Below are positions 1 to 64,000 of a DNA stretch of 64,000 bases, piece by piece. This DNA is from Terriglobia bacterium (GTDB lineage Bacteria > Acidobacteriota > UBA6911): the NCBI GenBank assembly GCA_020072565.1, contig JAIQGI010000003.1, positions 1 to 64,000 of the forward strand, written 5' to 3'. Each line of letters begins with the position of its first letter. Position 1 is the first letter of the stretch. Under the pieces are notes generated by a model that was given only the letters and a program-made list of their open reading frames with translations, searched no databases and was not told the origin of the DNA. The position numbers and the translations under genes were made by a program.

Positions 1-139
<139 letters not shown>

Positions 140-159
140 GGAAACCTCCAGACTCCTGC

Positions 160-2253
<2,094 letters not shown>

Positions 2254-2267
2254 CTTGTGCTGCCTCG

Positions 2268-2738
2268 TTACCACCGATAATGAGCAAAAGCCTTGTTGGC
2301 TTCGGCCATCCGATGGGTGTCTTCCTTCTTCTTGATCGCCCCACCGCGATTGTTGGAAGCGTCCATGATTTCCGCAGCAAGCTTCTCCTTCATGGTCTTC
2401 TCGCTGCGGGCGCGGGCGTTGGAGATGATCCAGCGGATTGCCAGGGAAGTGCGCCGGTCCTGCGCCACTTCGACAGGCACCTGGTAGGTAGCGCCACCCA
2501 CGCGCCGGGACTTCACTTCCAGAACGGGCCTGACGGCGTCCATTGCCTTCTTGAACACCTTGACCGGATCATCTTTGGCCCGTTCCTTGATTGTATCCAA
2601 GGCACCGTAAAAATTGCTTTCAGCAACGCTCTTCTTCCCCGCGATCATCATGCAGCTGATGAATTTGGTGATGAGCGTGCTGCTGTAAATGGGATCCGGC
2701 AGGGTTTCCCGCTTTGGTACTTCTCTCCGCCTCGGCAT
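2268..2738 (-). CDS. rpsG: 30S ribosomal protein S7
   Basis: S7, a primary 16S rRNA-binding protein that nucleates assembly of the 30S head. The 156-residue product begins [10 protein letters not shown] and shows the family's conserved central helices ([20 protein letters not shown]-like IRWI). Length is normal. AGGAG lies about 10 bases upstream of the ATG. It follows rpsL by about 150 bases and is separated from the preferred fusA start by 14 bases, the standard str-operon arrangement. Confidence 0.97.
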
Positions 2739-2890
2739 ACCTGAAGATCTCCTGCTACCTCTTTTAATAATTCCGGTTCGCCCTGGGATAAGAAATGCTT
2801 CCCCAGAGAGCGAAACTCGTCGGCTCTGGCAAATGCCTTCCGAAGATTCTCGCGGGGCGTGAACCCTAAGACGGCTTTTTGAAGGAGTGG

Positions 2891-3265
2891 TTAGCTTTTG
2901 GGCCGCTTGGCACCATACTTGGAGCGGGATTGCTTGCGCTCCTGGACTCCGACGGAATCCAGAGTTCCCCGCACCACATGGTAGCGCACCCCAGGAAGGT
3001 CCTTGACACGTCCACCGCGGATCAAAACGATGGAGTGTTCCTGCAGGTTGTGCCCGACCCCCGGAATGTAGGTAGTCACCTCAATCCCGTTGGTGAGCCG
3101 GACACGGGCAACTTTGCGAAGAGCTGAGTTCGGTTTCTTGGGTGTGGATGTGTACACCCGAGTGCAGACTCCTCGCCGTTGCGGACTCCCCTGTAAAGCC
3201 GGACTCTTCGTCTTATAACGAATCTTCTTTCGGCCAGATCGAACCAGCTGATTGAAGGTTGGCAA
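2891..3265 (-). CDS. rpsL: 30S ribosomal protein S12 (TTG start)
   Basis: S12 of the decoding centre. The frame is open to 3328, but the family's N-terminus is MPTFNQLVR, which places the start at a TTG codon at 3265 (LPTFNQLVR in the raw translation). AGGAG lies about 9 bases before it, which decides the start and gives 124 residues, the usual length. The [11 protein letters not shown] and [12 protein letters not shown] loops, where streptomycin-resistance mutations occur, carry the ordinary lysines. First gene of the str operon, about 90 bases downstream of the promoter at 3356-3384. Confidence 0.95.
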
Positions 3266-3355
3266 ACTCTTTTCTCCTTTACCTTCTGCAATGGCCAGAC
3301 GCTGATATTGCCCTACCGAGGACAGCACGCCTGAACCATAGGGAAAAACCGCTCA

Positions 3356-3384
3356 AATGTAACAAAGAGGGTCTTATGTGTCAA
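3356..3384 (-). promoter_or_regulatory. Sigma70-type promoter of the str operon
   Basis: On the minus strand a perfect -35 TTGACA (3379-3384) is followed by a 17-base spacer and a -10 TACATT (3356-3361, 4 of 6 consensus). It points at rpsL, leaving a leader of about 80 bases. Directly upstream, CCTGTACAGG (3401-3410) is a perfect 10-base palindrome preceded by a repeated CCTGTACG; whether it binds a regulator is unknown. Confidence 0.7.
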
Positions 3385-3410
3385 GCAAATAGCCTGTACG
3401 CCTGTACAGG

Positions 3411-3724
3411 AAAAACCGCGCCGTGCGGCTACGAAAACAGGAATTCAGCACCCGGCACGTGGGCAACGGCTCTCCGGCAAATGGCCCAAATCGCCATCCG
3501 GCTGGTGGCCGCACGACCCCCTGCCCGCGCCAGGCCGCCACCACCCTGGGTCGTGCGCCGCGGCAGATGGCCTTCTTCCTTTGCCTGGTTGCTTCCGATT
3601 TTCCTGGGTAGATTTTTTGGCTCAAGCGGCCCGGGCGCCGTTAGGTAGATTGACGGATCATCGCACCTGCGCAGCCCCTCATTGGACCGGACGCAGAGGA
3701 CCTGCATAGTAAAGGAGAGAGAAA
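3411..3724. other. Intergenic region between the divergent rpsL and ssb genes
   Basis: About 310 bases, GC-rich, separating the str-operon promoter from ssb. Open frames here have proline/arginine-rich translations with no family resemblance and no convincing ribosome-binding site, so I call no gene. No strong plus-strand promoter was found for ssb. Confidence 0.5.
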
Positions 3725-4111
3725 ATGGGCAGCATGAACAAGGTCATTCTCATCGGGCGCCTGGGAAAGGACCCGGAGGATCGAGTCACCGCCGGAGGCA
3801 CTCGAGTGTCGAATTTCAGCCTGGCGACAAACCAGTTTCGCCCCGGCAACGGCAATGGCGCCGCACAGGAAACCACCGAGTGGCATCGGATCGCCGCATT
3901 CGGCAAAGCCGCAGAATTGTGCATCCAGTACCTGCATAAGGGGAGTCTGGTCTGCGTCGAGGGTTCCCTGCAGACACGCTCGTGGGAAAAACCGCCGGGT
4001 GAGCGCCACTATATGACGGAAATCATCGCCGCGCGGGTGACCTTTCTCGATACCAAAGCCAAAGGGTTGCCGCAGAGCGATGCCGCACCAGCCGAGGCCG
4101 ACGCATTTTGA
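3725..4111 (+). CDS. ssb: Single-stranded DNA-binding protein
   Basis: OB-fold single-strand DNA-binding protein acting in replication, repair and recombination. The 128-residue product begins MGSMNKVILIGRLGKDPE, continues with NFSLATN and TTEWHRIAAFGK and ends the OB fold with YMTEIIAARVTFL, the SSB hallmarks. AAAGGAG precedes the ATG. It is short: the flexible tail is only about 15 residues and ends EADAF rather than the DDDIPF-type acidic tip that binds partner proteins. A second paralogue elsewhere could carry the full tail. Stands alone before the penicillin-binding protein gene. Confidence 0.93.
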   Translation: MGSMNKVILIGRLGKDPEDRVTAGGTRVSNFSLATNQFRPGNGNGAAQETTEWHRIAAFGKAAELCIQYLHKGSLVCVEGSLQTRSWEKPPGERHYMTEIIAARVTFLDTKAKGLPQSDAAPAEADAF

Positions 4112-4186
4112 CACTTGAAGTGTGGACAGACACCATCGCGGGCGATGCCATCCGTCTATTCATTCGTCATTCGGTCTTCGCCATTC

Positions 4187-4195
4187 TGATATAAT
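4187..4195 (+). promoter_or_regulatory. Extended -10 promoter, probably giving a leaderless mRNA
   Basis: TGATATAAT: a perfect TATAAT at 4190-4195 preceded by the TG of an extended -10 element, with no recognisable -35. Transcription would begin about 4202-4203, only a few bases before the ATG at 4206, so the penicillin-binding protein message would be essentially leaderless. The same nine bases occur upstream of the fumarase gene. Confidence 0.5.
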
Positions 4196-4205
4196 TCGCT
4201 GCGAC

Positions 4206-6473
4206 ATGCTATCAGCAGGACTTCGGGTACAGAAACGACGCCGGCTGCCCCGGTGGCTTTATGGGCTGTTCGGAATCCTGGCGATGTTTTTCGCTCTGGC
4301 CGGGATTGCTTTCGGCGTTCTGCTCGGATACGAGTACAACCTTCCCAAGATCCAGAGTCTCGAGGATTTCCGTCCTGACGTCATCACGGATCTTTACTCC
4401 GACGACAACAAGGTCATAGGGGAATTTGCCATCGAGCGGCGCATCGTGGTCACCTACGAGGAGATCCCAGCATACCTGCAGCTGGCAATCCTGGCAGCCG
4501 AGGACGAGAGGTTCTTCAGTCATTCCGGAATCGATTATCTGGCCACGCTCCGGGCGGTCTACAAAGACATCATTTCGATGGAACGCGCGGAAGGAGCCAG
4601 CACGATCACGCAGCAGCTCTCGCGTCTCCTCATGGGCAACACCGAGAAAACCTTCGATCGCAAGGTTAAGGAGCTCCTCATCGCCTGGAAGATCGAGAAA
4701 AGATATTCAAAGCGGCAGATCTTTACGCTCTACTGCAACCAGCACTACTTCGGCCACGGCGCATTCGGCGTCGCCGCGGCGGCGGACACTTACTTCGGCA
4801 AACAGCTCAAGGACGTCACGCTCGATGAATGTGCGATGATTGCGGGACTGCCGAGGAACGTCTCGATCTACTCTCCGTTGATGCACCCGAATGCGGCGCT
4901 TGCCCGCCGCAACTATATCCTTGATCGCATGGTCGCCGAAAAGATGATCTCGGCCGGTACGGCCAAGGAAGCCAAGGCTAAGCCGCTGATGCTGAAACCG
5001 CGCACGCGCAACACGGATCTGGCGCCTTACTTCGTCGAATGGGTGCGCCAGTCGCTGGCGGACCGTTACACGACCGATGCCATCTGGCGCAAGGGCCTGC
5101 GGGTCTATACGACCTTGAATATCGACATGCAGACCGCAGCGAATAAGGCGCTGCGCGAGGGTTTGCGCAGCCTGGATAAAAAACGCGGCTGGCGCGGACC
5201 CATCACGAACGTGCTCAAGGATCCTTCGGTGCGGCTCGAAACCTATGCCCATCCGGACTGGCGTTCCCTTCTGCGCCCGGGCGACCAGGCGACCGGGCTG
5301 GTCGAGAGTGTCGACGACCCGCAGATGACGGTCAGGATCGGCAAATACCGCGCCACGCTGGGTCCCAAGGAAATCGCCTGGACCAAGGCCAAAGTGCCGT
5401 CACAAATCCTCAAGGGCGGGGACCTCGCAACCTTTCAGGTCACCGCGCTCGACGACGTCCATAAAACCGCCACTGTCGTGCTGGACCAGATCCCTGAGGC
5501 GCAGGGGGCACTGATCACTCTGGACAACGCCACCGGAGAGATCAAAGCCATGGTCGGAGGCTACGATTTCGAAACCAGTGAGTTCAATCGTGCCACCCAG
5601 GCGTGGCGCCAGGTCGGCTCCACCTTCAAGCCGTTCGTCTACTCGACCGCCTTGGAAATAGGAATGGATCCGGAAAGCACCATCATGGACGAGCCCGTCA
5701 GTTTTACCGACGCACTGGGAAGGGTGTGGAATCCGGTAAATTACGACGGCAAATACAAGGGCCAAATCACGCTGCACGAGGCGCTGATCGAATCACGCAA
5801 TGTGCCTACCATCAAGCTGGCCTCAGAAATCGGGATCAAGACGGTGCTGGTGATGGCGAGACGATTCGGCCTGACCGGCCAGTTGGAGCCCTATCTGCCG
5901 CTGGCCATTGGAGCCTGCCAGGCCACGCCCCTGGAAATGGCCACGGCTTTCACCGTTTTCCCCAACCTGGGAATCCAGCCGAAACCTTACTTCATCCGCA
6001 AAATAGAAGACTACGACCACGTCAAGAAGGAACAGGCGGAACCACGGACGCACAAAGTTCTCGAACCCGACATCGCAGAGCAGATGCTGAGCCTGCTGCA
6101 GGATGTGGTGCAGAACGGCACCGCCAAGGCAGCTAAATCAATGAGTCGTCCCCTGGGCGGAAAGACCGGCACTACCAACGACTTTGCCGATGCCTGGTTC
6201 GTTGGCTTCAGCCCCTCGATCACCACCGCCGTATGGGTCGGATTCGATTCCAAGAGAACGCTGGGTGACAAGGAAGCCGGAGCCGTCGTCGCACTGCCCA
6301 TCTGGATGCAGTTCATGCAGGAAATCCTCAAGGGCAAACCGGTCGAGGCGTTTCCGACTCTGGAAATCCTCACCAACCTGTCAGCAGCCGGAAACCAGGA
6401 GATCAATCCGATCAAGCCCAAGAAGCTGTTCGTCGAGGATCTTCCGGGATCCACCCGGGCCCGCAAAAAATGA
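4206..6473 (+). CDS. Class A penicillin-binding protein 1A (transglycosylase/transpeptidase)
   Basis: Bifunctional peptidoglycan synthase, 755 residues from the ATG at 4206. A basic N-terminus and one membrane helix (about residues 18-40) anchor it. The GT51 glycosyltransferase domain shows EDERFFSH (about 98-105), GASTITQQLSR (about 130) and GHGAFGVAAAADTYFGK. The transpeptidase domain has the serine motif STFK at about 472, SRN, and KTGTT at about 653. The frame extends upstream to 4122, but those residues are unlike the family. No ribosome-binding site precedes 4206; an extended -10 element lies immediately upstream, so a leaderless transcript is likely. Confidence 0.93.
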   Translation: MLSAGLRVQKRRRLPRWLYGLFGILAMFFALAGIAFGVLLGYEYNLPKIQSLEDFRPDVITDLYSDDNKVIGEFAIERRIVVTYEEIPAYLQLAILAAEDERFFSHSGIDYLATLRAVYKDIISMERAEGASTITQQLSRLLMGNTEKTFDRKVKELLIAWKIEKRYSKRQIFTLYCNQHYFGHGAFGVAAAADTYFGKQLKDVTLDECAMIAGLPRNVSIYSPLMHPNAALARRNYILDRMVAEKMISAGTAKEAKAKPLMLKPRTRNTDLAPYFVEWVRQSLADRYTTDAIWRKGLRVYTTLNIDMQTAANKALREGLRSLDKKRGWRGPITNVLKDPSVRLETYAHPDWRSLLRPGDQATGLVESVDDPQMTVRIGKYRATLGPKEIAWTKAKVPSQILKGGDLATFQVTALDDVHKTATVVLDQIPEAQGALITLDNATGEIKAMVGGYDFETSEFNRATQAWRQVGSTFKPFVYSTALEIGMDPESTIMDEPVSFTDALGRVWNPVNYDGKYKGQITLHEALIESRNVPTIKLASEIGIKTVLVMARRFGLTGQLEPYLPLAIGACQATPLEMATAFTVFPNLGIQPKPYFIRKIEDYDHVKKEQAEPRTHKVLEPDIAEQMLSLLQDVVQNGTAKAAKSMSRPLGGKTGTTNDFADAWFVGFSPSITTAVWVGFDSKRTLGDKEAGAVVALPIWMQFMQEILKGKPVEAFPTLEILTNLSAAGNQEINPIKPKKLFVEDLPGSTRARKK

Positions 6474-6526
6474 CGGGATGCTCTGAAACCCTGCCGCAAT
6501 CCCATCGCAAATGGAGGCGGCCCGGT

Positions 6527-7501
6527 TCAGCGGTCGCGTTCTACAATGTACTCCGGGATGGCCATCAGCGCATCGCGCGCCTGACAATCAGGGCAATCGG
6601 CAAGATACCCTTTGGCCTGACGGGCATACTCATGGGCCTTTTCGAGAACCCGATCCGCGGTTCCATATTGCCGCACCAGGTCCAGAACTTTATCCCGATG
6701 GACACCGCCGAAACCGTCTTCACGAATGATGGTCCGTATCAGCTCACGATGTTCCGGTTCTCCGTCACGCATCAGGTAAATCAGGGGGAGAGTCAGCTTC
6801 CCTTCCTTCAGGTCACTGCAAACAGGCTTCCCCAGAGTGCTTTCGTCGGAAGTAATGTCGAGGACGTCGTCGACCATTTGGAAGGCCATGCCCACGTTCA
6901 GGCCGTAGAGCCTGAGAGCTTCCTCCTGTTCCCCGCTCGCCGAACCCAGAATGCCCCCCATCTGAGTGCACGCCGAGAAAAGGAAAGCCGTTTTGCGCAT
7001 CGAAATGTCCAGATGCTGCGCCTCGGTCACGTCGGGGTTCCGGCTCACGCTCAGCTGGATAAGCTCGCCTTCGATCATTTTTCTGGTCACGCTGGTAAGA
7101 ATGTCGAGGATCTTGAAGTGCCGCTCGCCCAGAGCCATCTGGAACGAGGTCATGTAGAGCCAGTCTCCCATCAGGACAGTGATCTCGTTTCCCCAATGAG
7201 CGTTGACGGAAGCGTGACCGCGGCGCATCTTGGCGTCATCGATGATGTCGTCGTGCACCAGAGTGGCGGAGTGAATCATCTCAACGACTGCACCGAGCCT
7301 GTGGCAAGCGGGCCCCTCGAACCCGCACATCCGTGAACTCAACAGGAGCATCGCGGGGCGGATGCGCTTGCCACCGCTGTCATGAATGTAGCGGCCAATC
7401 CGCTCGATGAGTTGCACATTGGAACTCGACTGGCGGTACAGCTCCTGTTCGACTTGTGCCAGCCCCTTTTCAACCAGCTTGTAGAAATCTTGTGGATTCA
7501 A
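6527..7501 (-). CDS. Polyprenyl (octaprenyl/heptaprenyl-type) diphosphate synthase
   Basis: Trans-isoprenyl diphosphate synthase that extends farnesyl diphosphate with isopentenyl units to build the quinone side chain. The 324-residue product carries GGKRIRP (43-49), the first aspartate-rich motif DDIID (84-88) and the second DDVLD (211-215), plus the GEL/KT residues of the family. The start is a TTG at 7501 (NPQDFYKL follows), with GAAGAG upstream; no better start is available. Chain length cannot be read from the sequence. Convergent with the penicillin-binding protein gene. Confidence 0.92.
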   Translation of the reverse strand: MNPQDFYKLVEKGLAQVEQELYRQSSSNVQLIERIGRYIHDSGGKRIRPAMLLLSSRMCGFEGPACHRLGAVVEMIHSATLVHDDIIDDAKMRRGHASVNAHWGNEITVLMGDWLYMTSFQMALGERHFKILDILTSVTRKMIEGELIQLSVSRNPDVTEAQHLDISMRKTAFLFSACTQMGGILGSASGEQEEALRLYGLNVGMAFQMVDDVLDITSDESTLGKPVCSDLKEGKLTLPLIYLMRDGEPEHRELIRTIIREDGFGGVHRDKVLDLVRQYGTADRVLEKAHEYARQAKGYLADCPDCQARDALMAIPEYIVERDR

Positions 7502-7835
7502 ATTGCACTCTTCACTGCGTTGTTCCGAACCTGTTCAATGTCGCATTGATCTTATCACAGGTTGACAGCCGGCGCTGGAATAGCCGCCGCGTCGGGTGGG
7601 CATCGGTATCACGACCGCACTTGCGGCCGTTCCGCAGCCGAAAAACACTGGATCCCCTTCGATGGCGATCGCAATCCTGACGGGATTCAAGACGCTGATC
7701 CTGCACGAGCATGGTCTCCCGCGGGGCTCGCGTAGTCTGACCTTTCCCGCGCGGGAACTTCGGAAACGGCGCGCCGGATGCGAGCCGGAGCGCAATGCGA
7801 AGTGACGATTATGAGGCAGATCCGCACGCCATCCT
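7502..7835. other. Intergenic region with no supported gene
   Basis: About 330 bases between two minus-strand genes. Open frames give arginine/proline-rich translations without ribosome-binding sites. The stretch around 7640-7700 contains alternating GATCG/ATCGC runs that look like a degenerate dispersed repeat rather than coding sequence. No tRNA or clear terminator was seen. Confidence 0.4.
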
Positions 7836-8228
7836 TCACTTGAGCAGGGCGCCGTTGGGAACATCTTCGGCAAAGGTGGCCAGGATCGGGCGTTCACCTG
7901 CGGTCGCCGCGAGGACCATGCCATCGGATACGATGCCCATGAGTTTGGCGGGCTTCAGATTGGCCACAAGGATGATCTTCCGGTTGAGCAGATCCGCCGG
8001 CTCATAAGCCCCGGCAATCCCCGCCACCACCTGGCGCATTTCGGAACCGATGTCCACCCGCATTTTTATGAGCTTGCGCGAACCTTCCACCCTCTCGGCT
8101 TCCAGGATCTGGCCCACCCTCATCTCGACTCTGGCAAAATCTTCAATGCCGATTTTTGACGCTGCAGGCGGCTGGGGCGGAGGGGCGACAGGTTCCTGTG
8201 TCGGTGGGTCGTGTTTGTCTTCAGGCAT
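7836..8228 (-). CDS. Free-standing tRNA-binding domain protein (Trbp111/CsaA/MetRS C-terminal type)
   Basis: A 130-residue protein with a proline-rich N-terminal 25 residues followed by one OB-fold tRNA-binding domain: IEDFARVEMRVGQILEAERV, GSRKLIKMRVDIG and ANLKPAKLMGIVSDGMVLAA are the family signature. This domain is normally the C-terminus of methionyl-tRNA synthetase or a separate dimeric tRNA-binding/chaperone protein; no synthetase gene adjoins it here. The start is the ATG at 8228, nine bases after GGAGG; the TTG at 8237 abuts that site and is rejected. It lies downstream of larC, separated from it by a strong terminator. Confidence 0.85.
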   Translation of the reverse strand: MPEDKHDPPTQEPVAPPPQPPAASKIGIEDFARVEMRVGQILEAERVEGSRKLIKMRVDIGSEMRQVVAGIAGAYEPADLLNRKIILVANLKPAKLMGIVSDGMVLAATAGERPILATFAEDVPNGALLK

Positions 8229-8266
8229 CTCTAACAACCTCCGGTTACGTATTCACGAAATGCACG

Positions 8267-8293
8267 AAAAACACGAGAGGGCTCTCGTGTTTT
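8267..8293 (-). terminator. Rho-independent terminator after larC
   Basis: Read on the minus strand, an 11-bp stem (8268-8278 with 8283-8293) with a four-base loop is followed by TTTTTCG. It starts 17 bases after the larC stop. The stem bases CACGAGAG/CTCTCGTG make it one of the strongest hairpins in the window. Confidence 0.7.
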
Positions 8294-8309
8294 CCCGGTA
8301 ATGAGCGGA

Positions 8310-9539
8310 TTACGAACTTTGATCCAGATCGAGGAAGGCCCGCGAAGCGGCGGCCATAACATCCTTCAGGGCTGCACCCGTTTCCAGCGCCAGACGGCGG
8401 CAGCATTCATACTCCGGTGCGTAGTTCACCCGCCGCCCGTCCCGGAAAGACACCTTGATCGTAACCGCGCCGTATACAGTGTTCACCTCCACAAATTCAC
8501 GGTCGAGCGTTTTACGCCGGGCGAGCAGGCATCGGATACCGATGGTCGTCGTTTCCGCAAAAATAAGCGCGGCCATGGCGTCGACCTGATCGGGATTGCA
8601 CACTACCGAGAGCAGCATGCCGGGCCGATTTTTCTTCATCTGCGCCGGGACGGCAAAAACGTCAAGCGCACCGGCTTCCAGGGCCTTCTCCTGAAAGTAG
8701 CCGTACACCTGGGGGCTCATGTCATCCACCGTTGCCTCGATAATCGCGACTTCATCACCGTGCGCATGGCCAGAGTCCATTGCCGCCTCTTCACCCAGGG
8801 TCACTCTCAGGACATTTGCGACACCTGGGATATCCCTGCTCCCCGCGCCGTAACCGATGCGGCTGACCCTCATCGGCGGCCGTGGTCCAAAGCTCTCCGC
8901 CATGGTTACCAGGAGAGCCGCGCCCGTCGGCGTGGTCAATTCGCCCGCTTTCACAGCCGCGTAGATGGGGACGCCCTTGAGCAGTTCCACTGTCGCTGGC
9001 CCCGGCGCGGGATAAACGCCGTGCCTGCATTCGAGCGTGCCCTGTCCGACATTGACATCCCCAGAAATCACACGCACCGGCATCAGTTCTTCGATGGCCA
9101 CCACGGTTCCGACCATGTCGACGATGGAATCGACGGCGCCGACTTCATGGAAGTGCACATCGTCCGGCTGCTGGTTGTGAATCCTGCCTTCGGCTTCCGC
9201 CAGCTTGTGAAATGCTTCCATTGATTTTTGCCTGGCCCAGTCGGACAGCCCGCTGGATTCGATCATGGCGCGGATATCGCGGAAGCTGCGGTGAGCCTGG
9301 CCATGCGCCCCCTGCTCATGGCGTTGAACGTCGAACTTTGTGGCCTGGATGCCGGCGCGTGAGCAGCTAGTGGCCGAGAGACTGTAGCCTCCCAAAGTCA
9401 GCAGCTGCAGCTTCTGCTCCAGCCGCACGAGATCCATGCCGAGGTCGAGCAAAGCACCCAGCAGCATGTCGCCGCTTATGCCTGAAAACGGTTCGATGAA
9501 GAGGATCCTCCCGGATCGTTTTCCCTCGTCGGATGTCAT
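8310..9539 (-). CDS. larC: Nickel pincer cofactor biosynthesis protein LarC
   Basis: LarC inserts nickel into the dithiolated nicotinate mononucleotide cofactor used by lactate racemase and related enzymes, a CTP-dependent step. The 409-residue product begins with the family motif FIEPFSGISGDMLLGALLDLG and contains HFHEVGAVDSIVDMVG and a TPTGAALL segment, all typical of the full-length LarC/DUF111 family. An ATG at 9539 is used. No larB, larE or larA homologue lies in the window, so the rest of the pathway must be elsewhere or absent. Confidence 0.9.
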   Translation of the reverse strand: MTSDEGKRSGRILFIEPFSGISGDMLLGALLDLGMDLVRLEQKLQLLTLGGYSLSATSCSRAGIQATKFDVQRHEQGAHGQAHRSFRDIRAMIESSGLSDWARQKSMEAFHKLAEAEGRIHNQQPDDVHFHEVGAVDSIVDMVGTVVAIEELMPVRVISGDVNVGQGTLECRHGVYPAPGPATVELLKGVPIYAAVKAGELTTPTGAALLVTMAESFGPRPPMRVSRIGYGAGSRDIPGVANVLRVTLGEEAAMDSGHAHGDEVAIIEATVDDMSPQVYGYFQEKALEAGALDVFAVPAQMKKNRPGMLLSVVCNPDQVDAMAALIFAETTTIGIRCLLARRKTLDREFVEVNTVYGAVTIKVSFRDGRRVNYAPEYECCRRLALETGAALKDVMAAASRAFLDLDQSS

Positions 9540-9761
9540 AAGCGTGGAGTCTAGGTGTCGTCCCGAGGTAAGTCAAGGCCTGCAAGACCTCGTGCGCCTA
9601 GCCTCGAGCTTCAGCAGCTCAACACAGAGGCCGCGGAGGACAACAGTGAGCGCAGAGCATTTTTGGCCCCAATCCGGAACCCCGTTCCTCCTGCGCGCTA
9701 ATCTTTTGCTGTTCAACAACATTTTAAAACAGGCCGGAATGTCCCCTTTTTCGCCGGCGCA

Positions 9762-9790
9762 TTGAATTGGCGGTGCCAGTAGGGTATGTT
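9762..9790 (+). promoter_or_regulatory. Sigma70-type promoter for argS
   Basis: TTGAAT (9762-9767), a 17-base spacer and TATGTT (9785-9790), four of six consensus in each box, pointing at the argS start 36 bases beyond. It is the best plus-strand promoter in the gap between the divergent larC and argS genes. Confidence 0.5.
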
Positions 9791-9825
9791 TTGTCGGCCC
9801 AGTCGTCTGAGGAAACCTATTTCCG

Positions 9826-11796
9826 ATGATATCCGCCCTTACAAGAAATATTGCAGGCAGGTTGAGGAGCATCATCCTCGAGAAGTATCGGGTTGCGTAC
9901 GAATCGTTGCCTTTTGCGGCCCCGCCCCGCATCGAGATGGGAGAGCTGGCGCTCCCGATCGCCTTCGATCTTGCCCGCAAAGTCCGGCGCGCCCCCAGGG
10001 AGATCGCACAGGAGCTGGCACTGGAAGCGCGGGCAATCCCGGGAGTGTGGAAAGTGACCGTGGCCGGCGGCGGGTATCTCAACTTTTATCTGGATCGCGC
10101 CGGCCTGGCGCTCCGCCTCTTGCAGAGCATCGAAGCGAAGCTCTACGGTCGGGAACCGGAACCGGATACAATCGGCAAGATCATCGTCGAGCACACGAAC
10201 ATCAACCCGAACAAGGCTGCGCACATCGGTCACCTGCGCAACGCCGCGCTCGGCGACGCCTTCGTTCGCTGCCTGCGGTTTCTGGGACACACCGTCGAGG
10301 TTCAAAACTACCTCGACAATACTGGTGTCCAGGTTGCGGATGTGGTCGTGGGGCTGGAGCGGATGCTCGGCAAAACCCTTGAAGACATTAACGCGCTCGA
10401 AGGCAGGTTCGACTATTACTGTTGGGATGTCTATGCACGTGTCGCCCAATTTTACGGGAAGTCCGAAGAAAATCTGAAGTGGCGCAGTCTGACGCTGCAG
10501 GCAATCGAAGCCGGGAATAATCCCACTGCCGAACTTGCACAGCATGTCGCGATGCGGATTGTGCGCGCTCACCTGGCAACCATGGCGCGCATCAACGTCT
10601 ACTATGACCTCCTCCCGCGGGAGAGCGAGATCCTTCATCTGCATTTCTGGCAGAGAGCCTTCCAGCTGCTGCGCGAGCGCGATGCTGTCTATTTTGTCAA
10701 GGAAGGCAAGAACCGCAATTGCTGGGTGATGATGACGGGCGCAGGGGGGGAGGCATCTGCTTCCCGGAAAGACCTGGAGGACGACGAGAAGATCATCGTC
10801 CGCTCCGACGGCACGGTGACCTATGTCGGCAAGGATATCGCCTACCAACTGTGGAAATTCGGATTGCTGGGGCTCGATTTCAAATATCGCCCCTTTCAAG
10901 CCGCCGGGGACCGTGCCATATGGATGACGGCCATCGACGCACTGCCCGGAGTGAGCGCCCCCGCGTTCGGTCGCGGCCGGCGCGTATTCAACGTCATCGA
11001 CAGCCGCCAGGCCTACCTCCAGAATATCGTATTGCAGGGTTTAGAAGCTTTGGGGTATGAGGAGCAGGCTGCAAATTCGGTCCACTTTTCGTACGAAATG
11101 GTGGCCCTAAGCCCCGCGTGCTGCAACGAGCTTGGCTACGAACTCTCCGAAGAGGAGAAAAACCGTCCCTATGTTGAAGTCTCCGGCCGCAAGGGTCTGG
11201 GCGTCAAGGCCGACGATCTGCTCGACGCACTCGTGGCCAAGGCGCTGGCAGAGGTCAGGGCACGACATGCACTGACCGACGAAGAGGCGGGGCAGATTGC
11301 CCGAGTCATCTCCGTGGGCGCACTCCGCTATTTCCTGCTGCGATTTGCGCGCAACACCGTCATAGCTTTCGATTTCAAGGAAGCACTGAGCTTCGACGGG
11401 GAAACGGGTCCCTACGTCCAATATGCAGTCGTGCGGGCGAACAACATCTTCCGCAAGCTCGAAGATGCCGATGGCAAGGGACATCTCGCGAGGATTGACC
11501 CGGCAAAGCTCGGCGACTTTCTGGCGGGCAACGACGACATTTGGGAGATCACCTACCAGGCAGCACGCCTGCCTGAGATCGTGCGCCAAGTGGCGCAATC
11601 ACTCGAACTGTCGCAGTTGTCCAAATACGCATTTCACCTCGCGCAAAAATTCAATATCTTCTATCATAAATACCACATCCTGTCCGAAGCCGATCCGGAT
11701 AGGAAGGTGCATCTGCTGTTGGTGGTAGAACTGGTACGAAGCCAATTGACCAAAGCGCTGGACCTCCTGGGATGTGAGGTTCCGCCGATGATGTAA
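9826..11796 (+). CDS. argS: Arginyl-tRNA synthetase
   Basis: Class I synthetase charging tRNA-Arg, 656 residues. An N-terminal Add1-like domain (about 1-110) precedes the catalytic domain with EHTNINPNKAAHIGHLRNA, which contains the HIGH signature, and QNYLDNTGVQVADVV. The region equivalent to KMSK reads SGRKGLGVKADDLL, one of the degenerate forms known in this enzyme. The anticodon-binding domain with YVQYAVVRANNI and LVRSQL-type ending closes the protein. It is longer than the E. coli enzyme (577 residues) because of extra segments around residues 180-260. A GAGG lies about 13 bases before the ATG. Confidence 0.95.
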   Translation: MISALTRNIAGRLRSIILEKYRVAYESLPFAAPPRIEMGELALPIAFDLARKVRRAPREIAQELALEARAIPGVWKVTVAGGGYLNFYLDRAGLALRLLQSIEAKLYGREPEPDTIGKIIVEHTNINPNKAAHIGHLRNAALGDAFVRCLRFLGHTVEVQNYLDNTGVQVADVVVGLERMLGKTLEDINALEGRFDYYCWDVYARVAQFYGKSEENLKWRSLTLQAIEAGNNPTAELAQHVAMRIVRAHLATMARINVYYDLLPRESEILHLHFWQRAFQLLRERDAVYFVKEGKNRNCWVMMTGAGGEASASRKDLEDDEKIIVRSDGTVTYVGKDIAYQLWKFGLLGLDFKYRPFQAAGDRAIWMTAIDALPGVSAPAFGRGRRVFNVIDSRQAYLQNIVLQGLEALGYEEQAANSVHFSYEMVALSPACCNELGYELSEEEKNRPYVEVSGRKGLGVKADDLLDALVAKALAEVRARHALTDEEAGQIARVISVGALRYFLLRFARNTVIAFDFKEALSFDGETGPYVQYAVVRANNIFRKLEDADGKGHLARIDPAKLGDFLAGNDDIWEITYQAARLPEIVRQVAQSLELSQLSKYAFHLAQKFNIFYHKYHILSEADPDRKVHLLLVVELVRSQLTKALDLLGCEVPPMM

Positions 11797-11802
11797 CAGC
11801 CT

Positions 11803-12273
11803 ATGATGCTCCAATCCCTCATCTTCGTCTTCACGATGGCGATCTGGTTTCAGGGCGGCATCCCGCCGCCGCAGGCATCTTCTGCCGAGTGCGTCACCGC
11901 AGTCGAGAAAAAACAGCTGGCGGCTGAGGAGAAGATCGATGGCCGCATCAAGATCTATCGCCAGATCTCGGAGCGGCTGCACCAGGCGGTGCAAAGTGAC
12001 GTCGCTAAGAAAGACTTCAATGAGGTTCCCGCTCTGGTCCGTTGCTGGAAGGAACAACTGACTTCGTCCCTGAAAGACATTGAGACCAATATCAACCGCA
12101 AGAAGAAGTCCGGGGCGCTGATCAATTACGAGATCCAGCTGCGCAAATCCATCGTCGATATGAGCGACGCCCGCCTTAGAGCTCCTTTACAGCAACAGAG
12201 CGAATTTGAGTCCTGGCTCGCTGAGGCCAACAGGATTCGCGAAAAGTTCGTGGACATCCTCTTCCAGAGGTGA
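11803..12273 (+). CDS. Exported helical protein of unknown function
   Basis: A 156-residue protein I do not recognise. The N-terminus is a hydrophobic stretch (about 3-25, ending near PQASSA) consistent with a Sec signal peptide; the rest is charged and predicted helical (KKQLAAEEKIDGRIKIYRQ, LKDIETNINRKKKSG). Two cysteines remain in the mature part. It starts 7 bases after the argS stop and is followed after 28 bases by a second exported helical protein of similar character, so the two probably form a co-transcribed pair. The frame's coding bias and spacing support a real gene; no function can be assigned. Confidence 0.65.
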   Translation: MMLQSLIFVFTMAIWFQGGIPPPQASSAECVTAVEKKQLAAEEKIDGRIKIYRQISERLHQAVQSDVAKKDFNEVPALVRCWKEQLTSSLKDIETNINRKKKSGALINYEIQLRKSIVDMSDARLRAPLQQQSEFESWLAEANRIREKFVDILFQR

Positions 12274-12301
12274 ATTTCCAGGGGAGGCGAACGGGAACAT
12301 T

Positions 12302-12829
12302 ATGAATCCCATCATGCGAAGGACCTGCACTCTGATGCTCGGCTTGATGATCGCCGCAAGCGCTCGCCCCGGACCGGCCAAAGATTTTCTGACCCCGCAG
12401 GAAATCGCGAAAATCCAGGATGCCCAGGAGGTCGACCAGCGCGTCAAAGTCTACCTCGAGGCTGCCGCCTTGCGCCTGAAAACAGTGGCCGACCGCCTGG
12501 CAGCCAAGGAGTCGATGCCGGGAGATCCTCTGGAGTTTTTCAGCGTTGAGGACATGCTCGATGGCTATTACAAAATCCTGCACGCAGTGATGTTGAACCT
12601 CGAAGACGCGTCGCGAAATCCCAAGACTGATCAAAAGAAGTTTCAATCAGCCATGAAGAATCTGAAGGCAGCCACCGAAGTGGCCGGCAGACAGCTCGAG
12701 CTGCTGAAAAAGACAACCGAAGATCAGCGCAAGGAAGAAGCGTGGAAGCTCATCGGCAAAGCCATCGAGATCACCAACGGAGCCCGCGAGGGCGCGGCAA
12801 ACGCTGTTTCAAAAAAAATCCCGTCTTAG
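12302..12829 (+). CDS. Exported helical protein of unknown function, second of a pair
   Basis: A 175-residue product unlike any family I know. MRRTCTLMLGLMIAASARPG forms a probable signal peptide, followed by charged helices (QEIAKIQDAQEVDQRVKVYLE, MKNLKAATEVAGRQLELLKK). Both proteins of the pair share the QRVKVY/GRIKIY phrase and an overall all-helical composition, so they may be distant duplicates; this is inference. The frame extends back to 12206 but those residues look non-coding, and GGGAGG lies about 15 bases before the ATG at 12302. Convergent with the anti-sigma gene. Confidence 0.6.
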   Translation: MNPIMRRTCTLMLGLMIAASARPGPAKDFLTPQEIAKIQDAQEVDQRVKVYLEAAALRLKTVADRLAAKESMPGDPLEFFSVEDMLDGYYKILHAVMLNLEDASRNPKTDQKKFQSAMKNLKAATEVAGRQLELLKKTTEDQRKEEAWKLIGKAIEITNGAREGAANAVSKKIPS

Positions 12830-12858
12830 TCCTGGGCTGATTCCGCGCATCAGTATTC

Positions 12859-12895
12859 TCGCCTGAGTCCGGGCGATAAGAATTATTCGTTCTTA
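12859..12895. terminator. Tandem small hairpins between convergent genes
   Basis: TCGCC/GGCGA (12859-12863 with 12872-12876) is followed immediately by TAAGAA/TTCTTA (12877-12882 with 12890-12895). They lie in the 63-base gap between the convergent helical-protein and anti-sigma genes and could terminate from both sides; the second overlaps the anti-sigma stop codon. Confidence 0.35.
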
Positions 12896-15310
12896 CTTCA
12901 GTCCAGTCGCCACCGATCCCTGCGAAACGCGCACTGCGACCGTCAGGCCGGGAGCGTTTCCGGAGGGGACATCGGTCCAGAGCATCCCGCCATGCGCTGG
13001 AATGGTCACTCGTTCCGTGGAAAAGACTCTTTTGCCCGACATGAGGGCCAGTTCGACGCAGGCATCTTCTCCGGCGGGGTTGGCAAGCCACAGGCTGACT
13101 CCGAGCTGGTTGAACCATGCCAACGGGAAAGAACGGTCACCAATTACCCGCTCCGATTCCATGGGGAGCCCAAGCATAGTTCCAGGGTCCTGTTCGCTTT
13201 CGCGAGATCCGACCAGGTAGAGGTTGCTGAGTGTTTCCCAGTGACCGCCTGGACCGAGGCAGGCGGGTAGATCTCTCGATGGCAACACCGAGAGAGTCGA
13301 GGAGCCATTCACCAAAATGGCGATTTGCGCGATCAGCTGCCCTTCACAATTGTAGCCACTCCACAGGGTGTGTGCGGGCAATCCCATGTGGTTGGTTACC
13401 AGATACGCCGCTTCTGCCGCGTAGGAGCCTTCGAGCCCGAGCACCGGCCAGATCAGATGCAGAGAAGGCCGTGGCGGGGCGATCAGTTCAGCGATGCCGA
13501 AGAGCTCGCGGGTTTTGAGGGAGATTTTGCCTTTAATCACCGACGTGTCCCCACTCAGGGGAGCGCGGTTGTAGGAGCCCGCGGCGGACATACTGCCGCC
13601 AAGAACGCTCCAGAGATGCCGCACGACCGGGGGCGGGGCCGGTGGCACGAATGTAGCTGCAGTGTTTGCCAGGGATCGCGGCACTGCCGCTGACGGGGAC
13701 AGTTCGGCAGCACCGGGATGAAATTCTGCAGCCGCTCCGGTGCTGACCGGGGAGGCTTGCAGTGTGGAGTCCTGCGGCTCATTCCGGGTTGAAGGGGCGT
13801 GAGCTTCTGGCGCGCCAATCGCCGGGCTCCCGATCTCGATGATCCCGACCTGGTGATCCTCCTTCTTGATCTGCAGACCGAGCGCCTTGCCGATCCAAGC
13901 CGTCGCCTCCGCCGGGTTCAGCGCCGAAGCATGCAGGGTGATCGGCAGCCCTTCGGCCTCGGCAGCAAGCCCGGGTAGATCGGTCACGGCCGAGCGCAGA
14001 ATTTGAAAAGCTCGACCGGCCGGCATGGCGCGGAAGTCGAAGGAGATAAGTCCGTTCTGAGACCTCTCAAAGCTGAAACTCCCCTTGATCCAGTCTGGTG
14101 TCGGCGTCGGGTTCGACGGCCCCGCAGTCATGGCATGGAAGGCCTTCTCCTGCCGGAAGGAAATGGGCAAGCCAAGCGCAGTCCCAACCGAGGATGCCAC
14201 AGATTGCGGGCGCGAGTTTGCAAGGAATCGCAGGCTGCCGGCCACGTTGGTATCTTCGCCGCCACGGACTTCGGCAGCAGTCGACCATTCGAGCAACTTC
14301 TTGAGACTGATGTTGGCTGCCTCGACCTCCAGGCACAGCCCTTCCGCATCCGCAGTAAGAGACGATGAGAGTGCGCCCCTCCCAGAAGCGCCGGCGACAA
14401 CTCTGAGAGATGCTTCCACGGCCTTGGGGAGCGCCGAGTTGGGGGCAGGCGGAGTCTCGGAGAAAACTGCAGTCTCGCCCGCCGGGACTTCCCGGGTTCC
14501 CTGCGCCGCTTCAATCCTCACCTTCCCGTCCTGGACGCTGACTTCACCGATAGAGACGACCGTCCCGGTCAGAATCTCCGAACGGTCAGCCGCCACCTCC
14601 AGCTGTGGCACGGACAGTTGGGTCACTCTGACGGTGAAGCGGCCGGCGGATGAGGTCACCGAACCTGCGGGTGTGCGCACCTGAAAATCCTGCGCTCCGG
14701 TCTGGATCTCGGACAGGAGAGCTCCACTCATCAGAACTACCTGGTCACGGGATTGTAGGCCGTTGTCGGGGAAATGCGCCAACGTCCCCGCGTCCAGGGT
14801 CAGGCGGCAGGAGTCGCGCCACAAGATTTCGGGAGCGCCTCCCATCGGATTGCGCAACCAGTCACCTGGATGCAGGAGTTCGCCTGCAGTGGCGCGCACC
14901 CACGCAGCCGATTGCAGCACTTCCAGCTCACCCGGATCTATGACCTTGGCATATCCAACGCCATCCCTGCTTGAAAAGAACTGGCTCAGAACAACCATCG
15001 CCGCCAGAATGACCGCTGCCGCTGGAAGCCATCGAACCAGACCATACCCTCCCCGCGCTCGTGGTATTGCCTTGCCGGTCCCCCTCTCCTGCAAGGGATT
15101 TGCGGGCAGGACTTTCCTGACAAAACCATCGCCCAATACATGGCGGCCCAGGTGGCTGCGCAAATGAGTGCCTTGAAGCTGCCAATGTTCCAGTAGCGCC
15201 CGGCAATTCTCGCACTGGGACAGATGGTCCTCAACCTCGGCAGTCTCCGAGGAGGAGAGTTCTCGATCCAGGAGTCGAGACAGCATGGGAGGATATTTTG
15301 AGCAGGTCAT
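12893..15310 (-). CDS. Large zinc-finger/FecR anti-sigma factor
   Basis: An 805-residue membrane anti-sigma factor. Residues 1-45 are a zinc-binding anti-sigma domain: C3 then H29-x3-C33-x2-C36. One membrane helix follows (about 94-113). A FecR-like domain covers about 130-270. Two segments (about 320-390 and 420-500) resemble the short STN/secretin N-terminal fold (NISLKKLLEWSTAAEV; MPAGRAFQILRSAVTDL), and a beta-rich C-terminal region (about 600-805) is unassigned. Start ATG at 15310 overlaps the sigma-factor stop by four bases (ATGA), so the pair is translationally coupled and this is the cognate regulator. Typical anti-sigma factors are 200-300 residues, so the extracytoplasmic part is unusually large. 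Confidence 0.75.
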   Translation of the reverse strand: MTCSKYPPMLSRLLDRELSSSETAEVEDHLSQCENCRALLEHWQLQGTHLRSHLGRHVLGDGFVRKVLPANPLQERGTGKAIPRARGGYGLVRWLPAAAVILAAMVVLSQFFSSRDGVGYAKVIDPGELEVLQSAAWVRATAGELLHPGDWLRNPMGGAPEILWRDSCRLTLDAGTLAHFPDNGLQSRDQVVLMSGALLSEIQTGAQDFQVRTPAGSVTSSAGRFTVRVTQLSVPQLEVAADRSEILTGTVVSIGEVSVQDGKVRIEAAQGTREVPAGETAVFSETPPAPNSALPKAVEASLRVVAGASGRGALSSSLTADAEGLCLEVEAANISLKKLLEWSTAAEVRGGEDTNVAGSLRFLANSRPQSVASSVGTALGLPISFRQEKAFHAMTAGPSNPTPTPDWIKGSFSFERSQNGLISFDFRAMPAGRAFQILRSAVTDLPGLAAEAEGLPITLHASALNPAEATAWIGKALGLQIKKEDHQVGIIEIGSPAIGAPEAHAPSTRNEPQDSTLQASPVSTGAAAEFHPGAAELSPSAAVPRSLANTAATFVPPAPPPVVRHLWSVLGGSMSAAGSYNRAPLSGDTSVIKGKISLKTRELFGIAELIAPPRPSLHLIWPVLGLEGSYAAEAAYLVTNHMGLPAHTLWSGYNCEGQLIAQIAILVNGSSTLSVLPSRDLPACLGPGGHWETLSNLYLVGSRESEQDPGTMLGLPMESERVIGDRSFPLAWFNQLGVSLWLANPAGEDACVELALMSGKRVFSTERVTIPAHGGMLWTDVPSGNAPGLTVAVRVSQGSVATGLK

Positions 15311-15870
15311 GATAGATCGCTCCCGAGTTTCATGTCTTCAAGCTTCGCGCGAATCATTGAGCGCACCCGGTAGAGCTTCTCGCCCACTGCGGAAACGGTC
15401 ATACCGAGCACATGGGAGATCTCCTTATAAGAGAGATTGTCGATATGTTTCATGACGAAGATCTCGCGATAGTCCTGCCTGAGCGATCCCAGGGCCACGA
15501 ACAAGTCATCCTCTGTAAACTCAACCACCAGCTCATCACGGGTAGAAACCGGCTTCTGGAAAACCTCCTTTTGCAGTCCCCTGTTCTGGTCCAGCGAGAC
15601 CCAGTGCGGATTGCGCCGGATGGTGTCAATGCACTTGTTGCGGGCGATCTTCAAGAGCCACACTTTGAATCGCGCTCCATCACGCAGGCTGGCAAGGGAT
15701 TGAAACGCCTGAACAAACGTCTCCTGGGCAATATCCTCAGCAGTCGAGAAGTTGCCGACATAGTTGTATGCCAGACCCAGTACGGTGTTCATATGGTCCC
15801 GCACTAGCCGCTCGAATGCAGCGGGATCGCCATCTATGCATCGTCGCACAAGCTCAGAGGTAGGATCCAT
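15307..15870 (-). CDS. ECF-family RNA polymerase sigma factor
   Basis: Extracytoplasmic-function sigma factor of 187 residues. Region 2 reads FERLVRDHMNTVLGLAYNYVGNFSTAEDIAQETFVQAF, with FKVWLLKIARNKCIDTIRR at the 2.4 end; region 4 reads LRQDYREIFVMKHIDNLSYKEISHVLGM and a helix-turn-helix to the C-terminus. I use the ATG at 15870 (MDPTSELVRRC) with an AAGGGG upstream; a TTG at 15906 in frame would add 12 residues. It is co-transcribed with the overlapping anti-sigma gene. Target promoters cannot be deduced. Confidence 0.93.
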   Translation of the reverse strand: MDPTSELVRRCIDGDPAAFERLVRDHMNTVLGLAYNYVGNFSTAEDIAQETFVQAFQSLASLRDGARFKVWLLKIARNKCIDTIRRNPHWVSLDQNRGLQKEVFQKPVSTRDELVVEFTEDDLFVALGSLRQDYREIFVMKHIDNLSYKEISHVLGMTVSAVGEKLYRVRSMIRAKLEDMKLGSDLS

Positions 15871-16053
15871 GCCCCTTGCCTGCCGAAACAAGCTGAATGC
15901 GCTCAATATGAAGTCGGTTGAATGCGCAAATATTAGAGCAGTACAGCGTCAAACAGCACAGCCGCACTTGCCCCCCAACCGAGTATAACGCGAAGACAAT
16001 CACAAAACAGCTGCGAAGCGCATGGCCGCATCCAGAAATTATCAACGTAGTTC

Positions 16054-16090
16054 CTCATGCGCCGGGGCGCACCCTGCCACGCATGAAAAT
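16054..16090. repeat. 37-bp direct repeat, copy 1
   Basis: Begins CTCATGCGCCGGGGCGCACC and ends GCATGAAAAT. A second copy at 16230-16266 matches at 33 of 37 positions. The two copies bracket the long hairpin at 16124-16196. Confidence 0.75.
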
Positions 16091-16123
16091 GGCAATTTAC
16101 CGCCATACCTCTTCGGTCATGGC

Positions 16124-16196
16124 TCGTGATCGTGGTCGTGATCGTGATAGGCAGTTTATGGGTATCAAAAAAAGCCGATCACGACCACGATCACGA
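16124..16196. repeat. 21-bp perfect inverted repeat
   Basis: TCGTGATCGTGGTCGTGATCG (16124-16144; written here as a 21-base arm, key unit TCGTGATCG twice) is the exact reverse complement of 16176-16196, with a 31-base spacer. The arms are built from GATCGTGGTCGTGATC units, so the DNA could form a long stem in RNA or a cruciform. It lies in the 550-base gap between the sigma factor and thiE, a region without a supported gene; the frame crossing it encodes only HDHDHD-type low-complexity sequence. Confidence 0.75.
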
Positions 16197-16229
16197 TGTT
16201 CATCAGGAGAGCTGTTTTCGGAGCAGCCG

Positions 16230-16266
16230 CTCATGCGCCGGGGCGCACCCTAGGATGCATGAAAAT
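16230..16266. repeat. 37-bp direct repeat, copy 2
   Basis: Second copy of the repeat starting CTCATGCGCCGGGGCGCACC, four mismatches from copy 1, all within a five-base stretch in the middle. The repeat period is 176 bases. The remaining DNA to thiE (16267-16424) shows no gene. Confidence 0.75.
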
Positions 16267-16424
16267 AGGGGCGATGTTGGGAGACATGAGGTGGGCGCGG
16301 GCGGCCCGACCGCGCCCGGCAGAGTCAATTTTCGGAACAGTTCGCTGAGATTGTAGAGACGGCTTACATTCTTGTCTCTTGGGCAAGAATCTGATGGCCA
16401 GGGGTACGAAGAGCCCAAATCTTG

Positions 16425-17093
16425 TCATCGGGTCCATGTTGGTTCATTGCGCTCGCTCAGGCGCTGTGTTCGCCAATTATTGCTGCTGCGAGAGAGGAGA
16501 TGCAGGTTTTGCTGGAATAGGCTGATGCCTGCGATGCCAGAAGCGCCAGCCTTGAGAACGCGGCCTATGCGGTCGGGCCCTATGCCTCCCAGTCCGAAAA
16601 CCGGTATGGAGAGAGCGGAACAAATCCGGCTGAAGTGGTTCAGTCCCAGTGGATTACCATAACCGATCTTGGATGCCGTGCGGAAGATCGGACCCAACAG
16701 GATGTAATCAGCACCATCGACTGCAGCGCGCCGGGCCTCGCGCAACGAGTGAGTTGAGACCCCCAGAACAAAACCTATGGGAAGATGCGGCCTTAGGTCG
16801 GAAGCTCTGATTCCTGCCGACGGAAGGTGGACGCCATGGGCGCCCCCCGCAAGGGCAACATCCGGTCTGCCATTGACCAGAATCCGGCATTGGGTGCCGC
16901 AGGCCAGCGCCACCGCATTCTTTGTCAGTTTAAGAAGTTCGCGGTCGGGGAGGTCTTTTTCTCTCAATTGAATGAAGTCGACCCCCCACGACAGGACGCG
17001 TCTCATGTTTGAGATCAGGGCGGGAAAGGAAGCGACAGGCAGTTGATGGCGGTCCGTGATGTAACAGAAGACCGGCCGCCTAACGCGGGACAA
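16425..17093 (-). CDS. thiE: Thiamine-phosphate synthase
   Basis: Couples hydroxymethylpyrimidine diphosphate with thiazole phosphate to give thiamine phosphate. A TIM-barrel protein with YITDR at the first strand, FIQLREKDLPDREL, ILVNGRPDVAL, GVHLP, LGPIFRTASK and the phosphate loop FGLGGIGPDRI with GASGIAGIS, in the family order. I choose the TTG at 17093 (SRVRRPVFCYITDR follows, 222 residues), overlapping the upstream stop; the frame also opens at a TTG at 17123, whose AGGA is too close. It is the last gene of the long ffh-to-thiE run. No TPP riboswitch was seen. Confidence 0.88.
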   Translation of the reverse strand: MSRVRRPVFCYITDRHQLPVASFPALISNMRRVLSWGVDFIQLREKDLPDRELLKLTKNAVALACGTQCRILVNGRPDVALAGGAHGVHLPSAGIRASDLRPHLPIGFVLGVSTHSLREARRAAVDGADYILLGPIFRTASKIGYGNPLGLNHFSRICSALSIPVFGLGGIGPDRIGRVLKAGASGIAGISLFQQNLHLLSRSSNNWRTQRLSERNEPTWTR

Positions 17094-17436
17094 AGGCCCC
17101 GGAACCTTTTCGGAAGCGCACAATTTCCTGCAGTCCTATGAGCACATCCACGACTCCCAGACCCAGGATGGCCCCCTTCAGGAAGGGATTAAGCATAAAC
17201 GGACGCAAGCCCGGGAATCGATAGAGAAGATAATTATTATGCCAGAAATCCGTCCAGGGAAGGAGAATCAGAACGCCGCCGACTACCAGCCAATAAACGA
17301 CCGGCACCAGCTTGTGAACAACCTGATAGGCTGCCAGAAGGGAGTCGTAAATTCTCTCCAGTAGGGAGACAGAACGTGGCCTGCCTCCGTTTTCGAGACC
17401 GGGATTCGGAAACCCAAGAGAATTCCTAAGGGGCAT
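17080..17436 (-). CDS. Small membrane protein of unknown function
   Basis: A 118-residue protein, not recognised. A polar, proline/glycine-rich N-terminus precedes two hydrophobic helices (VVYWLVVGGVLILL and AILGLGVVDVLIGL) and a short basic tail ending RKGSGAFVPR. The ATG at 17436 overlaps the TPR gene's stop by 11 bases; the frame also has an ATG at 17463. The overlap with both neighbours shows translational coupling and argues that it is a genuine gene in the operon. Possibly a membrane partner of the TPR protein; that is inference. Confidence 0.6.
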   Translation of the reverse strand: MPLRNSLGFPNPGLENGGRPRSVSLLERIYDSLLAAYQVVHKLVPVVYWLVVGGVLILLPWTDFWHNNYLLYRFPGLRPFMLNPFLKGAILGLGVVDVLIGLQEIVRFRKGSGAFVPR

Positions 17437-20188
17437 GCCGTTCGAGCCCGCTCTTGAGGTCATCGATCCTTTGGGCTACGTCGCGATAGCTTGGATCGAC
17501 GCCGAAAATCGTGCCAAAGCACTCCAATGCCCGCTCGGGATCACCCGCCATAGCATGGGCAACGCCCATATCATACCGGAGGGCGGTCGCTTCGTGTGAA
17601 GAAATCTCCTTGATATTCAATCCGGTCTGGCACCAGCGGATGGCTGAGCGAGGCATACCCTTTTCCAGGAAGCAGGTGCTCAGCATCCCGCAGCACTGGA
17701 TAGTCTCCTTGGGCGATTTCGAGGGGTTCAGTGCTTTCACCGAGGTTTGGAATTCCTTGATTGCATCTTCGATCAGTCCCATTTCGTGAAACGCGGTGCC
17801 GAGATTGAAGTGGGTCTCGAAATCCTCCAGAGCGATCTCCTGATCGGTCAGGGAGTTCACTTCAGCGATCAGGTCGGCAAACATGGAGTTGTCTGGAACT
17901 TCAGCGGTGGACCGGCTCATGGCCGGAGGCACGTGGGTTGATTCGGCCACAGGGGGCACGGCAAACGCTTCCACCCTCGCAGGCATCTCGAAGGCCTCTT
18001 TGCTGGCCGGCTCAAACCACTGATTTTCGCCGAAGCGGCCGGTCGCAATCTGCAGGTCACTCTCTGACAGGTCGCTGCGAGTGGAGGAGGGTGATGCAAC
18101 TGCTTTGACGCCTGCGGGAACCAAGGGGGCATGTGCCGGACGTCCAGGTTCCGAAGCCGTTGTCGGGTGTGCGGAGAGACTCGGCTCGGGTGGTGCCAGT
18201 GCGATCACATTCGCAGCCTCGGTGGGTGCGAGACCAAGCTGGGTGTAACGTGGTGCCAGTTCCGGGTGGCCCGGGAAGGCCAACGCGATCTCGTCGAGTT
18301 TCGCACGAGCCTCGTCCTGAAATCCCAGGCGGATGTAAAAGTCGACCTCCTGCATCTGCTCTTCAATCGACTCCGGCGCAGGTGATTGAGGAATCTCCTG
18401 CGGGAACTCTTCGGCGATGGCATCGGGTGGGCCCCCGGGTTGATTCTCTACCCGACCCGGCACCCCTTGCCCATCACCTTGCGCATCTTTAAAGAAAATC
18501 TCGGACAAGTCGCCCGACAGGTCGACTTCCTGGCTCCCGCCGGTCTCCTTAACCGGGGCTGCCCCCTTTGCGGCTTCCAGGTTGATGCCACGCTCTCGAG
18601 CAAAAGCGGTCACATCCAGGTCGGCATTTGCCCAATCCGGAGCGAGCTTGCCGGCTTCGTCCCATGACTTCTGAGCTGCTACTAAATCGCCCGACTTGCG
18701 GTGTAGAACGGATAACAAGACGCACTGTTCGGCCGCCCGACGATGCTCGCCGGATTCGCCATAGAGTGACAATAGCCGGAGCTTCACTTCCTTATCCGTG
18801 GGTCTTTTGGCTTCCAGGGTGCGCAGAAGCTGGAGGGCTTTGTCCTTCATCCCATAGTTGAGAAGAAGGTCGACTTCGATGACAGCGGAACCGGTGTTGT
18901 CGTCGCCGGCCAGACCGACGGCGGCAATACCCGCGGAAGCGTCCAGGCTGGAGGCAAATTTGCGCTGGGCTTCCATCACGCCTCGTGGCTTTTTATAAGA
19001 AGCCCCGGGGAAAGCCTGCTCGAAGAGCTGGCGATGCTGGGCTAGGTGCGTCTCGCTTTCCGGATGAATCTCCAGGATTTTTGCAACCGTTTCCAGGGCT
19101 TCAGCCGGGCTGCCCGAATTTTGATAGAGCTGCGTCATCTTCTCCAGCACGGCGACTTGACGCACATCCTCGTTGGTGCCGGTGAGTATGTCGGCCAGCT
19201 TCTTCAGGGTTGCCAGGTGGGCGGGATGGTCCGCCAGGATCAGGTCATAGGCCTCCGCGAGTCTTGCTGTCTCTCGGCGGCAGATGAGGACAGGGGCGAT
19301 CTGATCCAGGCAGCCTAAAGCTCGATCCGGATCACCTGCTTCCAGAAACAGCTTGCTTAAAACCAGGAAGTTGCCGTAGCGGGAGTCGTCGGTACGGATC
19401 GCCGCCCGGAAACACGGCTCGGCATGCTCGAGGTCACCTGAAGCCAGATAGGCTCGACCCAGCAGTTCCTGTATTGCGGGATCGTCGGGAACACTGCTGA
19501 TTGATTCCTTGACCTGATCCAGCGCTCCTTGGAGGTCGTTCGCCTGCAATGCAGACTCGAGAAAGCCCTTCAACGCCTCGGAACTGGTCAAGTTGATCGC
19601 AAGAGCACGCCGGAACGACGCCATTGCGCCCACAATGTCGCCGGTTTTCATCAGGGCACGCGCAGCGCCCACGAATAGCAGCTGTGCCTTTTCCTTGCCG
19701 TCCTTCGCCAGGTAACTCTCCGCCAGCTTCAGCTGCATCGGAGCGTTCATGGGGTCGATTTCGACCACCTTCTCGTAGGCTTCCAGGGACTCACTCGTCT
19801 TTCCTTCCCGGGCGCACATATCGCCGATGTACATGTACTGGCTCCGGGCTTCGACGTTCATCCCCTGGCGTGCACACAGGGAAGCGAGCAGCAAGTTCAC
19901 TTCCATGTTTTTCGGGTCGATGTTGAGGATCTTCTTGTAGACCGCGATCGCTTTCAGCAGGAAATTGTTGCGGGCGTAATTGTCCGCCACGCGGAGGAAC
20001 AGGCGATTTGCATCACTCACCTTCCCCTGTCGGAGGTACAGGTCGCCGAGGGTGTTGAGGGTCAGGACGTCTTCAGGTTCTTCCTTGGCGATCTTGAGGT
20101 ACTCGCTGATCGCGAGAGAAATCTTGCCCTGCTGGACATACCGTTCCCCGTCACGCAGGACTTTGGCTTTACTGTCACTGGCCATCAT
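17426..20188 (-). CDS. Large tetratricopeptide-repeat protein
   Basis: A 920-residue cytoplasmic protein (no signal peptide or membrane helix) built from many TPR units: AISEYLKIAKEEPEDVLTL, AIAVYKKILNIDPKNMEV, SLEAYEKVVEIDPMNAPM and so on through about residue 580, then a proline/alanine/glutamate-rich linker (about 600-780), then a second short TPR block near the C-terminus. The first ATG of an ATGATG at 20188 overlaps the rnhB stop by 14 bases with GGAG just upstream; the longer frame to 20281 lies entirely inside rnhB. Scaffolding is the general role of TPR proteins; the partner is unknown. Confidence 0.85.
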   Translation of the reverse strand: MMASDSKAKVLRDGERYVQQGKISLAISEYLKIAKEEPEDVLTLNTLGDLYLRQGKVSDANRLFLRVADNYARNNFLLKAIAVYKKILNIDPKNMEVNLLLASLCARQGMNVEARSQYMYIGDMCAREGKTSESLEAYEKVVEIDPMNAPMQLKLAESYLAKDGKEKAQLLFVGAARALMKTGDIVGAMASFRRALAINLTSSEALKGFLESALQANDLQGALDQVKESISSVPDDPAIQELLGRAYLASGDLEHAEPCFRAAIRTDDSRYGNFLVLSKLFLEAGDPDRALGCLDQIAPVLICRRETARLAEAYDLILADHPAHLATLKKLADILTGTNEDVRQVAVLEKMTQLYQNSGSPAEALETVAKILEIHPESETHLAQHRQLFEQAFPGASYKKPRGVMEAQRKFASSLDASAGIAAVGLAGDDNTGSAVIEVDLLLNYGMKDKALQLLRTLEAKRPTDKEVKLRLLSLYGESGEHRRAAEQCVLLSVLHRKSGDLVAAQKSWDEAGKLAPDWANADLDVTAFARERGINLEAAKGAAPVKETGGSQEVDLSGDLSEIFFKDAQGDGQGVPGRVENQPGGPPDAIAEEFPQEIPQSPAPESIEEQMQEVDFYIRLGFQDEARAKLDEIALAFPGHPELAPRYTQLGLAPTEAANVIALAPPEPSLSAHPTTASEPGRPAHAPLVPAGVKAVASPSSTRSDLSESDLQIATGRFGENQWFEPASKEAFEMPARVEAFAVPPVAESTHVPPAMSRSTAEVPDNSMFADLIAEVNSLTDQEIALEDFETHFNLGTAFHEMGLIEDAIKEFQTSVKALNPSKSPKETIQCCGMLSTCFLEKGMPRSAIRWCQTGLNIKEISSHEATALRYDMGVAHAMAGDPERALECFGTIFGVDPSYRDVAQRIDDLKSGLERHAP

Positions 20189-20795
20189 TCGCTCCCACGG
20201 GTCGGACGCTTCGAAAAGTTTGTCGATGATAGGGAGAAGGTCCGTGGCTGGCAATCGCGCGCCGATGAAACTCGGTGCCATAACCCATGTTACGGTCGAA
20301 GCCGTAATGCGGGTACTCCGACGCCAGAGAGGTCATAACAGCATCGCGCCTCACCTTGGCCACGATGGATGCGGCGGCTATGGAGTAAGAACGGGAGTCG
20401 CCCCCGACAATACCGATGCAGGGCAACTCGAGTCCTGGGAGTACGAAACCGTCCACGAGCACCACGTCGGGCACCACAGGCAGTTGGGCGACGGCTTGAT
20501 GCATGGCCTTATAGGTGGCCTGCAGAATGTTGATCCGATCGATCTCGGATTCGGAAACCCAACCGAAGCCCACGCCCAGCGCCTCCGTATGAATCCGTTC
20601 CGCCAGCAGCCGCCGCTTTCGCGCGCTCAAGACTTTGGAATCGCGTATTGAGCCATAATCCCCCGCCCCGTCAAACACGACCGCCGCGGCCCAAACCGGG
20701 CCGGCCAGCGCCCCACGGCCTACCTCATCGACTCCCGCAATGATTCGAAAGCCGGTCTGCCGCAGAGTCTTCTCGAAGTAATCGTAGCTCCACAT
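20175..20795 (-). CDS. rnhB: Ribonuclease HII
   Basis: Cleaves the RNA strand of RNA-DNA hybrids and starts removal of ribonucleotides misinserted in DNA. The 206-residue product has the type 2 motif GVDEVGRGALAGPV (acidic residues D and E of the DEDD site), IRDSKVLSARKR, VLVDGF, and KVRRDAVM with a conserved C-terminal Y/H region. It follows rplS by 12 bases in the conserved ribosomal-protein operon and overlaps the TPR gene. Confidence 0.95.
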   Translation of the reverse strand: MWSYDYFEKTLRQTGFRIIAGVDEVGRGALAGPVWAAAVVFDGAGDYGSIRDSKVLSARKRRLLAERIHTEALGVGFGWVSESEIDRINILQATYKAMHQAVAQLPVVPDVVLVDGFVLPGLELPCIGIVGGDSRSYSIAAASIVAKVRRDAVMTSLASEYPHYGFDRNMGYGTEFHRRAIASHGPSPYHRQTFRSVRPVGANDGQ

Positions 20796-20807
20796 GGAGG
20801 CTGGGCC

Positions 20808-21188
20808 TTACTCCTCACTCGGAACGCCTGGTGTCTGGCGTTCTGTTTTTCCGACATCCTTCAGCCGGGCAGCTTTGCCACGGCGCCCACGGAGATAGTA
20901 CAACCGCGCGCGACGCACTTTCCCCTGCTTTACCACCTCCACCTTTTCGATGACGGGAGAGTGGAGCGGGAAAATGCGCTCGACTCCATAGCCGGAAGAG
21001 ACCTTCCGAACCGTAAAAGTGGAAGATATTCCATGCCGTTTGATGCACAGCACCACGCCTTCAAAGAGCTGGATCCGGTATTTGTCCCCTTCCTTGATCT
21101 TGACGTGAACGCGCACTGTGTCACCAGAACGGAGCCTGGGAATATCGGTCCTCAACTGAGAATTATCGACCGCTTGCAGCAAATTCAT
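20808..21188 (-). CDS. rplS: 50S ribosomal protein L19
   Basis: L19, located at the 30S-50S interface. The 126-residue product shows [58 protein letters not shown] and [19 protein letters not shown], the complete family pattern. A few extra residues follow at the C-terminus ([14 protein letters not shown]). AGGAG lies six bases before the ATG, which overlaps the trmD stop (ATGA). Confidence 0.97.
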
Positions 21189-21889
21189 AACACACTCCTA
21201 GGGATTTGATTCTTGACCATCTCTGGTCGGCACTCCCGAGTTTTTTCCAATGCCCGTTCTTTGCGCCATCGGTCGATTCTGGCATGATCGCCAGAGAGCA
21301 GGACCTCGGGCACGGACATCCCGCGGAATACGGCTGGGCGCGTATATTGTGGGTAATCCAGGAATCCGGTGCAAAAACTCTCATTCAAAGCGGATTCCTT
21401 GTTTCCCAGCGCCCCGGGCAGGAGTCGGACCACCGAATCGAGAATTACCATTGCGGGGATCTCGCCGCCCGTCAGGATATAATCTCCAACCGAGACTTCC
21501 CTGTCCACAAGGCTGTCCACAACCCTCTGGTCTACCCCCTCATATCGGCCGCAAATGAGGATTGCATGCGGAATTGTCGCGAATTGGAGGGCCATTTCCT
21601 GCGACCAGGGTCTGCCTTGGGGTGAAAGGAGGACTACCTGGGACTCTGTCTTGCCTTTCTGCCCGCGGCAAAACTCGACAGCATCGAACAGGGGTCCGGG
21701 CATGAGAACCATGCCTTCGCCGCCCCCATAAGGACGATCATCCACAGTCCGATGCTTGTCGGAGGTGAACTCGCGCAGATCCACGATCCGGGCATCGAGG
21801 ACCCCGGAATGCCGAGCGCGCCGCAGGATCCCGCACGCCAGAACACCGTGGAACAGCTCCGGAAAAATTGTGATGATATCAAATCTCAT
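21185..21889 (-). CDS. trmD: tRNA (guanine-N1)-methyltransferase
   Basis: SAM-dependent enzyme forming m1G37 in tRNAs, needed for reading-frame maintenance. With the ATG at [13 protein letters not shown] the product is 234 residues. The SPOUT trefoil-knot signatures [35 protein letters not shown] and [19 protein letters not shown] are present, and the C-terminal segment ends with the tRNA-binding helices ([18 protein letters not shown]). The frame continues 19 residues upstream of this start to a TTG, with no family resemblance. It overlaps rplS and follows rimM by about 110 bases. Confidence 0.95.
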
Positions 21890-21997
21890 CGCCTGATTCC
21901 CGCCGAAAAGTGGTGAAAACGGGGACATTCCGATCTTCCGGCACAACCGGCAGCCTTGCCCGGAATGGAAAGATGGAAAACGGGAATGCGGCCATTT

Positions 21998-22531
21998 TCA
22001 TGGGTTCAGATCCATCAAACCTTCCGGTAGTTCTACCAGGATCTCCTTGCGTGCAATGGAAATCTCCTTACAGATTGCGGCAACCACGGGAACCAGGAAC
22101 TCCCCGTGCTCGCCTCGAACGACAAGCTGATGATTTCCCGCAATGCGCATCACGTCGGTGACCACGCCTAAAAGCTCCCCGCCCCGATTGCGCACCGAGC
22201 ATCCGATCAGTTCATGATCCCAAAAAGTACCTTCGGGAAGCGGAACAACTTGATCCGCTTCGATTTCAATCCATGCGCCTGTCAATTGCTCAGCATCGGC
22301 GATCGAATCGATCGAGCCGAACTTCAGCACCTGCCTGCCCTGATGCTCCCAGCAACGTTCGAGTTCGAGACACTCCCTTCGGCCGTCCGGGAATTCCACC
22401 CAGACTCGGTTCAGAAGGCTGAAGCGTGCAGGGAAATCCGTGTGCAGTTCAACTAGAACTTCGCCCCGGTTACTCCGGGGCCTTACGATTCGGGCAATTG
22501 CGATATGGGAAGGTCGGGCGGCGGGATCCAC
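21998..22531 (-). CDS. rimM: 16S rRNA processing protein RimM (GTG start)
   Basis: Assembly factor for the 30S head that binds S19. With a GTG at 22531 the product is 177 residues: an N-terminal RimM domain (IAIARIVRPRSNRGEVLVELHTDF) and a C-terminal PRC-barrel domain (DHELIGCSVRNRGGELLGVVTDV ... EFLVPVVAAICKEI). The GTG shares its G with the TAG stop of khpA (TAGTG) and GGAG lies just upstream; the longer open frame to 22603 would run inside khpA. Part of the ffh-rpsP-khpA-rimM-trmD operon. Confidence 0.93.
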   Translation of the reverse strand: MDPAARPSHIAIARIVRPRSNRGEVLVELHTDFPARFSLLNRVWVEFPDGRRECLELERCWEHQGRQVLKFGSIDSIADAEQLTGAWIEIEADQVVPLPEGTFWDHELIGCSVRNRGGELLGVVTDVMRIAGNHQLVVRGEHGEFLVPVVAAICKEISIARKEILVELPEGLMDLNP

Positions 22532-22761
22532 TACTCCAGTATTTCCAGGACGAACCGTTTGCGGAGCTTCATCCCGGCCGCGCCCAAAAGGGTTCGGATG
22601 CATCGCGCGGTGCGCCCCTGCTTCCCGATGACTTTGCCAAGATCGGATGGGGCCACGCGAAGCTCCAATACCGTGGTTTGTTCCCCCTCAACCTCCGTCA
22701 CCACCACCTGTTCTGGATTGTCCACGAGCGCTTTCGCTATCATTTCTACTAGAACTTTCAT
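22531..22761 (-). CDS. khpA: KH-domain RNA-binding protein KhpA
   Basis: A 76-residue single KH domain, [20 protein letters not shown] with the GKQG loop at residues 46-49 ([16 protein letters not shown]). KhpA, often with KhpB/Jag, is a global RNA-binding chaperone. GGAGG lies five bases before the ATG at 22761; the in-frame GTG at 22773 overlaps that site. Position between rpsP and rimM is the conserved location for this gene. Confidence 0.93.
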
Positions 22762-22837
22762 GGCCGCCTCCACTACGAAACCGCATTTCGCACATATTGT
22801 GTTCGTGAGCTATCCGGGATACTGGCGATGACAACGG

Positions 22838-23095
22838 CTAGCCTCCACTGGCAGGCACCTGTGCCGGAGCCTTTTTGATCAGAGAGCGCACCGTCTCGGA
22901 AGGTTGCGCGCCACGTTCGATCCAGTGACGAACCCTATCCATGTTCAATTCAACAGATGGCGGGTTTGCCACGGGATTGTAATGTCCCACGATCTCCACG
23001 AAACTTCCGTCGCGAGCCTGTCGTCGCTCAGTAACCACAACACGGTAAAACGGCTTCTTCTTCGCACCCATTCGAGTCAATCGTATCCTTAACAA
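22838..23095 (-). CDS. rpsP: 30S ribosomal protein S16 (TTG start)
   Basis: S16, a 16S rRNA 5'-domain binding protein. With a TTG at 23095 the product is 85 residues starting (M)LRIRLTRMGAKKKPFYRVVV, exactly the family N-terminus, and it includes RDGSFVEIVGHYNP and LNMDRVRHWIERGAQPSETV. GGGAGGAG directly precedes that TTG. Starts further upstream (ATG 23107 or 23125) would have the ribosome-binding site inside the coding region. Second gene of the operon after ffh. Confidence 0.94.
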   Translation of the reverse strand: MLRIRLTRMGAKKKPFYRVVVTERRQARDGSFVEIVGHYNPVANPPSVELNMDRVRHWIERGAQPSETVRSLIKKAPAQVPASGG

Positions 23096-23181
23096 AACTC
23101 CTCCCATAGTGTATCGGAACACCATTAAACGATTTCAATTCTGGCATATAACCCGTTTGGATGCAATCGGTATTGCCTCCA

Positions 23182-24519
23182 TTAACCTGGGAAACGCATC
23201 CCCTTGAACATACGAGGGATGATGCCGCGGCTCAGGCTTTTCATCATCTTCCGGGCTTCCAGGTATTGCTTCAACAACTGATTGATTTCCTGCACCGGGC
23301 GGCCGCTCCCGCGCGAAATCCGCTTCTTGCGGCTGCCATTGAGGATATGGTGAGCCTCACGCTCCCTGGGCGTCATCGAGCTGATGATGGCCTCGATATG
23401 TACCAGCTCCTTTTCATCGACCTTCATCTGATTGATCCCGCGCATGGGTCCGATGTTGGGGAGCATCCCCATGATCTGCTCCAGCGAGCCGAGTTTGCGG
23501 ATCTGGCGGAGCTGATCGCGAAAGTCGTCGAGGGTGAACTCCTCCTTGCGCAGCTTCTCGGCCATTTCGACGGCTTCCTGCTCGTCTACGACCTTTTCCG
23601 CTTTTTCGATGAGCGAAAGCACGTCTCCCATGCCCAGGATGCGACCGGCAAGGCGGTCCGGGTAGAATGGCTCCAGGGCATCCACTTTTTCCCCCGTCCC
23701 GACAAACTTGATCGGCTGCCCCGTGACAGTCTTGATCGAGAGTGCCGCGCCCCCCCGCGCATCACCGTCCAGTTTGGTGAGCAATACCCCGGTGAGGCCC
23801 ATGCGGTCGTGAAACTCCTTCGCACTCCGGACGGCGTCCTGGCCGGTCATAGCATCGGCCACCAGCAGGATCTCGGCCGGCTGGGTGACTTTCTTGATCC
23901 GGTCCAGTTCGGCCATCATCTCGTCATCGATATGGAGCCGCCCGGCCGTGTCGATCAGGACTACATCGTAGCCCGCGTTGCGCGCGTGGCGCATTCCCTG
24001 CTCGGTGCGTGCAATAGGATCATCATTGCCCGTCGCGTCAAAATAGCCCAGCTGGTTGTCCGCGCACAGGACACGAAGCTGCTCAACTGCCGCAGGCCGG
24101 TACACATCCACGGAGAACAGCAACGGCGTGTGGTTGTTCCGGGACAACCACAGCCCCAGTTTGGCAGCCGTGGTGGTTTTGCCCGAGCCCTGCAGCCCTA
24201 CCAAGAGGTAGACGGTCGGGGGCTGTTTGGAGAACTGGAGTTCAGCCTGAGTACCCCCGAGAAGCTCGATGAGCTCATCCCGTACGACTTTCACAACCTG
24301 CTGCCCAGGGGTCAGGGACTCCAGCACCTCCTGGCCCAGGGCGCGTTCTTTCACTCGTTGAACAAAATCCTTGGCGATCTTGAAGTGGACATCGGCATCG
24401 AGGAGAGCATTCCTGATCTCCCGGCCCGTTTCGTCGATGTGACGTTCCGAAACGCGGCCCTGGCCACGAAGGTCTTTAAGGATTTTTTGGAGCTTGTTCG
24501 ACAGATTCTCTAACATCAC
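23182..24519 (-). CDS. ffh: Signal recognition particle protein Ffh
   Basis: SRP54 GTPase that binds signal peptides on nascent chains and, with 4.5S RNA, targets ribosomes to FtsY and SecYEG. The 445-residue protein has the N domain, the P-loop GLQGSGKTTTAAKL, the insertion-box region with DVYRPAAVEQLR, DTAGRLHID, TKLDGDARGGAAL and GTGEK, then the methionine-rich M domain (LGSLEQIMGMLPNIGPM, KMMKSL, IIPRMFKGM) including the RNA-binding SRKKRISRGSG. First gene of the long minus-strand operon. No SRP RNA gene was recognised in the window. Confidence 0.97.
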   Translation of the reverse strand: MMLENLSNKLQKILKDLRGQGRVSERHIDETGREIRNALLDADVHFKIAKDFVQRVKERALGQEVLESLTPGQQVVKVVRDELIELLGGTQAELQFSKQPPTVYLLVGLQGSGKTTTAAKLGLWLSRNNHTPLLFSVDVYRPAAVEQLRVLCADNQLGYFDATGNDDPIARTEQGMRHARNAGYDVVLIDTAGRLHIDDEMMAELDRIKKVTQPAEILLVADAMTGQDAVRSAKEFHDRMGLTGVLLTKLDGDARGGAALSIKTVTGQPIKFVGTGEKVDALEPFYPDRLAGRILGMGDVLSLIEKAEKVVDEQEAVEMAEKLRKEEFTLDDFRDQLRQIRKLGSLEQIMGMLPNIGPMRGINQMKVDEKELVHIEAIISSMTPREREAHHILNGSRKKRISRGSGRPVQEINQLLKQYLEARKMMKSLSRGIIPRMFKGMRFPG

Positions 24520-24776
24520 ACAACCTGGGCAGACAGCGGGTTTCGACTGGTGAACCGGGCTCCATTACATTAATATTATCTCTTTCTTGCAGGCAAGAGC
24601 ACCCGCAGACACCCTGAACCGGCAAATCTATTAAGCGTACTTATGACAGATTTTTCAGTCAAGGCATTTCGAACCGCCAAAGCGCCAGGATGCCGGGACA
24701 CCAGCAAGACGAGTTTCAAAGCCCCGGTGCCCCAGCGTCCTGAGGCCCCGGCGTTTCGCACATCCCGGTGATGCAT

Positions 24777-26675
24777 ATGCGCCACATGATCGTCGGAACT
24801 GCCGGGCACATCGACCACGGCAAGAGTGCATTGGTGAAAGCTCTCACCGGCGTGGACCCCGACAGGCTGAAAGAGGAACAGCTCCGCGGCATTACTATCG
24901 ACCTGGGCTTCGGCCACCTCGAGCTCGAAGGCCTCCAGGTTGGATTTGTCGATGTTCCCGGGCATGAGAGATTCGTCAAAAACATGCTGGCGGGCGTCGG
25001 TGGGATTGACTGCGTCCTGCTGGTGGTAGCCGCGGACGAGTCGATCATGCCTCAGACCAGGGAACATTTTGACATTTGCCGTTTGCTCGGGATCCACACG
25101 GGAATTGTTGTCATCACGAAGATCGACCTCGTCGAACCGGAACTTGTCGAACTGGTACATGAGGAAATCTCCGAGACGGTGCGGGGCTCATTCCTCGAGC
25201 GCGCGGATGTCATCCCGGTCAGCTCAAAGACCGGTGAAGGATTGGACCTGCTGAAGAAGGCATTGCACACCATCGCGTTCTCAACGCCGGAGCGATCCTA
25301 CGATCGCCTGTTGCGACTGCCGGTCGATCGGGCCTTCGTCATGCGCGGCTTTGGCACGGTGGTCACTGGAACCATGGCGTCCGGGCGTCTTCGCAGAGAC
25401 GCGGAAGTCGAGTTGGTCCCTGGTGGGCTCATCGCGAAGGTTCGCGGCATCCAGGTTCATGGCCAGGCGACGGACCTGGCAGTGGCGGGCCAGCGCACGG
25501 CAGTGAATCTGCAGGGGATCGACCTGTCGCAGGTCAAGCGCGGCATGTCACTGACAGTGCCCCATCACTTTCACGCCACGCAGCTTCTCGACGTCAGGCT
25601 CGATTTGCTGCCCACGTCCCGTCCGCTGAAGAATTTCGCCAAGGTCCGCTTTCATCACGCCACCTCCGAAGTCCTTGCCCGCGTGGCACTGATTGGGCAA
25701 GCCACCCTGGAACCTGCGAGGTCGGCTTTGGCACAGCTACGGCTCGACACAACAGCATTTTGCCTGCACGGGGACGCTTTTATCATCCGCCAGTTTTCTC
25801 CCGCCACAACGATCGGCGGCGGCCGTGTATTGCACCCTCATGCCGTCAAGCACAAGGTAACGGACCGGAAGGCGCTCTTTCTCCTGAAGGACCTCGAAGG
25901 TACCGACATGGTTCAGAAGCTACCCGGGCTGGTTGCAATGCACCCCCGGCAGGTGATGAATTTCCGGGAAGTAAATGCAGCCCTCGGTTTTCAAGAAGAT
26001 GAGTTGAGGAGCCTGTGTGCGGCGGCGGCTGCCGCGGGGAAAGTGGTGGTTGTGCCGGGCCCCCTTCCGATACTGGTTCTTCCTGCTGCAATTGAAGTCC
26101 TGGAAAAAACCACCGTGGCTCTGGTCGCGCGCTTTCACGATGAAAATCCGCTGCTGCGGGGGATCTCTCGGGAAGAGCTGCGCAAAAGGGCTTACGATGG
26201 TTTGCCACAGGAGCTGTTCAGGTTTTGCCTTGAGAAGCTGTCGGAGGAGCACCAGGTGTCCATCCAGGAGGACATGGTCGCCCTGCACGGCCGGGAAGTA
26301 CAGCTCACTCCGTCCGGTCTTAAGATCAAGGAGATGATTGAGCGTGTCCTGCAGCAGGCGGGCTGGCAGCCTCCCTCGTTGCAAGAAATTACCGGCCTGG
26401 TACCCGCCGATCCGTCCGAGGTCCGCAAGATTTGCTTCTGGATGCTGAAGGAAAAAATCCTGGTACGCATTTCCGAGGATCTTGCCTACCGCCAGGCGAC
26501 CATCCAGGAAATGAAGGACAGGATTCGTGGCCGTTATCCCGCCGGCGCCAGGTTCGGTGTCGCGGAGTTTAAGGAATTGTTCGACCTCACGCGCAAACAC
26601 GCCATTCCTTTGCTTGAATACCTGGATCGCGAGCACTTCACGAGGCGGCAAGGAAGCGAGCGCATCCTTCTCTAG
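24777..26675 (+). CDS. selB: Selenocysteine-specific translation elongation factor SelB
   Basis: EF-Tu-like GTPase that brings Sec-tRNA to UGA codons marked by a SECIS hairpin. The 632-residue product starts (M)[24 protein letters not shown], with [21 protein letters not shown] and the SelB-specific RGITIDLGF switch region; EF-Tu-like domains II-III follow to about residue 350, then the C-terminal winged-helix repeats that read the SECIS. Four possible starts lie close together (24768, 24771, 24777, 24786) with no clear ribosome-binding site; 24777 fits the family best. Its presence implies selenoproteins in this organism, but selA, selC and selD are not in the window. Confidence 0.93.
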
Positions 26676-26680
26676 CAGAG

Positions 26681-26699
26681 ATCGCAAATCATTTGCGAT
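26681..26699 (+). terminator. Palindrome after selB
   Basis: ATCGCAAAT (26681-26689) and ATTTGCGAT (26691-26699) form a nearly perfect palindrome six bases after the selB stop, followed by TCTTGCC. The T-run is weak, so it may act as an imperfect or Rho-assisted terminator. The rest of the gap to tatA (to 26863) shows nothing else. Confidence 0.4.
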
Positions 26700-26863
26700 T
26701 CTTGCCCACCAGGGACGAACAAGCCGGAGAAATACAGAGCATGCGCATCGCACCCGCCGTGGCGCAGGGGACGAATGCGCTTGCTCAGGCCCCATTCGTG
26801 TTCTTCGCATCATTCGTGGCGGCTGTTTGCCCGCACTGTCTGAATTGCAGATCGAGAATAGAG

Positions 26864-26891
26864 TTGACTGGCTTCCCATCCCTGTTAAAGT
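26864..26891 (+). promoter_or_regulatory. Sigma70-type promoter for tatA
   Basis: TTGACT (26864-26869, five of six consensus), a 16-base spacer and TAAAGT (26886-26891, four of six), placed about 30 bases before the tatA ATG. Confidence 0.55.
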
Positions 26892-26922
26892 ATCTTTGGC
26901 ATCACAGAATTTGGAGGTGCGT

Positions 26923-27096
26923 ATGTTTGGCTCTTTGGGAATGCCGGAATTGCTGGTAATTCTCGTTATCGTGATTCTGATCTTCGGTGTGAACAAGATA
27001 CCGCAGCTTGGCAAAGGACTCGGTGAGGGAATCAAGAACTTCAAGTCTGCGATGAAAAGCGGCCAAGACGAGGCTGATAAGAACGGAAAGCAGTAG
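26923..27096 (+). CDS. tatA: Sec-independent protein translocase TatA/TatE
   Basis: Pore-forming subunit of the twin-arginine translocase. The 57-residue product, short but typical, has the N-terminal helix [21 protein letters not shown] (hinge GxxKLP-like), then the amphipathic helix [18 protein letters not shown] and a charged tail. GGAGG lies five bases before the ATG at 26923; a much longer open frame beginning at 26527 is not coding in its first part. No tatB or tatC is adjacent, so the remaining Tat genes are elsewhere. Confidence 0.92.
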
Positions 27097-27122
27097 CCAC
27101 AGAAACCCTTGTTTTGCCGATC

Positions 27123-28640
27123 TCAGGCAATCTCCCCGCACCTGCAGCTGAAGCGCCGCAGGATCTTCACGCCGCAACGCCAGTCCTCATTGATAGCGAT
27201 CTTGGATACCTCGACGTTTGCGTCCAGGCAGCGCAGCACCCGCTCGAGTGAATCGTGGAAGGTGAATATTGGCGAGACAAGATAGATCTTGGGGCGCGCG
27301 CGGCTCAAGCGCAGTCCCGCAAAGTAGCCTCGCTTCTCAAAATCACCTGCCAGATTGTGTACGATCACCCGCCCCCAGTAGTCTAGAGACTGAAGCGGCA
27401 TGTCGGGATCCTCGCTCACCTTGAGTTCCATGACCACGAGGTTTCCTTGTTGATCCGCTCCGAGGATGTCGACTCGACCCGGTATCTTGCCCAGGTATAC
27501 GGGAATCTGTGGGTAGACGGAGTTGGGCATCAACTCTGGAAAGAGATGGGAGACATTGTTGAGCAACAGGCATTCCAGCCAGCGTTCCGCCTGCATCCGG
27601 TAATACGGGTGATCCGTCGCCGGGCTGTCCGCCCGGCGATAATAAAGGATCTCGTCGACGAGGCCCCGGAGATCTTCGAAGTTTTCCTCGGTCAGCTCCG
27701 TCTGCTGCGAGCCGACCCCGTAACAGATGCGGTCCCGCTCGGGGCCCAGTACCCGCGCGAATTCCAGCCCTAGGAGGCGCAACGAGTCATAATCCTGGAA
27801 TCTCGGGTAGCGCTGGATCGCCTCCGGAGCAAGATCAATGACACGAGCAAGCACAGGACTCCATCGGAAAGGACCGAGGACGGGCCAGCGGAAATCGCGG
27901 TCCTCGACCAGCGCCGCCGGTGGAGTGGGTTGCCGCGCCTCCCATTGAAGTGACCCTCCTTGTTGATATTCCCAAACCTCAATTCGTGCCCGCTCCGGGT
28001 TAATGAACCGGGACCGGTGACATAAAACTGAGGCGTGCCCGTCGGGGACCAGCAAATGGACCGCAGGCGTCCCACTCAGCTTGGCTCTTGCGTGCAAATA
28101 TGCCAGCCAAAGCAAGGCCTGGGTCAGGATGGCATGCGCCCGCTCCGGGTCACAACCTTCGGCGCAGGCAAGAAGAAGATGATCCACTTCTCCGTGCCGC
28201 AGCCTCAGTCGCAGGTAGCTGCCGGAAAGAGTGTGCGCCCGATCCGGCCTCTGGCCCTCCGTTACAATCCTGCACCCCGGCAGTCTCAACCGGATCCAAT
28301 TGCGTGCGGCCTTGAGCAGATCGCAGTCGTCCGGCTTCGTCAGGGCTGAGCGGTCCCCCCAGATGACACGAATCTCTGCTGACGGCCTGCGGTGATTCCA
28401 GATTTTTATTTTCGCGCCCCAGGGGGCCAAATGAACTGACGAGACCCAGAACATCAGGCTCCGCTCCGGCCGTCGCATTTGAAGCCGGATCCTGCCGCCA
28501 TTCCTTTGCCAACTGGGCGCAAGCTCCCTCCAGGAACCCAGATCGGCAGCGCCCAGCGTCACATCCGCCTCCGCGCGGGAGGCATCTATCCATTCCAGCA
28601 ATGCCAGGCTTTTGCGCAGATGGGCCGCGGTTTCCGACAT
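27123..28640 (-). CDS. Probable PD-(D/E)XK nuclease-domain protein (NucS-like C-terminus)
   Basis: A 505-residue protein whose exact family I do not recognise. The N-terminal 300 residues are rich in tryptophan and arginine (IRLQMRRPERSLMFWVSS, PGCRIVTEGQRPDRAHTL) and have no clear match. Around residues 385-430 the sequence IPGRVDILGADQQGNLVVME-LKVSED, followed by QSLDYWGRVIV, carries the D ... E-x-K plus Q/Y pattern of the PD-(D/E)XK fold as in NucS/EndoMS and DUF91 nucleases. GGAGG precedes the ATG at 28640; the frame's first start at 28682 lacks one. It stands alone between tatA and the crotonase gene, without methylase or other defence partners. DNA repair or restriction-like roles are both possible. 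Confidence 0.6.
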   Translation of the reverse strand: MSETAAHLRKSLALLEWIDASRAEADVTLGAADLGSWRELAPSWQRNGGRIRLQMRRPERSLMFWVSSVHLAPWGAKIKIWNHRRPSAEIRVIWGDRSALTKPDDCDLLKAARNWIRLRLPGCRIVTEGQRPDRAHTLSGSYLRLRLRHGEVDHLLLACAEGCDPERAHAILTQALLWLAYLHARAKLSGTPAVHLLVPDGHASVLCHRSRFINPERARIEVWEYQQGGSLQWEARQPTPPAALVEDRDFRWPVLGPFRWSPVLARVIDLAPEAIQRYPRFQDYDSLRLLGLEFARVLGPERDRICYGVGSQQTELTEENFEDLRGLVDEILYYRRADSPATDHPYYRMQAERWLECLLLNNVSHLFPELMPNSVYPQIPVYLGKIPGRVDILGADQQGNLVVMELKVSEDPDMPLQSLDYWGRVIVHNLAGDFEKRGYFAGLRLSRARPKIYLVSPIFTFHDSLERVLRCLDANVEVSKIAINEDWRCGVKILRRFSCRCGEIA

Positions 28641-28877
28641 CAGACCTCCGGCAACCTGCAGGAGGCAGGAGCCAGGAATCAAAACGGGGGCATCCGAGAG
28701 GGCCTGAAAAGTCCTTTAGATGCTCTGCCTGAAGGCAATTTTTTCTCCTGACCCCCAATTTCCGGCTCCTGATTCCCTGAAGCCAATTGCCCGTCTCTTG
28801 TCAGGCTTCGCACTCTCATCGGGGTAGTTTATCGGGAGCGCTGGATATTTCAGGAAATGTGTTAGAGTATTTGGCTC

Positions 28878-29648
28878 ATGAGCGGATCCGAACTTGCATC
28901 CCTGAATACTGTCGGCGATCTGACCCGACTGACCCTGCGCCGCGCGCCGCTGAATTTCCTGAGCCTGGAACTGCTGCAGCGAATCCAGGAGCTGCTGGAA
29001 TCGGTAGGCGACTCGCCTCCCGGTCGTGTTCTGATCATCGATTCCGATTGCGCCGCTTTCAGCGCCGGGCTCGATATGGGGGACCAGACCAGGGAAGCAG
29101 TGTTTCTATTGCTTGACCAGTATCATGGCATCGTGCGCACTCTTAGTACCTATCCAAGACCAACGATCGCCATCGTAAGGGGTGTGGCTCTGGGCGCCGG
29201 AAACGAGTTGGCGGCCTGTTGCGACTTTGTGCTCGCCTCTCTCCAGGCAACTTTCGGCCAACCGGAGATCAAGGTAGGAATCATGCCCTCGCTCGCCCCA
29301 TTGCTCCTGCCGCACCGCATCGGGATGCAGCGTACTCTGCAGATGATACTCACCGGGAATCCGGTGGATGCCCAGGAAGCCGAACGCATTGGGCTGATCC
29401 ATCGGGCGGTGCCCGAGGATGCCCTCGATACCGCGCTCGAAGAGCTGCTGAGCAGCTTCCGAAGCTCGTCGATTGCGGTGATGGAGATGGCGTTGCGAGC
29501 AGCGCGAGGCGTGCGCGTGCGTGAGTTGGAAAGCAACTTGCGCGACGCGGAGTCGCTCTACCTCAACGAGCTGATGGATCTGGATGACCCGATCGAGGGG
29601 ATCAAAGCTTTCCTCGAGAAACGCTCCCCGCAGTGGAAGCATCGGTAG
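28878..29648 (+). CDS. Enoyl-CoA hydratase/isomerase (crotonase) family protein
   Basis: A 256-residue crotonase-fold enzyme acting on an acyl-CoA thioester. Oxyanion-hole segments FSAGLDMGD (61-69) and GVALGAGNELAACCDFVLAS (102-121) are clear, and FGQPEIKVGIMP supplies the first catalytic glutamate (E130). The position of the second catalytic glutamate of true enoyl-CoA hydratases is Gln155 (TLQMILTG), so simple hydration of enoyl-CoA is doubtful; dienoyl-CoA hydratase or isomerase type chemistry is possible. No ribosome-binding site is visible at the ATG. No acyl-CoA metabolic partners adjoin it, so the substrate is unknown. Confidence 0.85.
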   Translation: MSGSELASLNTVGDLTRLTLRRAPLNFLSLELLQRIQELLESVGDSPPGRVLIIDSDCAAFSAGLDMGDQTREAVFLLLDQYHGIVRTLSTYPRPTIAIVRGVALGAGNELAACCDFVLASLQATFGQPEIKVGIMPSLAPLLLPHRIGMQRTLQMILTGNPVDAQEAERIGLIHRAVPEDALDTALEELLSSFRSSSIAVMEMALRAARGVRVRELESNLRDAESLYLNELMDLDDPIEGIKAFLEKRSPQWKHR

Positions 29649-29689
29649 AAGTAACGATCGAGGAATGAAAATCCCAAATCGCGCGAGCG

Positions 29690-30016
29690 TCAATCGTCTG
29701 TCATTCCTACCTGTGCCCCCAGCCAGTGCAGGTATTCGTGATCACCTGAGGTAAGCGTCAGCGCGATCACTTCGGGAACCCGATAAGAATGGAGCTGGCG
29801 GATGCGGGAGCGCACGTCTTCGTATCGCCCGGCCACGGACTTGATGATCAGCAGCAGCTCGCCTTCGTTGCGGATCTTCCCCTCCCATCGATAGATCGAA
29901 CGGATTCCCGGAACAATGCTCACGCATGCGGCTTCGCCGGCCTCAACCAGCGCCGTGGCGATGCGGTGTGCAAGTTCGGGATTGTCCACGGTGGTCAGCA
30001 CGAGAATGGCATTCAT
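29690..30016 (-). CDS. cutA: Divalent-cation tolerance protein CutA
   Basis: A 108-residue CutA1 trimeric protein: VLTTVDNPELAHRIATALVEAGEAACVSIVPGIRSIYRWEGKI and EGELLLIIKSVAGRYEDV are the family's core, with VPEVIALTLTSGDHEYLHWLGAQV at the end. It is linked by name to copper/divalent-metal tolerance, although its molecular role is still unsettled. Convergent with the crotonase gene and divergent from the FtsB-like gene, so probably monocistronic. Confidence 0.93.
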   Translation of the reverse strand: MNAILVLTTVDNPELAHRIATALVEAGEAACVSIVPGIRSIYRWEGKIRNEGELLLIIKSVAGRYEDVRSRIRQLHSYRVPEVIALTLTSGDHEYLHWLGAQVGMTDD

Positions 30017-30117
30017 AAACTTAATTTCCAGAACAAAACCGTTGCAAGCGGCAGCTCTTGCTCAGTATCATGCTCACGTCAGCTGGAAGTCAACCAACGC
30101 CTTCGACCTGATAACCC

Positions 30118-30477
30118 ATGGGCCGTTCCAGGAAGAGAGTTTCGCACGCCAAGGAAGCCTTTTACATCATCTGCATTCTGGTCGTCCTGCTCGTCGGGCT
30201 GTTCAGTTACCTCGGTCCGGGTGGCTATCTCGAGATGAAGAGGACGCAGGCCGAGCTGGAAACCCACCGCGCACGCGTCGAGCTGCTCCGGAAGTCCAAC
30301 GAGGAACGCATGCGCACGATCGAGTCGCTGCGCATTGACGACGAGGCGATCGAGCGCTATGCCCGCAAGAAGGGCTACGGCAAGAAAGACGAAATCATCC
30401 AGGAAGTCCCCCAGCAGGAACCGCCTCCGACCTCCGACTCAAGGCCAAAAACGGGAGCGGGGGCTCAGAAAAAATGA
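30118..30477 (+). CDS. Septum-formation initiator (FtsB/DivIC-like) protein
   Basis: A 119-residue bitopic membrane protein: basic N-terminus, one membrane helix (YIICILVVLLVGLFSYLG), a coiled coil (TQAELETHRARVELLRKSN to about residue 75), then DDEAIERYARKKGYGKKDEII, the conserved ERxARexlGyvkpgE-like segment of FtsB/DivIC. Such proteins bridge FtsL and FtsQ at the division site. The C-terminal tail is proline/serine-rich. No strong ribosome-binding site is seen. Convergent with pyrC. Confidence 0.8.
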   Translation: MGRSRKRVSHAKEAFYIICILVVLLVGLFSYLGPGGYLEMKRTQAELETHRARVELLRKSNEERMRTIESLRIDDEAIERYARKKGYGKKDEIIQEVPQQEPPPTSDSRPKTGAGAQKK

Positions 30478-30543
30478 GCCCTGGTGGGGGATGTGCCTCT
30501 CGGCCTCCTCATCTCCGATTCGCGGCTGACAGTCCGAAATCCG

Positions 30544-31818
30544 TTAGCGTCTCCAGACGACTTTCCCGTTGACGATCGTCATGACCGGGCCGCCGCGCAG
30601 CCTCCAGCCCTCGAAAGGGGTGTTGCGGCTGCGTGATGAAAATTCCGCGCTGCGCACCTCGCGCGGCAAGTCGGGATCGATAACGGTGATGTCGGCTTGC
30701 ACGCCTTTGGCCAGCGTCCCCCGCTCGAGCTTCAGGATGCGCGCGGGATGGAGCGAGAACGCCTTCACCATCTGGCCAAGGCTCATCAACCCGGGACGAA
30801 CCAGTCGATCCATGATCAGGCTTACCGCAGTTTCGAGTCCAACCACGCCGAACGGGGCGCGGTCGAACTCGAGCGCCTTGTCCTTGACAGGGTGCGGTGC
30901 GTGGTCGGTTGCGATCGCGTCGATGGCACCCGAGGACAGGCCCTCGACCAGCGCTGTGACGTCGAGCGGCGTGCGCAAAGGTGGATTCATCTTGGCGTTG
31001 GTACCGCAGGAGGTAATGAGCTCTTCGGTGAGCAGGAGATGGTGGGGAGTGACTTCGCAGGTGATTGAAATGCCTTCCTCTTTGGCGCACTTTACGATCT
31101 CGAGTGCGTGCCTGGTGGAGATGTGGGCAATGTGCAGCCTCGCTCCCGTCACGCGAGCCAGGATGGCGTCCCGCGCCACCTGGACCTCCTCGGCTGCCGG
31201 GTTGATCCCCCGCAGGCCCAGCAGCGTCGAATAATGACCTTCATTCATACAACCGCCGGCGGCAAGGTCCTTATCTTCGCAGTGATCGATGACGGGGATA
31301 TCGAACAGGCGTGCCGACTCCATGGCTTGCCGCATAACCTGGCTGTTCTGGACCGGGTGGCCATCATCGCTGATGGCGACGATGCCCGCCTGGACCATCC
31401 GGTCGATCTCGGCCAGGACTTCACCCCGGCTCCCTCTGGTGATCGCGCCGACAGGATAGACCGCGACCTTGGAGACTTCCCGCGCCCGCTCGAGAATGCG
31501 GGTGGTCACGGCCTCTGAGTCGTTCACCGGCTCGGTGTTGGGCATGCAGGCAACGGCGGTGAAGCCTCCCCGCGCCGCGGCTTGGGTGCCGGATTCGATC
31601 GTCTCGGCGTCTTCCCTTCCTGGTTCGCGCAAGTGTACGTGCATGTCGATGAAACCCGGTGCCACAATTAGGCCGCGGGCATCGATTTCCCTGCGCCCCT
31701 TCTTTGAAATGCGCGTGGTGATCTCAACTATGCGGCCGTCTTCAACGCCGAGATCCGCGACCTTGTCCAGGTTCTGCGATGGGTCGACGACCCTGCCATG
31801 GCGAAGGATTAGGTGCAT
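30544..31818 (-). CDS. pyrC: Dihydroorotase (type I)
   Basis: Zinc hydrolase closing carbamoyl-aspartate to dihydroorotate in pyrimidine synthesis, 424 residues. HVHLREPG (metal-binding H60 and H62), CMPNTEP, AISDDGHP, HCED, AHIS and TDHAPH are in the expected order. As in Bacillus and Aquifex enzymes, the position of the carbamylated lysine of other amidohydrolases is an aspartate (D151/D152). The 3' end faces the FtsB-like gene; pyrK-pyrD-pyrF lie divergently upstream. pyrB is not adjacent. Confidence 0.94.
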   Translation of the reverse strand: MHLILRHGRVVDPSQNLDKVADLGVEDGRIVEITTRISKKGRREIDARGLIVAPGFIDMHVHLREPGREDAETIESGTQAAARGGFTAVACMPNTEPVNDSEAVTTRILERAREVSKVAVYPVGAITRGSRGEVLAEIDRMVQAGIVAISDDGHPVQNSQVMRQAMESARLFDIPVIDHCEDKDLAAGGCMNEGHYSTLLGLRGINPAAEEVQVARDAILARVTGARLHIAHISTRHALEIVKCAKEEGISITCEVTPHHLLLTEELITSCGTNAKMNPPLRTPLDVTALVEGLSSGAIDAIATDHAPHPVKDKALEFDRAPFGVVGLETAVSLIMDRLVRPGLMSLGQMVKAFSLHPARILKLERGTLAKGVQADITVIDPDLPREVRSAEFSSRSRNTPFEGWRLRGGPVMTIVNGKVVWRR

Positions 31819-31836
31819 AGGCTAACCGGCGGGCCT

Positions 31837-31854
31837 GCCGGGTTTCAGCCCGGC
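31837..31854 (-). promoter_or_regulatory. Hairpin in the pyrC leader
   Basis: GCCGGG (31837-31842) pairs with CCCGGC (31849-31854) around a six-base loop, and a second overlapping pairing uses CCGGC/GCCGG at 31826-31841. The structure ends about 20 bases before the pyrC ATG, where no good ribosome-binding site is exposed, so translational control is conceivable. Confidence 0.35.
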
Positions 31855-32193
31855 ATCTCCAAAGAGAAGACAGAGGACCGCCATCAGATTGTTGATCTCG
31901 AATTCAATGGCACACCCCTATAGCGGCGAGATAGTAGCACAGCGGGAAAGCGGCAGCAAAACAACTCGCTGGCCCGGATTATTCATGAATATACGATCAA
32001 AAGAAATTTTTGGACGCGGAAAAACGCTGACAAACGCTGACCGTTCGGTCTTGGTCGGCGTGCGGGAGCTTTTGCCGCGCCGCAGGCGCCAGCGCTTCGC
32101 GAATAATTCGGGCTAGGAACAATACTCTTGTTTTCTCTGCGGTCTCTGCAATCTCTGCGGTAATATTCTGGGCACCGCTGAGGTTGAATCAGG
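31855..32193. other. Intergenic region between the divergent pyrC and pyrK genes
   Basis: About 340 bases with no supported gene. It contains AT-rich DNA (31978-32015) where promoters for both directions may lie, though no pair of boxes is convincing, and three tandem 9-base units TCTCTGCGG/TCTCTGCAA/TCTCTGCGG at 32134-32160 that recur in related form at 42375-42401. Confidence 0.5.
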
Positions 32194-33033
32194 ATGCTGG
32201 ATAGAAGAGTCAGAGTAAAAGAAGTGAGGAACCTGGGAGCGGCGAACTATCTGCTGACGCTGAGTTCCCCCGAACAAGCCCGCCTGGTGCACCCGGGGCA
32301 ATTTCTGATGGTGAAATGCAGCGAGGAGGTAGATGATAATCCCCTCCTCCGCCGTCCCTTCAGCATCTTTGCCATTCACCCGCACGCCCGCACCGGAAAT
32401 CCCGCAGGTCTGGAAATCCTCGTCAAGGATGTCGGGGCCGGCACGCATAGGCTGGTCCAGGTGCGGCCGGGGCAGGAACTGCATACTCTGGGACCGCAGG
32501 GACGCCCGTTCCAGCTCTCGAAGGAAATGAGCAAGGAGGTCCGCTTCGCCTGCCTGGTTGCCGGTGGTGTGGGAATTGCCGCGCTGTACCTTCTCGCGCG
32601 TGAGCTGATTGCGCTCGAAGTCTCTCCGGTCCTCTTTTATGGCGCCCGCACGGCAGAGGAGCTGGTCTTGAGTGAGTACTTCGAGCGCCTGGGGATCGAA
32701 ATCCAGTACGCTACCGAGGATGGCTCGCTGGGCGAGCGGGGACTGGTAACCGCGCCGCTTACCCGGTTTCTCAAGGAGCATTCCAAGAAGGGCCCGAGGC
32801 TGTACGCCTGCGGCCCATGGGCCATGATGCGGGCGGTGCACGCGCTGGCACAGCGCCATTTGGTGCCCTGCGAGGTCAGCCTGGAAGCGCGCATGGGCTG
32901 CTCTCTGGGCGCATGCATGGGCTGTGTGGTTCGAGCCAGCAGCGACCGCGGTGAAGCTCATTATATCCGCGTGTGCATGGAAGGCCCGGTGATCGACAGC
33001 CGCATGATCGATTGGGAGTCCCCGCCACTCTGA
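32194..33033 (+). CDS. pyrK: Dihydroorotate dehydrogenase electron-transfer subunit PyrK
   Basis: FAD and [2Fe-2S] subunit that links the type 1B dihydroorotate dehydrogenase to NAD+. 279 residues: a ferredoxin-reductase FAD domain (PGQFLMVKC, NPLLRRPFSIF), an NAD-binding domain (CLVAGGVGIAALYLLA, LYACGPWAMMRAV) and the iron-sulfur loop GCSLGACMGCVV plus a later VCMEGP, giving four cysteines. Starts the pyrK-pyrD-pyrF run. Confidence 0.93.
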   Translation: MLDRRVRVKEVRNLGAANYLLTLSSPEQARLVHPGQFLMVKCSEEVDDNPLLRRPFSIFAIHPHARTGNPAGLEILVKDVGAGTHRLVQVRPGQELHTLGPQGRPFQLSKEMSKEVRFACLVAGGVGIAALYLLARELIALEVSPVLFYGARTAEELVLSEYFERLGIEIQYATEDGSLGERGLVTAPLTRFLKEHSKKGPRLYACGPWAMMRAVHALAQRHLVPCEVSLEARMGCSLGACMGCVVRASSDRGEAHYIRVCMEGPVIDSRMIDWESPPL

Positions 33034-33092
33034 CGATTTCGGATTTTGGACTGCGGACTTCGGATTTGGCCACCTGACGACACAGAGGATGC

Positions 33093-34052
33093 ATGAAGAA
33101 AGAAAACGCCTCGCCCATCAAGCAGAAATCAGGCAAGCAATCGAGGATGGAGGTAACCATCGGCGGGGTCCGGTTCAAGAATCCCGTGATGACCGCCAGC
33201 GGGACCTTCGCTTACGGCATCGAGTTTGCCCACCTCATGGACCTCAACTCAATCGGAGGGATCGTAGTCAAGGGCATTTCGATGAAGCCAATCGAAGGCA
33301 ACCCGCCGCCTCGCATCTACGAAACCGCATCAGGCATGCTCAACGCCATCGGCTGGCAGAATATCGGCGCGGCCGAATTCGTCGAAAAAAAACTCCCTGC
33401 CCTTCGGAAGTTCCACACCAACGTCGTCGTGAACGTCGTGGGATTCAGCCTGGAGGACTATCTCGAGGTCACCCGGTTCCTCAACGACGTCCCCGGCATT
33501 GCGGCGCTTGAACTCAACATTTCCTGCCCGAACGTGAAGCACGGGGGCTTTCACTTCAACAAGGACCCGCGCGACACTTACAAGGTAACAGCGAAGGCGA
33601 AGAAGGCTTCACCCAGAATCCCGCTATGGGTTAAACTCTCGCCCAACGTCACTGACATCCAGGTTTTTGCCCGGGCCTGTGAAGACGCCGGGGCGGATGC
33701 CATTTCCGCCATCAACACGCTCGTGGGGATGGCAGTGGACGTTGAAGAACGGCGGCCGCGATTGCGCTTTGTCACCGGCGGGCTTTCCGGCCCTGCGATC
33801 AAGCCCATAGCCTTACGCATGGTCTGGCAGGCGGCCCGCGAGGTGAAAATCCCCGTGATCGGCATCGGAGGTATCGCCAGTGCCGAAGATGCGCTCGAGT
33901 TCCTCATCGCCGGCGCACGGGCCATTCAGGTGGGGACGGCGAACTTCTACAATCCCGCTGCATCCCAGCAGATCGCGTCAGGGATCGAGGCATACTGCCG
34001 GTCGCATAACATCAAGGATATCAACGAGATCATTGGGAGCATGCAGGTATGA
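33093..34052 (+). CDS. pyrD: Dihydroorotate dehydrogenase, catalytic subunit (type 1B)
   Basis: FMN-dependent oxidation of dihydroorotate to orotate. 319 residues with FKNPVMTASGTFAYG, ISCPNVKHGG (catalytic cysteine typical of class 1, rather than the serine of class 2), KLSPNVTDI, INTLVGMAVD and the flavin-phosphate loops GGLSGPAIKP and GIGGIASAEDALEFL. It has an extra 18-residue lysine/serine-rich N-terminus. It lies 59 bases after pyrK and overlaps pyrF by four bases (ATGA). Confidence 0.95.
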   Translation: MKKENASPIKQKSGKQSRMEVTIGGVRFKNPVMTASGTFAYGIEFAHLMDLNSIGGIVVKGISMKPIEGNPPPRIYETASGMLNAIGWQNIGAAEFVEKKLPALRKFHTNVVVNVVGFSLEDYLEVTRFLNDVPGIAALELNISCPNVKHGGFHFNKDPRDTYKVTAKAKKASPRIPLWVKLSPNVTDIQVFARACEDAGADAISAINTLVGMAVDVEERRPRLRFVTGGLSGPAIKPIALRMVWQAAREVKIPVIGIGGIASAEDALEFLIAGARAIQVGTANFYNPAASQQIASGIEAYCRSHNIKDINEIIGSMQV

Positions 34053-34774
34053 AGGAAGCCCGGTCGCACCTGATCGTGGCCCTCGACGTCCCGGATCGCG
34101 CCACGGCGCTTGCCGTCGTCGACCGCTTATCGGGTCACGTAGGATATTTCAAGCTGGGGTTGGAGATTTTTGTTAGCGAGGGCCCGGCTTTTGTCAAAGA
34201 GATCGTTGAGCGCGGGAACAGGGTTTTTCTGGACCTGAAGCTTCATGACATTCCAAACACGGTCGCCGCCGCTGTGCGCTCCGCCTGTCGCCTTGGAGTT
34301 CAGATGCTCACCCTGCATGCGGTCGGGGGTAAAAAGATGCTCGAGGCTGCGCGCGAAGCCGCCCAGAGTTCATCCGAACCTCCGCTCCTGTTGGCTGTTA
34401 CCGCTCTCACCAGCCTCGCGCCCGAGGACGCGCGCAGCATCGGGATTCACGAGGCGCTCCCGACTTGGGTGGAACGGCTCGCAGACCTGGCCGCACAGGC
34501 AGGTATTCCCGGGCTGGTAGCTTCGCCGCTTGAACTTCCAATTCTCCGTCGCAGATTCGGTGGTACAATAAAACTCGTAATTCCCGGCATCAGGCCCGGG
34601 GGCGCGCAGTCGCAGGATCAGGCACGCACGGCTACTCCTGCCGACGCCATACGGGCTGGAGCCGATTATCTCGTTGTGGGGAGGCCGATACTGCAGGCTC
34701 CGGATCCGGCCCAGGCGGCGGATCGGATCGCAGAGGAAATCTTCCGGGCACTGCCTGCAAGTGAGAAACCATGA
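34049..34774 (+). CDS. pyrF: Orotidine 5'-phosphate decarboxylase
   Basis: Last step to UMP. 241-residue TIM barrel with LIVALDVPDRATAL, the catalytic D-x-K-x2-D motif in FLDLKLHDIPNTV, and the phosphate-binding VIPGIRPGGAQSQDQ and GADYLVVGRPI. ATG overlaps the pyrD stop, so the two are translationally coupled. No pyrE is present in the window. Confidence 0.95.
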   Translation: MKEARSHLIVALDVPDRATALAVVDRLSGHVGYFKLGLEIFVSEGPAFVKEIVERGNRVFLDLKLHDIPNTVAAAVRSACRLGVQMLTLHAVGGKKMLEAAREAAQSSSEPPLLLAVTALTSLAPEDARSIGIHEALPTWVERLADLAAQAGIPGLVASPLELPILRRRFGGTIKLVIPGIRPGGAQSQDQARTATPADAIRAGADYLVVGRPILQAPDPAQAADRIAEEIFRALPASEKP

Positions 34775-34848
34775 AATATCGCTTGGCCGCCTGCGTATTT
34801 TAAGGTGCGTTATTAATCCGGCGGTTGGGGTAAATTTGTATCCGTGAG

Positions 34849-34941
34849 AGCCGTGCGGCACGGCTATGCCGGAATGTTAAGTCCCATCGGACCTGACAGT
34901 GTCCGGCGCATGCGTGCCGGCAGGAGTCCAATCGGACCCGA
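34849..34941. other. Cluster of short dyads in the leader of the glycine-rich secreted protein gene
   Basis: AGCCGTG/CACGGCT (34849-34855 with 34859-34865) is a 7-bp hairpin. It is followed by two near-identical units, GTCCCATCGGACCTGA (34881-34896) and GTCCAATCGGACCCGA (34926-34941), each with a GTCC-N4-GGAC dyad and spaced 45 bases apart. Between them is CGCATGCG flanked by CCGG repeats. The block follows pyrF and precedes a strong ribosome-binding site. Confidence 0.55.
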
Positions 34942-34995
34942 AAAACGTGCTCGATCAGGCTCTTAGGTCCATCAATGATCACAAAAGGAGAAACC

Positions 34996-35496
34996 ATGAA
35001 GAAAGCGTTATTGCTACTTGCTATTGGGCTTTGCCTGGTTGCGGTCGTGTTGGCCGCGCCTGATTTCAGCGGCACCTGGGTGCCGAATGCTGAGAAGACT
35101 GCAGCGGCTAATCCGGCTCCTGCGGGCGGCGGCGGCGGGGGTGGCGGCGGCGGCCGCGGGGGCGGCGGCGGGGGCGGCGCCGAATTGACCATCAAAATGA
35201 CTGCTACTGAAATGACCACCAGCCGAATGATGGGACAGAACCCTGTGGAAACAAAGTACGTCCTGGACGGCAAAGAGAACACCGTCAACACCGGCCGCGG
35301 CGACATGAAGTACACGGCGACATGGAACGGCGATGTTCTAGTCATTTCCGGCTCGCAGACTGGACGCGATGGTACCCCGTCTCCGATCAAGTACGAATAC
35401 TCCGTGTCGGCTGATGGAAAGACCTTGACCGTAGCCACGACAAGTTCGATGGGCGGCACTGAGAGGGTACGAAAGCAGATTTACGACAAGAAGTAA
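34996..35496 (+). CDS. Secreted protein with polyglycine tract
   Basis: A 166-residue exported protein. MKKALLLLAIGLCLVAVVLA is a signal peptide; the mature protein begins APDFSGTWVPN, a start seen in small beta-barrel (lipocalin-like) secreted proteins of Acidobacteria. About residues 42-62 are almost pure glycine with one arginine, then a beta-rich domain (LTIKMTATEMTTSRMMG, YEYSVSADGKTLTVATTSS) ends the protein. AAAGGAG lies five bases before the ATG. The function is unknown. The gene is convergent with the lytic transglycosylase gene. Confidence 0.8.
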   Translation: MKKALLLLAIGLCLVAVVLAAPDFSGTWVPNAEKTAAANPAPAGGGGGGGGGGRGGGGGGGAELTIKMTATEMTTSRMMGQNPVETKYVLDGKENTVNTGRGDMKYTATWNGDVLVISGSQTGRDGTPSPIKYEYSVSADGKTLTVATTSSMGGTERVRKQIYDKK

Positions 35497-35545
35497 GCAA
35501 GCCTGCGGACGGTTTGGTGGGCCGACCTGCTTGCCAAAGAACTAT

Positions 35546-35587
35546 TGGCCGCAACGGGTTGTGATTTCGAACGATCCGTTGCGGCCA
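35546..35587. terminator. Strong hairpin between convergent genes
   Basis: A perfect 12-bp inverted repeat, TGGCCGCAACGG (35546-35557) with CCGTTGCGGCCA (35576-35587), around an 18-base loop, centred in the 99-base gap between the secreted-protein and transglycosylase stops. T-runs on each side are weak. A bidirectional terminator is the most likely role. Confidence 0.6.
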
Positions 35588-35595
35588 GTTTCTGC

Positions 35596-36165
35596 TTAGA
35601 ACCAGTAATTGCGGCTCCGCGAACGCTGCAGGATGCGGCGTACATAGTTGCGGGTTATGGGAAAATCTACCAGCGAAAGGTAGTAATTTTCCGGGGAAGC
35701 GCCAGCAGGCACCGGTTTGGAGACCGCAAGCCGCAACCAGTTGTCCGCCCGTGCCTCTCCGGCGTTATAGCGAAGCAGCGCAAACAGGACGGGGTCGGGT
35801 GAGAGTTTGTACAGATCCAGCGACTGCCTCAGATACCAACAGCCGATCTCGACATTCAGCCTCGGCTCCAGGAGCCTCATCTCGTCATTTATCGGAGGGA
35901 ATCCGTTGTGCGCGGTAAAGTCTGTTGCCGCCCTCATGGTCACCTGCATCAGACCCAATTCACCTGAAGCGCCTTGAATTTCGGGGCGGAACCAGCTCTC
36001 TTCATAAACGATCGCCTTGACCAGATAGAAATCAACGTCGTTCTGTGCAGCTGCCTGGCCGATGATTTCGTCGAACCGGGTGGTTCGATAGTTCAGCCAG
36101 GATCCCGCTGCGGCCGCGAGCAGGACCACCAGCCCGATTCCGATCCAGACCCGGCGACGCGTCAA
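35596..36165 (-). CDS. Membrane-anchored lytic transglycosylase (SLT domain)
   Basis: Cleaves peptidoglycan glycan strands to anhydromuropeptides. 189 residues: an N-terminal helix (WIGIGLVVLLAAAAGSWL) as anchor or signal, then a Slt70-type lysozyme-like domain with IVYEESWFRPE (catalytic E56), GELGLMQV, and RYNAGE near the C-terminus. The start is a TTG whose last bases overlap the TGA of the upstream PP2C gene, so the two are coupled. Confidence 0.85.
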   Translation of the reverse strand: MTRRRVWIGIGLVVLLAAAAGSWLNYRTTRFDEIIGQAAAQNDVDFYLVKAIVYEESWFRPEIQGASGELGLMQVTMRAATDFTAHNGFPPINDEMRLLEPRLNVEIGCWYLRQSLDLYKLSPDPVLFALLRYNAGEARADNWLRLAVSKPVPAGASPENYYLSLVDFPITRNYVRRILQRSRSRNYWF

Positions 36166-37979
36166 AGATCCTCTCCGACCTTGAGAATGAATGCTGTCAT
36201 ATCGTCATGCTGCTCCATGCCACGAGTGAACTTGTTGAGTTCGCCGGACAGCGTTCTGAGGATTTCTCTCGCCGTCTGGTGCGATTTTCTGCGCAGAGCG
36301 GCTGCCAAACGGTCGCGGCCGAACTCTTCCCCCGATTCATTGAGGGCTTCCGTCACGCCGTCGGTATAAAAAAGGATCAGATCGCCGGGGCGCAACTGGG
36401 TTCGTCCCGCGGCGTAACGCGACCGGTCAAACATCCCTAGCGGCGTGCCTCCTGCGGACAACTCCTGGCTGGATCCGTCGGCACGCAGGAGGAGGGGCGG
36501 GAAATGGCCCGCGTTGGACCATCGACACAGCCCGGCTTTCACTTCCAGAACGGCGTAAAACAAGGTGACGTAGGTCCGTTTCTTGACATCGCGAAACAGG
36601 CGCCTGTTGACATGGTACAGCGTCCGGGAGGGAGAAGAGTTCAGCCGGGCGGCGAAGCGTAAGGCGCTGCGTGTGGCTGCCATGGTTATGGCCGCCGCGA
36701 CACCCTTGCCCGAGACATCGCCGATTGTCAATACGATGTGATCACCGTCCATCCAGAGGAAGTCGTAGTAGTCACCTCCCAGGCTCTCCGCGGGCTTGTA
36801 GACCGTCGCGATCTCATATCCTTTCAGCTGCGGCGCTGTGCTGGGAATCATACTGCGTTGCAGGTCCCGGGCGAGGGCGAAATCCGTCTCGAGCTTCTGT
36901 TCCTTGGCCAGGACCTGCTGAAACAGCTGAGCATTGTCGATGCTGACCGCCATCTGCCGGGCCAGCATCTCCAGAATCTCCAGCCGTTCCGGCTTGAAGT
37001 ATTTCGGGTTGCAGCTCTCGACCACCAGGCCCCCCAGGAGCCGGTGCCGCGAGATCAGGGGGATGGCTACCTCCGATTGCGTCCAGCAGCCTGCGGAGGC
37101 CCTGACGCTGATCGCGCGCCCGTCGTTCGGCAAATCGGTCGACACCAGGGTCTGGCGCTCGCGCACCGCGTGCCCGAGCAGTCCCACACCGATCGGGAGG
37201 CTCTGAAATCGTGACACCGTTTCTTCGGCGTAACCGATGGCGACTTTCAACTCCAGGCATTGACGCTCGGCATCGTATAGAAAGATGCCGAGGATTTCAT
37301 ACTCGATCACGCGCCGCATGAGCGTGGCAATCCGGTTCAGGAGTTCATCCAATTCGAGTATGGATGTCATCTCCTTGGCGATCTCACTGATCACCCGCTT
37401 GGCCAGGGCATCGCGTGATTTTTCTTCATAGAGGCTGGCATTTTCGATGGCCACGGCTATTTGTGCCGCCAGCGGTGTCAGCGCCCCCAGATGGTGCTGC
37501 CGGAAGAAACCCCTGAGCGCGCTTCCCAGAACCAGCACACCGATGGTCCGATCCTTGATAATGAGGGGCAACACCAGCTCAGCCTTCGGCCTCCTGCCGC
37601 TCACGGTCTGGACAGGTATATAATCGCGATCCTGCTCGACATTGTTTACCACGACCGGCCGGCCCGTGCGCACCGCCCTGCCGACCAGACCCTTGTGGAT
37701 GCTCAGACGCTGGAAAGTCCGGTAGGACTCTTCACTGAACCCGACGGAGGTCTTCCAAATGAAATGCTCGGAGTCTTCATCGATGAGCAGAATCGCGAAA
37801 AAATCATAGTCGATGAACCGGAGGGTCATCTGCGCCACCTTCTGCAGCAGCTTGTCGAGATCAAGGATGGACGTCAGCTCGACGCTGATTTCGTTCAGCA
37901 GCTGCGAGGCCGAGTCGAGAATTGCGAGTTTATTCCGGCTGGCGGATTCAGGACGGGGGGAATAACTCTTTCCTGACAT
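36162..37979 (-). CDS. Tandem-GAF PP2C-type serine phosphatase (RsbU/SpoIIE family)
   Basis: A 605-residue cytoplasmic regulator. Two GAF domains (about 30-175 and 195-345; each introduced by a similar LTSILDLDKLL/MTSILELDELL helix) precede a SpoIIE phosphatase domain (about 365-600) with GGDYYDFLWMDGDHIVLTIGDVSGKGVAAAITMA, VTLFYAVLE, WSNAGHFPPLLL and LILFYTDGVTEALN, so the metal-binding aspartates are intact. Such enzymes dephosphorylate anti-anti-sigma (STAS) proteins; no such partner is adjacent. The two GAF domains are probably an internal duplication. Coupled to the lytic transglycosylase gene. Confidence 0.92.
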   Translation of the reverse strand: MSGKSYSPRPESASRNKLAILDSASQLLNEISVELTSILDLDKLLQKVAQMTLRFIDYDFFAILLIDEDSEHFIWKTSVGFSEESYRTFQRLSIHKGLVGRAVRTGRPVVVNNVEQDRDYIPVQTVSGRRPKAELVLPLIIKDRTIGVLVLGSALRGFFRQHHLGALTPLAAQIAVAIENASLYEEKSRDALAKRVISEIAKEMTSILELDELLNRIATLMRRVIEYEILGIFLYDAERQCLELKVAIGYAEETVSRFQSLPIGVGLLGHAVRERQTLVSTDLPNDGRAISVRASAGCWTQSEVAIPLISRHRLLGGLVVESCNPKYFKPERLEILEMLARQMAVSIDNAQLFQQVLAKEQKLETDFALARDLQRSMIPSTAPQLKGYEIATVYKPAESLGGDYYDFLWMDGDHIVLTIGDVSGKGVAAAITMAATRSALRFAARLNSSPSRTLYHVNRRLFRDVKKRTYVTLFYAVLEVKAGLCRWSNAGHFPPLLLRADGSSQELSAGGTPLGMFDRSRYAAGRTQLRPGDLILFYTDGVTEALNESGEEFGRDRLAAALRRKSHQTAREILRTLSGELNKFTRGMEQHDDMTAFILKVGEDL

Positions 37980-38202
37980 AGAAGCGCAGCACTCTCAAGG
38001 GACGTCGTAGACTGGAAACAAAATGCTATGTCATTTATTCCGGGGAGTCAAAACTTTTGGCCCCAAGACCAAAGCACATACGCGATGATTCTGGGAATAG
38101 TATTGGCTTACTCAGCGGCCCCGTTGGTTGCAGGCACTGTTTGTGGAATCCGCACGACTCCCAAATAAGCCTTTTTCATGCGCGTCGGCAGGAACCGCCC
38201 TG

Positions 38203-38233
38203 AAAACAAACGAAGGCCCCGCGCTCCGGGACC
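38203..38233 (-). terminator. Rho-independent terminator of the small basic-protein gene
   Basis: On the minus strand GGTCCCG (38227-38233) pairs with CGGGGCC (38215-38221) over a five-base loop (one G-U pair), followed by TTCGTTTGTTTT. It begins about 30 bases after the stop at 38265. The DNA between here and the PP2C start at 37979 shows no gene. Confidence 0.65.
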
Positions 38234-38264
38234 TCCGTCCTTGGAATTGTGGTTCCGGCGGTAG

Positions 38265-38543
38265 CTATTTCTGACGACCCTTGTCTTTGCGCCACTTGTC
38301 CCAGTAAGCCTTCATCCGCGCCGATCGCCGTTCCCGTTCCTCCCTGGAAAAGCGCGATCGCCTCCGCGCCTTGATCGCCTTCTTGACGACGGGAGCGGCT
38401 GCCCCTGCGGACAACACTGCCTTCGCCGCTCTGCCGCGTCTCAACTCGCCGGTCAGGGCTGCGATCTCTTCATCAATCTGCTTCTTCTTATTCTCAAGAG
38501 ACTCGAGTGCCAGTTCCAGTATTCTCAGTCGTTCACTCGGCAT
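38265..38543 (-). CDS. Small coiled-coil/basic protein of unknown function
   Basis: A 92-residue protein. The N-terminal half is a coiled coil (LRILELALESLENKKKQID and so on), the middle is alanine-rich, and the C-terminal 35 residues are very basic (KARRRSRFSREERERRSAR then MKAYWDKWRKDKGRQK), suggesting nucleic-acid binding; this RxxMKAYW tail is seen in small uncharacterised bacterial proteins. AAAGG lies upstream of the ATG. It is a self-contained unit with its own promoter, an inverted repeat over the -10 box and a terminator, which supports an autoregulated gene. Confidence 0.7.
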   Translation of the reverse strand: MPSERLRILELALESLENKKKQIDEEIAALTGELRRGRAAKAVLSAGAAAPVVKKAIKARRRSRFSREERERRSARMKAYWDKWRKDKGRQK

Positions 38544-38581
38544 GAAGTATATCCTTTCGCAGAAGGTTGTCCACCCACACA

Positions 38582-38619
38582 GGTGTATTCTAAGTACTAC
38601 ACCCCTCGATATATGTCAA
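38582..38619 (-). promoter_or_regulatory. Promoter with overlapping operator-like dyad
   Basis: On the minus strand a perfect -35 TTGACA (38614-38619), a 17-base spacer and a weak -10 TACTTA (38591-38596). A dyad GGTGTA-N10-TACACC (38582-38587 and 38598-38603) is centred on the -10 box, the position expected for a repressor site. It drives the small basic-protein gene. Confidence 0.5.
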
Positions 38620-39065
38620 CAAGGATCGTTTGTACGGGCATCCAATTCCCGCCAAAGAATGTTGCATCGTCGGCGCCTAAAAAACAAAAAAGGTGCTAAT
38701 CATCCGTAAACAGGAGTCGATATGAGGAACAGCACCAGGAAAATTCAATCGCAGGCAATGGGAGGTTACTGACCTTTCGACCTGCTTATGTGCGGGACGT
38801 TGCGTATCAGGCGGAGAAGCGCTCGGTTGGTTATACACGGGTGAGGGGACCGCATGCCGCGCCGCGGCCCGCACACCATTCCTCCTCTTACCTTCACTAC
38901 ACCCTCGATCGCCGGGCATAATGAAAAAGCAGACAAACGGGCATTCCCGCTTTCCACTCCGCACTGGGGCATAACTGAATTGTTTGTGGAAGATCGGAGT
39001 GTTCTCTGTTTCAATCCCTGCATTGGCAATATAGACCGTTGCAGGGAACAGACATGTGCGTGACG
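38620..39065. other. Intergenic region with no supported gene
   Basis: About 450 bases. Open frames on both strands are short, lack ribosome-binding sites and show no family resemblance. Nothing structured was found. Confidence 0.5.
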
Positions 39066-39368
39066 CTACGGCTCACGGCTGATTCTGTAACTGAAGAAGT
39101 ATTTCCGGAGGCGCAGCCACAGATAGGTGGTGCTGGCGCCGACCAAAAACATCACGATGATATTGTTATTCAAACTCGTTTGGATGGAGACGTGCCGGCT
39201 GTATGCGGCGATGGCGCCCATGATAAAACTCAGCGCTGCCAGGAATGCCTCTGTTAGCCTGCTGGGGGCTGTGGATCGCCGGAAATGTTCCCAGCCGAGG
39301 GATACCAGATAGGAAGATGACGCCGCGGCAATTGCCGGCAGAAGCCAGGTATCTAACGAGAAAATCAT
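39066..39368 (-). CDS. Small integral membrane protein of unknown function
   Basis: A 100-residue frame with three hydrophobic segments (about 8-25, 40-60 and 68-88: LPAIAAASSSYLVSLGW, AFLAALSFIMGAIAAYS, IIVMFLVGASTTYLWL) and a basic end. GGAAGG lies about 10 bases before the ATG. No homologue is recognised, and no partner gene lies nearby, so it could be a chance hydrophobic frame, but the ordered helices favour a small membrane protein. Confidence 0.5.
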   Translation of the reverse strand: MIFSLDTWLLPAIAAASSSYLVSLGWEHFRRSTAPSRLTEAFLAALSFIMGAIAAYSRHVSIQTSLNNNIIVMFLVGASTTYLWLRLRKYFFSYRISREP

Positions 39369-39844
39369 CGGCGCTCTTCCTTCCCCGGATTCCTACTGCC
39401 TTTCTCCCCCGGCACCTTCCGTGCCTTAGAATATAAGGATATCATGTCACATCCGCTGCCGGAACCCGCGAGGCTGCATCCCGTAACAAAACAACCCTCT
39501 TAGACCCTCTTTGATCTCATGAGATCCATACAAAGTGGGAAATCTTCATTTTTTGAAAAGATTTTTCAGCACTTCACTCTCCCTGCGCTCTGCAAGGCAA
39601 GACTGCAAACCCGGGTTCTTCCTCTGCGATTTGCCGGGTCGCCTCACGGATCCATGATTTGTACGAAACCGGTTCCTAGGTTTTGTGGGTTTCGTGGTTG
39701 CTGACCTGGTTGCAGCCGCCAGGCTGCGCGGAAGCGACGCCAGTGAGGTTTCTTGCCTGAAGTTGTGCCGTCCCGTGTGAGCGGCGGCAAAGATCCGGGT
39801 ATCGGATTCTCTGGATTTCACGAACTGGTTGTCGACGCATCCGG
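39369..39844. other. Intergenic region upstream of the fumarase gene
   Basis: About 480 bases without a supported gene. Contains short phrases such as GGTTTTGTGGGTTTCGTGG (39679-39697) that resemble other non-coding phrases in the window. No tRNA or repeat array. Confidence 0.45.
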
Positions 39845-39853
39845 TGATATAAT
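39845..39853 (+). promoter_or_regulatory. Extended -10 promoter for fumarase
   Basis: TGATATAAT, a perfect TATAAT (39848-39853) with the extended TG, identical to the element before the penicillin-binding protein gene. Transcription would start about 39860, leaving a leader of about 70 bases before the fumarase ATG. Confidence 0.5.
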
Positions 39854-39928
39854 GGAAGCCCTGAGCTGTGTCGCAATCCTTTGAGGGGAATTTCTTTCAG
39901 GCATTATGTGCCATGAGGTTCAACACGT

Positions 39929-41455
39929 ATGGAACAATTTGAAAAGAGCATGCTTGAGTTGATAACCCAGACTTCCACGAACTTGCCGCCCGACGTCCGC
40001 AGCAGGATGGCTGCCGCTTTGGCCATGGAGACACCAGGAAGCCAGGCGGCATCCGCGCTCGACGTCATGGTCGTCAATGTGGACATGGCACTGGCCGATT
40101 CCGGGCCGATCTGCCAGGACACCGGCCTGCCCACATTCGAGATACGCACGCCGATCGGGACGAACCAGTTGAAGATGAAAGACAAGATTTTCTCGGCGCT
40201 GGCGGAGGCCACCCGACAGGGCAAACTGAGGCCCAATTCGGTCGATTCGATCACAGGAAAGAACAGCGGCAACAATCTGGGGCCGGGGTCACCGACTCTG
40301 CACTGGAGCCAGTGGGAGAACAATGATGAGATTGAGGTCAAGCTGCTGCTGAAGGGGGGCGGCTGCGAAAACAAAAACATCCAATACTCGGTTCCATGTG
40401 ATCTGCCCCATCTGGGCCGGGCCGACCGGACGCTGGACGGCGTGCGCAAATGCATCCTGCACGCGGTTTGGCAGGCACAGGGGCACGGCTGCTCTCCTGG
40501 TGCCCTCGGCGTGGCCATCGGAGGGGATCGCACCTCCGGATATCAGCACGCCAAAGCACAGCTCTTCCGCACGCTCGATGACGTGAATCCGGACCCCAAA
40601 TTGGCCGCTCTCGAGAATTACACCGTGTCCGTTGCCAACACGCTTGGTATTGGGGCCATGGGATTCGGGGGGGCGGTTTCTCTGATCGGCTGCAAGATCG
40701 GCGCCCTGAACCGTCTGCCCGCCTGCTACTTTGTTTCTGTTGCCTATGATTGCTGGGCTTTCCGGCGCCTGGGCGTGATCCTGGACGAGCAGACCGGAGC
40801 CATCAAGCGTTGGCTCTACCGCGATGCCGGCGTTCCCGAAAAGCAGATGGCCACCGGCGGAGGCTTTCAGCGGACGGGCAAGGAGATTGTGCTGCAATCG
40901 CCCCTTTCAGAGACGGCAGTTCGCAGCCTGAAGGTAGGCGACATTGTGCTGCTGCGCGGCGACATGTACACGGGACGCGACGCCGTCCACGCTCATCTCA
41001 TGAAAAACCCGGCCCCTGTTGACCTTTCGGGCGCACTCCTCTATCACTGCGGGCCCGTGGTGCTGAAGCAGAACGGCGGCTGGAAGATGACCGCCGCCGG
41101 GCCAACGACCTCCATCCGCGAGGAACCGTACGAGGCGGAGGTCATCAAGCGCTACGGCGTCCGGGCCGTCATCGGCAAGGGCGGCATGGGCGCCAAAACT
41201 CTTGCCGCCCTGAAGGACTTCGGTGCGGTTTATCTCAACGCGATCGGGGGTGCAGCGCAATATTACGGCCGCTGCATCAAGAGCGTGAAAAATGTCCACC
41301 TGTTGGAGTACGGGGTGCCGGAGGCAATGTGGCATCTGGATGTCGTGGATTTTCCCGCGATCGTTACCATGGATGCGCACGGCAACTCCCTCCACGCGGA
41401 TGTAGAAAAGGCCTCCGCTGCCGTCCTGGCGAAGCTGGCCGATCCGGTTTTCTGA
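39929..41455 (+). CDS. Fumarate hydratase, class I (single-chain)
   Basis: [4Fe-4S] fumarase interconverting fumarate and malate in the citric acid cycle. The 508-residue chain joins the alpha-type domain (ICQDTGLPTFEI, KNSGNNLGPGSP, GCENKNIQYSVP, HGCSPGALGVAIGGDRTSGY, GCKIG: the cluster-binding cysteines) to the beta-type domain (LRGDMYTGRDAVHAHL, GPTTSIREEPYE, GKGGMGAKTLAALKDFGAVYL). This fused form is normal for class I enzymes. No obvious ribosome-binding site precedes the ATG. The next gene, pcm, follows after about 100 bases on the same strand. Confidence 0.95.
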   Translation: MEQFEKSMLELITQTSTNLPPDVRSRMAAALAMETPGSQAASALDVMVVNVDMALADSGPICQDTGLPTFEIRTPIGTNQLKMKDKIFSALAEATRQGKLRPNSVDSITGKNSGNNLGPGSPTLHWSQWENNDEIEVKLLLKGGGCENKNIQYSVPCDLPHLGRADRTLDGVRKCILHAVWQAQGHGCSPGALGVAIGGDRTSGYQHAKAQLFRTLDDVNPDPKLAALENYTVSVANTLGIGAMGFGGAVSLIGCKIGALNRLPACYFVSVAYDCWAFRRLGVILDEQTGAIKRWLYRDAGVPEKQMATGGGFQRTGKEIVLQSPLSETAVRSLKVGDIVLLRGDMYTGRDAVHAHLMKNPAPVDLSGALLYHCGPVVLKQNGGWKMTAAGPTTSIREEPYEAEVIKRYGVRAVIGKGGMGAKTLAALKDFGAVYLNAIGGAAQYYGRCIKSVKNVHLLEYGVPEAMWHLDVVDFPAIVTMDAHGNSLHADVEKASAAVLAKLADPVF

Positions 41456-41552
41456 GGAGGCCAAACGGCAATGAACCCAGCCGGCCGGGAAGGCAGGTGT
41501 TCGGAACGAACACGAACGTCTCCCCGGCCGGACCGCAACTCAGCAAGGGAAC

Positions 41553-42320
41553 ATGCAAGGCGCAAGACTCATCTTGCTTGTGATGACCCTGGCCGCGAGC
41601 ATGCAAGGATGCTCCTCCCACATGCTTCCAAGCCGTAGCGAAGAACCGCAGAAGGCAGCGCCTTCCGACCGCGAGCAGCTGCTCCTCCAGTTGCGGGAGC
41701 GGATGGTCCGCGAACAACTTCAGGACCGGGACGTGAAGGATGCTCGGGTCCTGGCTGCCATGCGCAAGGTGCCGCGCCACAGGTTCGTGCCGGACGATCT
41801 GGTCGATGCCGCTTACGACGATAATCCCCTCCCCCTCGTGCTCGGCCAGACGATTTCCCAGCCCTACATCGTAGGCTACATGACTCAGGCTCTCGAACTC
41901 CGGGGCGGTGAGCGCGTCCTCGAGATCGGGACAGGTTCCGGTTATCAGGCGGCGGTGCTGGCGGAGCTTGTCTCCGAAGTGTATACCATCGAGATCCTGC
42001 CTGAGCTTACTGCACAAGCCCAATCGACACTGAACGCCCTGGGATATAAAAACATCCGGATCCGTTGCGGGGATGGCTACATGGGCTGGCCCGACGCCGC
42101 CCCGTTCGACCGCATCATCGTAACTGCTGCGCCGGACCACATCCCTCAGCCGCTCATCGACCAACTCAAGCCGGGAGGCAAGATGATCATTCCGGTAGGC
42201 AGTCTGGATCAAGATCTGGTGCTGCTCGAGAAGAACGATCAGGGCATCAGCCGCCGCTCCACCATTCCGGTGCGCTTTGTGCCGATGACCGGCCAGGCCC
42301 AGCGCAAGCGCAAAGACTGA
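41553..42320 (+). CDS. pcm: Lipoprotein-type protein-L-isoaspartate O-methyltransferase
   Basis: Methylates isoaspartyl residues to start repair of damaged proteins, using SAM. 255 residues: RMVREQLQDRDVKDARVLAAMRKVPRHRFV, the SAM loop VLEIGTGSGYQAAVLAEL and the PIMT end KPGGKMIIPVG are complete. Unusually, the N-terminus MQGARLILLVMTLAASMQGC is a lipoprotein signal with a lipobox ending at C20, followed by about 30 polar residues, so the enzyme appears to be exported and lipid-anchored. AAGGGA precedes the ATG. Convergent with fahA. Confidence 0.9.
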   Translation: MQGARLILLVMTLAASMQGCSSHMLPSRSEEPQKAAPSDREQLLLQLRERMVREQLQDRDVKDARVLAAMRKVPRHRFVPDDLVDAAYDDNPLPLVLGQTISQPYIVGYMTQALELRGGERVLEIGTGSGYQAAVLAELVSEVYTIEILPELTAQAQSTLNALGYKNIRIRCGDGYMGWPDAAPFDRIIVTAAPDHIPQPLIDQLKPGGKMIIPVGSLDQDLVLLEKNDQGISRRSTIPVRFVPMTGQAQRKRKD

Positions 42321-42352
42321 AACCGGCCGTTGATCGCGGCGAAACACTTCAC

Positions 42353-42412
42353 CGCAGAGATAGCAATGGTTCAAGCTCTGCGATCTCAGCGCCCTCTGCG
42401 TTGAGGTTTTTT
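42353..42412. repeat. Short repeat/hairpin element between pcm and fahA
   Basis: CGCAGAG (42353-42359) is the reverse complement of CTCTGCG (42376-42382). The latter begins three tandem 9-base units, GCTCTGCGA, TCTCAGCGC, CCTCTGCGT (42375-42401), followed by TTGAGGTTTTTTGCGG. The hairpin plus T-run could terminate pcm. The 9-base unit recurs at 32134-32160. The element overlaps the fahA stop codon. Confidence 0.5.
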
Positions 42413-43738
42413 GCGGTCCAAGAATTCCGCAGGTTCGATTCTGCCGCTGCAGGCGCCGAATCCGATGCGCGCCAGTCCAGGCCGTTCGCAATAACCGCGC
42501 AGGATCACCTCGTCGCCGTCCTGCAGAAAAGCCCGGGCTTCACCACCGGGCAGAGGGATCGGCTTCTGACCACGCCAGGTCCTCTCGAGGAGGCAGCCGC
42601 GTTCGTCTTCCTGCTCTCCTGAAACGGTGCCACTCGCAACCAGATCGCCGGGGCGAAGATTGCAGCCGTTGCTGGTGTGGTGCGCGATCAATTGCGCCGG
42701 AGTCCAGTACAAATCTCTGAGATTCCCGCAGCTGATGCGCACCGGTGAAATTCCCTTCTCCTCCATGCGGCTCGACCGCAGCCAAGCTTCGAGTGTGAGG
42801 TCGATGCCGCCACGCTGCGCGGTCCGAGGCGAGGACAGGTGCGGAAGCGGAAGCGGATCGCCAGGAGGGCGCTGGCAGGCGGAGATGCGATAGGGCTCCA
42901 GGGCTTCCAGGGTCACGACCCACGGCGATACGGTGGTCGCAAAGTTCTTGGACAAAAACGGCCCAAGCGGCTGATACTCCCATCTCTGGATGTCCCGTGC
43001 CGACCAGTCGTTCACGAGGCACAACCCAAAAATGTGCGCCTCAGCCTGCTCGATCCCAATCGGCCTGCCCATGGGATTCCCAGGACCTATGAAAAAACCG
43101 ACCTCCAGCTCATAGTCCAGGAGTTGGGTCGGCATTACGCTGGGTGGCCCGGCTGCCTCCTCTGCAACTTGCCCAATCGGCCTGCGCACGGGTGTACCGC
43201 TGACGATGATGCTGGAGGAACGGCCATGGTAGGCGATGGGAACATACTTGTAGTTGGGAAGCAGCGGATTATCCGGCCGGAACATGCTGCCGACATTCCG
43301 TGCATGGTACGCCGACGCGTAGAAGTCGGTGTAGTCGCCGATTTCGCAGGGCAGGAGCATATCGACCTGCCTCATCGGCAGAAGCATCTCCTCCCGGCGC
43401 GGGTGGTCTTGAAGCTCGTGCGCTTCCGCCCGCAGCAACCGGCTCAGATGCAGCCGGAGGGCCCTCCAATAACTCGGGCCAAGCGCCATAAGACCATTGA
43501 GTGCAGGCCGGGCGCACGTTTCGGCGGCATCTGCGGCGGCGCCCTCCAACAGGCCCTCCCGGAGACACGCGGATAGGTCGAGAACTCGGTCACCGATCGC
43601 GACTCCGACGCGTGCAGCTTCTTCCCTGTCCCGTCGTTTGAAGACACCAAAGGGGAGGTTTTGAATGGGAAAGTCGGTCGCCGGGTCCTGTGCCGACGTG
43701 ACCCAGCAGCCCAGCTCAATCCCGTGTGTTTCATTCAT
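42386..43738 (-). CDS. fahA: Fumarylacetoacetase
   Basis: Hydrolyses fumarylacetoacetate to fumarate and acetoacetate, the last step of tyrosine/homogentisate breakdown. 450 residues with an N-terminal SH3-like domain and the catalytic FAH domain: DYTDFYASAYHARNVGSMFRP (metal-binding D, general-base H), YHGRSSSIIVSGTP, DYELEVGFFIGPGNPMG, DWSARDIQRWEYQPLGPFLSKNF and GDLVASGTVSGEQEDERG. Start ATG at 43738. Fourth in line after nadE, pncB and the unknown 295-residue gene, with an 82-base gap. No homogentisate dioxygenase or maleylacetoacetate isomerase gene lies in the window. Confidence 0.94.
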   Translation of the reverse strand: MNETHGIELGCWVTSAQDPATDFPIQNLPFGVFKRRDREEAARVGVAIGDRVLDLSACLREGLLEGAAADAAETCARPALNGLMALGPSYWRALRLHLSRLLRAEAHELQDHPRREEMLLPMRQVDMLLPCEIGDYTDFYASAYHARNVGSMFRPDNPLLPNYKYVPIAYHGRSSSIIVSGTPVRRPIGQVAEEAAGPPSVMPTQLLDYELEVGFFIGPGNPMGRPIGIEQAEAHIFGLCLVNDWSARDIQRWEYQPLGPFLSKNFATTVSPWVVTLEALEPYRISACQRPPGDPLPLPHLSSPRTAQRGGIDLTLEAWLRSSRMEEKGISPVRISCGNLRDLYWTPAQLIAHHTSNGCNLRPGDLVASGTVSGEQEDERGCLLERTWRGQKPIPLPGGEARAFLQDGDEVILRGYCERPGLARIGFGACSGRIEPAEFLDRKKPQRRGR

Positions 43739-43820
43739 ATGGAAAGATCCAGGGGGGGCGTATTTGCAAGAGTCAAAAAATCTGCCTCAATTCTGACTTC
43801 TGCAGAAACGCCCCCGAATC

Positions 43821-44708
43821 TTATGGAATCAGATTCATTTTCCGGAGGTCGGCGACCGGCTCAGAGAACGAGCAGGAACCGAATGCCAGGGCGAACCTGC
43901 GCCGCGCCTCCACGATATCCTCGATGCCGAGGAGATGCCCACGCCAGTTGACGCCGTCCTCGGAGAAGCGAAATGCCGTGGGAGACCTCTCCTCGAGGAG
44001 CGCAACCGCCTCCCCGCCGCTCATCCCGGCCCTGACCCACGCGGCTGCCAGAAACAAATTCAAAAATCCGTGCATCAGTCCCTTCTGACTGTCCGCATCA
44101 TAGGTAAGCGGGTAAACTCCGCGCATAGGATGGTGCAAACCAGCCGTGGCCTTGAAGCCCACCCCGGCGGCGTTGCACTCCTGAACGAACTGAGCCACTT
44201 GGCTGGCGGACGGAAACATTTCCGCGCTCACGCCGCCGCACCGCACTTTGGCATATGCGCCCGACTTGCCCATGGCGGCGACAAGAGACCTTAGCTCTCC
44301 GGCGAGCGGGATTTCGCAGTAAAGATGGAGAGCGCGCGGCGTTACTGCCCTTGCCGTAACAATCTCCGCCGGGCTTCCGGCCGTTATCTCGATGCTGTCA
44401 AAGAGCGCTCCTGAATGATTCCGATTGAAATCATCGAGCTGTCTGACGTCGTTTTCGGGATCCGTGGCAAGCAGGCTCAGGCGCCAGACCGCTGACGAGC
44501 CGGGCGGCGGCAGCAGAGGCGCCGACTCCCGCTCGAACTCCTCCAGCCTGAGAACAGGAACGACGAAACGGCCGAGGACCCAGGAAAAAGGAATGCCCTG
44601 GTAGTGCGCATAGTTGTGCACTGCGGCAGCCATGGGAAGAAACGCAGGCGGGAAAAGGCCGGCATAGTCGATGAGCCCGGCCAGGAGCGTGCGTGCGGAT
44701 GCATGCAT
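43821..44708 (-). CDS. Conserved-looking enzyme-like protein of unknown function
   Basis: A 295-residue cytoplasmic protein I do not recognise by function. The pattern of alternating hydrophobic strands and helices suggests a TIM barrel: LIDYAGLFPPAFLPM near the N-terminus, ALHLYCEIPLAGELRSLVAA, then AKVRCGGVSAEMFPSASQVA and GVGFKATAGLHHPMRGVYPL, a K/R-GG ... KATAGLHHP motif that looks like an active site. It starts 17 bases after pncB (ATG at 44708; the frame's earlier start at 44768 lies inside pncB) and precedes fahA, so it belongs to the nadE-pncB-fahA group. A role in NAD salvage or in tyrosine breakdown is possible; neither is shown. Confidence 0.75.
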   Translation of the reverse strand: MHASARTLLAGLIDYAGLFPPAFLPMAAAVHNYAHYQGIPFSWVLGRFVVPVLRLEEFERESAPLLPPPGSSAVWRLSLLATDPENDVRQLDDFNRNHSGALFDSIEITAGSPAEIVTARAVTPRALHLYCEIPLAGELRSLVAAMGKSGAYAKVRCGGVSAEMFPSASQVAQFVQECNAAGVGFKATAGLHHPMRGVYPLTYDADSQKGLMHGFLNLFLAAAWVRAGMSGGEAVALLEERSPTAFRFSEDGVNWRGHLLGIEDIVEARRRFALAFGSCSFSEPVADLRKMNLIP

Positions 44709-44725
44709 CTCGCCGGTCTCACCCG

Positions 44726-46162
44726 CTACACCATTTCCTCGTCGAACATCTGCTCCTTCTGGTGCCATAACGTATAGGTGAGGCCAACCTTGTATTCATG
44801 GGGCATGTGCAGGCGCCGATAGCTGTCATGCAGGTGCGCCAGCTGATCGATGCGCCGGGCGCGAATTTCTCTCAGGGCGGGAAAGTCGTATACCAATTCT
44901 CCGCCATCCACGACTGGACAAAGCAGTTCCACCCGGGTGCAGGAGTCCAGTTTTTTGCGCCGCAGTGGATTGCTCGGATCGATGATGAGGATTTCACCGT
45001 CGCCGAGATCTTCCGATCTGTGCGCCAGTGCGTCAGCTTCCATAAGCCCGTCGGCGCCATGGAAGCGAATCACTTTCTTGAAGCCCGGGTTGGTCATCTT
45101 TTCCGGGTTGCTGCTGAGTTTGATCTTGGGATGGCCGTTGTGTTCCACCATTTTGTAAACCCCGCCCAGGGCGCAGCCGTCCTCTCCACTGGCAGTCACG
45201 AGCTTGGTCCCGACGCCCCAGATATCTATGCAGCCGCCTTGCGCCAGAATCTCAGTGATCACAAATTCGTCCAGCTCGTTCGATGCTACAATTTTGACAT
45301 AACTGAGCCCGGCCTTATCCAGCATCTCACGGGCCCGCTTGCTCAGGAAGGCAAGATCACCGCTGTCCAAGCGGATGCCCATCAGTCGATGTCCCTTCTC
45401 TTCCAGTTCTTTGGCGACCCGAATCGCGTTGGGAACGCCGCTCTCCAGGACATCATAGGTGTCCACAAGCAGCACGCAGTCATCCGGGAACGAATGCGCA
45501 TATGCACGGAACGCTTCCAGTTCTCCAGGAAACGACTGAACCCAGCTGTGGGCGTGCGTCCCGGTGGCGTGGATTCCAAGCAGGGCTGCTCCTTTGACGT
45601 TGGAAGTCGCGTCGGCACCGCCGATGAAAGCAGCCCGGCACGCGCTCAGCGCGCCGTTCGGCCCGTGTGCCCGGCGCAGCCCGAACTCGACCACCGTGCC
45701 GTGATGGGAGGCCTCCCACATGCGTGAGGCCTTGGTAGCCACGAGGGTCTGGAAATTGATGTGGCAGAGGAGGATCGTCTCCACCAGCTGACATTCGATC
45801 AAGTTGCCCCGGACCTGCAGCAGGGGCTCGTTGGGAAAAACCACGCTGCCTTCGGGAATAGCCCAGAGATTGCCCCGGAAACGGTAGCCCGAGAGGTACT
45901 TGAGGAAACCTTCGGAGAAAAGCGGAGTACGGGTCGATGACCGGAGCGAGCGAAGATAACCGAGATCTGCTTCGCTGAATCGCACGGCCAGGACGGCCCG
46001 GACCGCATCCTCCAGGCCGGCGGCGACGGCATAGCCGCCGCGAAAAGGATTATGTCGAAAGTAAAGGTCAAAGGTGGCGGTGTCGTCGGCTTTGCCATGA
46101 TCAAAATAGCCCGCGCCCATGGTGAGTTCGTATAGATCTGTAAGCAGGGCGTCCGTGACCAA
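44726..46162 (-). CDS. pncB: Nicotinate phosphoribosyltransferase (TTG start)
   Basis: Forms nicotinate mononucleotide from nicotinate and PRPP in NAD salvage. 478 residues: [37 protein letters not shown], the [15 protein letters not shown] region, [14 protein letters not shown] and [20 protein letters not shown] are standard. The start is a TTG with GGAGG seven bases upstream. It follows nadE by 19 bases, so the two NAD genes are co-transcribed. Confidence 0.94.
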
Positions 46163-46181
46163 GTAAACACCTCCTCAATCC

Positions 46182-47816
46182 TTAATAACCGAGTTTCATC
46201 GCGATGGGCATGCGCCGGCCGCTGCCGAAGGCGCGGGAAGAGACCTTCAGGCCGGGTGCAGCTTGCCGACGCTTGTATTCACTATGATAAACCATGCGCG
46301 CCACCTCTGCCGCCGTGGAGCGCGCATAGCCGCGTTTCACCACCTCGTCGATGCTCAGCTGCTCCTCGACGAAAAGCCGCAGTATCGCATCTAGAATCTC
46401 GTAGGCAGGCAGCGTGTCCTGATCCGTCTGATTGGGGCGCAGCTCTGCAGTCGGCGCACGGCGCAGGGTGTCGGCCGGGATAATCTCCCGGGAGCGGTTA
46501 ATGTAATCGGCAAGCCGATAGACTTCCGTCTTGGGAACATCGGAAATCACCGCCAGTCCGCCCGCCATATCGCCATACAGGGTGCAATAGCCCACACCCA
46601 GCTCCGATTTGTTGCCGGTGCTCAGGACCAGGTGTCCGAATTTGTTCGACAACGCCATCAAGATGTTGCCGCGGATCCGCGCCTGGATGTTCTCCTCCGT
46701 GGCATCTTCCGGAAGCCCGGCAAAGGCGTGAGAGAGCACTGAGCGATACTCCTGAAAAACCGACTGAATGGGAATGACCTTAAAGCCTATGCCCAGGTTC
46801 TGAGCCAGCGCCTGCGCATCATCGTGGCTTGCCTGGGCGGAGTACACCGACGGCAGGGACACGCCCAGCACATTCTGATGGCCAAGCGCCTCGGCGGCGA
46901 TGCAGGCCGTGACCGCGGAATCGATGCCGCCGCTCAGCCCGAGGACAGCCGACTTGAAACCGCATTTGCGTGCGTAGTCGCGCGTCCCCATGGCCAGGAC
47001 CTCAAACAGGTTCTGCATCGGCTCCCCCTCCCGATAGCTCTGATCCAGCCCCAATTCCGGATCGACCAGCAGCAGATCCTCCTGGAAGCTCTTCCCTTGG
47101 GCGATCAGGTTTCCCGCGCGCCCGAACACGAGACTGTTGCCGTCGAAGAGCAGATCGTCGTTGCCGCCTACGAGATTTACGTACACCAGGGGGACGCGAT
47201 ACTTCTGGACATGGCCGAGAAGCATGCGATAGCGGACGAGCGGTTTGTACATCTCAAAAGGCGAAGAGGAGATGTTGATGAGCAGGTTGGCGCCCAGATC
47301 TACCTGATTGGAGATCGGGTTGGTATGATAGAGGCGCTGAGACCAGAAATCCTGGTCGTTCCATGCGTCTTCACAAATGGAGATTCCGATTGCGCGGCCC
47401 TGAAACGGCATCAGCCGCGCTTCACGGGATCTTTCAAAGTACCTGTCTTCATCAAAGACGTCATAGCTGGGCAGAAGCGTCTTGTGTATCACCGCTCGAA
47501 TTGCGCCCTCACATAAAAAGGCGGCGGCGTTGTACAGCTCTTTGCCCTCCGGCTCCCGATTGCGATCGACAAAACCGACAATGGCGCCCATGCGGCCGGA
47601 GTGAACGGCAAGCTCCTGCAGAGCCTGAAGGTTGGATTCCACGAAACCGTGCAGGCTGAGAAGGTCACGCGGCGGATAGCCGGTCAGGCAGAGCTCCGGA
47701 AACACCCCGATATCGGCGCCCATGCGCTCTGCCTTGGTCATCGCCTGAAGCACGCCGTCCCGATTGCCGTGGATATCGCCGACGGTGGTATTCATCTGCA
47801 CCAGCGCAATCTTCAT
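46182..47816 (-). CDS. nadE: Glutamine-dependent NAD+ synthetase
   Basis: Amidates nicotinate adenine dinucleotide to NAD+. The 544-residue protein joins an N-terminal nitrilase-type glutaminase (ALVQMNTTVGDIHGNRDG; catalytic E in FPELCLTGYPPRDLL, K in HKTLLPSYDVFDE, C in ISICEDAWND) to the C-terminal ATP-pyrophosphatase synthetase (LGLSGGIDSAVTACIA, STGNKSELGVGYCTLYGDMAGGLAVI). Length is normal for the two-domain bacterial type. First gene of the minus-strand operon leading to pncB. Confidence 0.95.
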   Translation of the reverse strand: MKIALVQMNTTVGDIHGNRDGVLQAMTKAERMGADIGVFPELCLTGYPPRDLLSLHGFVESNLQALQELAVHSGRMGAIVGFVDRNREPEGKELYNAAAFLCEGAIRAVIHKTLLPSYDVFDEDRYFERSREARLMPFQGRAIGISICEDAWNDQDFWSQRLYHTNPISNQVDLGANLLINISSSPFEMYKPLVRYRMLLGHVQKYRVPLVYVNLVGGNDDLLFDGNSLVFGRAGNLIAQGKSFQEDLLLVDPELGLDQSYREGEPMQNLFEVLAMGTRDYARKCGFKSAVLGLSGGIDSAVTACIAAEALGHQNVLGVSLPSVYSAQASHDDAQALAQNLGIGFKVIPIQSVFQEYRSVLSHAFAGLPEDATEENIQARIRGNILMALSNKFGHLVLSTGNKSELGVGYCTLYGDMAGGLAVISDVPKTEVYRLADYINRSREIIPADTLRRAPTAELRPNQTDQDTLPAYEILDAILRLFVEEQLSIDEVVKRGYARSTAAEVARMVYHSEYKRRQAAPGLKVSSRAFGSGRRMPIAMKLGY

Positions 47817-48014
47817 GCCATCACCCGCAGAAAGAATAACTCAGCCTCCGGCCGCAGCCAAACAGCAACCTTGAAATGCATAGAATTCGCGTCCCTGGAG
47901 ACCGCCCTGGCGCCAGAGGCCAAGCCGCCAAAAATCCGGGCATTCTTGGGGATTGTTCCATGCTGGTTATCCTGGTTGGTCTTGGCAGGGGCGCCCCATA
48001 TGATTCGTGGTCTT
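47817..48014. other. Gap between the amidase and nadE genes
   Basis: About 200 bases on the minus strand between the amidase stop and the nadE start; presumably holds the nadE promoter, but no box pair is convincing. CTGGCGCCAG is a perfect 10-base palindrome near 47910. Confidence 0.3.
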
Positions 48015-49430
48015 TCATAAGGGATCGGGCGGGAACATCTCATGCCACGATGTCAGCTGCTCGTAGGCATGAGCCGCGCGTAATATCGTCCCTTCCTCCA
48101 GATGGCGGCCGATCAGCTGCAGCCCGATCGGCAAATGGTCGGAGGTGAGCCCGCAAGGCACCGACATGGCCGGGAGTCCCGTCAAGTTGCCGGGACGTGT
48201 CAGGCGCAGCAGTGCGATGCGCACGTTTTCCTTGGTGCGGCCGACAGCAACCTCGCTTTGCTCTATGCGTGGAGCGGCCACAGGCAAGGTGGGAACAGCC
48301 AGCATGTCGACCGACTGCAGAACTCTTTCAAACTCCTTCGTATAGGTACAGCGCAACTCCTGGGCCTGCAAGTATGAAACTGCTGATATTTCCATGCCCT
48401 CCTTGAGACGAATCCGCAGGTCGGGTCCATAGTCGGCTGATCGTTTTTGTACCCACTTCCAGTGATAGACCAGGGCCTCCGCGAGGGTAATCACGCCGGC
48501 AAGTTTGGCGGTCTCGCCCATCCATTTCAGATCGACTTCACGGACTTCAGCGCCGTTCTGCTCCAGAGTGGCGATGGCAGCGAGCACGTTGCGCCTCACT
48601 TCCCTCTGGAGGCGGTCGAAGAAGTACTGCTTGGGCACCCCAATGCGCAGGCCCGCGAGCCCCTTCCTGAGATTCCGCGCGGACGGTTCGTTCTTCCCCA
48701 GACCGGCCGGTGCGCACGGATCCGCACCTGCTATGGCGTCGAGCACGAGTGCCGCATCTTCTGCGCAGCGCGAGATGGGTCCGACATGATCCAGGCTGGG
48801 AGCCAGAGGAATCACCCCGCCTAGCGGAACCCGGCCGTGCGTCGGCTTGAGTCCGACGCAGCCGCAAGCCGCCGACGGAATCCGGATCGACCCACCGGTG
48901 TCGGTTCCCAACGAAGCCAAGGCAAGGCCCGCCGTCACGGCAGCAGCACTTCCGCCACTGGAGCCGCCCGACATCCGATCCGTGGCCCAAGGGTTGTGTA
49001 CGGCGCCGAAGTGTGGATTGACATTGGTGGCGCCGTAGGCAAACTCATGCAGGTTCGTCTTGCCCAGCAGGATGGCGCCTGCCTCGAACAGGCGATCGAC
49101 TACATGCGCGTTTTCCGTGGGAACGAAATTGCGCAGAATCCGCGATCCGGCGGAGGTGCGGATGCCGCGTGTGTAAAAGAGATCCTTCAGGCAAATCGGG
49201 ATGCCGTGAAGAGCGCCGCGATAAGCGCCGCGGACTATTTCCTTCTCGGCTCGTCGCGCCTGGGCCAGAGCCAGATCCGATGTGACCGTGATAAAGGAGT
49301 TCAGGCGCGGGTCCAGCCGATCGATCCGGGCGAGCAGGGCGCGCGTCAGTTCGACGGGCGAGAGCTTGCGCCGTCGAATCAGGGGCGCCAGGCGGCGGAT
49401 TGTAAGGTCGCAATTATTGCCGAAGTCCAT
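48015..49430 (-). CDS. Amidase-signature family hydrolase (GatA-like)
   Basis: A 471-residue amidase with the Ser-cisSer-Lys triad in GatA-like positions: K82 (ICLKDLFYT), S157 (MSGGSSGGSAAAV) and S181 (GTDTGGSIRIPS). GatA subunits of tRNA-dependent amidotransferases and free amidases both look like this. No gatB or gatC adjoins, and the C-terminal half is less GatA-like, so a free amidase is more likely; GatA cannot be excluded. The ATG at 49430 has GGAGGGA five bases upstream; the open frame extends to 49595 without a good start. Divergent from the uracil-DNA glycosylase gene. Confidence 0.82.
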   Translation of the reverse strand: MDFGNNCDLTIRRLAPLIRRRKLSPVELTRALLARIDRLDPRLNSFITVTSDLALAQARRAEKEIVRGAYRGALHGIPICLKDLFYTRGIRTSAGSRILRNFVPTENAHVVDRLFEAGAILLGKTNLHEFAYGATNVNPHFGAVHNPWATDRMSGGSSGGSAAAVTAGLALASLGTDTGGSIRIPSAACGCVGLKPTHGRVPLGGVIPLAPSLDHVGPISRCAEDAALVLDAIAGADPCAPAGLGKNEPSARNLRKGLAGLRIGVPKQYFFDRLQREVRRNVLAAIATLEQNGAEVREVDLKWMGETAKLAGVITLAEALVYHWKWVQKRSADYGPDLRIRLKEGMEISAVSYLQAQELRCTYTKEFERVLQSVDMLAVPTLPVAAPRIEQSEVAVGRTKENVRIALLRLTRPGNLTGLPAMSVPCGLTSDHLPIGLQLIGRHLEEGTILRAAHAYEQLTSWHEMFPPDPL

Positions 49431-49609
49431 CACTCCCTCCTCTGGAAATATCAATCGTTTATTATCAGGCAGGGTAGTCCTTCCCCTCAAGAACTCTCTC
49501 GATTTCGAGCTTTGGAATGCAGGTTCCGGGATGCCGGCCTCAGGTCCCGGGAAGAGAAGCGCGAAAATCCGCAATCCAGAATGCTGAATCGTCATGATAT
49601 GGTGTCGGC

Positions 49610-50305
49610 ATGAATATGGCCCGCAGTTTTCAACGGTTACAGGAAACCATCATAGAGTGTCGCAAGTGTCCGCGGTTGGTCGAATGGAGGGAGCGGGTAG
49701 CGCTGGAGAAAGTGCGCCGGTACCGGTCGGAAGAATACTGGGGTCGTCCCGTCCCGGCATTCGGCGAGGCCACGGCCGCGCTTCTTGTCGTGGGGCTGGC
49801 GCCGGGAGCGCACGGAGCTAACAGGACAGGACGCATGTTTACGGGCGATCGCAGCGGCGAGTGGTTCTATGAAGCGCTCCATCGATTCGGCTTCGCGAGC
49901 CAGCCAGACTCGACCCGGCTCGATGACGGCCTCCGCCTGCATGACTGCGCGGTCACGGCAGCTTTGCGTTGCGCGCCCCCCGCCAACCAGCCCTTGCCCT
50001 GTGAACTTGACAATTGCCGGCCCTATCTCCGTCGCGAGCTCCTGTTGCTCACACGCAAGCGCGTCATCATAGTGCTCGGCCAGATCGCCCTGCGCGCCTT
50101 TCTGAAGGTATGGCGCGAAAACGGCGGTAAGATCCCCGGTGATCGGATTCCCGGATTCCGACACGCGGGCGAATGGGATCTTCCCGGGGGCGTGACGCTC
50201 ATTTCCTCGTATCATCCCAGCCAGCAGAACACGCAAACCGGCAGGCTGACCCGCTCGATGTTTCACGACATCTTTCGGCGGGCCCGCCGCCTTCTGGACG
50301 GGTAG
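49610..50305 (+). CDS. Family 5 uracil-DNA glycosylase (UDGb)
   Basis: Iron-sulfur DNA glycosylase removing uracil and other deaminated bases. 231 residues with the motif GLAPGAHGANRTGR (62-75), in which alanine replaces the catalytic acid of family 4 and marks family 5, plus LISSYHPSQQNTQTGRL as the second active-site loop. Cysteines C17, C20, C121 and C136 match the [4Fe-4S] ligands. A base-excision repair gene standing alone between the amidase and pdxB genes. Confidence 0.9.
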   Translation: MNMARSFQRLQETIIECRKCPRLVEWRERVALEKVRRYRSEEYWGRPVPAFGEATAALLVVGLAPGAHGANRTGRMFTGDRSGEWFYEALHRFGFASQPDSTRLDDGLRLHDCAVTAALRCAPPANQPLPCELDNCRPYLRRELLLLTRKRVIIVLGQIALRAFLKVWRENGGKIPGDRIPGFRHAGEWDLPGGVTLISSYHPSQQNTQTGRLTRSMFHDIFRRARRLLDG

Positions 50306-50353
50306 TTCTTACCTGGCACCTGCGAAATATGCCAAACATGCCAGAGGGAGGCG

Positions 50354-50425
50354 ATCTCCGGCATTCGACCTCAGACCTCCGACCAGCTCCAGAAACTCGG
50401 AGGTGTAAGGGCGGAAGCCGGAGAT
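50354..50425. other. Nested stem-loop before pdxB
   Basis: Two perfect inverted repeats are nested: outer ATCTCCGGC/GCCGGAGAT (50354-50362 and 50417-50425) and inner ACCTCCGA/TCGGAGGT (50375-50382 and 50397-50404), with internal loops of 12 bases on each side and a 14-base apical loop. No T-run follows. It lies 48 bases after the glycosylase stop and 100 bases before pdxB, in a gap with no gene. It may be a leader RNA, a Rho-type terminator, or a palindromic dispersed repeat. Confidence 0.6.
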
Positions 50426-50524
50426 ACTCATGATTCGCCTGGCTTGCGACGACCTTTCAAGAAGAGGATTGTTTTTGATTTTGGCCGGGAAAGCCTGCAT
50501 CATTGAGCGTTTGAACGGAGAGTT

Positions 50525-51670
50525 ATGATCATCGTTGTCGACGAAGCCATACCGTATTGGCAGGCGGCTTTTGCCCGGACCGGAGAGATCAGAGCGGTCT
50601 CCGCCAGATCCGTGCGCCCCGCCGACTGCCGCGACGCCGACGCCCTCATCGTGCGTTCGGTAACGCGGGTCGGTTCGCACCTACTCGAAGGAAGCTCGAT
50701 TCGGTTCGTGGGGACCGCGACGATCGGCGTGGATCACCTCGACCTGGATTATCTGAAGGCTCGCCGCATTCATATCGCCAATGCTCCCGGGAGTAACGCC
50801 AATGCGGTGGCGGAATATGTCGTCGCCGCCCTGCTGGTTCTGGCTGAGCGTAAGGGTTGGCGCCTGCCCGGGAAATCGATCGGCATTATCGGCGTCGGCC
50901 ACATCGGCACTCTGGTCGAAAAGAAGGCATCCGCGCTCGGCTTGAAGACAATGTTGTGTGATCCGCCACTCCGCGAGAGCACCGGAGACACACGCTACGG
51001 CTTCTTCGATGACGTGATCCGTGCCGACATTTTGAGCCTGCACGTGCCCCTTACGACCACGGGGCCCTATCCGACCTGGCATATGCTCGATCGAAAGGTA
51101 TTGCAGCGCCTCTCTCCCCGCCAGACGGTGATCAATACATCGCGCGGCGCAGTCGTCTCCGAGTCGGATCTTCGGCAAACACTTCGTGATCGGCGCATCG
51201 AGGGCGCAGTGCTGGATGTATGGGAGGGTGAGCCCCGAATCGATCACGATCTTCTGGATCTGGTGGACCTCGGCTCCCCTCATATCGCAGGCTACAGCCT
51301 GGACGGCAAGGTGCGCGCGACCGCAATGGTCCGCGAGGAGCTGTGCCGCTTCTTCGGAATTCAGGAAAGTTGGGATACCCGAAATATATTCCCTCAACCT
51401 CAACGGCTGCGTCCTCAGGCCGGAATGGGCAGCCCGGATGCCGTTCGTTCGGTGGTGCTCCAGGCCTATGACATCCTCCGGGACGACATGAGTCTAAGGG
51501 CTTTGAAAGGCGTGCCGGGAGACGCAGCGGCAGAACGTTTTGATCGTCTCCGCACCGACAATCCGTTGCGTCGCGAGTTTTCGCACTTCACCGTCGAACT
51601 GGTCGAAGGGAAGGGCCTGGCCCAGACCTTCACGGCTCTGGGATTCGAAGTCGCTGCTGGCTTCCAGTAG
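50525..51670 (+). CDS. pdxB: Erythronate-4-phosphate dehydrogenase
   Basis: Second step of the DXP-independent branch of pyridoxal phosphate synthesis. 381 residues: IVDEAIPYW at the start, substrate domain, Rossmann fold IGIIGVGHIGTLVEKKASALG, the catalytic arginine in INTSRGAVV, glutamate in DVWEGEP and histidine in SPHIAGYSLDGK, then the PdxB-specific C-terminal dimerisation domain (about 285-381). A GGAG ribosome-binding site directly precedes the ATG. Other 2-hydroxyacid dehydrogenases lack the C-terminal domain, which favours PdxB. Confidence 0.9.
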   Translation: MIIVVDEAIPYWQAAFARTGEIRAVSARSVRPADCRDADALIVRSVTRVGSHLLEGSSIRFVGTATIGVDHLDLDYLKARRIHIANAPGSNANAVAEYVVAALLVLAERKGWRLPGKSIGIIGVGHIGTLVEKKASALGLKTMLCDPPLRESTGDTRYGFFDDVIRADILSLHVPLTTTGPYPTWHMLDRKVLQRLSPRQTVINTSRGAVVSESDLRQTLRDRRIEGAVLDVWEGEPRIDHDLLDLVDLGSPHIAGYSLDGKVRATAMVREELCRFFGIQESWDTRNIFPQPQRLRPQAGMGSPDAVRSVVLQAYDILRDDMSLRALKGVPGDAAAERFDRLRTDNPLRREFSHFTVELVEGKGLAQTFTALGFEVAAGFQ

Positions 51671-51692
51671 AGAAAACAGGAGGGTGATTCAG

Positions 51693-51872
51693 ATGCTGAG
51701 CTCCGTGCGGCACGTTCCCGAGTGGACATTCCCGGCGCCCCCTGTCGGCGGCTCCATCTTTGCAGTTCTTGACCTGGTCGAGGACAGTGAGATGGGATGC
51801 CGGATCTCAGTCTCGGGCAAGAGAATTGCGATCTTGAAGCGGCTCATCTTATGGGCGAACGGTGCGTACTGA
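51693..51872 (+). CDS. Possible small protein of unknown function
   Basis: A 59-residue frame beginning at an ATG nine bases after a good GGAGG, immediately following pdxB by 22 bases. The translation (MLSSVRHVPEWTFPAPPVGG at the start, a hydrophobic-acidic middle, LKRLILWANGAY at the end) is not low-complexity and contains no family motif I recognise. It may be a co-transcribed small gene between pdxB and the transporter; the ribosome-binding site is the main support. Confidence 0.35.
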   Translation: MLSSVRHVPEWTFPAPPVGGSIFAVLDLVEDSEMGCRISVSGKRIAILKRLILWANGAY

Positions 51873-51915
51873 ACCGGCGATCCGTGACCCTTACCCTATG
51901 GGGGGAGAAAAACCA

Positions 51916-52299
51916 ATGATTCGAGTTCTCATTGCAATGACTGTCGCGGCCATGTCGGCGGCCGTGGGGCAGATCCTGGTCAGGCGCGGGATGCAGCAGG
52001 TTGGATCCCTCGAGAACTATGCGCCGATGGCTCTGCTCGTGTACTTTGGCCACACGGCGAGCAACTGGTACATCATCCTGGGGACTGCGCTGAACACGGT
52101 GTTTTATCTTCTTTTTCTCGCCGCGCTCTCCTGGACTGACGTGACGGTAGTCCTGCCGATGACCGCGATCGAATACGGTTTTGCGGCATTCCTGGCGGCA
52201 ATCTTCCTGAAGGAGCAGATCTCGCCGGTCCGATGGGCCGGGATCGCACTGGTCATCATCGGTGTGATTTTCATCGCTCGCAGCGGAGGGGAAGCCTAG
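51916..52299 (+). CDS. Small multidrug-resistance/EamA-type membrane transporter
   Basis: A 127-residue protein with four membrane helices (VLIAMTVAAMSAAVGQIL, the segment around YFGHTASNWYIILGTALN, VFYLLFLAALSW, AGIALVIIGVIFIA), half the size of a full EamA transporter and matching SMR or the ArnE/ArnF flippase type. The P-M-x-x-I-E-Y-G and FLKEQISPVRWAGIALVIIGV segments are typical. GGGGGAG lies about eight bases before the ATG at 51916. Being next to a DegT aminotransferase and SDR genes, it may translocate a lipid-linked sugar; that is inference. Confidence 0.8.
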   Translation: MIRVLIAMTVAAMSAAVGQILVRRGMQQVGSLENYAPMALLVYFGHTASNWYIILGTALNTVFYLLFLAALSWTDVTVVLPMTAIEYGFAAFLAAIFLKEQISPVRWAGIALVIIGVIFIARSGGEA

Positions 52300-52346
52300 C
52301 GCGAGCCCTTTGCTTTTTTACTCTTTGAGTTTTCGAGCGCTTGAGC

Positions 52347-52388
52347 CTTGGAGTCGGCTTTGAAAGACTTCACCCTTGAGACTCCAAG
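52347..52388. other. Inverted repeat before the aminotransferase gene
   Basis: CTTGGAGTC (52347-52355) and GACTCCAAG (52380-52388) are perfect reverse complements around 24 bases, ending 35 bases before the aminotransferase ATG. It may be a terminator-like structure after the transporter gene or a leader element. Confidence 0.4.
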
Positions 52389-52423
52389 ACTCGGGGAAAC
52401 ACCGGCATAGAAAGGACTCATAA

Positions 52424-53551
52424 ATGCCCGACCCACAGAATAAAATTCCCGCCGCCAGAATCCAGTTTATGCCCGAAGATCGAGCCTGGATCGCGGAGCG
52501 GATTCAGGAAGTGCTCGCCAGCGGGCAGCTCACGCTCGGCCGGTACGGGACCGAGTTCGAGCAGATGTTTGCCGCCTTCTGCGGCGTGCAATACGGCGTG
52601 GCCGTCAACAGCGGTACCAGCTCACTTGAGATCATTCTCAGATCTCTCGGTGTCGAGGGAAAGGATGTTCTGGTGCCCACCAACACGTTCTTCGCAACGG
52701 CAGCGGCGGTAGTGCACGCCGGCGCCAACCCTGTCCTGGTGGACATGGATCCCGAATCGTTCGCCGTGCGCCCCGAGGATGTGGAGAGGAAGCTGACCCC
52801 CAAGACCGCCGCCGTAATCGTGGTGCATATCGGCGGCCTGGTGTCCCGGCGCATGCCGGAATTGGTCGACCTCGCCTCCCGGAAGGGAATTTGGCTCGTT
52901 GAGGACGCCGCTCACGCGCACGGGTCATCCCTCTCCGGTACGAGTGCGGGAGCGTTCAGCATCGCCGGTTCATTCAGCTTCTACCCGACCAAAGTAATGA
53001 CCTGTGCCGAAGGAGGCATGATAGTAACCAATCACCACAAGATCGCCGAGGAAGCCCGTATCTATCGTGACCAGGGAAAGGCCAGTTTTGCCCAGAACGC
53101 CCATGTGCGCATGGGTTACAACTGGCGCATGTCGGAGCCTCACGCCATCATCGGGCTCAGGCATCTGGAACGCCTCCCCGCCATGATCGCCGACCGGCAG
53201 AAGATTGCCGGCGTCTACGATCAGGCGCTGGCTCGCATGCGCAACCTGAGCACGCCGGTTGTGCCAGCAAAAGGCGTCTGCAACTACTACAAATATATCG
53301 CGGTGCTTCGGCACCCATGCGATCGCAAGGAACTGAAAGCTCACCTGCGCGAGCGCTTCGGCGTTTCGCTGGCGGGGGAAGTTTACGAGGTTCCCCTGCA
53401 CAAGCAGCCTGTGTTTGAAAAATATGCCTCCGGCACATTGCCGGTTGCAGAGGACCTGTGCGCAAGGCACATCTGCCTGCCGATCTTCTCCGGCATGACG
53501 GAAGAAGACGCGCGACAGGTAATTCACGCGATCACGGAGGCCATCGGCTGA
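52424..53551 (+). CDS. DegT/DnrJ/EryC1/StrS-family sugar aminotransferase
   Basis: PLP-dependent aminotransferase placing an amino group on a keto-sugar nucleotide. 375 residues: NSGTSSLEIILRSLG, VPTNTFFATAAAV, VEDAAHAHG (D161 contacts the PLP ring), FYPTKVMTCAEGG with the Schiff-base lysine K190, and RMGYNWRMSEPHAIIGLRHL. This is a full-length sugar aminotransferase similar to ArnB or PseC types; the position aminated cannot be told. An AAAGGA sits upstream of the ATG. It is followed after about 180 bases by two SDR epimerase genes. Confidence 0.92.
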   Translation: MPDPQNKIPAARIQFMPEDRAWIAERIQEVLASGQLTLGRYGTEFEQMFAAFCGVQYGVAVNSGTSSLEIILRSLGVEGKDVLVPTNTFFATAAAVVHAGANPVLVDMDPESFAVRPEDVERKLTPKTAAVIVVHIGGLVSRRMPELVDLASRKGIWLVEDAAHAHGSSLSGTSAGAFSIAGSFSFYPTKVMTCAEGGMIVTNHHKIAEEARIYRDQGKASFAQNAHVRMGYNWRMSEPHAIIGLRHLERLPAMIADRQKIAGVYDQALARMRNLSTPVVPAKGVCNYYKYIAVLRHPCDRKELKAHLRERFGVSLAGEVYEVPLHKQPVFEKYASGTLPVAEDLCARHICLPIFSGMTEEDARQVIHAITEAIG

Positions 53552-53732
53552 TTCCGATTTTCCCTTGTTCCTTCGGGCATGTTGAGATAAAAACACAGGT
53601 CGCCTGCCGGCGGCCCGTGCAAGGGAGATAAAACCGCACTGCAATCTGCTGAGCCGTTGGGATGCAGGGGGGCTTCCAGCACGGTTGCCGGGGCGTCTTG
53701 CGGTCCAAGCGCATTGACGAGCGAGGATTTGC

Positions 53733-54656
53733 ATGAGAATCATAGTTACGGGAGGATCGGGTTTCATTGGTTCCCATGTGGTAGATGTCTTGGCAGCGCA
53801 GGGCCATGAGGTCTGCATCTATGATTTGGACACACCGCAGCATGGCGCAGCCTGCGAATACGTGCGCGGCGACACAAGGGATTTGGACCGGTTGGTCAAG
53901 ACCGCTCGGTCCGGTGATATCATTTATCACCTGGCTGCCGAGGCAAATGTGAATCGATTTTTCGAAAGCCCGCTGTTTTCTAATGAAAACACCTCTCATT
54001 CGGCCCTGTGTGTACTGGAAGCGGCACGACGCGTCGGGGCCGCCCGGGTACTGCTGGCGTCTACGGAATGGGTTTACGGATCGGCGAGTGCTGAAGGCAA
54101 CAGTGTGATCACTGAAGATTGCTCGTATGCGCGGGCACCGGATCACCTGTACACCTGCTCCAAAATAGCGGCCGAACTGTTTTGTGTTGGCTACCGGAAT
54201 CTTTATGGCGTCGACTACACCATCATGAGATACGGAATACCCTTTGGGGAGCGCGCCCGACCTGAAACGGTCACGCCGACGTTCATTCGAAGAATCCTCC
54301 GGGACGAAACCATACGTATCCATGGTGACGGCAGCCAGTACCGCCAGTTTATCTATGTCAGGGATCTCGCAGAAGGGAATGCCGCTTGCCTGAGGGAGAG
54401 CGCGAGAAACGAGATCTTTAACTTGAACGGGCAAGAGAAGGTGACGGTGCTTCAGGTCGTCAATGCTCTGGAAAGGATCCTGGGCAAAAAAGCGAGCGTG
54501 GAGTTCGTGGAGGATCGGAAAGGAAATTTTAAGGGTCGGTTCATTTCATCGGAAAAGGCAAAGCGCATGTTGGCATGGACACCCCGGCACGGATATGAGG
54601 AAGCGCTGGCCCGATACGTCGAGCAATATTTGACTGCGGTGAGGCCGCCGTCATGA
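53733..54656 (+). CDS. NAD-dependent nucleotide-sugar epimerase/dehydratase (extended SDR)
   Basis: A 307-residue extended SDR. GGSGFIGSHV (7-16) binds NAD, YHLAAEANV is the second family motif, and the catalytic residues are the S110/T111-E region with Y140-x3-K144 (YTCSK). The end matches UDP-sugar epimerases and dehydratases (FIYVRDLAEGN, YEEALARYV). Exact substrate is unknown. GAGG precedes the ATG, and the stop overlaps the next gene's ATG by four bases. Confidence 0.9.
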   Translation: MRIIVTGGSGFIGSHVVDVLAAQGHEVCIYDLDTPQHGAACEYVRGDTRDLDRLVKTARSGDIIYHLAAEANVNRFFESPLFSNENTSHSALCVLEAARRVGAARVLLASTEWVYGSASAEGNSVITEDCSYARAPDHLYTCSKIAAELFCVGYRNLYGVDYTIMRYGIPFGERARPETVTPTFIRRILRDETIRIHGDGSQYRQFIYVRDLAEGNAACLRESARNEIFNLNGQEKVTVLQVVNALERILGKKASVEFVEDRKGNFKGRFISSEKAKRMLAWTPRHGYEEALARYVEQYLTAVRPPS

Positions 54657-56032
54657 AACGCGATGTTGCGATCATAACTGGGGATATGAGCATCAAGGAG
54701 GCAATCCAGTCGATCGAAAAGAGCCGGTTCGATACGGGTTTCGCGCTCGACGGGCGGGGAAGATATCGAGGGACTATTTCTATCGGCGATCTGCGGCGGC
54801 TTCTTATCAGCGGAGTCAATGAGGCTGATGTCATCAACGGTCAGCCGTGCTCGTATAACTATGCCGTGAGGGATACGGATCTCAAGAGCGAGGAGGTGGT
54901 CCGGAACACGCTGTCAGACCTGACTCTCCAGGGTATAGAACACATCCCTGTCCTGGGCGCAGACGAAGAGATCGTCGATGTGCTCTCGCTGGAAGACCTG
55001 CGTCAGGTATCCACCACATCCCAGGTGCCGGGTTCCGCCAATGGCCGGTTGAGGAGAATCCTGATCGTAGGAGGGGCCGGGTATCTTGGCAGCGTGCTTG
55101 CCACAAAGCTTCTGGGACGCGGATACACTGTGAGGATTCTCGACAACTTTTTATACGGCAAGCGGTCGCTCGAGCAGATCCCGCAGTCCGCGGCCCTGGA
55201 GATTATCGAGGGAGACCTCAGGAATATACACACCTGCGTGAGCGCTCTGGACAGAGTCCATGCCGTTGTGTTGCTGGCAGCCATTGTCGGCGATCCCGCA
55301 TCGAAAATACGGCCGAGAGAAACAATCGAAACCAATGTAATTGCGGCCCAGGCGCTGGCGGCAGCCTGCAAGCTACAATGCATTAACCGCTTTCTCTATG
55401 CCTCGACTTGCAGTGTCTATGGGTCGGGTAACAGCCTTCTCGACGAGAACGCCGAACTGCGGCCGGTGTCCCTCTATGCCCGCACGAAGATTGCTTCCGA
55501 ACAGACGATACTCTCCATGGGGGATGGGTACTTCGCGCCGACCATCTTGAGGATGGGCACACTGTACGGCTATTCACCGAGAATGCGTTTCGATCTGGTG
55601 GTGAATACCATGACCATGAACGCTTTTTCCGAAGGCAGGATTCGGGTGTTCGGCGGGAAGCAATGGCGACCCCTCCTGAGCGTTCAGGACGCCGCCGAGG
55701 CCTATGTGCATTGTATCGAGGCGGATATTGCGAGTGTGGGAAATCAGGTGTTCAACATCGGCTCTGATGAGCAGAACTATCAGATCGAAAATATCGCCCG
55801 GGTCATCGCCGGAACCCTCGGCACCGTCGACGTTCAGCATGACGACAAGAGCCTGGATGTAAGAGACTACCGTGTAAGTTTCAAGAAGGTGCATGACGTG
55901 CTGGCCTTCCACGCAGCGGACACCGTCGCAGCCGCATCCAGGAAAATTTATTCCAGCCTCGCGAACGGCCTCATTCCGGACCCCTCGCATAGAATCTACT
56001 ACAATCATTTCTTCGATGTGACGGAAGAATGA
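54653..56032 (+). CDS. CBS-pair/NAD-dependent epimerase fusion protein
   Basis: 459 residues in two parts. Residues 1-120 form a CBS (Bateman) pair: MSIKEAIQSIEKSRFDTGFALDGRGR ... ISIGDLRRLL, then TLQGIEHIPVLGADEEIVDVLSLEDLRQV, the usual regulatory module that binds adenine nucleotides. After a short linker, residues 134-459 form an extended SDR: VGGAGYLGSVLATKLL (139-154), LLAAIVGDPASKI, the S251-T ... Y275-x3-K279 catalytic set (SLYARTK), and a C-terminal substrate domain. CBS pairs are usual on sugar nucleotidyltransferases, rarely on SDR epimerases. Starts with ATGA overlap to the preceding SDR, so both are translated together. Probably an allosterically regulated nucleotide-sugar epimerase; unproven. 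Confidence 0.85.
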   Translation: MKRDVAIITGDMSIKEAIQSIEKSRFDTGFALDGRGRYRGTISIGDLRRLLISGVNEADVINGQPCSYNYAVRDTDLKSEEVVRNTLSDLTLQGIEHIPVLGADEEIVDVLSLEDLRQVSTTSQVPGSANGRLRRILIVGGAGYLGSVLATKLLGRGYTVRILDNFLYGKRSLEQIPQSAALEIIEGDLRNIHTCVSALDRVHAVVLLAAIVGDPASKIRPRETIETNVIAAQALAAACKLQCINRFLYASTCSVYGSGNSLLDENAELRPVSLYARTKIASEQTILSMGDGYFAPTILRMGTLYGYSPRMRFDLVVNTMTMNAFSEGRIRVFGGKQWRPLLSVQDAAEAYVHCIEADIASVGNQVFNIGSDEQNYQIENIARVIAGTLGTVDVQHDDKSLDVRDYRVSFKKVHDVLAFHAADTVAAASRKIYSSLANGLIPDPSHRIYYNHFFDVTEE

Positions 56033-56098
56033 GAAAGAACGAATAACGCCGCGAATCTGCCTTGTCGAAGAGAGAGGCGACGGGGTAGTGCGACTGAG

Positions 56099-58903
56099 AT
56101 GAAGCGGCATTCATTCTTGGATTTTGAGACGTGCGGAGCTGCTGCGGTAGAGGCTTTGCGGCACAGCGAAAGACGCTACCGCGGCCTCTTCGAAAATTCC
56201 CCCGTCGCCATCTGGGAGGAGGATTTTTCGGCCGTCAAAATCCACATTGACGCGCTGCGCGCCAAAGGCGTCGGGGATTTTGAATCCTATTTCAAAGAAC
56301 ACCCGGAAGCCGTGAGGGAATGCGCCCGGCTGGTAAAGATCCTCAATGTCAACCTGTCGGCGCTCCGGCTGTTCGAGGCCGGCAGCAAAGAGGAACTCCT
56401 GGGAGGACTGGCGTCCGTGCTTGAGGAGGAGAGCCTCGCCCAGTTCAGAATGCAGTTGATCGCGATCAGCAAGGATGAGCTGCTGCTGGAATCTGAAGTC
56501 ACCAATCGAACGCTTGCGGGCCGCAAGATCCACGCCGCCCTGCACTGGTCTGTCCAACCCGGATCCGAGAAGACATTCTCCAATGTCATTGTATCCTTCC
56601 TGGACATCACGGAGCGCAAGCGGGCCGAGCACGAGCTCAGCCTCCTGGCACACACTCTGCGGAGCATCAGCGAGTGCGTGAGCATCACCGACATGTCCGA
56701 CATCATTTGCTTCGTCAATGAAGCGTTCCTCAAGACTTACGGGTTTGAGGAGCACGAGTTGATGGGAAAGAGCATCACTCTCGTCCGTTCCCCCGGCAAC
56801 CCGCCCGAGCTCACACGAGAAATTCTCCCGGCCACACTCCGCGGAGGCTGGCGCGGCGAGATTTTGAACCGTCGCAAAGACGGGAGCGAGTTCCCCATCT
56901 ATCTCTCCACCTCCATTGTGCGTGATGAGAACCGCAAGCCGATCTATCTTGTGGGCATTGCGCGCGACGTCGCCGAGGACAGGCGCGTGCAGGACGAAAT
57001 CCACCGTTCTCAGCAGATGCTCCGGCTGATCCTCGACAACATACCGCAACGCGTGTTCTGGAAGGACCGGGACTACCGGTATCTTGGATGCAACAAGGCT
57101 TTTGCTTACGACACAGGCCTGTCGCATCCCCGCGAGCTCATCGGCAGAAACGACTTTGATATGTCATGGAGGGAAACCGCCCAGTTGTACCGGGAGGATG
57201 ACAGGCGGGTAATGGAAACAGATACGCCCAAGCTCCGGTTCGAGGAGCCTCAGCACAAGCCCGACGGAACCGTCCTGTGGCTCCGAACCAGCAAGGTCCC
57301 GCTTCACGACCGGGAAGGGAAAGTCATCGGTGTGCTGGGAACCTACGAAGATATTACAGAACAGAAGCAGGCAGAGCAGGCGCTTCGGACATCCGAGGAG
57401 AGATACCGGAAATTTTTTGAAGAGGATCTGAGCGGCGTTTATATATCGAGTCCCGAGGGTAGGCTGCTCGCCTGCAACCCGACTTTTTTGCAGATATTCG
57501 GCTTTGAGTCGCTGGAGCAGGCCATCAGCACGGACATCGCGACTCTCTATCCGAGTCCCGGTGAATGGGAAGCCGTCATCCAACTCCTGCAGGAGCGCAA
57601 AAAGCTCGAGCATCGCGAGTCCGAGTTGCAGCGGAAGGACGGCAAGCCGGTTTATGTGGTAGAAAACATGTTCGGCGTTTTCGACGCTCAGGGAAAGCTT
57701 TTGCAGGTCAAAGGCTACATTTTCGACGACACGAGCCGCAAAAAGCTGGAGGAGGAGTTCCGCCAGTCTCAAAAAATAGAAGCCGTGGGCAGGCTCGCGG
57801 GCGGCATCGCTCATGATTTCAACAATCTGCTCACCTGCATCAACGGCTATACGGAGCTGCTGCTGTATGACCTCAAGGAGCCCGACCCGAAGCGCAAGTC
57901 GGTCGATGAGATCCGATCCGCGGCGCAGAAAGCCACAAAGCTGACCCGGCAACTGCTGGCGTTCAGCCGTCACCAGGTGCTTCAACTGGAGGTTCTCGAC
58001 CTCAACAAGATCGTCCGGGAGATGGAACAGATGTTGCACCGTCTGATAAGGGAGGATATCCATCTCAACATCGTTATGGCCCCTGCGCTCGGGCACGTGA
58101 AGGCGGATCCGGGGCAGATCGAACAGGTCATCATGAATCTGGTGGTGAACGGGCGCGACGCAATGCCGAACGGCGGCAGCCTTTCCATCGAGACGGCGAA
58201 TGTGGACCTGGATGAGGATTTCGTCCTGGAGCATAACGGCGCCAGACCGGGCCGTCACGTCATGCTCGCCGTGAGCGACGACGGGTGCGGGATCAACGCG
58301 GAGGCACGATCCCACATATTCGAACCTTTTTTCACCACGAAGGAGATAGGCAAGGGGACGGGGCTCGGACTCTCCACGGTTTATGGAATCGTGAAACAGA
58401 GCGAGGGTTACATCAGCGTCGAAAGCCAGGTAGGGCGCGGGAGCACCTTTGCCGTCTACCTGCCTCGTGCCGAGGGGGAAGCATGCCACTCGAAGAGAAA
58501 AGCCGCGACTGCGGCCCACCAGCACGGATCTGAGACCATCCTGCTCGTGGAAGACGAAGAATCCGTGCTCGAGCTCACCGGGCGCCTCCTGCGCATGCAC
58601 GGATACTGTGTGCTTTCGGCGAGCGATGGAACTTCAGCGCTGCGGATCTGCAGGGAGCACGGCGCCCCCATTCATCTGCTGATCACCGATGTCGTCATGC
58701 CGGTACTGGGGGGCTTGAAACTCGCCCAGCAGATCGTGGACATGCGTCCCGATATCAAAGTGCTCTTTATGTCCGGCTATTCCGACGAGGCAATTCTTCA
58801 CACGGGTTCTCTGAAACCGCACACCGCGTTCCTGCATAAACCTTTCGCTGCCTCTTCGCTGACCGATAAGGTGCGCGAAGTCCTGAACGCCCCGGCCCCC
58901 TGA
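56099..58903 (+). CDS. PAS-containing hybrid sensor histidine kinase
   Basis: A 934-residue soluble sensor without membrane helices. Four PAS-like domains occupy about 20-560, the first being divergent (RYRGLFENSPVAIWEEDFSAV) and the third with HKPDGTVLWLRTS and a PAC-type RDGSEF/YEDIT end. The dimerisation motif is GGIAHDFNNLLTCING with H572, an HDFNN-class kinase; ATPase boxes NLVVNGRDAMPNGG, DDGCGI and GKGTGLGLSTVYGIV follow; a receiver domain ends the protein, phosphorylated at D864 (LLITDVVMPVLGG). It starts 66 bases after the CBS-epimerase gene with a weak ribosome-binding site, so it may be a separate unit. The signal and downstream partner are unknown. Confidence 0.92.
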   Translation: MKRHSFLDFETCGAAAVEALRHSERRYRGLFENSPVAIWEEDFSAVKIHIDALRAKGVGDFESYFKEHPEAVRECARLVKILNVNLSALRLFEAGSKEELLGGLASVLEEESLAQFRMQLIAISKDELLLESEVTNRTLAGRKIHAALHWSVQPGSEKTFSNVIVSFLDITERKRAEHELSLLAHTLRSISECVSITDMSDIICFVNEAFLKTYGFEEHELMGKSITLVRSPGNPPELTREILPATLRGGWRGEILNRRKDGSEFPIYLSTSIVRDENRKPIYLVGIARDVAEDRRVQDEIHRSQQMLRLILDNIPQRVFWKDRDYRYLGCNKAFAYDTGLSHPRELIGRNDFDMSWRETAQLYREDDRRVMETDTPKLRFEEPQHKPDGTVLWLRTSKVPLHDREGKVIGVLGTYEDITEQKQAEQALRTSEERYRKFFEEDLSGVYISSPEGRLLACNPTFLQIFGFESLEQAISTDIATLYPSPGEWEAVIQLLQERKKLEHRESELQRKDGKPVYVVENMFGVFDAQGKLLQVKGYIFDDTSRKKLEEEFRQSQKIEAVGRLAGGIAHDFNNLLTCINGYTELLLYDLKEPDPKRKSVDEIRSAAQKATKLTRQLLAFSRHQVLQLEVLDLNKIVREMEQMLHRLIREDIHLNIVMAPALGHVKADPGQIEQVIMNLVVNGRDAMPNGGSLSIETANVDLDEDFVLEHNGARPGRHVMLAVSDDGCGINAEARSHIFEPFFTTKEIGKGTGLGLSTVYGIVKQSEGYISVESQVGRGSTFAVYLPRAEGEACHSKRKAATAAHQHGSETILLVEDEESVLELTGRLLRMHGYCVLSASDGTSALRICREHGAPIHLLITDVVMPVLGGLKLAQQIVDMRPDIKVLFMSGYSDEAILHTGSLKPHTAFLHKPFAASSLTDKVREVLNAPAP

Positions 58904-59154
58904 CGCCGGCGGCAAATCCGCCGCAGGAATTTGCAGGAGTTCCGCAGGCAGTCCAGGGACGGCCCGCACCTTTACCCGGTCTCCCCAATAGCGGTGCACG
59001 CTTGCCATGTCCGCGCTTTTCCCGGTATCTTAAACAGGTGAGCGGCGGCTGCAAAATCCTTATATCAAACCCGATCCCCAGCCATTATAATAACAGCACC
59101 TTTTCACGCGTTTTTCGGTCTTAGGCACTGACAGGCGAGCCGGGGGCCTTCGCG
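58904..59154 (+). other. Intergenic region with a perfect -10 box for the kinase gene
   Basis: GGCGG/CCGCC (58908-58912 and 58918-58922) follows the histidine kinase stop as a weak terminator without a T-run. TATAAT at 59086-59091 is a perfect -10 with no clear -35 17 bases upstream (TATCAA); it could drive the Ser/Thr kinase gene 64 bases further on. No gene is seen here. Confidence 0.4.
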
Positions 59155-61767
59155 ATGGCAGGCCAAGCCATTTCTCACTTCCGCATTCTTGAGAAACTGG
59201 GGGCAGGCGGGATGGGTGAAGTCTACCTCGCCGAAGACACGCGCCTTCGCAGGCGGGTGGCACTGAAGCGCATGTCGGAATCATTGACGAAATCTCCTGA
59301 TGCACGCCGGCGCTTCCTGCATGAGGCCCGCGCCGCGGCCCAGCTGAATCATCCCAACATTGCAGCCATCTACGACGTCATCGAGACGGAGGAACAGACA
59401 CACATCGTGATGGAGTATGTCCAGGGCGAAAGTCTCGCTGCCCGCCTGGTGCACGGGCCAGTCCCTGTCGAGGAGGCCGTCAGGATCGGGATTCAGGTTG
59501 CCGATGCCCTGGAGGATGCCCACGCCCACGGAGTGATTCACCGCGACCTGAAACCTGCCAATCTCATCATAACTCCGGAGACCAAGGTCAAGGTGCTCGA
59601 CTTCGGTCTCGCGAAAACAAGCGCATTTACGGAGGAAGGGAAGCCCGCGGGTGAATCGACTGCGGAAACATCGCTGACAGCCCCCGGCATGATCGTGGGC
59701 ACGCCTGCCTACATGTCGCCGGAACAGGTGCTTGGGAAGCAGGCTGACGCCCGCAGCGACATTTACGGCCTGGGTGTGGTTCTCTTCGAACTCCTGGCGG
59801 GAAGGAAACCCTTTCAGGCATCGGGCTCGATGGGCCTGGCCATGGCAATTCTCACCGAACGCGCACCGGCGGTCGCTGGAATCAACCCGAATGTGCCGGC
59901 CAATCTGAGTGCGATCGTCGCGCGCGCTCTGGCGCCGAAGCCCGAGGACCGTTATCAATCGGCCGCTCAACTGCGCGCCGACTTGAGCCGTCTTTTGCCG
60001 TTCGGCACGGAACTCGTAACGGCAGAAGAGGCGCGACCCTCAATCCGTCGATGGGTATTTCGGATACCCGGATGGCGCTGGGGCCTGAGCCTGGCTGTCC
60101 TCGCGGTGATCGTTGTCGCCCTCTTTTACGGGAACCGGCTGCCGTGGGGCCGGAGAGCTCCTGTCCCACCGGGGGGATCGGCTCATCCCATCATAGCAGT
60201 CCTGCCGTTTCTTAACCTGAGCGGCGATCCCGCGGACGAACCCTTGTGCGCGAGCGTTGCCTATGTCTTGAACAGCAATCTGGCGTCTGTGAGCGGTGTG
60301 ACGATGGTGTCGTACGCGAGTGCACTCCCCTATCGCGAGCGCCAACGCGACCTCAAAAAGATCGCCCGTGAACTTGGCGCCACCTTGCTCGTTGACGGGG
60401 GTATGCAGCGCGCCAAAGGTGAAGTCGTCGTGCCGGTCAGCCTGGTGCAGGCCGCTTCCAACACCGTAATCTGGGGCAGGAGTTACAGCGGCACTTCCGA
60501 CGAAATCCTCGCTATGCACCAGAGGCTGGCAGAAGGACTGATCACCGCCCTGCAGCTGAAACCCACGGCGGCGGAACGGGACCGGGTTCTCAGCTTGCCA
60601 ACCACAAATCGTGACGCCTTCGCAGACTACTCGCAGGCAAGAAATTATCTGGAACGTATGGACGTCTCGGGCAACCTCGATCGTGCCGTCCAATTGTTCA
60701 AGAGCGCCGTCGCCAAGGATCCCAGATTTGCCCTGGCCCATGCCGGTCTGGGAGAGGCTTACCTGGCGAAGTACGATTCAACCCACGATGCGGCCTTTAC
60801 AGCTTGGGCGCAAGAATCCTCAAACGAGGCGCTGCGTCTCGATCCGGACCGGGCGGAAATACGGTGCACGCTCGCTCATATCCTCCAGCAGACCGGGCGC
60901 ACGGCTGAAGCCGTTGATGAGTTGAACAAGGCCATAGCGTCTCAACCCGATAGCGATGAAGCGCACAGCCTGCTGGGAAAGGTTTTCCTCAGCCAAGGGA
61001 AGGGAAACCAAGCCATTCGGGAGTATCAGATGGCCATCGACATCAGGCCTGAATACTGGAGCAACCACGCCAACCTGGGTTTGGCCTACTATGATCTTGG
61101 ACGCCTCGAGGAGGCGATTGCGTCGTTTCGGCGGGTCACGGAGCTTCAGCCCGACAATGCGTGGGGATTTCAAATGCTGGGCACGGCATACCACAGATCG
61201 GGTGACACGCAGCGCGCCCTCATCAATTATCGGCAGGCAATCCGTCTCGGTCCCAGCGCCAGGGCCTATTCCAACATCGGCATGATCTACTACGATCAGA
61301 AAAACTACACCGAAGCCGCCCGCGCTTACGAGCAGGCGGTTCAGATCAGTCCCGCCAATCCGGTTAGCCGGCGCAATCTGGCAGACGTTTATCAGAAGAT
61401 GGGTGCGACGGATAAGGCGCGCGACTCCTACTCGAAGGCGGTCTCGATTGCCCAAGGAATGCTCAAAGTTAATCCGAAGGACTCTCGCACTCTCGCGCTG
61501 CTCGCCCTTTGTGAAGCCAAGCTCGGTTTGCGAGAGCAATCAGGGCGCCATGCGCGCGAGGCCGTCGCTCTGAGCCCCACCGACAGCGAGGTGCTCTACA
61601 AAGAGGCGGTGGTACACTCGCTGGCCGGGCAGGAGAGCGAGGCACTGGCCGCGCTCAGGCTGGCATTGGATCACGGATACAGTGCCAGGCTCGCACGAGC
61701 GGATGACGACCTGGCGGCGATAAAGAGTTCACCCCGATTTCAGCAGCTTGTATCCAAGAAGAACTAG
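59155..61767 (+). CDS. Serine/threonine protein kinase with TolB-like and TPR domains
   Basis: An 870-residue membrane kinase of the Hanks (PknB-like) type. The kinase domain (about 8-270) has GAGGMGEVYLAED, the VALKR lysine, HRDLKPANL with catalytic D131, DFGLAK and the APE-like SPEQVLG loop. One membrane helix (about 300-322, LSLAVLAVIVVALFYGN) follows. The outside part carries a TolB/FlgO-like domain (IAVLPFLNLSGDPADEPLC to VWGRSYSG), then about nine TPR units (NYLERMDVSGNLDRAVQLF through to the C-terminus). Common in Acidobacteria. It is followed at 24 bases by a small cupredoxin-like gene in the same direction. Confidence 0.93.
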   Translation: MAGQAISHFRILEKLGAGGMGEVYLAEDTRLRRRVALKRMSESLTKSPDARRRFLHEARAAAQLNHPNIAAIYDVIETEEQTHIVMEYVQGESLAARLVHGPVPVEEAVRIGIQVADALEDAHAHGVIHRDLKPANLIITPETKVKVLDFGLAKTSAFTEEGKPAGESTAETSLTAPGMIVGTPAYMSPEQVLGKQADARSDIYGLGVVLFELLAGRKPFQASGSMGLAMAILTERAPAVAGINPNVPANLSAIVARALAPKPEDRYQSAAQLRADLSRLLPFGTELVTAEEARPSIRRWVFRIPGWRWGLSLAVLAVIVVALFYGNRLPWGRRAPVPPGGSAHPIIAVLPFLNLSGDPADEPLCASVAYVLNSNLASVSGVTMVSYASALPYRERQRDLKKIARELGATLLVDGGMQRAKGEVVVPVSLVQAASNTVIWGRSYSGTSDEILAMHQRLAEGLITALQLKPTAAERDRVLSLPTTNRDAFADYSQARNYLERMDVSGNLDRAVQLFKSAVAKDPRFALAHAGLGEAYLAKYDSTHDAAFTAWAQESSNEALRLDPDRAEIRCTLAHILQQTGRTAEAVDELNKAIASQPDSDEAHSLLGKVFLSQGKGNQAIREYQMAIDIRPEYWSNHANLGLAYYDLGRLEEAIASFRRVTELQPDNAWGFQMLGTAYHRSGDTQRALINYRQAIRLGPSARAYSNIGMIYYDQKNYTEAARAYEQAVQISPANPVSRRNLADVYQKMGATDKARDSYSKAVSIAQGMLKVNPKDSRTLALLALCEAKLGLREQSGRHAREAVALSPTDSEVLYKEAVVHSLAGQESEALAALRLALDHGYSARLARADDDLAAIKSSPRFQQLVSKKN

Positions 61768-61790
61768 CCCGCCTCACAAAAGGAGAACTT

Positions 61791-62183
61791 ATGCCTTCAT
61801 CGAGCATCGGTGTTTGCTTTGTCATCGGAATGAAAGGACCTGCCGGCCATGAGGTTCTGGGTGTAACCGAGTGGCCAAGAAAGATCACGGCGCACCCAAA
61901 AGACAAAATATTCTGGGCAATCCTCAACACCACCGACAGTACAGTTAATGTGAGCTTGAGCAAGTTTGTAAAACTCGGCCAGAGGATACGGGTGATCGAT
62001 CCCCTGGACTTCCACCCTGACCCTCCAGGCAGGTCAGCCCATGTTCGTGCAGGAGCACCTGGTGTGATCAAGGCCGTCGTAAAGAAAAGTGCGGGTTATG
62101 GACTCTACGCCTACACGATCCTGATCGATGGACGAGCCGCGCTGGATCCCGAATTGGAAATTGAAAGGCCTTCAGCCCTCTAG
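61791..62183 (+). CDS. Small beta-rich, cupredoxin-like protein
   Basis: A 130-residue protein without a signal peptide. The segment ITAHPKDKIFWAILNTTDST, then VKLGQRIRV and the ending KKSAGYGLYAYTILIDGRAALDPELEIE, resembles the cupredoxin-like fold in which YxYxIxVDG precedes a DPELEI-type C-terminus, but the copper ligands are not evident. AAAAGGAG precedes the ATG by six bases. It follows the Ser/Thr kinase by 23 bases and probably shares its transcript; it may be a substrate or partner of the kinase. It overlaps the convergent gene by the four bases CTAG. Confidence 0.7.
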   Translation: MPSSSIGVCFVIGMKGPAGHEVLGVTEWPRKITAHPKDKIFWAILNTTDSTVNVSLSKFVKLGQRIRVIDPLDFHPDPPGRSAHVRAGAPGVIKAVVKKSAGYGLYAYTILIDGRAALDPELEIERPSAL

Positions 62184-64000
62184 CGGCTCAGCCGCAGCAA
62201 TTGAAATGGCTCGAACAGCCCGTAACCGACGGAGGCGTACTGCCGGCCCGGCGGCGGGCCTGTATTGGGAGCTTTCTGGAAGTTGGCCGGCCACGCTGCT
62301 CCCAACGCCGGATTGCCGTGGTGTGGACCCAGTGTGTTCTTCAGCGTTCCCACGACGACAATCTCGATGGTGTTCACCCCGGCTCGCAGCAGTTTCGTGA
62401 TCTCGCACTCCCAGGGCGGCGAGACCATGAATCCTGCCATTTTCCCGTTGACGGTCACCCGGGCGACGCTGCCATACCATTTCGGCAGCGAGACGCGGTA
62501 TTGCCCGGACGGGTTATCCAGCCGGAACTTCTGTGCATACGCCACGCCGGCCGAGTAGAAGGGGTATCCCTGCGCATCCCACGCACCGAGACGGAGATCG
62601 GATGCCGGCAGGATCGTAAATCCGCGCTCCGCCGGATCCAGGCCAAAATCACCTAGAATATATGCCGCCTCCACCTCGTGGAAAACGGTGAAGGGAGAAG
62701 CCTTCAACACCAGCGTGTTTTCGCCGACGTGTGCCGCCTTGGAGATGTCGATTTTCCCGAAGGACTTGTCGAGCCACCAGGCGCCCGTGATCGCATGCAC
62801 CGGCCTCTCATTGCACTCGATCGTGTATAAATCGGGGCGCTCCACCACAGCAAACAGGGTGGCGGGCACCTGTTCGCGGATGATGAAGCGATACGTCGCC
62901 TGGAAACCGCTCGCCGGCGGGAACTTCTTCGTGATCAACTCGTCGCGGAACTGAACCGCACTATCCCACGGATTGCGGGCCATGCCGTTCTGCTTGAAGG
63001 CGAACTGGGAAGCCTGGTAGAAGTAGGCATCCTCGAGGCTCTCCGCTCCGGCCCTGACGTCCAGATAGTCGAGGACAAGAACGTTCGGGGCAATCCGGCG
63101 GGCCTCCATAGCGCTTGTGGCTGGAACCACTGCCCGCTTCTCAGCCTGGGCAGGAGCGGGAGTGCGCTTTTCGTTGGACAGAAAGAGAAGCAGTGATCCT
63201 GAAGGCGGAAGCTGGAATCCGGCCTTGATTGCGTTCTGCCCGCCCTCGAACGGATAGCTTTCAATTTTGCCTGTCTCGGGAACCCAGCGCTCGACTCCTC
63301 GGGCCGCGGACTCGACCGTTCCCTCTGCCGGATGATCGATACTCGTGTTCACGAGAAAGAGCACCTCACCGTCGGTGATTTTGCGCCGGTGATGCAGCAA
63401 GATCCCCTGATCATCCGGGCTCCGCCGTATGACGAAGCCATCCTGCACTTGAGCCAGGAGCAGTGCCGGCAGCGCGTCGGCCGCCACCCGCTTCCAGCCG
63501 CTCATTCCCGCAAGGACCTTTCCCCGATCGGACTCCTGTCCATCCACCCTCAGCGGCGCGGGAGAACAACTCAGTAGGGTGCCTCCGCCTTTGAGGAATC
63601 CTTCGAGCAGGTCCAGGGTTCTGGCGTTGAGGTTGACGGTGAGCGGCGGCAGGACAACAGTCGCATAGCCGCGTTGCCCGACCTGCAACAAGTTGCCGGT
63701 TACGGAACCGTTTCCAGCCAGAATCGCCTCGTCCCCGATGTCGTATTCGACCTGCTCCTTGGCTAGTGCGACGACCACATTCTGGAAGGTCTCGCCGAGT
63801 TTTTCCAACTCCGGAGGATTTTTGCCCGCCGTGTTGTACATCCATGCGGTGGTGGTCGGCTCGATGACCAGGACGGGATTGATCTGCCGCCCCTTGGTAA
63901 GGGCGAGCGTGAGCCGCGCGAAGTATTCGGCAGATACGTGGTATGCATCCCACCAGGGCTCGTGATAGGAAAACGACTGCGGATGGTCGCGCTTGCGCGC
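62180..64000 (-). CDS. Glycoside-hydrolase-like protein, C-terminal part (cut by window edge)
   Basis: At least 606 residues, open to the right edge and therefore lacking its N-terminus. The first visible residues (SYHEPWWDAYHVSAEYFARL, INPVLVIEPTTTAWMYN) and the next 200 match the (beta/alpha) and glutaminase-like middle domains of large sugar hydrolases of the GH106/GH2 neighbourhood (LHHRRKITDGEVLFLVNTS). The C-terminus is a galactose-binding jelly roll of the GH2 type (YRVSLPKWYGSVARVTVNGK, PPWECEITKLLRAGVNTIEIVVVGTLKN). Catalytic residues are beyond the edge or not assignable. The stop overlaps the cupredoxin-like gene's stop. Secretion cannot be judged. Confidence 0.7.
   Translation of the reverse strand, partial: ARKRDHPQSFSYHEPWWDAYHVSAEYFARLTLALTKGRQINPVLVIEPTTTAWMYNTAGKNPPELEKLGETFQNVVVALAKEQVEYDIGDEAILAGNGSVTGNLLQVGQRGYATVVLPPLTVNLNARTLDLLEGFLKGGGTLLSCSPAPLRVDGQESDRGKVLAGMSGWKRVAADALPALLLAQVQDGFVIRRSPDDQGILLHHRRKITDGEVLFLVNTSIDHPAEGTVESAARGVERWVPETGKIESYPFEGGQNAIKAGFQLPPSGSLLLFLSNEKRTPAPAQAEKRAVVPATSAMEARRIAPNVLVLDYLDVRAGAESLEDAYFYQASQFAFKQNGMARNPWDSAVQFRDELITKKFPPASGFQATYRFIIREQVPATLFAVVERPDLYTIECNERPVHAITGAWWLDKSFGKIDISKAAHVGENTLVLKASPFTVFHEVEAAYILGDFGLDPAERGFTILPASDLRLGAWDAQGYPFYSAGVAYAQKFRLDNPSGQYRVSLPKWYGSVARVTVNGKMAGFMVSPPWECEITKLLRAGVNTIEIVVVGTLKNTLGPHHGNPALGAAWPANFQKAPNTGPPPGRQYASVGYGLFEPFQLLRLSR

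Follow-up and report, generated by a model that had tools for sequence, protein, structure and literature searches.

The 64,000-nucleotide stretch of a Terriglobia bacterium contig analyzed here (the window) contains a gene whose product appeared to join a CBS pair to a nucleotide-sugar short-chain dehydrogenase/reductase (SDR), which raises the question of whether such a fusion is real, what reaction its catalytic part carries out and what the CBS pair may be doing there. An earlier note, made from the sequence alone, had described it as a rare combination and proposed an SDR epimerase gated by cellular energy charge.

The features of the locus are collected in Table 1. When the whole protein was searched against Pfam, CBS (PF00571) was found at residues 1-51 (E 1.5e-7, 32.1 bits, cut-off 24) and Epimerase (PF01370) at residues 136-370 (E 1e-44). 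The first CBS repeat alone passed in that scan, while two CBS stretches appeared when the 122-aa region was scanned by itself. The N-terminal region of each of ten orthologues matched CBS (10/10, best E 9.8e-15), and a profile of these ten regions spanned both repeats of solved CBS pairs (2yzq, 2-118; KdsD, 4o9k, 6-118, E 2.4e-6). A first structure model based on 10 sequences was too weak (pLDDT 66) and was superseded by an AlphaFold model obtained with 63 sequences, plasmid-derived rows being left out. This model (mean pLDDT 90.8) consists of two CBS repeats, a disordered linker (pLDDT below 50 at residues 123-131) and a well-defined SDR. Repeat 1 is formed by strand 6-9, helix 14-23, strands 28-32 and 38-43 and helix 44-52, and repeat 2 by helix 80-93, strands 97-101 and 107-112 and helix 113-120; Pfam, the model and the 4o9k alignment agree with the beta-alpha-beta-beta-alpha order of two tandem CBS repeats. 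The catalytic part has the GxxGxxG Rossmann motif and the YxxxK of extended SDRs. The start of the gene is supported by the invariance of M1-K2 in ten aligned Acidobacteriota proteins, where LRR-L-x-SG is also invariant or nearly so, and it shares an ATGA at 54653-54656 with the end of the SDR gene before it. The CBS pair in residues 1-120, the extended SDR with GGAGYLG and Y275-x3-K279, and the overlap with another SDR gene, all pointed out in the earlier note, were thus borne out. PADLOC gave no match to a defence system.

Table 1. Features of the CBS-SDR locus, in positions of the window.
Feature	Positions	Strand	Basis
Small EamA/SMR-type membrane protein, ArnE/F-like, probable member of the gene group	51862..52299	+	PF00892; adjoins DegT in sister-genus loci too
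DegT/DnrJ/EryC1/StrS aminotransferase	52424..53551	+	PF01041 E 5.7e-107; 3bn1 E 1.6e-57
Partner SDR1, 307 aa, ending in the ATGA overlap with the fusion	53733..54656	+	PF01370; orthologues before the fusion gene
CBS-SDR fusion gene	54653..56032	+	459 aa ORF; Pfam, AlphaFold model, full-length orthologues
CBS repeat 1, residues 1-52, G40..S43..D46 and LRRLLISG (47-54)	54653..54808	+	PF00571, model, motif columns
CBS repeat 2, residues 64-121, S112..D115	54842..55015	+	CBS stretch in isolated-region scan, 4o9k alignment, model
Linker, residues 122-133, 12 residues	55016..55051	+	Low model confidence; length and sequence variable among orthologues
Extended SDR domain, residues 134-455, Cj1427-like	55052..56017	+	PF01370, 6vo6 profile match, fold alignment
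NAD-binding GGAGYLG, residues 140-146	55070..55090	+	G140, G143, G146 invariant in 63-77 sequences
Catalytic Y275-x3-K279	55475..55489	+	Y275 invariant, K279 at least 90%

Full-length homologues (residues 1-459) were found in the other genome of the same genus (75% identity), in a sister genus, where eight genomes have one (55-59%), and in a single genome of a second family (49%). Two more genomes of that same other Acidobacteriota family (G452 and G457, at contig ends) carry the fusion as well, which makes 12 other Acidobacteriota genomes in two families. The CBS-SDR architecture was also detected by tblastn in six plasmid records of haloarchaea (Natrialbaceae), four of which cover at least residues 13-452 with 38-40% identity; a contig scan with exact short peptides from a single protein had missed this type. 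The archaeal fusions are annotated merely as 'NAD-dependent epimerase/dehydratase' or 'SDR family oxidoreductase', and their N-termini scored 20-37 bits with the CBS profile, five of the six above the 22.5 bits of the top-scoring CBS protein encoded elsewhere in the window's genome. Two of them (L142 and L143) have kept the first repeat and lost or eroded the second, which is partly deleted in L142. In the Natrinema record (L143:7782-9623), the annotated start removes the first repeat, present in frame upstream. No carriers of the CBS fusion were found among 55 viral loci. An assembly or annotation artefact, or a one-off event, was rejected as the origin of the fusion and has next to no probability left: no point in its support was found, and the full-length orthologues in 12 other genomes are free of internal stops and are accompanied by the six plasmid records. 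From these full-length homologues and the archaeal plasmid occurrences it follows that the fusion is real and conserved. It is also apparently undescribed, since no earlier description was found in the limited open-access literature covered; a count of domain architectures in InterPro/UniProt could show such fusions to be commoner.

With respect to the reaction, Cj1427 from Campylobacter jejuni was the top phmmer match (1.3e-31), gave by far the best match of the family profile (6vo6, E 1.1e-78, the next being 7.5e-48), and ranked first both by Foldseek, whose rows cover the SDR part alone, and by VIA-align (Z 40.5, rmsd 1.6, 301 residues aligned), being therefore the closest protein by sequence, profile and fold. 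The Campylobacter enzyme is a C4-dehydrogenase with a ping-pong mechanism, in which NADH stays bound and is re-oxidised by 2-oxoglutarate (PMC10680097). Because identity between both SDRs is merely 28-29%, the substrate and reaction of the fusion could differ from those of Cj1427. The active-site segment S251-T-C-S-V-Y-G (251-257) is conserved and GalE/Cj1427-like. In 4,6-dehydratases, an Asp/Glu acid-base pair follows the active-site Thr (T-D-E); this pair is missing from the segment, and a 4,6-dehydratase role was rejected on that basis. The SIS domain of KdsD/KpsF isomerases is absent from the Pfam matches of the fusion. A GalE-type NDP-sugar 4-epimerase, or another epimerase, carrying a CBS pair would be suggested by GalE (TIGR01179) as the second-best NCBIfam model, at 99 bits against a cut-off of 262, and by UDP-GlcNAc C4-epimerase and MoeE5 as the next-best folds behind Cj1427. 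Even so, we regard an epimerase instead of a dehydrogenase as doubtful, given that the family profile places Cj1427 around 100 bits above every epimerase and that the recurrent DegT partner requires a keto sugar. The previous assignment to the SDRs is maintained, but 'epimerase' was too specific for a protein whose closest relative is a C4-dehydrogenase.

The neighbouring genes give this SDR a context. Orthologues of SDR1 (59-81% identity), with a conserved S-T-E-W-(V/I)-Y-G segment, directly precede the fusion gene in every sufficiently long Acidobacteriota locus. The DegT aminotransferase gene is found upstream of the fusion in the window, in the sister genome and in five of the six haloarchaeal plasmids, and also adjoins several unfused relatives of the same SDR clade and lies directly upstream of five of six members that bear a transmembrane module. 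Perosamine synthetase, a GDP-4-keto-sugar enzyme, is the closest solved aminotransferase for the DegT proteins of both the window (3bn1, E 1.6e-57) and the haloarchaea. In the sister genus (g2) and in family f64 the aminotransferase is not adjacent to the fusion gene; a DegT orthologue (69-73%) is present elsewhere in most g2 genomes, in some of them with EamA. The EamA-type protein of the window reached 25.4 bits with ArnE, below the cut-off of 92. Since the SDR is Cj1427-like and its clade is repeatedly paired with a perosamine-synthetase-like DegT, we infer that it makes a keto-sugar nucleotide and so supplies the substrate for transamination.

Several observations on these surroundings can be added. 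In the sister genus there is a conserved block of PdxB, HpnI, HpnK, (EamA), DegT and MazG (L161:4822-10638; also L162, L163 and L165), which links the DegT of that genus to hopanoid glucosamine genes, and PdxB-EamA-DegT in the window is not accompanied by HpnI and HpnK. All of family f1 has HpnI, even the fusion-less genome G188, but the fusion-bearing f64 genomes lack HpnI; because its distribution does not follow the fusion, a hopanoid link was rejected as its explanation. In genome G296 (L053:7307-8572) a class V aminotransferase gene (cysteine desulfurase-like, TIGR01976) overlaps that of SDR1 at the place where DegT would be expected. Plasmids of Pantoea and Klebsiella (L144:8001-11488 and L152:6004-9494) have a small SDR-DegT-NUDIX-hypothetical unit in common. 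On Deinococcus plasmids, more distant SDR relatives belong to an rfbF-lhgO-SDR-rfbC cluster (L147:3949-7640 and L151:3979-7604), in which lhgO codes for an L-2-hydroxyglutarate oxidase; the lhgO neighbourhood is circumstantially in line with L-2-hydroxyglutarate production by the SDR, and the cluster suggests 2-oxoglutarate recycling on a CDP-sugar.

Taking together the domains, their conservation, the gene pairing and the closeness to Cj1427, the explanation we favour, to which we would assign a probability of about 0.45, is an NAD-dependent sugar-nucleotide dehydrogenase of the Cj1427 kind, in which a CBS pair has taken the N-terminal slot and regulates the enzyme allosterically. What we infer beyond the observations concerns the C4 oxidation, the 2-oxoglutarate recycling, the identity of the ligand and the direction of regulation. 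The SDR would oxidise an NDP-sugar at C4 and hold the resulting NADH tightly until its re-oxidation by 2-oxoglutarate. The keto sugar, possibly altered further by SDR1, would receive its amino group from the DegT aminotransferase; the glutamate half-reaction of the latter would supply 2-oxoglutarate and may in this way re-oxidise the SDR. The small ligand that the CBS pair would bind is most likely a nucleotide from the same pathway or one of its nucleotide sugars, in a form of product feedback; once bound, it would change the activity or the assembly of the SDR, and the fusion would probably enable the cell to hold back a single step in the synthesis of amino sugars. Against this explanation stand the fast evolution of the CBS pair, with ligand motifs that are not strictly conserved and a second repeat degraded in haloarchaea, the separate location of the aminotransferase gene in g2 and f64, and the fact that the SDRs adjoining lhgO form a distant branch.

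The role of the CBS pair is where alternatives have to be weighed. The energy-charge gate previously proposed, by which AMP, ADP or ATP (or SAM) would bind to the pair and switch the SDR with the energy state of the cell, is consistent with the ribose-binding (S/T)xxD motifs, intact in both repeats of the window protein (S43/D46 and S112/D115) and in some orthologues, and with the presence of archaeal CBS proteins and AMPK gamma among the best CBS matches. These motifs are lost, however, in several orthologues: S/T43 is replaced by V or A in four of the 11 Acidobacteriota rows, D46 by Q in G296 and by Q or R across G296 and all five aligned haloarchaea, and D115 is gone in these five, where the second repeat is degraded. 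Furthermore, among single-domain PDB matches that cover both repeats, the best belongs to a sugar-nucleotide-pathway enzyme: it is the CBS pair in arabinose-5-phosphate isomerase (4o9k), with which DLRRLL is shared. This likeness suggests sensing of sugar nucleotides, as product feedback, rather than of energy charge, and makes them at least as good a guess for the ligand as adenine nucleotides; energy gating keeps the support of the window's own motifs, but we consider it unlikely. As for a specific compound, CMP-Kdo inhibits an arabinose-5-phosphate isomerase (3ETN; PMC9587256). In 3ETN it may sit at the active site instead of the CBS pair. For this reason CMP-Kdo, also the presumed ligand of the CBS pair in 4o9k, is taken as a lead only.

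It could also be thought that the pair has no physiological ligand and serves as a module for oligomerisation, or for docking to SDR1 or DegT, that is being lost where it is not needed. Core residues and those of LRR-x-L-x-SG are more conserved than those of the ligand motifs, the second repeat is eroded in haloarchaea up to its partial deletion in L142, sister SDRs carry a transmembrane module in the same slot, and the CBS pair diverges faster than the SDR (38% vs 68% identity between the window and G196). By Nei-Gojobori counts, dN/dS for the CBS pair in the haloarchaeal pair L139/L141 is around 0.6, compared with 0.15 for the SDR, and therefore indicates relaxed constraint there. The corresponding values in close Acidobacteriota pairs (around 0.15-0.36) indicate purifying selection, which, along with the intact motifs in several bacterial members including the window, argues against a purely structural role, which we likewise consider unlikely. 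Overall, we would place feedback by a nucleotide-sugar product ahead of adenine nucleotides, and these ahead of a structural role.

The history of the fusion was approached with an SDR-only maximum-likelihood tree of 64 rows, in which all 19 CBS-fused rows formed one clade (UFBoot 91, SH-aLRT 88; recovered in 94% of the bootstrap trees), while the six SDRs in which this N-terminal slot holds a membrane module of 3-5 helices formed a separate one (97/87). Independent gain of the CBS pair in archaea is not favoured by this result, although other positions for the archaeal rows were not rejected by AU tests (p 0.13-0.33), and a single origin of the fusion is for that reason favoured rather than proven. 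A wider and more speculative proposal, on the unlikely side at present, would be one ancient fusion common to Acidobacteriota and haloarchaea. Its CBS pair would respond to a sugar nucleotide and exert allosteric control over a dehydrogenase that forms keto sugars and recycles 2-oxoglutarate; with a membrane anchor in the same slot of the sister enzymes, ligand regulation and membrane localisation would have been swapped within one family. Membrane modules were located at L012:7578-8003, L055:9174-9699 and L145:5479-5949, and also in L013, L056 and L058; several contain a GFYTYGRxYRxRYK-like motif. L145 is an Aphanizomenon phage, and its SDR with the membrane module adjoins polysaccharide genes.

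CBS pairs are known on many enzymes; in the limited open-access literature covered, no description was found of one controlling a sugar-nucleotide SDR. Should the pair respond to a ligand, the fusion would be an allosteric SDR open to direct testing, and a point at which the supply of amino sugars is controlled in Acidobacteriota and haloarchaea, two groups about whose surface glycans little is known. The presence of a CBS pair or a membrane anchor within one SDR clade also provides a clean natural comparison between regulation by ligand and by location.

Among known systems, Cj1427, a GDP-heptose C4-dehydrogenase, shares with the fusion the SDR fold, the SPRMRxDLxVN segment and YxxxK, but has no CBS pair, and no coupling to a DegT aminotransferase was seen for it in the data examined. 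The membrane-anchored relatives (L012, L013, L055, L056, L058 and phage L145) belong to the same SDR family and have, where the fusion has its CBS pair, a module of 3-5 transmembrane helices without Pfam match. In Pseudomonas aeruginosa, WbpB acts at C3 paired with the aminotransferase WbpE, a member of the DegT family, and is not known to be an SDR of the type present in the fusion. The proposed chemistry can nonetheless be likened to that of WbpB, an NAD dehydrogenase without CBS pair that recycles NADH with 2-oxoglutarate (PMC8651671). With regard to the regulatory part, KdsD/KpsF (4o9k) has a CBS pair on an enzyme of a sugar-nucleotide pathway, alignable with that of the fusion over both repeats, but located C-terminally to a SIS catalytic domain instead of N-terminally to an SDR. 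PtmE of C. jejuni is a sugar-pathway CBS-nucleotidyltransferase with an N-terminal CBS pair; proteins of this type resemble the fusion in having that pair at the N-terminus of a sugar-nucleotide enzyme, their catalytic domain being a nucleotidyltransferase instead.
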